Virus record (IMG/VR): IMGVR_UViG_3300025030_000421
Coordinates: 1 to 23,458 of that record
Source: a virus
Reading direction: 5' to 3' (one strand)
DNA length: 23,458 nt
Made by a program: the position numbers and the translations under genes. This document shows positions 1 through 23,458 of the stretch, in pieces (the first letter of the stretch is position 1; every line of letters starts with the position of its first letter). The notes under the pieces were generated by a model. That model ran no database searches. It had not been told where the DNA came from and saw only the letters and a program-made list of their open reading frames with translations.

Positions 1-394
1 GGTGGTCGCCTCGGCCACCGTGGTCGGCCTGGTAGGTGCGGGCGGTGCGGGCGACAACCTGAGCGTCGGCGTGGCGGCTGCGCTCGGCCTGCCGGCCGTG
101 GCGTCTCACACGTGCTCGGCGTTTGCGGGCATCCTGACGGCTGTGGCCGCGAACGTCGCCGGCAACCCGACGCGGGAAGCTGTGGCCGGGTACGACGCAG
201 CGAACGGAACCGTCACGCCGACGACTGCGCCGGACGCCGCGCGGGTGTTCACGTTCGTCTACGCGTACAGCATCACGCCGACGCAGGCCGCGCACGGCCA
301 CACGGTCACGGACGCCGGGCACGTCCACACGGTCACGGATGCGGGCCACGTCCACACGGTCACGGACCCGACGCACACGCACACGATCTCGTAA
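1..394 (+). CDS. C-terminal part of a phage structural protein with a His-rich repeat tail
   Basis: The frame is open from the first bases and stops at TAA 392-394. The GTG at position 2 could be read as a start, but there is no room to see a ribosome site, so I treat the gene as cut by the window edge. About 95 visible residues are Ala/Gly/Val-rich and look beta-structured. The last 35 or so are a tandem repeat of HTVTDAGHV ending in HTHTIS. HxH runs bind metal ions in some trimeric phage fibre and spike proteins, but that is only an analogy here. Its place just before the neck genes suggests a capsid, decoration or head-associated protein. The exact role is not recognised. Confidence 0.6.
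   Translation, partial: VVASATVVGLVGAGGAGDNLSVGVAAALGLPAVASHTCSAFAGILTAVAANVAGNPTREAVAGYDAANGTVTPTTAPDAARVFTFVYAYSITPTQAAHGHTVTDAGHVHTVTDAGHVHTVTDPTHTHTIS
299..379 (+). repeat. Three-copy 27-bp in-frame tandem repeat (His-rich)
   Basis: Three 27-bp units (299-325, 326-352, 353-379) encode HTVTDAGHV, HTVTDAGHV and the diverged HTVTDPTHT. The first two differ only at a few bases. The unit length is a multiple of three, so copy number can change without breaking the frame. Confidence 0.85.
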
Positions 395-437
395 CCGTTC
401 GTTCTTCTCCGGCACGGGGCGCGCGGCTCGCTTCACC

Positions 438-473
438 TTGCGTGGGGCGGGCCGCACGTCTATGATCCGCCCA
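438..473 (+). promoter_or_regulatory. Possible promoter giving a leaderless transcript for the first neck gene
   Basis: TATGAT at 461-466 matches five of six bases of the sigma-70 -10 consensus. TTGCGT at 438-443 lies 17 bp upstream and matches three of six -35 bases. Transcription would start about 7 bp after the -10, i.e. at or next to the ATG at 473, which has no Shine-Dalgarno sequence. This is what a leaderless mRNA would look like. It is only a sequence match. Confidence 0.35.
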
Positions 474-1261
474 TGCCCGGGCTGTGGACGAGCGTTCCGT
501 TGCGGCCGGAAGACCTCAATCCGGCCTGGCTCAAGCGTACGTACTTCTTCGGTATCGCGTTGAAGGACGAGGACGACAACGACCTCTCCGACGACGTGAT
601 CGCGTTTTACATCAACCGCGCGTTCGACGAGATGGAAGGGACGCTTGACGTCCACATCCGGCAGCGCACGGTGACGGCGGAACGGTACGACTACAACCGG
701 GATCAGTGGCGGAACTTCTCGTTCCTGCAACTGCGCCATCGCCCCGTGCGCGCTGTAACCGCGATGAGCCTGATGAGCGGCTCAGCAAACGTGTTCGCCG
801 TGCCGGTGACGGGAACGAACTCGTGGGTGCGACTGGAGCCGCGGTGGGGGCAGGTGCATCTGTACCCTGCGCTCGGGAGCATCGCGAGCATCGACGCCGG
901 CGCGTTGCTGTCGCCCATCCTGTCGCAATTTCAGTGGGCGCCGCACGTCATCGAGACGACCTACACAACGGGGATGGACGAGATCGAGTCCGACCTCGCC
1001 GACGCGATCGGCATGACGGCAGCGGTCAACATCTTCAACATCCTCGGTAACCTCATCATCGGCGCGGGCATCGCGTCGTTCTCGCTCGGGCTGGATGGCC
1101 TCTCGCAGTCGGTGTCCTCGACGCAGAGCGCGATGTTCGCCGGGTTCAGTTCGACGGTGCTGGAGTTCCGCCGCGAGTTGAAAGGCTTTGAGCAGGGCAG
1201 GCCGGGCCTCGTGGACCGCCTGCGCTCCAAGTGGCGCAAGCCGGTGTTCAGCGTGCTGTGA
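473..1261 (+). CDS. Head-tail connector (neck adaptor) protein, SPP1 gp15-like
   Basis: This 262-residue protein probably forms part of the ring joining the portal to the tail. Residues 31-105 follow the pattern I associate with phage head-tail connectors: an acidic loop (DEDDNDLSDD), a helix (VIAFYINRAFDEMEGTLDV), a strand and loop ending in RYDY, then LRHRPVRAV. A hydrophobic Gly/Ser-rich segment (about residues 180-225) follows, and the C-terminus is basic (RLRSKWRKP). The ATG has no Shine-Dalgarno sequence; a possible promoter places it near an RNA 5' end. Its TGA overlaps the next ATG by one base (1261), which points to coupled translation. The family call rests on motif pattern and gene order. 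A different neck subunit is possible. Confidence 0.6.
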   Translation: MPGLWTSVPLRPEDLNPAWLKRTYFFGIALKDEDDNDLSDDVIAFYINRAFDEMEGTLDVHIRQRTVTAERYDYNRDQWRNFSFLQLRHRPVRAVTAMSLMSGSANVFAVPVTGTNSWVRLEPRWGQVHLYPALGSIASIDAGALLSPILSQFQWAPHVIETTYTTGMDEIESDLADAIGMTAAVNIFNILGNLIIGAGIASFSLGLDGLSQSVSSTQSAMFAGFSSTVLEFRRELKGFEQGRPGLVDRLRSKWRKPVFSVL

Positions 1262-1776
1262 TGACCGCCGCCGAGACGCACCTGATGTCCGGGCCGTTCA
1301 ACGGCTCGTGGTACGAGACGCAGGGGCCCGCGCCAGTTGTCGCGCGCCTCGCGGAAATGATGCTCTCGGCTGCGATGACCGACGTGTGGGCGGCAGGCGC
1401 GGGGGTTGTCGTTGCCGCGCTGCGTTGCGCGCCGGGAGCGGTGAAGGCCGGCACCGTGCTTGCTCCCGGCGGCGCGCAGCCACTTGCTCTCGCGCGCCGC
1501 GTGTCCCTCGTTGTCGAAGGCGGCAGCGCAGCGGTTGACTGGTCCGCCATGTGCGAGGTGCGCGGCGTGGCGACCGAGGATGGCGCGGCGGTCGAGTGGT
1601 TTATCCGCGGCGGTCGGCTTACGCCCGTGCTGCCGCTGCCCGAAGGAACGCGGCTAACGGCGGAACTCGTGCTGCTGTGCCGTCTGCGCGTGGCCGAGGT
1701 CGTGTCTGAAACCGCGTTTCCGCGCAACGACTTTGCCGACAAGACGCTGGCCATGTGGCGCGTGGAGGCCGCGTGA
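1261..1776 (+). CDS. Hypothetical neck-region protein (171 aa)
   Basis: I do not recognise this protein. The start is the ATG at 1261, which overlaps the upstream TGA. An earlier in-frame start at 1231 would run 30 bp into the connector gene and is less likely. The 171 residues have an N-terminal Met/Ala/Val-rich helix (about 22-55) followed by alternating beta-prone stretches, with no transmembrane segment or catalytic motif seen. It lies inside a run of five head-to-tail genes joined by one- to four-base overlaps, so a head-completion or neck role is the best contextual guess. Its stop overlaps the next start as GTGA. Confidence 0.55.
   Translation: MTAAETHLMSGPFNGSWYETQGPAPVVARLAEMMLSAAMTDVWAAGAGVVVAALRCAPGAVKAGTVLAPGGAQPLALARRVSLVVEGGSAAVDWSAMCEVRGVATEDGAAVEWFIRGGRLTPVLPLPEGTRLTAELVLLCRLRVAEVVSETAFPRNDFADKTLAMWRVEAA
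1764..1768 (+). promoter_or_regulatory. Shine-Dalgarno GGAGG fixing the GTG start at 1773
   Basis: GGAGG lies inside the end of the upstream gene, four bases before the GTG at 1773. It supports that GTG over the in-frame ATG at 1755. Confidence 0.7.
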
Positions 1777-2534
1777 GCGACCGCCGCACCACGCGCCCGC
1801 CACAGAAGGTCTGGCCCGCGCGCTTCATGCGTGTGGACTGGGGTGTGAAGACCCAGTTGTTCGATCATCTGATCCGGCAACAGGGCTATCGCGTGCGCTA
1901 CCAGCGCAACGTCGCGTGCCCATGCGTGACGTGGCCGCAGGACGGTGGCACGGGACAACCGGAACTCGACTGCGCCTCCTGCCGCGGCGTCGGACGGCTG
2001 TACGACAAGTCGCGCGAGGTGGAGACGAAGGCGGTTGTCGTCGGTGTCAGCCAGGGCAAGCGTGTGTTTCAAGCCGAGGGGCAGATGGACCTCGGCTCTG
2101 TTCAGGCGACGTTCTTGAGCGACGTGCGCGTGGACTACTGGGACCGCTGCAACTTCCCCGATATCCTCATTCCGGTGCAGGAGGTCCACAAGCGCGCGGG
2201 GCTCGGTGCGCTCACACTCAACTTCGAGGCGGTCGAGGTGCTTGACGCTTACACGCGCGACCAGACGACCGAAGCGCAGGTGCGGTTGGTCGAGGGCACC
2301 GACTTCACGGTGAACCTGACGACCGGCGTCATCACGCTGCTCGCGACGGCCAAGACCTACGCGGACATGCGAGTAGCGTTTCGCTACAACGGCTACCCGT
2401 GGTGGTACGTCAAGGATCTGCCGAACGCGTACCGCGGCCGGATGGTGAAGTTTGGCTACCCGGCGGAACGGTGGGTCAACATGCCGACGCGCACCATCCT
2501 GCAACGCGGCGATCTGATGGGGCGCAACCCGTGA
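1773..2534 (+). CDS. Neck/structural protein with a CxC...CxxC putative zinc site (253 aa)
   Basis: The start is GTG 1773, with GGAGG just upstream and a four-base GTGA overlap with the previous gene. Cysteines 49, 51, 67 and 70 form CxC-(15)-CxxC. The second pair is followed by RGVGRLYD, which resembles the CxxCxGxG turn of DnaJ-type zinc knuckles, so a structural zinc site is likely. Residues 171-207 form a small beta module with a DFTVNLTTGVITL core that seems to recur in three other proteins of the window. The C-terminus contains PWWYVKDLPNAYRGRMVKFGYP. Position among the neck genes suggests a head-completion or tail-joining role. I cannot name the family, and the zinc site is inferred from cysteine spacing alone. 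Confidence 0.6.
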   Translation: MSDRRTTRPPQKVWPARFMRVDWGVKTQLFDHLIRQQGYRVRYQRNVACPCVTWPQDGGTGQPELDCASCRGVGRLYDKSREVETKAVVVGVSQGKRVFQAEGQMDLGSVQATFLSDVRVDYWDRCNFPDILIPVQEVHKRAGLGALTLNFEAVEVLDAYTRDQTTEAQVRLVEGTDFTVNLTTGVITLLATAKTYADMRVAFRYNGYPWWYVKDLPNAYRGRMVKFGYPAERWVNMPTRTILQRGDLMGRNP

Positions 2535-3379
2535 TCACCGTCAGCATCCAACTGCGTCGGCGCAACATCACTGCGGCCGTGGCCGAGGCGGTAGTGGCGG
2601 CCATCGGCGCAACGATGCAGAAGACCGCGGCGGTGTGGGCGCGCAGCGCCTCGACCGCGTTGCGCTCGACCTACATCGACTACGTGAACGGGCTGGCGCA
2701 GGACGGCTCGATGGAAGCGCCACACGAGACAGGCAGCGGGTTCGCCGGTGCCGTGGTGCTCGTTGGCGAGTGGCCGAACAAGCTGGAGCGCGGCTTCCCG
2801 CCATACGACATCAAGGTGGGGCTACTGCGCGGCGCGGCGCAGGGCGGCAAGGTCTACCGCACGAAGGACGGCGCGGCTTACAACATCGTGCCTTTCCGTC
2901 ACCGGATGAGCGGCTCGGGCGCGGCGGTTGGCGGGTCGCTCATGCCGCCGTCCGTCGCGCGCGCGGCGCGCCGACTGAGCGGCCGCGGCGCAATCCAGGA
3001 GGACCGCGTCACCATCGGCGGCTACACGACGCGTGGCGCGCGAGGACGCATCGCGCGCACGCCTGTTGGGTTCGGCCAGCGAACGCAGTTGCCGACCGGC
3101 GGCATGGACGCGCCGTACACCTGGAAGAACTCGCCGTTCGCCGGCATGGTTCGCGTGCAGCGGCAGTACGAAAAAGCGCGGCAGTCGCAGTACCTCACGT
3201 TCCGCTGCGTCTCGGAACCGCGCGTGGACCCCAAGACGGGCGAGCGCAAAGGCAGCGATCCGAATTCGTGGTGGCACCCGGGGTTCAAAGGCGTGCATCT
3301 CGCGCCTGTCGCCGCGCGTGAGGCCAAGGACGTGCTCACGCGCGCTGTGCAGCGTGAACTCAAGGCGCGGGGGCTCTGA
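2531..3379 (+). CDS. Probable tail-completion/neck protein, HK97 gp10-like
   Basis: The start is the GTG at 2531, overlapping the upstream TGA as GTGA; longer in-frame starts would invade the previous gene. The 282-residue protein opens with a basic stretch and a helix (IATMQKTAAVWARSAS region), has a basic Gly/Arg-rich middle (residues 130-190), and near its end carries SDPNSWWHPGFKGVHL. A WHPGF-type motif before a last helix is typical of HK97 gp10-like completion proteins, although this protein is about twice their usual length. Its TGA overlaps the next ATG (3379). The family call is inference from that motif and from gene order just ahead of the tail terminator and sheath. Confidence 0.55.
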   Translation: MITVSIQLRRRNITAAVAEAVVAAIGATMQKTAAVWARSASTALRSTYIDYVNGLAQDGSMEAPHETGSGFAGAVVLVGEWPNKLERGFPPYDIKVGLLRGAAQGGKVYRTKDGAAYNIVPFRHRMSGSGAAVGGSLMPPSVARAARRLSGRGAIQEDRVTIGGYTTRGARGRIARTPVGFGQRTQLPTGGMDAPYTWKNSPFAGMVRVQRQYEKARQSQYLTFRCVSEPRVDPKTGERKGSDPNSWWHPGFKGVHLAPVAAREAKDVLTRAVQRELKARGL

Positions 3380-4227
3380 TGGCGATTCGCTACCCCGACT
3401 ACACCATCCACTCGCTGCTCCAAACCGAGGCGGCGCGTTGGAAAAGCGGCGCGTGGTACACGGACGCCGACGTGTTCGGCTCTGAGGTCCCGGTTGCGAA
3501 GGCGTTGGAGTTCCGCAACGCGCTCATGGACCGCGGCGTGCGCGTGTCGTTCTCCTACCCGGAGAGCGACGCGGACTTGCCGCAGATCTGTGTCATCAGC
3601 GAGTCGTGGAGCACGCGCGAGCAGGCGCTGTCGAACTTCGTCTCCGGTGAGGGGCAGGACCGCGCGGGCGTCGTCAACGAGACGGTCGTGGCGGACGCGA
3701 CGGCCGGGCAGACGACCGGGACGCTCGACCACGTTCCCGTTATCGACGACGGCACCGTGCGGCTCTACAAGAACGGCGGCGCCGGGTTCGTGCCGACGAC
3801 CTTCGACCCGACAACAGGCGCGGTGACGTTTCCCGCGCTCGCGCTGCACGACGTGTTGACCGCCGACTACGCCTACGTCACGCCAGTTACGCAGCGGTAC
3901 GGCGAGTTGACGGACCTGACGATTCGCGTGTTCGTCGTGACGCACGCGCCCGAGGCGACGATGCTGCTCGCGGGGCTCGTGTGGCGAAAGCTGACGCTCA
4001 ACCTCGCGGCTCTCCGCGCGGGCGGGCTGGAGTCACCATCGCTCTCGTTCGCCTCGCTCTCGCCGTGGGCCGAGGTGCTGCCCACCATCGGCTTCCGGCG
4101 TGAGATCGTCGTGCAGGGCTGGGTCGAGAACACGGTGGCCGAGGTGTCGTCGCCTGCGACCGCAGTGAGCGTTGACCTTGACGGTTCGGGACCTGTGCAG
4201 GTACAGTCAGACGTGCGGTTCGACTGA
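3379..4227 (+). CDS. Probable tail terminator/neck protein (282 aa)
   Basis: The ATG at 3379 overlaps the previous TGA. The 282-residue protein begins MAIRYPDYTIHSLLQ and has a central beta module (about 125-168; NGG...FDPTTGAVTFPALALHDVLTADYAY). It resumes at YGELTDLTIRVFVVTHAPEATMLLAGLVWRKL, which looks like the strand-helix core of tail-terminator proteins. The order neck, this gene, sheath, tube is the usual myovirus order for a terminator capping the tail. The module at 125-168 may be an insertion into that fold. A putative promoter for the sheath gene lies within its last 60 bp. The terminator call rests on position more than on a diagnostic motif. Confidence 0.5.
   Translation: MAIRYPDYTIHSLLQTEAARWKSGAWYTDADVFGSEVPVAKALEFRNALMDRGVRVSFSYPESDADLPQICVISESWSTREQALSNFVSGEGQDRAGVVNETVVADATAGQTTGTLDHVPVIDDGTVRLYKNGGAGFVPTTFDPTTGAVTFPALALHDVLTADYAYVTPVTQRYGELTDLTIRVFVVTHAPEATMLLAGLVWRKLTLNLAALRAGGLESPSLSFASLSPWAEVLPTIGFRREIVVQGWVENTVAEVSSPATAVSVDLDGSGPVQVQSDVRFD
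4172..4207 (+). promoter_or_regulatory. Putative sigma-70-type promoter for sheath and tube genes
   Basis: TTGACG at 4178-4183 matches five of six -35 bases, and TACAGT at 4202-4207 matches four of six -10 bases, with an 18-bp spacer. An overlapping TTGACC lies at 4172-4177. The expected start near 4214 leaves a leader of about 30 bases carrying GGGAGGT at 4233-4239. A promoter here fits the high demand for sheath and tube subunits. Confidence 0.4.
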
Positions 4228-4245
4228 CACCCGGGAGGTACTGCG

Positions 4246-6075
4246 ATGCCCGTTTTCGTGCGTTTCGGCGGCAGGGACATCTATCGACCGGGTTGCTACT
4301 CGAAGATCGACGTCTCGACCCTGAACAACCTCATCTCGGGTGAGGCCGGCACGGTCATCGTCGTCGGTGAGGCGACGGCGGGCGAGCCGCTCACCGCCTA
4401 CGCCTTCTCCGACCCCAAGAGCATGATCGACGCGTTCGTGGACGGTGACCTCGCCGACGCGGCGCAGATCCTGTTCGACCCCGCCCGCGCGGGCCAGGTC
4501 ATCGAGGGCGTGGAGGTCGCCGGCGCCTCGCGCGTCATCGCCATCAAGACGAACGATTCGACGCAAGGCGCGCTCACGCTGCTCGACGCAACGAGCGCCG
4601 CCGCCATGATTGTTAGCGGGCGCATCTGGGGCACCGAGGACGGGTTCACCACCATCGCGGTCGCCGCGGGCACGTCGGGCGGCAAGAAGATCACGACCGT
4701 TCGCACGCGCGCCCCGCTCATCGGCACCGAGACCCACGACAACATCGGGCAGTACGCGTGGTTCAAGTGCCAGCGCACGAACGCGGGCGGCGCGACAGGC
4801 GCAGCGGTGCGGTACGCTCGCGCCACCGGCAACCTCATCCTGCGCAAGCAGACGGTGGGGCCGGTGTGGACCGACGAGTTCACGATCTCCTGCGCCGGCA
4901 AGACGGTCGCGGATGTGATCGCCGAGATCAACACGAAGACCGCGTGGAGCGCGGTCACGGTCAACGCAGCGGCCGGGTCGAAGTCCGCCGCCGACCTCGA
5001 CAACGTGGCCGCGGACTCCGACAGCGCGCTGTCGCCCGACTACTCGGACATGTACGGCGTGCTCCAGGACTGCGTGGACACGCTGAACGCGAGCAGTTCG
5101 CACGTCGAAGCCACGCGTTCGGCGCTCGCCAACGGCATCGCGCCGCCGAACACGCTGTCGGCGACGTACCTCGTCGGCGGCGCGCTCGGCACGACCGACG
5201 GCACCGACGTGGACAACGCGCTCATCGAAGCGGCGAAGTACGACGCGCGATTTGTCGTCTCGCTGTTTGTGACGACGACCAGCGGCGGCACGGCCATCGA
5301 CACCGTGAACGGCAAGTTCGCCACGCACGCTTCGACGCTTTCCGGGATCACGGGGCGCGCGGAACGGCAGGTGTTCCTCGCGCAGCATGTGACGGCGAAA
5401 GCCGACGCCATCACCGCCGCGCAGACGCTCGCGTCCGAGTATGCGGCGCTCAGCGTCACCGAGGTCTATCGCGAGGACGCGGCCGGCGCGAAGCAGTGGC
5501 TTGGCGAGTGGGCCGCGGCGGCGATGTGCGCCGGCATCGCGGCGGCGACGCCCATCGGCACGCCGCTGACGTTCAAGTACATCAAGGCCTACGACCTGCG
5601 GTACGGCTGGACGTGGAACCCGCTGACCGACCCCGAGGACCTCATCAAGACCGGCGTTCTCGTGTTCGAGAGCGACCCGGGGCAAGGCATCCGACTGCTC
5701 AAGGACGTGACGACGTACACGGCCACCGACAACGACATCCTGCGGATCGTCTCCGGCAAGGAGATGCATCTCTGGCACAAGAAGATGATCCGTCTCAACA
5801 TCGAGCAGTACTTCGTCGGCGTCAAAGGCAAGGGCATCGTCACCGATCGCGCCGTCGAGAGCCGGATGATCGAACTGCACCGCACGCTGTCGGACACGTC
5901 GAATCCGGACTTCCTGTTCATCGCGTCCACGGCGGACGACGGCACGGTGACGCCGCCGTTCCGCAACATCGTCGCGCAGTCGAGCGGCGCGGTCATCCGG
6001 GTGACGGGCGAGGTCAACTACGCGCCCGGCATCCAGTTCGTGCTCAACGAACTCGTGGCGATCCCGCAGGCGTAA
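4246..6075 (+). CDS. Contractile tail sheath protein
   Basis: This 609-residue protein forms the contractile outer cylinder of the tail. The N-terminus (MPVFVRFGGRDIYRPGCYSKID) and the C-terminal third have the typical sheath pattern: GVLVFES, then GIRLLKDVTTYT, DNDILRIVSGKEM, a helical IRLNIEQYFVGVKGKG, and a last strand pair IRVTGEVNYAPGIQFVLNELVAI. The middle (about residues 60-430) holds the variable surface domains, including a TGNLILRKQTVGP...VADVIAEINTKT segment like modules seen in other virion proteins. The start has GGGAGGT six bases upstream. The tube-like gene follows after 12 bp, as in most myoviruses. Length is within the normal range for sheaths. Confidence 0.9.
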   Translation: MPVFVRFGGRDIYRPGCYSKIDVSTLNNLISGEAGTVIVVGEATAGEPLTAYAFSDPKSMIDAFVDGDLADAAQILFDPARAGQVIEGVEVAGASRVIAIKTNDSTQGALTLLDATSAAAMIVSGRIWGTEDGFTTIAVAAGTSGGKKITTVRTRAPLIGTETHDNIGQYAWFKCQRTNAGGATGAAVRYARATGNLILRKQTVGPVWTDEFTISCAGKTVADVIAEINTKTAWSAVTVNAAAGSKSAADLDNVAADSDSALSPDYSDMYGVLQDCVDTLNASSSHVEATRSALANGIAPPNTLSATYLVGGALGTTDGTDVDNALIEAAKYDARFVVSLFVTTTSGGTAIDTVNGKFATHASTLSGITGRAERQVFLAQHVTAKADAITAAQTLASEYAALSVTEVYREDAAGAKQWLGEWAAAAMCAGIAAATPIGTPLTFKYIKAYDLRYGWTWNPLTDPEDLIKTGVLVFESDPGQGIRLLKDVTTYTATDNDILRIVSGKEMHLWHKKMIRLNIEQYFVGVKGKGIVTDRAVESRMIELHRTLSDTSNPDFLFIASTADDGTVTPPFRNIVAQSSGAVIRVTGEVNYAPGIQFVLNELVAIPQA

Positions 6076-6087
6076 CGGAGGCCCAGC

Positions 6088-6525
6088 ATGTCCAACGTCA
6101 TTCATGGCGCACGCGCGAAGTTCCTGCTCAACGGGCAGGTCATCGCGTGGGCCAACGACGTGACCGTGACCGAGACCATCGAGCAGGAGGAACTCGCTGT
6201 CCTCGACCGCTACGAGCCGATGGAGAACGTGGACACGGCGTACCGCGTGCAGATGCGCGCGCGATTCTTCCGCCTGCTCAATGGCGGGCTGCGGTCGCTT
6301 GGCTTCTGGCCGCTCACGGGCCGCACGCCAGAGGAACTGCGCAGCGCCATCCTCGCGCGGCCGGAACTCATCGCGGAGATCCACGACGCCACGGGCACGA
6401 TGCTCAAGCGCGTCTCGCGCGTGAAGCCGCGGTCGTGGACGGTCAACTTCGCCGCGCGGCAGGTGACGGCGAACGACGTGGAGTTCACCGCCATCTACGC
6501 GACCGACGAGGGCGAGTCGGCGTAA
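6088..6525 (+). CDS. Tail tube protein
   Basis: This 145-residue protein directly follows the sheath and has the size and pattern expected of a myovirus tube subunit. It opens with HGARAKFLLNGQVIAWANDVTVTETIEQEELAVLDRYEP, a strand-turn-strand followed by the loop that contacts neighbouring subunits, and ends with a beta sheet (SWTVNFAARQVTANDVEFTAIYA). It would polymerise as hexamer rings around the tape measure inside the sheath. GGAGG lies about seven bases before the ATG. The sequence is more diverged than the sheath, so the call combines position, length and beta pattern. Confidence 0.8.
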   Translation: MSNVIHGARAKFLLNGQVIAWANDVTVTETIEQEELAVLDRYEPMENVDTAYRVQMRARFFRLLNGGLRSLGFWPLTGRTPEELRSAILARPELIAEIHDATGTMLKRVSRVKPRSWTVNFAARQVTANDVEFTAIYATDEGESA

Positions 6526-6537
6526 CAGGAGTCCGCC

Positions 6538-6975
6538 ATGCTCGGCCAGTCTTCGATCTTCATTGCTCGGCTCGCGGCGTCGCAGGTCGAGGTCGACGCG
6601 CTGTTCATCAAGGGACTGCCCAAGACGGACGGCCTGCACGTCGCGGACTTCGTGGCGGGGAACAAGTACACCATCACGCCGCCGACCGGCATGGGCGTTC
6701 TGCTGTCGCGCATCGAGTTCTGGTCGAGCGTTTACACGCGCTGGAATCTCGTGTTGACGAATGGCGTGGTGACGGAGACGGAGCAGTTGATGTCGTCCGT
6801 CGCCGGGTTCGTCAACGCGTGCAAGTTCCGCCCGGCGCTGCCGATCGCGGCTGGCATCCCGGCTGTGTTCTCGCCGCTCGATCTTGTGGCGCACGACCGC
6901 TTCACGGTGCGTGCGTCGTTCGTGTTCTACAACCCCGGGCGCACGCAGGCGACGCAGTCGCCGCCGTTGCCGTAG
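6538..6975 (+). CDS. Hypothetical virion-region protein between tube and chaperone genes (145 aa)
   Basis: I do not recognise this protein. It starts at ATG 6538 with AGGAG upstream. Its 145 residues look beta-rich (for example GVLLSRIEFWSSV, RWNLVLTNGVV, RFTVRASFVFYNPGR), with no transmembrane segment and no repeats. It has the same length as the tube protein just before it, but I see no clear sequence likeness by eye. It sits where some phages carry a second tube-like or tail-associated protein, and its strong ribosome site and position behind the most abundant tail genes suggest it may be made in quantity. A decoration protein, tube-initiator or second tube subunit are all possible. Confidence 0.6.
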   Translation: MLGQSSIFIARLAASQVEVDALFIKGLPKTDGLHVADFVAGNKYTITPPTGMGVLLSRIEFWSSVYTRWNLVLTNGVVTETEQLMSSVAGFVNACKFRPALPIAAGIPAVFSPLDLVAHDRFTVRASFVFYNPGRTQATQSPPLP

Positions 6976-7001
6976 CGCCGGGAACGTAGGAGGTCACGGT
7001 C

Positions 7002-7400
7002 ATGGCGATCAGGAACGTCCCGAGAGAGACAACCCTAACGATGAAGGTGGCGGTCAGCGGTGAGGAACGGGAAGGCGACTTCACCTTTCGGCGCCCTACG
7101 CTCGCAGACCGCGCGCGCATCGGCGGCACGGCCACGCGACTGTCTGGCGGCGCGAACGAGGTGGCCGTGTCTCGCGCGGCCGCGCAGGTCATGGCCGAGT
7201 TGCTCGTCTGCGTGAAACGCGACGACGACGGCAAGCCGATGTGGCCCGACTGGTTCGACTTCGACAAGATGGACGACGAGGACACCGCGGCGCTGTTCGC
7301 CGTGTACGGGGAGTTTGCCAAGTGGCGCGACACCTTTCGCGCCGGACGACCCACCGGGACTCTTGCGAGCGGCGAAACCGGGAAGCCGCCCGCTGCCTGA
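7002..7400 (+). CDS. Tail assembly chaperone, first frame (gpG-like)
   Basis: This 132-residue, fairly acidic protein lies between the tube region and the tape measure, the standard place of the tail assembly chaperone. It begins TTLTMKVAVSGEEREGDFTFRRPTLADRARIG, which resembles chaperones of contractile-tailed phages, and its middle is helical (WPDWFDFDKMDDEDTAALFAVYGEFAKW). TAGGAGGT at 6987-6994 is a near-perfect ribosome site. The end overlaps an open frame that continues to 7779 and lacks a convincing start of its own, so a fused product by ribosomal frameshifting is likely. The free and fused forms would bind the tape measure and recruit tube subunits; neither is expected in the finished virion. 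Confidence 0.75.
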   Translation: MAIRNVPRETTLTMKVAVSGEEREGDFTFRRPTLADRARIGGTATRLSGGANEVAVSRAAAQVMAELLVCVKRDDDGKPMWPDWFDFDKMDDEDTAALFAVYGEFAKWRDTFRAGRPTGTLASGETGKPPAA

Positions 7401-7779
7401 GCAACTGCTCGAAATCGCGCGCCGCAATCTCTCCGACGACTGGGCGCGTCGGTTCATCTGCAAGAAGTACGGCATCCCGCACACCGATCCGCGTCTCGAC
7501 GCGATGACAGACGCAGAGATTGCCGTCGAGTTCCTCGAAGACGAGATCGAGTCCGGCCGCATCGCGCTTGGCGCAAACGGTCAACTCATCAAGCGCGTCG
7601 AGATGGAGGGCGGCGACGTGGTAATGTACGTCACCGGCGACATCGAGATCGACGCGTTGGAGCGTGCGGCGGCTGCCGAGGAGGTGCGGTTCGTGCGTGC
7701 CGCACGCGAGGCGGGCATCGACCCCTTCGACGAGGAAGCCGGCGACGACGGCGAGGAGAACCTGCTCCATGGCCGATGA
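7363..7779 (+). CDS. Tail assembly chaperone, second frame (gpT-like extension)
   Basis: The frame is open from upstream of 7315 to the TGA at 7777-7779 and overlaps the previous gene's end. No ATG or GTG with a ribosome site lies near its 5' end: candidates are TTG 7315 and TTG 7363 (GGGA three to six bases before the latter). The recognisable part begins LPEQLLEIARRNLSDDWARRFICKKYGIPHTDPRLDAMTDAEIAVEFLEDEIES, typical of the C-terminal part of chaperone fusions, and it ends in an acidic tail (DPFDEEAGDDGEENLL). It lies in the +1 (equally -2) frame relative to the first part, so expression by programmed frameshift is more likely than independent initiation. The 5' boundary given is therefore only nominal. 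Confidence 0.65.
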   Translation: MRAAKPGSRPLPEQLLEIARRNLSDDWARRFICKKYGIPHTDPRLDAMTDAEIAVEFLEDEIESGRIALGANGQLIKRVEMEGGDVVMYVTGDIEIDALERAAAAEEVRFVRAAREAGIDPFDEEAGDDGEENLLHGR

Positions 7780-9616
7780 AGCGAAAATCTCAATCGGCGC
7801 CGACACGCGGGACGCGTCGAAGGCGCAGCGCGAGATCAACGACGGCTGGAGCGAGATGGCCGAGCAACTCGGCCGTGTGGCGTCTGGTGGGCAGATCGCG
7901 GGCGAGAAACTGACCGACGCGCTGCGCTCGTTCGCCGAACTACTCAAAGGCAGCGGCGTCGAGATCAAGGACGTGCTCGCGTCGTTCCGTGAGTGGGAAC
8001 GGATGCTGGGGCGCATCGAGCAGCGCAACGACCGACTGCGCCAGCAGCAGGAGCGCGCGGCGCGTGCTACGCCTGGTTTCGCAGGCGCGTTTGCGGCGCA
8101 GGTGGGCGGCGCGCTTCCCGGGCTTCCGTTCGTCGGCATGGGGTTCGGGGCCGCGCACGCCGGGTGGCAGACGTATCAGCGTGGACAAGGCGCCTACGTG
8201 CCCCCAGGCGCGCCGAGCGCGGGTGGCAGCGCAGGGGGCGCGGCGGCAGGGGCCGCAGCAGGTGCCGCAGTGGGGGCGCCGCTTGGTCCGGGTGGCATGG
8301 TCGTCGGCACCGCGCTCGGCACGGGCATCGGGTACCTCGTCGCCAACCTCATCTCGTCGGGGCTCGGCAAAGCCAGCGAGTTGTACCAGCAGGCAGGGCA
8401 GTACCAGCAGTCTGTACTCGCCGCGCGCGCGGCGACCGGGATGGGCGCGGCGCCGTTCGCCGACCCGCACCGCAACGTGTTCAGCGGTATGGGTTACTCC
8501 ATGCAGGACGTCACCGAGCGTCTCGCCGGCGAAGGCCGCGCGACCTACGGCGTCGGCGCGGGACGCATCGCCGATATGCTCGCGCGCGAGCGCGTGCTCG
8601 GCACGCCGGTCGAGGAACAAGCTGCGGCAACGCAGGCGATGCTGCCGCAAGGCATGGGCGCGCGCGGATCGGCGGGGATGCGCGGAGCGGCCTACGACCG
8701 CCTTCTGTCCGATGCGGTGAAAACGGGGTTTGAGCGCGCGCTGCCGCAGTACGCGTCAGTCATCGCGGGCGCGTTCGGCTCCTCGATGGCCGGTGTCACC
8801 GTGCGGCTCGATCAGGCGGCAGCGATGCAGTTGGAGTTCTCGCGCATGACCTCCGATCTCGCGCAACGCGCGGGATGGGGGCTGGGCGAGGCTGCCACGC
8901 TGACCGCGCAGGGCGCGGGGGCGGGCGAGCGCATGTTCCGCTCGTTCTCGTCGGGCGGCGGCGACCCGTACACGCAGGCCATGACGTTTCGCGCGATGGG
9001 CGGCAAGGGCGGGGCGGAGGGCTACAACGAATTCCTCGACCGTCTTGACGTGATCCGCCACGGCTCGCCGGCCGAACGCACGCAGGCGCTCGCACCCGTA
9101 TTCCGCTCGATGTTCGGAGGGTTGAAGGGCCGAGGTGCCGCAGGCGAACTCGCCGGGCGCACGATGATGACGCGGTTTCAGAGCGAGTACGGGATCGACC
9201 TGTCGCAGTGGGCGGGCGGCGGGCCCGAAAGCGCGATGTGGCGGCAACTGGTGCAGTCTGGCGGTGAGATGCCAGAGGGCGGCTTTGCCGGGTTCGCTGC
9301 TGGGGGCAACGTTGGGCGCGGTATCGCAGCGCCGCCGCGCGGAGACGCGCTTATCGTTGCGGCGCGAAACATGGTGAACGAGAGCGGGTCCATCGTGCGC
9401 ACGTCGGCGGAGACGTTTGACAGGACGCTCTTGGCGTCCACGGGCGTCGTGACGAAGTTCGGCAACGCGTTGCAGGAACTCACTGGGAAGCTCGCCGACT
9501 ACACGCACCGGATCGAGGGGTACTTCTCGCAGAGCAGCGCACCGCTCGGCGGCGTGCCGCCGCCTGCTGGTACTGACGAGCCGGTATCGAGCGCAGGGGC
9601 GATGTTCTCTCGCTGA
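7769..9616 (+). CDS. Tape measure protein
   Basis: Start chosen at ATG 7769, which has GAGGAGA at 7753-7759 and overlaps the chaperone's end by 11 bp; the longer frame upstream has no such support. The 615-residue product is helical at its N-terminus (residues 20-100, with a charged coiled-coil-like stretch REWERMLGRIEQRNDRLRQQQERAAR). It then has a long Gly/Ala hydrophobic segment (about 151-200) that could cross a membrane, and a Gly- and Met-rich remainder. Position after the chaperone pair and before the hub is diagnostic. Tape measures set tail length at roughly 0.15 nm per residue, so about 90 nm is expected, a short to medium myovirus tail. No lysozyme or peptidase motif was seen. Confidence 0.8.
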   Translation: MADEAKISIGADTRDASKAQREINDGWSEMAEQLGRVASGGQIAGEKLTDALRSFAELLKGSGVEIKDVLASFREWERMLGRIEQRNDRLRQQQERAARATPGFAGAFAAQVGGALPGLPFVGMGFGAAHAGWQTYQRGQGAYVPPGAPSAGGSAGGAAAGAAAGAAVGAPLGPGGMVVGTALGTGIGYLVANLISSGLGKASELYQQAGQYQQSVLAARAATGMGAAPFADPHRNVFSGMGYSMQDVTERLAGEGRATYGVGAGRIADMLARERVLGTPVEEQAAATQAMLPQGMGARGSAGMRGAAYDRLLSDAVKTGFERALPQYASVIAGAFGSSMAGVTVRLDQAAAMQLEFSRMTSDLAQRAGWGLGEAATLTAQGAGAGERMFRSFSSGGGDPYTQAMTFRAMGGKGGAEGYNEFLDRLDVIRHGSPAERTQALAPVFRSMFGGLKGRGAAGELAGRTMMTRFQSEYGIDLSQWAGGGPESAMWRQLVQSGGEMPEGGFAGFAAGGNVGRGIAAPPRGDALIVAARNMVNESGSIVRTSAETFDRTLLASTGVVTKFGNALQELTGKLADYTHRIEGYFSQSSAPLGGVPPPAGTDEPVSSAGAMFSR

Positions 9617-9621
9617 CGCTC

Positions 9622-11169
9622 ATGTGGCGCAAACGCACACGCACGCTCCACCGCGCGCGATTCTTCACGTGGAATGGCGGGCTGGTGTTCGACGTGTTTG
9701 CGGATCTCGTCGGTGTGTCCGTCAGCAAAGACATCAGCGGGCGCACGTCGTTCTCACTCACGATGCGACCGCGCAGCATCCGCGACGTGACGCAGGCGAA
9801 GACGTGGCGCAGCGGCCAGCGCTACATGGACGTCCTGCGGCCGAACGACTGGGTCTGGATCGACATCGACCCCGGCGACGGCACGGGGCAGGAGAGCGTC
9901 GTCATCGGGCTCGTGGACGAGGTGCGCGAGAGCGTCACGCTCAACGAGGGCGGTGTCAGGATGTCGGCCGTCACCGTCACCGGAAGCGGCTGGCAAAAGG
10001 TGTTCGAGCGCACCACGATGCTGTGCAGCCCGTTCGTGATGGACAGCATTCCGAATGCCGCGTGGCTCGTGGCGAAAAAGCCGCAATGGCAGGATTTCAC
10101 CTCGTGCCGCGATGCGATGGAGTCCACGCTCAACGCGTTCTACAAGCCGCTGACGGCGGCCGACGCAACGACGCCGGAAGACATCGCGGCGATCCAGCAG
10201 GCCGCAGCGGCAGTGAGTACAGCAACAGGTCTTGTGACCGACCAGTTCCTCGGGCAGTTCGAGGTCCCGGTGCTGCGCAAGCCGGTGGTGGACTTCGTGC
10301 GCCGCCTCTACGCCGACTTGCCCGACAAGACGTGGGCGAACCCGCAGTCGTGGTTCAGCCTCGTCGCCACAGGCGCATCCGTGCTGAGCGTCTTGCAGCA
10401 GTTCTCGAACCCGGTGATGAATGAGTTGCTGTTCGACGTGCGCGGCGTGAACGAGGCGCCGCCGAGCGCCGACCCGCTCGGGCCGCTCGTCGGGTACTCG
10501 TCCAGCGCCGACCTGCGTACGCTCGCCGACGCCATCGCCTACACGCACCCGGAGAAGACAGGCGGCACGCGCGTTCTCTCGACTCCGGTGATGGTGTGGC
10601 GCCGCCGCCCGGTGTATGAGCCGGAACTGCTCGCGCTCGCGGTCGAGCCGCGCAGTTACGCCGAAGCCGCAGCGTGGAACATCGGGCGCAGCGACGCCGA
10701 CCTCATCAACTTCCGCACGTTGCAGCCGCCGACGGGCGTGACGGGCGAGGCGTACCTCGCCACGCTGCCACCCGAGACGTTCCGCATCGACCTCGCCAGC
10801 GTACGCCGGCACGGGCTGCGCGCCTCCGAGACGAAGGCGTCGTCGTGGGAGGGCGACCGCCCCGCCGAGACGCTCTCAGCGAACGAACGCTGGATGCTGC
10901 GACTTGCCGACGAAGCGCGGTGCCGCACGGATCTGCTGTCGGGGTCCATCACGTTTCCGCGCTTCGTCCCGAAGACGCGCATCGGCGACGCGTTGCTCAT
11001 GGTGCGGCCGGACGGCGCCTGCGACCTGTTCTACGTCGAAGGGGTCGGGTACACTTGGTCGTCGCCGGGACGCGGCACGCACACGTTCGAGGTGACGCGC
11101 GGCCGGAAAGTGGGCGACAAGCCGGAGGGCACAGACCCCCGGTTCAACGTCGTTCCGAGGGTCGGGTGA
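9622..11169 (+). CDS. Baseplate hub protein (gp27/gpD-like)
   Basis: This 515-residue protein follows the tape measure and precedes the spike, the usual hub position. Residues 75-130 read as a hub-type beta barrel: NDWVWIDIDPGDGTGQ, then VVIGLVDEVRESV, then MSAVTVTGSGWQKVFERT. The C-terminal region repeats a barrel-like pattern (TRIGDALLMVRPDG, LFYVEGVGYTWSSPGRGTHTFEVTRGRKVG). The hub forms the trimeric platform that carries the spike and starts tube assembly. The ATG at 9622 lies five bases after the tape-measure stop without a clear Shine-Dalgarno sequence, so translation may depend on coupling. Its TGA overlaps the spike's ATG (11169), fitting equimolar synthesis of hub and spike. Confidence 0.75.
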   Translation: MWRKRTRTLHRARFFTWNGGLVFDVFADLVGVSVSKDISGRTSFSLTMRPRSIRDVTQAKTWRSGQRYMDVLRPNDWVWIDIDPGDGTGQESVVIGLVDEVRESVTLNEGGVRMSAVTVTGSGWQKVFERTTMLCSPFVMDSIPNAAWLVAKKPQWQDFTSCRDAMESTLNAFYKPLTAADATTPEDIAAIQQAAAAVSTATGLVTDQFLGQFEVPVLRKPVVDFVRRLYADLPDKTWANPQSWFSLVATGASVLSVLQQFSNPVMNELLFDVRGVNEAPPSADPLGPLVGYSSSADLRTLADAIAYTHPEKTGGTRVLSTPVMVWRRRPVYEPELLALAVEPRSYAEAAAWNIGRSDADLINFRTLQPPTGVTGEAYLATLPPETFRIDLASVRRHGLRASETKASSWEGDRPAETLSANERWMLRLADEARCRTDLLSGSITFPRFVPKTRIGDALLMVRPDGACDLFYVEGVGYTWSSPGRGTHTFEVTRGRKVGDKPEGTDPRFNVVPRVG

Positions 11170-11915
11170 TGCGCACGCAGGCCGGCACACGGGTCGAGGC
11201 GAGCGTGAGGCGGCAGGGGCAGCGCCCGCTCGTCTCCTCCACGCCGTTCCCCGAAGTCGGCGTGGTGCTGCGCGCGCTCCCGCGCGACCACGCGGACAAC
11301 CGCTCGAAGGCCTACGTGGAACTCGACGTGTTCGTGCCGCGGTTCTACGTCACGTTGAAAAACGTGCCGATGGCGCAGCCCGCCGGGTACCAGTCGAGCG
11401 ACGGTGAGGAGTTTCTGCCCGCCGGGCTACCCGGGCAGGTCGTGGAGCCGCTCACCGACGCGAAACTCGCGGGGGCGCCGCGCTGCATCGTGGATTTCCT
11501 CGGCGGGCACTCGCCTGTCGTGCGCGCGTTCCTGCCGTTCGCGCCGAGCAAGCCGGGCTACGGCGTCGCAGTGGCCGACGGCCGCGCGCGCAAGATGCGG
11601 TGGCGCGGCACCACCGTCACCATCGCCGACAACGGCGCGGTGACGGTGCAGGCGAACGCGGGAGCGAACGTCAACGTCACCGGGGCGAACGTGGTCGTCA
11701 ACGGTGGGACGCTTGGCGCGGCGCGCGACACCGACCCGGTGCATCTCGACTACAGCGCGGCCAACGCCGCGTGGGCCGCGTTCTTCTCCGCTGTCGCTAC
11801 GCAACTCGACGGGCTGCCCGGCGGCGGCGGGCAGACGGCGCTCTACAACGCCGCGAAGGCCGCTGGGATGGACGGCGAGATCGATGGCGGGAGCAGCACG
11901 GTGAAGGTGGGCTGA
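11169..11915 (+). CDS. Baseplate central spike protein (gpV-like)
   Basis: The start is ATG 11169, overlapping the hub stop. The 248-residue protein has an N-terminal part consistent with an OB-like fold (about 25-125) and a short beta-helix (about 145-182) of repeated V/T-rich steps: TTVTIADNGAVTV, NVNVTG, NVVVNGG. This is followed by GAARDTDPVHLDY, which resembles the A-R-x-x-D-P-V motif that follows spike helices in many contractile tails. Three copies would form the membrane-piercing needle under the hub. The tip is a Gly/Ala-rich helical tail (190-248). No HxH iron-binding tip motif is seen, unlike P2 gpV. Confidence 0.75.
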   Translation: MRTQAGTRVEASVRRQGQRPLVSSTPFPEVGVVLRALPRDHADNRSKAYVELDVFVPRFYVTLKNVPMAQPAGYQSSDGEEFLPAGLPGQVVEPLTDAKLAGAPRCIVDFLGGHSPVVRAFLPFAPSKPGYGVAVADGRARKMRWRGTTVTIADNGAVTVQANAGANVNVTGANVVVNGGTLGAARDTDPVHLDYSAANAAWAAFFSAVATQLDGLPGGGGQTALYNAAKAAGMDGEIDGGSSTVKVG

Positions 11916-11919
11916 CGCG

Positions 11920-13944
11920 ATGCTGACGCTGCGCAACACGCCGCCGACCGCGGCCAACTGGACAACAGATGGCGGCTACGCGCTCGCGCTCATCGTCAAC
12001 GGCAAGTGCTCGCGTTCGTTCGCTTTCCCCGTGCCGCCGCAGGAGATCGAGGACAGCGACACGTTCAGCACGTTCATCCAACCGACGCAGGAGGACAACG
12101 ACTTCTACGTGGAGCGCGTCGGCGTCGGGACAAAAGAGATCGCCATCGGCGGCTCGATGGGCGTCGTGCCCACGCAGTCGGCAGTGCAACAGATGTTCGG
12201 ACGCGGCGCGGATCTCGGCGCGCCGTTCGGCGGCAGTTTCAACATCGCCCGAAAACTCGGCCTGACGAACTCGGACGAGAAGACCGGGTTCTACTACTTC
12301 CACGACCTCTACTCGCTGCTCGCGCAGTACGCGGCGCAACGCACGGACGACGACGTGCAGGCGCAACTGCACTTCTACAGCTTCCGCGACGAGGAGTGGT
12401 ACGTCGTCGAACCCATCGCGTTCACACGTTCGCGCAACGCGCGCTCGCCGATGGCCTACCGTTACCGTTTGCGACTGCGCGTGGTCGGTGTGACGAAGCG
12501 CGTGCGAACACCGGAGAACAAGGAGAACTGGGCGCTCGGCGCGCTGCGCCGCTACCGAATGCTCACGGCGGCAGTCCACAACACTGCGTTGCTTGTCTCG
12601 CAGGTCGGTGCTGTGCCTGCGGCGATCGGCGTGCCGAATGTCGCGCGGTCGTTCTCGAACGCAGTCAACGACCTGCTCGGCGTCGGTCCGGCGCTCGTGG
12701 ACGGTGTCAACTACTTCGCCTCGACCGTCGGCCTCGCGCCGTTCATGGACGCCGACAGCGTGTCGCGCTGGTGGCAGGACTCGGTGACCAACGGCGAGTT
12801 CTGGAGCAAGGACAAGAAATACTGGTCGGACCTCAAGCGGCGGCTCGATTTCGAGTCCGGTGCGCTCGCGCCGACCTCGCGCAATATCGCTGACCGACTC
12901 GTGCCTGCTGCGCAGGCGCTCGCGACGAGCGGCGAGACGGGGCTGCACACCGCCGACAACGAGGACGCGGCCTACGCGACGTACTCGCTCGGGATGGACG
13001 TGTGGCGGCAGTCACTCGTTGCGCTCGGCGCGCGACCGTTCGCCGAGACCGACTACTCGGCCGGTGTGTCTGCGCAGGAGCAGGAAGACTTCTTCGCTGC
13101 GCGCAACGGCAGCGCGGGGCTGCTCGACGACGTGGACGTGGCCATCGCAGGCGAGTTCAACCGCACGAATCCCGCCAACCCGACCACTGCGACGGCCGCT
13201 GCGCGCGTCGTGCAGCGGTATCCGCGCATGGTGGACGAGACGGCGGGGTCGTCGCTCGACGCGTTCCGCCGCGGCGCCCTCGGCACACGCGACCCGGCAA
13301 CCTACGGGCTGCTGCGCACCGTCACGGTCGAGGCGGGCGACACGCCGCAGTCGCTCGCGGTGCGCGTGTTCGGCGACTGGCGCCGGTACCGCGAGGTCAT
13401 CGTCATCAACGACCTGCGCGCACCGTACTTCTCCAAGAGCGGCGCGCCGCACACCGTCGCACCCGGCGGCGTGGTGTACGTGCCCGCCGACGGCGTGACT
13501 GCGACACCGTTGCGGACCGTCAGCGACTACGAAACGTCGCAGCACCGGCTTACCTCGGTCACGTTGCAGTCGTTCGCGCTCGGCGTAGACGTTCAAGTGC
13601 GCGACGGCGCGCTCGTGCTGACACCGCAACGAGATCTCGCGCTCGTGGCCGGTGTCGAAGCGTTCACGCAGAACATCGGCACGCGGCTGCGCACACTCGC
13701 CTCGGCGCTCTACACGGAGCCCGCGTTCGGCATTCCCGCCGACGTGGGGCACAAGGACAAGTCGGGGTCCGCCACGCTGTGGCGCGGGTTCCTGCTGTCG
13801 GCCATCGCTTCGGACGACCGTGTGGAGCGCGTCGAAAGCGTCGAGACGCGGACGGAAGGCACGGTCGCAACGTACCGCGTAGCCTTGCGGCTGCGCGGGC
13901 TGGACAACTCGCTCGTCACGAGCGGGCGGCTGTTGCAGTGGTAG
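11920..13944 (+). CDS. Baseplate protein joining a LysM domain to a gp25-like wedge domain
   Basis: This 674-residue protein has at least three parts. Residues 20-200 form a beta-rich domain (FAFPVPPQEIEDSDTFS..., GTKEIAIGGSMG, AYRYRLRLRVVGV) like the N-terminal domains of LysM tail proteins of contractile systems. Residues 200-455 are mostly helical and unrecognised. Residues 466-523 read as a LysM domain (TVTVEAGDTPQSLAVRVFGD, VIVINDLR, VAPGGVVYVPAD). Residues 570-660 match the gp25 wedge family (DLALVAGVEAFTQNIGTRLRTLASAL, FLLSAIASDDRVERVESVE, YRVALRLRGL). In T4, gp53 contains a LysM-like domain and gp25 is separate; here both lie in one chain. The likely job is to connect hub and wedges and nucleate the sheath. 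No separate gp25 gene was found in the window. Confidence 0.75.
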   Translation: MLTLRNTPPTAANWTTDGGYALALIVNGKCSRSFAFPVPPQEIEDSDTFSTFIQPTQEDNDFYVERVGVGTKEIAIGGSMGVVPTQSAVQQMFGRGADLGAPFGGSFNIARKLGLTNSDEKTGFYYFHDLYSLLAQYAAQRTDDDVQAQLHFYSFRDEEWYVVEPIAFTRSRNARSPMAYRYRLRLRVVGVTKRVRTPENKENWALGALRRYRMLTAAVHNTALLVSQVGAVPAAIGVPNVARSFSNAVNDLLGVGPALVDGVNYFASTVGLAPFMDADSVSRWWQDSVTNGEFWSKDKKYWSDLKRRLDFESGALAPTSRNIADRLVPAAQALATSGETGLHTADNEDAAYATYSLGMDVWRQSLVALGARPFAETDYSAGVSAQEQEDFFAARNGSAGLLDDVDVAIAGEFNRTNPANPTTATAAARVVQRYPRMVDETAGSSLDAFRRGALGTRDPATYGLLRTVTVEAGDTPQSLAVRVFGDWRRYREVIVINDLRAPYFSKSGAPHTVAPGGVVYVPADGVTATPLRTVSDYETSQHRLTSVTLQSFALGVDVQVRDGALVLTPQRDLALVAGVEAFTQNIGTRLRTLASALYTEPAFGIPADVGHKDKSGSATLWRGFLLSAIASDDRVERVESVETRTEGTVATYRVALRLRGLDNSLVTSGRLLQW

Positions 13945-13967
13945 CCGCTCGCGCGTAAGGTGCCACC

Positions 13968-15668
13968 ATGAGGTTTCGCCCTCACACCTACTCCGAGATC
14001 ATCGAGGTCGCCAAGGCGATCTTCCGCGCGCGCACAGGCGTCGAGTTTCCGTTCCGTGACGGCGACATCCTGACGGCGCTCATCGAGACGTGCGCCATCC
14101 AGGACGATGAGCAGTACGCGCAGATCTCGCGCCTGCTCACTGAGCGGTCGTTGTTGTCGGCGCGTGGCGACGCGCTTGACGCCGAAGCACGCAAGTTCGG
14201 CGCGTACCGCGTTCCCGAGCAGGCGGCGGCTGGTGCGGTCAAGTTCACGCGTGACAGCGGCGCGGTGCCCGTGAATCCTGTCGCCATCCCGCCCGGCACT
14301 GTTGTTCTCGTTCCGGCCACGGCGACAACCGTCGCGGTCGAGTTCACAGTGGACGCGCCCGGGACGACTATCGCGGCTGGGCAGCCCGAATCGCCCTACG
14401 CGCCCATCACCGCGTCGGTGCCGGGCGAGAGTGGCAACGTGCCCGCGTCGTCCATCTCCGCGCTGGCCAGCCCGATCACCGGCGTTGCGACCGTCGTGCA
14501 GATCGTGGCGACGGTGGGCGGCCGGAACCGGGAGACGGACGAAGAACTGCGTGCGCGTGTCGTCGGGTCGTTGCAGTCGCTCGTGCGCGGCACAACCGTC
14601 GCGCTCGACACGGCAGCGCGCAACTGCGTCTCTCCCGGTTCGAAGGCGTGGGCGCAGATCGGGAGCGTTGCGGCGGCGGGCAACGAGGTGGACTACGAGG
14701 CCGTAACGCCGGGAGCCGAAGGCAACCAGCTCTACATCGACCACCTCGCTGGTGCGGGCGCTGTCGCGGTGACGGTGCATACGGACACACCGGCACCGGG
14801 GCAAACGACGGTGCGCGTGACGAACTGCACACACTCGTCAAACGCCATCGCGGCGGCGGTCAACGCACACGTGGTCGCTGCCACGCTTGTCACAGCCACG
14901 GGGCACAGCGCGGGAGCGAACGCGGTCGCGGCCGCGGCGGTGCCGCTGCTCGGCGGGCGACCGGTCGGCGAGAACGTCTCGGGCGCGCACGTCTACGAGA
15001 GTTTTGTCGCAGACACGGTGTACGCGTACATCGACAACGGCGACACCATTTCGTCCATCGGTCCGCGCTGTCCGGCGAGCCCCGACGAGGAGTTCTACAC
15101 CTACATCGCTACGGGCGGCGAGTTGTACGTGCGCATCCCGCGCTACCCCATCGACGCCGGGTACTCGCTGACGCTCAACGGCGGCGCGCTGGTGAGCGGT
15201 GTGGACTACTGGTTCGACACAACGAGCGGCATGGTCGTGCTGAACGCGACGCTCACAGCCGGTGACGTGCTGCGCGCGAACTTCGCGTGGTTCTCGGGGC
15301 TGCGTCGCTACGTGCAGCGCGTGCTTAACGGCGAGTACCCGGAGAACCCGACCGACTACCCCGGCTGGAAGCCGGCGGGGCAAGTGGTGAGCGTGCTGCC
15401 CATCACCAACATCCTGTCCATCGCTGTCGAGGGGTCGCTGACACACGACCCGGCGATGTCCGGTTCGTATTTGCGCGCGGAGGCCACGGCGCGCATCGCT
15501 GCGTACCTCGGTGCGCTCGATGTCGGAGACGTTGTGTATCGCACGCGACTGAGCGAACTGGTGATGTCGCTCCCTGGCGTGTTGAACTTCACGCTCACGC
15601 TGCCCGCGTTGGACGCGAACCCGACGTCCACGGGCATCGTGCGTGTAACGACGGTCACGATCTCGTAG
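13968..15668 (+). CDS. Baseplate J-like wedge protein (gp6-like) with a large insertion
   Basis: The 566-residue protein has TAAGGTG before the ATG. Residues 1-220 carry the baseplate J pattern: an N-terminal helix pair (YSEIIEVAKAIFRARTG, LLSARGDALDAEARKFGAYR), a strand region starting AAAGAVKFTRDSG, VPGESGNVPASSISAL, and GGRNRETDEELRARVVGSLQS. The family's C-terminal domain resumes at about 500 (RAEATARIAAYLGALDVGDVVYRTRLSELVMSLPGVLNF). Between them lie some 265 extra residues, including a GN...LLGG module (about 252-330) and the small beta module (about 396-444). Dimers of this family make the wedge arms that link hub to periphery and transmit the contraction signal. It immediately follows the gp25-like gene, as in most contractile phages. 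Confidence 0.8.
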   Translation: MRFRPHTYSEIIEVAKAIFRARTGVEFPFRDGDILTALIETCAIQDDEQYAQISRLLTERSLLSARGDALDAEARKFGAYRVPEQAAAGAVKFTRDSGAVPVNPVAIPPGTVVLVPATATTVAVEFTVDAPGTTIAAGQPESPYAPITASVPGESGNVPASSISALASPITGVATVVQIVATVGGRNRETDEELRARVVGSLQSLVRGTTVALDTAARNCVSPGSKAWAQIGSVAAAGNEVDYEAVTPGAEGNQLYIDHLAGAGAVAVTVHTDTPAPGQTTVRVTNCTHSSNAIAAAVNAHVVAATLVTATGHSAGANAVAAAAVPLLGGRPVGENVSGAHVYESFVADTVYAYIDNGDTISSIGPRCPASPDEEFYTYIATGGELYVRIPRYPIDAGYSLTLNGGALVSGVDYWFDTTSGMVVLNATLTAGDVLRANFAWFSGLRRYVQRVLNGEYPENPTDYPGWKPAGQVVSVLPITNILSIAVEGSLTHDPAMSGSYLRAEATARIAAYLGALDVGDVVYRTRLSELVMSLPGVLNFTLTLPALDANPTSTGIVRVTTVTIS

Positions 15669-15674
15669 CGCGCC

Positions 15675-17222
15675 ATGCCTGGAGCGTTCACCATCCAGAC
15701 GGTTGTTGTCGAGAATGCGCGCACGCTGCGCGTCGTGTACGCTCGCGCGGCACTCGTCAACGCTGCGCTGACCGATCCGACATCGTGGGAATTCGTGGAC
15801 GCAGGGACACTCGCTCCCGCGCCGTTTCAGTCGCAAGAGGTGCTCAACCCCGGGCAGTCCACCTACGGGCCGTTCGTGGAGGTCGTGCTCGACAACGACT
15901 ACCCGACCACGCCGAACATCTGGCGTGTGCGTCCTGTCGGCGCTATCGTGGTCGCCGCTGACGACGGCACGCCGCTTACGGGGTTCTGCGACTACCAGAC
16001 GCCGACACCGCGTGCGGTCGCCGACGTGACGTTGGAGAAAGTCGCGCTGTGGCGCGCGGAGATCGGCAAGCGACGCAACCTCGATCTGGCGGACCCGACG
16101 TGGGAGGCCGCGACCTACACCGCCGGGCTGCTCGATGACCTCGTGGGCGGGTGTCGGCGCGCGGCGCTCGTCGCGGACCTCGCGGCCACGGACGGCATCG
16201 GCACGACCGTCGGCCTCGACCCCGGCATCCCGTGGCTGCTCGAACGGCCACTCGGCAAGGTGGACGGGGCGAACACAGACTTCTGGACGCAGCAGCCGTT
16301 CGACGGCTACTCGCTCGAGTTCTACGTCGTCGGCAACGGCAACGCGCTCGCAGCGACCGAATGGCACAGTCCAACCGATCGCCTCGTGCGACTGCGCACG
16401 CCGCCGGCGGCGGGGGCGGCCGTCGCCGTGCGCTACACACCGCTGCGCGGGCTGTTGCGGTGCGGCCGCGAGGTGTGGTGCTTCGACAGCGGCGATCCGG
16501 TGAACAACACCGTGGACGTGTTGGCACGCGCGCGTCTCGGCACCACGGCGGCCGACCACGCGGCAGGCACCGAGGTCCACGACGTGTGGGGCGTCTCGGC
16601 TGCGCAGGCCGCGCGCTACGCGTCGGACCCGTTGACGGCGAGCGGCAACGAGTTGAACCGCATGGGGCGGTCGCTCGGCGTCGTGCGCCCGCAATCGCTG
16701 TTCGCAGATGCCGCGTTCCGCCGCGCCATCGTCAACGTCGGCGTGCAGCCGAAGCAGACGTTGCAGGCGTTCGACCTCGCGCTGCGCTACCTGTATCCGG
16801 ACCTCTGGCCGTATACGACGGTCGCGGAGGACGTGCGGTGGCCGCATCGGGTCGTCGTGTGGGTGTCACCGGCGGTCGTGCGCACGACCGCCGCGTACAC
16901 GCCCGAGTGCTGGGAACCGTGGCTTGACGAGGCGCTGACGGCGGACACGCTTCCCGGCCTCGCGCCGCAGGGGCGCTGGTACGTGCGCGGCAACGCGCTC
17001 GCGGATCTGCGCTACACCGGCTACTACTTGCGCGCGAACGTTGCCGAGGTGGGGCTCAACAAGTGGTCGCCGTTCCTTGGTGGCGTTCCGTTTGGCGCGC
17101 TCGGCCCGGTGCTGCCTGTTGCGCCGCCGCCGGGCGCGGGAACGGCGTGCGGTACGACGCCCGAGCCGCTGCGCCGTGTGCTGCCGGCAGGCTGTGGTAT
17201 TCTCGTCATCGCGCACCCGTAG
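15675..17222 (+). CDS. Probable baseplate wedge protein (gp7/gpI-like position)
   Basis: This 515-residue protein starts six bases after the J-like gene. Residues 1-105 look like an Ig-like strand domain (TIQTVVVENARTLRVVYARAAL..., SWEFVDAG, FVEVVLDNDYP). Residues 110-190 are helical, and 195-256 contain a beta module like those in three other window proteins. Residues 300-380 hold a helical region (YASDPLTASGNELNRMGRSLGVVRPQS, AFRRAIVNVGVQPKQTLQAFDLALRYLYP) reminiscent of the gpI/gp7-type wedge proteins that follow J. The Pro/Gly-rich C-terminus contains several cysteines. A role in the baseplate, attaching the tailspike encoded next, fits position and domain make-up; the family call is tentative. 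Confidence 0.55.
   Translation: MPGAFTIQTVVVENARTLRVVYARAALVNAALTDPTSWEFVDAGTLAPAPFQSQEVLNPGQSTYGPFVEVVLDNDYPTTPNIWRVRPVGAIVVAADDGTPLTGFCDYQTPTPRAVADVTLEKVALWRAEIGKRRNLDLADPTWEAATYTAGLLDDLVGGCRRAALVADLAATDGIGTTVGLDPGIPWLLERPLGKVDGANTDFWTQQPFDGYSLEFYVVGNGNALAATEWHSPTDRLVRLRTPPAAGAAVAVRYTPLRGLLRCGREVWCFDSGDPVNNTVDVLARARLGTTAADHAAGTEVHDVWGVSAAQAARYASDPLTASGNELNRMGRSLGVVRPQSLFADAAFRRAIVNVGVQPKQTLQAFDLALRYLYPDLWPYTTVAEDVRWPHRVVVWVSPAVVRTTAAYTPECWEPWLDEALTADTLPGLAPQGRWYVRGNALADLRYTGYYLRANVAEVGLNKWSPFLGGVPFGALGPVLPVAPPPGAGTACGTTPEPLRRVLPAGCGILVIAHP
17195..17203 (+). promoter_or_regulatory. Weak extended -10 promoter candidate before the tailspike gene
   Basis: TGGTATTCT at 17195-17203 has the TGn extension and four of six -10 bases, with no good -35. 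A start near 17210 would leave a short leader carrying AGGAGA at 17221-17226. Chance occurrence within coding sequence cannot be excluded. Confidence 0.2.
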
Positions 17223-17231
17223 GAGACGACG

Positions 17232-20123
17232 ATGAAGCGTGTGAACTGGACGGTTGACGAGCGCGTGGACAAGCCGGATCTCGACGACGTGCAGGAACTC
17301 GTCGCCGAGCATTTCCGCAAGCTGACCGATCGTCTGTTCGGGCAGGAAGGCATCGCGTTCACGGGCCGTCCGTTCGTGCTCGCGCCGTTCGGCATCGACG
17401 ACGACGGCGTGCTCACGCTCACTGTGTACCGCGACAAGTCGCTCATGGTGCCGCCGCAGTCGCCGGATGCGCAGGTGTGGGACCGGAACGGCGAGTACCT
17501 CACGCACGACGAGTCCGCGCAGGAGGTGGACCTCACGCTTCCCGCCGTGGACGACATCTACTACGTCTGCGTGCGGTCGAACCTCGACCAGCCCGCGCCG
17601 GACCCGAACACGCCGCAGACCGACCCGACCGACCCGAAGGACCGCCGATTCTGGGACAACGGCGCTGCGACCGAAGTGACGCAGAACGTCTACACGCGCA
17701 ACGTGCCCGGGTGGATGGCGGGGTTCACGACCGACGACCCCGACGGGATGGAAGTCACCATCGGTGGGGTCACCAGCGGATGGTTTCTCGTCGGCATGGC
17801 GCAGGTGGTCGGCGGCGTCATCGTTGTGTCGAAGGAAGGCGACGCCACGCCAGTCGCCACACCGCCGCGGCCCACCGGGTCCGTCCGGGGGTTCTTCGAG
17901 GCGAACGACCTGCCGGTCGCCACAACCGATTTCGAGACGCTGCTCGACCTCAAGACCGCGTACGACGCGATCACCACCGTCTTGCGCGTTCACGCCGGCG
18001 AGACGAACTGGTGGGAGACGGCCAACTGCGGCACGCTTGCCGAAGTCAAAGACGCGCGCGCGTCCATCGTCCCGGCAACGCTGGCCTCGACGCTCCAGCA
18101 CGCGCTCGCGCGGATCAAGAGCTTCGCGATCACGGTCGGGCCGACAGGGACACCCGACGCCGACTACGACAACCTGCCAGACGCCGTAGCGAAGTTCGTC
18201 GCGCTTGGCGGCGGTGGCACGATCTACCTGCGCCGCGGCACGTACACGCTCGCCGCCAAGCTGACGCTTTCGGCAAACGTCGAGATCGTTGGCGAGAGCC
18301 GCGCCGAAACAACGATCCGCCCCGCCGCTGCGGGCTATCCCGACTTCGTGCTCATCGAGATGGTGAGCGGCTGCACGCTGCGCAACGTCACGCTTGTGCC
18401 GAACGGCGTTGCGGCGCTGGACCCCTACGTGTCGGCCGACGGCGACAACATCACGGTCAAAGACGTGACGTTCGCAAGCGGCGCCGTCGGCGCGGCGCCG
18501 GTCGGCGTGCTGCTCGCGCCGTCTGGCGCGCGAACGAACAACCGAGTGGCATGCTGCTCGTTCACCGGGCAGTTCGGAACGGCTGTGAAGCATATCGCCG
18601 CGTTCGCCGAGACCGGCGTGCTCGTGGAGGACTGCGTCGGCACGGGCATGACGCACCGCGCGTTGTGGTTCAACTCGGTCGCGGGCACCGACGGCACGGT
18701 GCGCAACACGCGCTTCACCGCCGCGGCCACGAACGCGCAGGCGCTGTTCTACGTCTGCAACTACGCGGGGCGTGTGGCCGACTGCGTTGCCACGCACGCG
18801 GGCGGAGCGGGACGCGGCTTTCACTTCGACAGCGGAACGCTCGCTGTTGACGGGTGCCAAGCAGTCAACGTCGGCTTTCCGTCGCCGAGCCACGGCTTCT
18901 TCTTCACCACAGCCACGGCGCTGTACGCGGTTGTCTCCAACGTCTACGCAGTGGGGTGGAACAACGCGATCTGGATCGAGAACACCGGCATCTGCGACGT
19001 GGTGCTGAGCGGTGCGCATCTGCGAGGGAACGTCAACGGGGTGTACCTGCGCGACAACGCGCGGCTCACCGCGACGAACATCTACGTGGATGGTGCGGGC
19101 GACGGCGACGGCCGCGCGCTCGATTTCGGAGACGGCGGCGGAACGTGTCGCTTCGACGTCTCGAACGTCTACGTCCACGACGTGCAGGGCGGCGCAGTCG
19201 ATGCCGGTACCGCGGTGCTCGTGCAGGGCGGTCAAGGCTGCATGTCGAACATCCGCGTCGAGACGTGCGGCCGCGCAATCGTGAGCACAATTTTCAAGGT
19301 GTCCGGCTCCGCTGTTGTGTCGGTGACCGGCGCGCACATCTCGGATGTCACAGGACTCGACAACACCATCGCGTACCTCGTGACGGACAGCGCGAAGATC
19401 GTGCTGGAGAATTGCGTCGCGGTGTTCTCGGGACTCGATGGCCGCATCGGGTTCAAGCACGACGACGCGTCGAACCTGTGCGAGTACAAGAACTGCTCGG
19501 TGGATTTCCCTTCGGCACCCGCCGACGCCATCGGGTTCTACGTCGTCAGCGATGCTGCTGGGAGCGGCCCGCTGTTGACGAGTTGCTACGTGTCGGACTT
19601 CAACACCGTGGGCGCGCAGCCGTACTTGTTCACGACCGTCGCCGGCGCGCTGCGGCCAGACGCCGCGCAGGTTCACGGCAAGACGATCAGCATCAACGTC
19701 CGAAATGCGGGTGTAGCGTTTTTCTCCGCTTCGGCGCTCACCGTGTTGCCGCCGTGCAACGACGCTGTTTCGATCCGGGACGTGATGATTGCGGTCAACG
19801 AGTTGACCGGCACAGCCACGAAAACAGCCGAGGTGGACCTCTACTGGCGCGCCGCTACCGGAGCAGGCGGCGCGGGAGTGGACACGCATATCGGCAAGTG
19901 GGTGTTCACGCGAAGCGCGCTGGTGCCGACGGACTTCCTCGTGCAGCGCGGAGTTTCGGAGACGCTCGGCATCTTCACCGAGGCCGTGCGCCGGCAGTAC
20001 GTCGGCGCCGCCACCGTGCCCGGCGCCATCGTCGTCTACGTGGCGCGCCCTGGGGGCAGCGACGCCGAGGTCTCGAACGACGTTTCCGTGACCGTGGACC
20101 TCGCCCTGTGGGGCGGGCCATAG
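17232..20123 (+). CDS. Tailspike with parallel beta-helix (receptor binding)
   Basis: This 963-residue protein is the largest in the window. Residues 1-215 form an N-terminal particle-binding part (MKRVNWTVDERVDKPDLDDVQEL, ending in VIVVSKEG), and 216-300 a linker with helices. From about 300 the pattern is that of a pectin-lyase-like right-handed beta-helix: PDAVAKFVALGGGGTIYLRRGTYTL, then IVGESRAETTIRP, then many rungs of about 20-25 residues with a V-x-x-V/C pattern to about 800. Fifteen cysteines, mostly on rung positions, mark residues 381-785. Residues 815-963 look like a separate beta-rich tip. Such spikes recognise and often cut capsule or O-antigen; no catalytic site can be assigned by eye. 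AGGAGA precedes the ATG. It is the only evident receptor-binding protein here. Confidence 0.8.
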   Translation: MKRVNWTVDERVDKPDLDDVQELVAEHFRKLTDRLFGQEGIAFTGRPFVLAPFGIDDDGVLTLTVYRDKSLMVPPQSPDAQVWDRNGEYLTHDESAQEVDLTLPAVDDIYYVCVRSNLDQPAPDPNTPQTDPTDPKDRRFWDNGAATEVTQNVYTRNVPGWMAGFTTDDPDGMEVTIGGVTSGWFLVGMAQVVGGVIVVSKEGDATPVATPPRPTGSVRGFFEANDLPVATTDFETLLDLKTAYDAITTVLRVHAGETNWWETANCGTLAEVKDARASIVPATLASTLQHALARIKSFAITVGPTGTPDADYDNLPDAVAKFVALGGGGTIYLRRGTYTLAAKLTLSANVEIVGESRAETTIRPAAAGYPDFVLIEMVSGCTLRNVTLVPNGVAALDPYVSADGDNITVKDVTFASGAVGAAPVGVLLAPSGARTNNRVACCSFTGQFGTAVKHIAAFAETGVLVEDCVGTGMTHRALWFNSVAGTDGTVRNTRFTAAATNAQALFYVCNYAGRVADCVATHAGGAGRGFHFDSGTLAVDGCQAVNVGFPSPSHGFFFTTATALYAVVSNVYAVGWNNAIWIENTGICDVVLSGAHLRGNVNGVYLRDNARLTATNIYVDGAGDGDGRALDFGDGGGTCRFDVSNVYVHDVQGGAVDAGTAVLVQGGQGCMSNIRVETCGRAIVSTIFKVSGSAVVSVTGAHISDVTGLDNTIAYLVTDSAKIVLENCVAVFSGLDGRIGFKHDDASNLCEYKNCSVDFPSAPADAIGFYVVSDAAGSGPLLTSCYVSDFNTVGAQPYLFTTVAGALRPDAAQVHGKTISINVRNAGVAFFSASALTVLPPCNDAVSIRDVMIAVNELTGTATKTAEVDLYWRAATGAGGAGVDTHIGKWVFTRSALVPTDFLVQRGVSETLGIFTEAVRRQYVGAATVPGAIVVYVARPGGSDAEVSNDVSVTVDLALWGGP

Positions 20124-20132
20124 GAGGTTCGC

Positions 20133-20696
20133 ATGAAGCGCTGGCTGTCCGTTTTCGTACTCGCGTCCGTCCTCGTTCTTCCTGCCGCGGCCGCGGCAAC
20201 CCCCGACGCCGGGCCCCCGGTGACCGCCGTGACGGCGGCTGCGCCCGCCGCCGCTGCCCTGCCCGCGACGATCTCTCCCGCCCCCGTGCCCGCGGCCCCG
20301 GCCGCGTCTGCCGTCGTTCCTGCGCCCGCCGTGCTGCCGGACACCCTCGTCCCGGCGCTGTTCAAGCTCATCGGGCTCGCTACAGGCGGTCAACCGTGGT
20401 TCGTTGTGATCGGACTGCTGCTGTTCGTTTTCGTGCGCGTAGGACGCGGGCAGGCCGGGTTCAACGTGCCGAAGGTCACGGCGTTGCTCGACAAGTTCAC
20501 CGGCCGCGGGTTGTCGGCGGTGCTCGACGTGCTGGGCATCGTCGGCGGACTGCTTGTTGGTGGCGCGGCGGTGCCGCCCGGCAGCGGCGTGAAGGCGTGG
20601 GCGCTCTACCTCGCCTCAGGCGCGTTGCAGGGGCTGCTGGCCACAGTGCTCGGCGCCGGCGTCAACTCGAAGGTGGACGCGCAGACGAAGGCCTGA
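20133..20696 (+). CDS. Membrane protein with signal peptide, candidate holin or lysis-cassette protein (187 aa)
   Basis: Strong ribosome site (AGGAGG) before ATG 20133. Residues 1-22 look like a Sec signal peptide (MKRW, hydrophobic core, AAAA-T). A 45-residue Ala/Pro-rich low-complexity linker follows, then three hydrophobic segments: about 89-104 (WFVVIGLLLFVFVRVG), 128-147 (SAVLDVLGIVGGLLVGGAAV) and 156-177 (WALYLASGALQGLLATVLGA). The four-gene cluster ending with a cell-wall peptidase suggests a role in lysis, with holin as the first guess. The signal peptide and long Ala/Pro linker are unusual for a holin, so a virion-associated or other envelope protein remains possible. Confidence 0.65.
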   Translation: MKRWLSVFVLASVLVLPAAAAATPDAGPPVTAVTAAAPAAAALPATISPAPVPAAPAASAVVPAPAVLPDTLVPALFKLIGLATGGQPWFVVIGLLLFVFVRVGRGQAGFNVPKVTALLDKFTGRGLSAVLDVLGIVGGLLVGGAAVPPGSGVKAWALYLASGALQGLLATVLGAGVNSKVDAQTKA

Positions 20697-20697
20697 C

Positions 20698-20916
20698 GTG
20701 GACAAGCTCGTCCTGCTGCTCGTTGCACTCGGCCTCGCGCTGTGGGTCGGGTGGCTGGTGCGCGGCGGTGTTTCACGTGGAACGTCGTCCGTGTCGAACG
20801 CGCCGCCGGACGCAGGCGCAGCACGCGAGGCGCTCGACAAGGCGAAGGCCGAAGCGGACGAGAAAGAAAAGCGAAAGTTGCTCGCTGCGTTCCTGTCCCA
20901 GTACTTGCGCGGGTAG
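20698..20916 (+). CDS. Small single-span membrane protein, spanin-like or holin-like (72 aa)
   Basis: The GTG at 20698 follows the previous stop by one base, with GAAGG as a ribosome site. An N-terminal hydrophobic segment (residues 4-22, LVLLLVALGLALWVGWLV) is followed by a Gly/Ser-rich hinge and a highly charged helix (AAREALDKAKAEADEKEKRKLLAAFLSQYL). This anchor-plus-coil layout resembles inner-membrane spanin subunits, though it is shorter than most, and also some small holins. The peptidase gene starts five bases after its stop, which supports a lysis role. The exact function cannot be decided from the sequence. Confidence 0.6.
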   Translation: MDKLVLLLVALGLALWVGWLVRGGVSRGTSSVSNAPPDAGAAREALDKAKAEADEKEKRKLLAAFLSQYLRG

Positions 20917-20921
20917 TCGTC

Positions 20922-21416
20922 GTGGCGCTTGAGTCCTCCTACGTCGCGCAGGCGCGGCGAGACACGGTGCTCGTCGCGTTATCGCTTCTCGGGCTGCCGT
21001 ACCTGTGGTGCGGCAACATGCCAACGCAAGGCGGGATGGACTGCTCGGGGTTCGTGCAGTGGGTGCTCGCGCACGCAGGGTGGGAGCCGTGGAAATCGCG
21101 CTTCCCGCTCTCGCTCGACATGACGAGCGAGGACCTGCGCGCCGCTTGCGCGCCGCTTGCGCAAGGCGAACGACTGCAACCGGCAGACCTTGTGTTCTAC
21201 GGCAAGATGAAAGCGTCGCACGTCATGTTCGTGACTGCGACGGCGCCAGGTGACGACGAGATGGCTGTCGAGGTCATAGGGCAGTCGAAAGGCGACAGCA
21301 GCGTGACGTCCGTGGCGCTCGCTCTCGCGAAAGGCGCGCGCGTGCGAACGTTCTCGCGCGCGAACTACCGCAGCGACTTCCTCTGCGTGAGGCATCCGTG
21401 GTTGCGCGCAGCGTAG
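20922..21416 (+). CDS. NlpC/P60-family cell-wall peptidase (endolysin candidate)
   Basis: Start chosen at GTG 20922, just after the preceding stop; longer frames would overlap the upstream gene. The 164-residue protein carries the NlpC/P60 signature: GLPYLWCGNMPTQGGMDCSGFVQWVL with the probable catalytic Cys41 in DCSGF, and the probable catalytic His100 in KASHVMFV after the typical LQPADLVFY. The third polar residue may lie in VIGQSKGD (about 120). The family cleaves D-Glu-gamma-diaminopimelate or related stem-peptide bonds. There is no signal peptide or binding domain, so it would need the cassette's membrane proteins to reach the wall. Because it follows the tailspike rather than the tail-tip genes, lysis is likelier than entry. 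Confidence 0.85.
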   Translation: MALESSYVAQARRDTVLVALSLLGLPYLWCGNMPTQGGMDCSGFVQWVLAHAGWEPWKSRFPLSLDMTSEDLRAACAPLAQGERLQPADLVFYGKMKASHVMFVTATAPGDDEMAVEVIGQSKGDSSVTSVALALAKGARVRTFSRANYRSDFLCVRHPWLRAA

Positions 21417-21694
21417 CCGTGCTGCTTGTCGCGCCGCTGCTCGCGGCGGCGACGCCGGTGACGCGTGACAAGTTCCCGTGCGCACCGCACGACGGCGTGC
21501 TGTTGACCGACGACGAGGCGATGAGCGCCGCGCAAGTTGTCGTAGACGAGCGCGAGTGCCGCGTCGATCTGTCCCGCGCACTCGTCGCAGCGCAGGTGCA
21601 AGACGCGCAACCCGCGATGCCGTGGTGGGGTTGGGTGAGCGTCGGCGCGGCGTTCGCTGCCGGTGTTGCTGTCGGCGTCTACACACGCAAGTAG
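21398..21694 (+). CDS. Small envelope protein with signal peptide and C-terminal membrane segment (98 aa)
   Basis: The GTG at 21398 overlaps the peptidase gene by 19 bp, with GAGG at 21389-21392 five bases ahead. Residues 1-18 are a signal-like hydrophobic stretch (VARSVAVLLVAPLLAAA) with no lipobox cysteine. The short exported part holds two cysteines (28 and 54) that could form a disulfide and a helix (LLTDDEAMSAAQVVVDERECRVDLSRALVAAQ). Residues 76-95 form a C-terminal transmembrane segment (WWGWVSVGAAFAAGVAVGVY), followed by TRK. Proteins of this layout occur at the ends of phage lysis cassettes, sometimes annotated as spanin-like. It is not a classical o-spanin lipoprotein. Function is inferred from context only. 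Confidence 0.6.
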   Translation: MVARSVAVLLVAPLLAAATPVTRDKFPCAPHDGVLLTDDEAMSAAQVVVDERECRVDLSRALVAAQVQDAQPAMPWWGWVSVGAAFAAGVAVGVYTRK

Positions 21695-21699
21695 TACGA

Positions 21700-21718
21700 A
21701 ACGCGCAAAATGCGCGTT
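21700..21718. repeat. Perfect inverted repeat just after the last lysis gene
   Basis: Arms AACGCGCA (21700-21707) and TGCGCGTT (21711-21718) form an 8-bp stem with a 3-base loop, six bases after the TAG of the preceding gene. It could protect the 3' end of the late mRNA or act as a Rho-related terminator element. There is no T tract. Confidence 0.6.
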
Positions 21719-21738
21719 CGCGGAGAGTGCTCGTCGCG

Positions 21739-21765
21739 CGTGGTATCGATTCGCACGACACCACG
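21739..21765. repeat. Two-step hairpin
   Basis: CGTGGT (21739-21744) pairs with ACCACG (21760-21765). Inside, after one A/C mismatch, TCG (21746-21748) pairs with CGA (21756-21758) around a 7-base loop. It superficially recalls a T-arm, but no tRNA fold could be built around it. Confidence 0.5.
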
Positions 21766-21790
21766 TAAGAAAATGAAAACGCGCGGGAAT

Positions 21791-21803
21791 CTCGTCCCAC
21801 GAG
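21791..21803. repeat. Short perfect hairpin
   Basis: CTCGT (21791-21795) and ACGAG (21799-21803) form a 5-bp stem with loop CCC. On its own it is weak; it counts mainly as one of a cluster of stems. Confidence 0.35.
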
Positions 21804-21829
21804 TACGTGAGGGGAGAAAAACCTGTGTG

Positions 21830-21847
21830 TTTTCGCGGGCGCGAAAA
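21830..21847. repeat. Palindromic TTTTCGC/GCGAAAA hairpin
   Basis: TTTTCGC (21830-21836) and GCGAAAA (21841-21847) flank GGGC, giving a 7-bp stem with a 4-base loop. Read as DNA it is an almost uninterrupted palindrome and a possible protein-binding site. Confidence 0.6.
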
Positions 21848-21920
21848 ACGCGTGGTCGGAAATCTTGTTTAGTTTCATTTTGTTACGCGAAAAAGGCGAA
21901 TAGCACGATCCCCCCTCGTC

Positions 21921-21939
21921 ACGTATATATACTATACGT
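21921..21939. promoter_or_regulatory. 19-bp operator-like dyad in the TA-rich tract
   Basis: ACGTATA (21921-21927) and TATACGT (21933-21939) are perfect inverted arms around TATAC. The centre contains TATACT (21928-21933), five of six bases of a -10 element, and the other strand reads TATAGT. No good -35 is seen at the right distance on either strand. A repressor operator, an unwinding element or a phage-specific promoter are all possible. Confidence 0.45.
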
Positions 21940-21977
21940 TAGAGCGTGTTTATTACTCTTGACTCGTGCGTGGCGCG

Positions 21978-22015
21978 CTTTTCGCTTTTCGTTGTTCGCG
22001 GCGTAGAGCGAAAAG
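21978..22015. repeat. Inverted repeat upstream of the helicase gene
   Basis: CTTTTCGCT (21978-21986) and AGCGAAAAG (22007-22015) form a 9-bp perfect stem around a 20-base loop. In RNA it would lie in the 5' leader of the helicase message, about 40 bases before its start codon. Confidence 0.55.
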
Positions 22016-22054
22016 ACGAAAGTTCCCCTGCGCCCGCAGAATGCGTGCGACACG

Positions 22055-23458
22055 ATGTGGGTGACGGTTGGCAACATCGCGACGCGTGTTGATCGCGCCT
22101 CGCGTGAGGAGCTTGAGTGGCTGCGCGACTTCCTCGCCTTCGAGGACGCGAAGGCGCGCTACACGCGCGCCTTCCGCACCGGGCAGTGGGATGGGCGCGT
22201 TCGCATGTTCAACGACCGCGCGGCGACGTTCCACACCGGGTTCCTGCCGACGGTGAAGCGCGCAGCACTCGCGCGGAACTTCACGGTCGAAGTCAACGAC
22301 CAGCGTCCGCGACCGCCGCCTGTGCGCGCGTTGAGCGACACGCTGCGCGAACGCCTGGCGGAACGCGATTTTCAACTCTCTGCACTCGAAGCGATGCTGT
22401 TGCATGGGCGCGGTATCGTGCGCGTGCCGACGGGCGGGGGCAAGACGGAGATCGCCGTCGCGTTCGCGTGGTCGGCCAACACGCGCACGATCTTCTTCGT
22501 GCCGAACTTGTCGCTGCTCGAACAGAGCGCGGAGCGGTACGAGCGACTGACTGGGTTGAAGGCAGGGCGTGTCGGCGGCGGTGAGCGTGTGAACTGCGAC
22601 GCCGACTTTGTGGTCTGCACGTTCCAGACGGCCTACCGCAATCTCGGCGACACGGCGATGCGCGCGTATCTTGAGTCATTCGGCGCAGTCATCTTCGATG
22701 AGGTGCACTTGTTGCCCGCCAACACGTTTCGTGTGGCTGGCGCAGCCGCGCGCGGCGCGTACTACCGGATCGGAATGAGCGCGACGCCGCTCGACCGCAA
22801 GGACGGCAAGAGCGTTCACGTCATCGGGGCGTGCGGCCCGGTCATCTACGAGATCGCCACGCAGACGCTCATCGACGCCGACATCCTTGTTCATCCACGC
22901 GTGCGGTTCGTGACTGTCGCCGCCGACGCGCTTGGCAGTAAGGACTGGCGCGAGGTCTACCGTCTCGGTGTCACGGAGAGCGCAGAGCATCTGACGCAGA
23001 TCGTCGCTACTGCGCAGGCCGCGGCGAAGCCCGGGTTCGTCTTCGTGAAGGAGATTCGACACGGCAAGCGCATCACCGAGGCACTTGTCGGCGCGGGCTT
23101 GCGCGCCAAGTTCGTGTGGGGTACACACGACGCTCATGCACGCGCGGAGGCGTTGCGCTTGCTGGAGATCGGCAAGTACGAGTTCCTCGTGAGCAACGTG
23201 TTCGACATCGGGGTGGACGTGCCGACGCTGCGCAGTGCCGTCAACGCGGCCGGGGGCGACAGCATCATCAAGGCGTTGCAGCGTCTCGGGCGCGGGATGC
23301 GTGTGGCCGACGGCAAGACCGAGTTCGAGTTTTGGGACTTCGACGTGCAGGCTCACGCGTGGCTGCGGCGACACACGCGCGCACGCGTGGCCGCTTACGT
23401 CGCTCAGGGTTTCGAGGTGGTGAAGATGCAGCGGCTCGCGTCGGTGGCGTCCGACGCG
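22055..23458 (+). CDS. uvsW: UvsW-like superfamily 2 DNA helicase (3' end outside the window)
   Basis: The frame is open from ATG 22055 to the last base, 468 residues with no stop, so the C-terminus is missing. Residues 1-95 resemble the UvsW N-terminal DNA-binding domain (AFRTGQWDGRVRMFN, FHTGFLPTV). Helicase motifs follow in order: FQLSALEAML (about 106-115), Walker A VPTGGGKT (124-131), FFVPNLSLLEQ (about 147-157), DEVH (215-218), SATP (242-245), FVFVKEIRHGKR, SNVFDIGVDVP, and motif VI QRLGRGMR (409-416). T4 UvsW unwinds R-loops and branched DNA during recombination-dependent replication. The ATG has no clear Shine-Dalgarno sequence, and a stop in frame at 22004-22006 bars a much longer start. 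UvsW-like phage helicase is more likely than a type I restriction or RecG-like enzyme. Confidence 0.85.
   Translation, partial: MWVTVGNIATRVDRASREELEWLRDFLAFEDAKARYTRAFRTGQWDGRVRMFNDRAATFHTGFLPTVKRAALARNFTVEVNDQRPRPPPVRALSDTLRERLAERDFQLSALEAMLLHGRGIVRVPTGGGKTEIAVAFAWSANTRTIFFVPNLSLLEQSAERYERLTGLKAGRVGGGERVNCDADFVVCTFQTAYRNLGDTAMRAYLESFGAVIFDEVHLLPANTFRVAGAAARGAYYRIGMSATPLDRKDGKSVHVIGACGPVIYEIATQTLIDADILVHPRVRFVTVAADALGSKDWREVYRLGVTESAEHLTQIVATAQAAAKPGFVFVKEIRHGKRITEALVGAGLRAKFVWGTHDAHARAEALRLLEIGKYEFLVSNVFDIGVDVPTLRSAVNAAGGDSIIKALQRLGRGMRVADGKTEFEFWDFDVQAHAWLRRHTRARVAAYVAQGFEVVKMQRLASVASDA

Follow-up and report, generated by a model that had tools for sequence, protein, structure and literature searches.

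A contractile-tail gene cluster and its long baseplate gene

The window, by which we mean the whole 23,458-base stretch of viral DNA analysed here, carries a cluster of tail genes on the plus strand. A tail sheath gene (4246..6075; phrog_279, E 5.9e-38) shows the tail to be contractile, and it is followed by genes for a probable tape measure protein of ~615 aa (7769..9616; phrog_167, E 6e-4, and gene order) and a probable baseplate hub (9622..11169; phrog_1015, E 3e-6, and gene order). The next gene (11106..11915, start uncertain) has no strong family match in Pfam or PHROG and probably encodes the central spike, as suggested by its position between the hub and the gene under study, which is the same in related loci. 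The latter, at 11920..13944, is a single uninterrupted ORF of 674 aa, and the next gene downstream encodes a baseplate J-like wedge protein (13968..15668; PF04865, E 4.5e-18; phrog_6, E 3.5e-35). The order sheath, tape measure, hub, spike, fusion, J places the 674-aa ORF within a contractile-tail cluster, with the sheath and tape measure genes on one side of it and the J-like wedge gene on the other. In relatives, hub and spike genes are likewise followed by the fused gene, or by a split pair, and then by J.

Just before the tape measure gene, a tail-chaperone-like ORF (7002-7400) is overlapped by an ORF in another frame (7315-7779). Such an overlapping pair in front of the tape measure gene is the usual layout for a programmed frameshift; any frameshift in this overlap would need to be +1 or -2, and no clear slippery run was found there. 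At its far end, the window holds an XPB-like DNA helicase gene (22055-23458) that is cut off by the contig end.

Three baseplate parts on one chain

Phage tails usually divide the tube initiator, the connecting piece and the sheath initiator among two or three proteins. The 674-aa protein carries them on a single chain that runs, from N to C terminus, through a tube initiator, a helical region, a LysM domain and a gp25-like sheath initiator. Specifically, its N-terminal domain is a tail-tube initiator (baseplate centrepiece): the beta-barrel encoded at 11965..12507 on the plus strand (residues ~16-196) matches the PF23980 'tail tube initiator' profile with 35 bits (cut-off 27) and phrog_1011 with E 3e-12, its model aligns with phi812 ORF59 (9euf_M; Z 14.8, rmsd 3.0, 149 residues), and a profile built from the fused proteins recovers the same ORF59 with E 3.6e-15. 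Recognition of this domain makes the protein a three-part fusion. An earlier note made from the DNA letters had correctly described a beta-rich N-terminal domain and had missed its identity.

The barrel is followed on the same strand by a helical region (12508..13305; residues ~197-462, ~265 in length), in which an AlphaFold model predicts helices at residues 201-395 with pLDDT mostly <50. A Foldseek search with the whole model returns Mu gp43 and Milano gp25 as second and third best matches, and the order of barrel, helices and LysM agrees with theirs. By position and chain order only, the helical region may thus be likened to the helical domain of these two proteins.

The C-terminal half, also on the plus strand, consists of the LysM domain (13306..13488; residues ~463-523), a linker of low confidence (13489..13584; residues ~524-555, pLDDT <50 in both AlphaFold models) and the gp25-like sheath-initiator domain (13585..13941; residues ~556-674). 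PHROG 975, a 238-position family annotated 'baseplate protein' that spans both LysM and gp25-like parts, matches the protein over residues 468-661 with E 3.3e-19, and the profile of fused proteins recovers phi812 ORF61 with E 1.4e-30. The two models agree in placing LysM at ~465-523 and the gp25 fold at ~556-674, with pLDDT in the LysM region of 74-88 in the first and 82-94 in the second. In the second model, the gp25-like domain aligns with T4 gp25 (5iw9_A; Z 13.6, 104 residues) and Geobacter 2ia7 (Z 12.9, rmsd 2.4), and the LysM domain with Thermus LysM 4uz2 (Z 6.3, rmsd 1.8, 48 residues). Bacillus phage Goe9 gp14.1, a member of PHROG 975, shows both domains in its own Pfam scan. On the 674-aa protein, PF10934 reaches 13.8 bits, below its cut-off of 32.9, and the Pfam scan gives no match to PF04965 or to the LysM profile PF01476. 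Because these single-domain profiles are weak or silent, the assignment rests on PHROG 975, phi812 ORF61 and fold. The claim of the earlier note that LysM and gp25-like domains share this one protein is thereby upheld, and the domain search it had proposed succeeds with PHROG 975 and falls short with the Pfam LysM and gp25 profiles.

The earlier note had presented the LysM-gp25 pair as what would be a simplified baseplate design. The fusion is real, but by itself it is already known from PHROG 975, phi812 ORF61 and A511 gp102: in SPO1-like phages a LysM protein is fused to a gp25 homologue, as in A511 gp102 (PMC10811340), and phi812 ORF61 provides a solved structure of the fusion (9euf_L). These two proteins and SPO1 gp14.1 resemble the window protein in carrying LysM and a gp25-like sheath initiator on one chain, and in phi812 and SPO1-type sequences LysM likewise comes first; unlike in the window, however, the tube initiator is a gene of its own (phi812 ORF59, Goe9 gp13.1). 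Conversely, Milano gp25 and Mu gp43 join tube domain, helical domain and LysM on one chain (PMC10811340, PMC11915804), as the window protein does, whereas the gp25-like sheath initiator of Milano is separate (gp28). The tube initiators of AlgoCIS (Alg7), PVC and AFP also combine a barrel with a C-terminal LysM, but their chains of ~225 residues leave no room for a long helical region, and the AlgoCIS sheath initiator is again separate (Alg9). The statement of the earlier note that LysM and gp25-like proteins are separate genes in extracellular contractile injection systems (eCIS) is correct, although LysM in these systems is fused to the tube initiator, as in Alg7.

The 674-aa protein is the union of these two known fusions, with LysM as the piece common to both. 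LysM is the middle piece in tube-initiator fusions (Mu, Milano, eCIS) and in sheath-initiator fusions (SPO1-like phages), and by joining the two the window protein suggests that all three parts lie near enough in one baseplate to form one chain. No description of the triple fusion was found in the literature searched; it is present in public sequence records.

Fused and split forms

When all fetched loci are searched with profiles built locally for the tube-initiator region and the LysM-gp25 region, a single ORF with both parts is found in the window, in the Myxococcus phage Mx1 and on ten more IMG/VR contigs (L004, L005, L010, L025, L027, L028, L029, L030, L032 and L034); two of these contigs, L005 and L030, are near-copies of each other recovered from two metagenomes. 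PHROG scans independently confirm both parts in most fused loci; the tube-initiator part of L005 and L010 is seen by the local profile only (E 4.8e-7 and 7.3e-8). Mx1 thereby shows the triple fusion to occur in a phage isolate, in a protein annotated as 'baseplate assembly protein' (WNM70261.1; 807 aa as annotated, 820 codons as called here). It differs from the window protein in its LysM/gp25-like insert and in a gene position outside the tail cluster: the gene (record positions 121405-123825) is isolated on the plus strand, surrounded by genes on the minus strand, and the J-like gene follows about 6 kb later. In L004, L008, L015 (Mx1) and L034, LysM is separated from the gp25-like part by an insert of roughly 80 residues or longer, which in L004 has matches to DUF2793 and tail-fibre families.

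In other phages, including Morganella phage Mecenats66 (ORF81, ORF82), Bordetella PHB04, Pseudomonas Dolphis, Enterobacter phiT5282EW and Thermus Cumys, each half has a gene of its own, and the two genes usually adjoin and often overlap. Mecenats66 and PHB04 share the domains, order and neighbourhood of the window but divide them between two adjacent overlapping genes, and in split forms with a long first gene the helical region remains on the tube-initiator side. The survey of relatives that had been suggested for the window protein has thus found both forms; many of the loci were found via patterns from fused proteins, so the proportions of fused and split forms carry no meaning. Within this set, the annotation of Cumys divides a single LysM-gp25 ORF (L001:8977-9591) into two short genes, Cumys_19 and Cumys_18, and in L007 (2455-6570) the tube-initiator and LysM-gp25 genes lie apart, with a dCTP deaminase gene directly before the latter.

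A tree of the LysM-gp25 region requires three changes between fused and split forms, and a single origin of the fusion is not rejected (p 0.25, with the truncated contig L008 removed or counted as fused). A rejection of one clade (p 0.009) arose when L008 was scored as split and disappears once that contig is dropped or scored as fused. Single-sequence scans of IMG/VR returned no close relatives of the whole 674-aa protein or of the J protein. In bacterial genomes, a scan with a two-sequence alignment gave no match, and a scan that used the LysM region recovered two fragments and, in a Mesorhizobium MAG, one split form. PHROG 4033, a family of 630 positions annotated 'unknown function', matches a tube initiator at positions 46-92 and the LysM-gp25 part at 444-620 and, judged by these sequence matches, is probably a triple-fusion family; its match to the window protein is weak (E 2.7e-6).

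Proposed assembly in register and separation at contraction

The domains, their order and their recurrence support a reading of the 674-aa protein as a one-chain organiser of the contractile-tail baseplate, to which we assign a probability of about 0.82. Modelled on its homologues, six copies would form a ring at the tail end, in which the N-terminal barrel would cap the hub and start the inner tube, the helical region would be placed among the wedges, LysM would form the bridge to the wedge, and the gp25-like domain at the C terminus would start the sheath by accepting the arms of its first ring. The covalent link would ensure a 1:1 ratio of tube to sheath initiators and place them in register during assembly. 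The fusion probably arose when two neighbouring genes, still distinct in other phages, lost the stop that separated them.

The split arrangement of many relatives, with adjacent and overlapping genes that one base change could fuse, also lends some colour to the idea that two genes only look fused because an error in sequencing or assembly erased the stop separating them. This is highly improbable. GC at codon position 3 stays at 0.79-0.94 in each 48-codon block of the 11920-13944 ORF, and such a continuous coding signal makes merged frames unlikely, as does the recurrence of the fusion in independent genomes, namely in ten further contigs and in Mx1, which was sequenced from an isolate at 327-fold coverage (PMC10720576); for the family, this recurrence refutes error as the source of the triple fusion. 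Profile scans of the 23,458-base window, furthermore, reveal no second gp25-like ORF and no second tube-initiator ORF. Two claims of the earlier note, a true fusion and the lack of a separate gp25 gene, therefore stand. Translation might also begin at an internal start and yield a separate LysM-gp25 protein, with the long form minor or serving the tube only. An in-frame ATG at residue 437, just before LysM, would suit such a start, but no Shine-Dalgarno-like sequence precedes it, and we regard this reading as improbable, though less so than an error.

A one-chain organiser raises a problem at contraction. The post-contraction baseplate of pyocin lacks the centrepiece, which is extruded with the tube (PMC10811340), and the XM1 sheath initiator remains under the contracted sheath (PMC10457771); for phi812, the post-contraction entry 9eui contains ORF61, and ORF59 is not listed for it. 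If the tube initiator leaves with the tube and the sheath initiator stays with the sheath, a chain that holds both must be severed, unfold or be released. As an account of assembly, the earlier note's picture of a simplified baseplate in which stoichiometry is fixed is plausible, and it leaves out this separation of the two initiators. We infer that, at contraction, the chain would either pay out by unfolding or be cut, with the cut lying within or close to the helical region or the linker.

Cutting, for which we see not quite an even chance, would mean that the single chain is cleaved at maturation or contraction, after which the working parts would equal those of split-gene phages. The linker of AlgoCIS Alg7, between tube-initiator barrel and LysM, has been found cleaved (PMC8894135), disulfides between centrepiece and wedge in Milano must break before contraction (PMC10811340), and many phages have the split two-gene form; against it, no conserved cleavage motif or proteolytic site is seen in the linkers or before LysM, and no protease is assigned within the 23,458-base window. 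Alternatively, the link could stay whole, with the helical regions of the six copies unfolding into leashes between the expelled tube and the contracted sheath. The 271 residues from barrel to LysM could reach ~98 nm, where a ~93 nm tail needs a stroke of 28-56 nm, and a 537-aa relative gives 66 nm against a stroke of 23-46 nm; these tail lengths are estimates scaled from A-1(L), and chain length alone is a weak test of stretching. The energy cost of unfolding six bundles speaks against such a release, for which we know of no precedent, and it appears possible but doubtful. Cutting is somewhat more likely than unfolding. That the chain is never cut at all, so that six unfolding leashes hold the expelled tube covalently to the contracted sheath, seems slightly less likely still; the literature searched describes no such mode of contraction in a contractile tail.

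The two outcomes carry different consequences for contractile tails. With an intact link, the present view that the centrepiece departs from the baseplate would need amending; with a cut one, a new maturation step must exist. Since Mx1 is culturable, the separation of tube and sheath at firing can be tested in a phage that carries the triple fusion.
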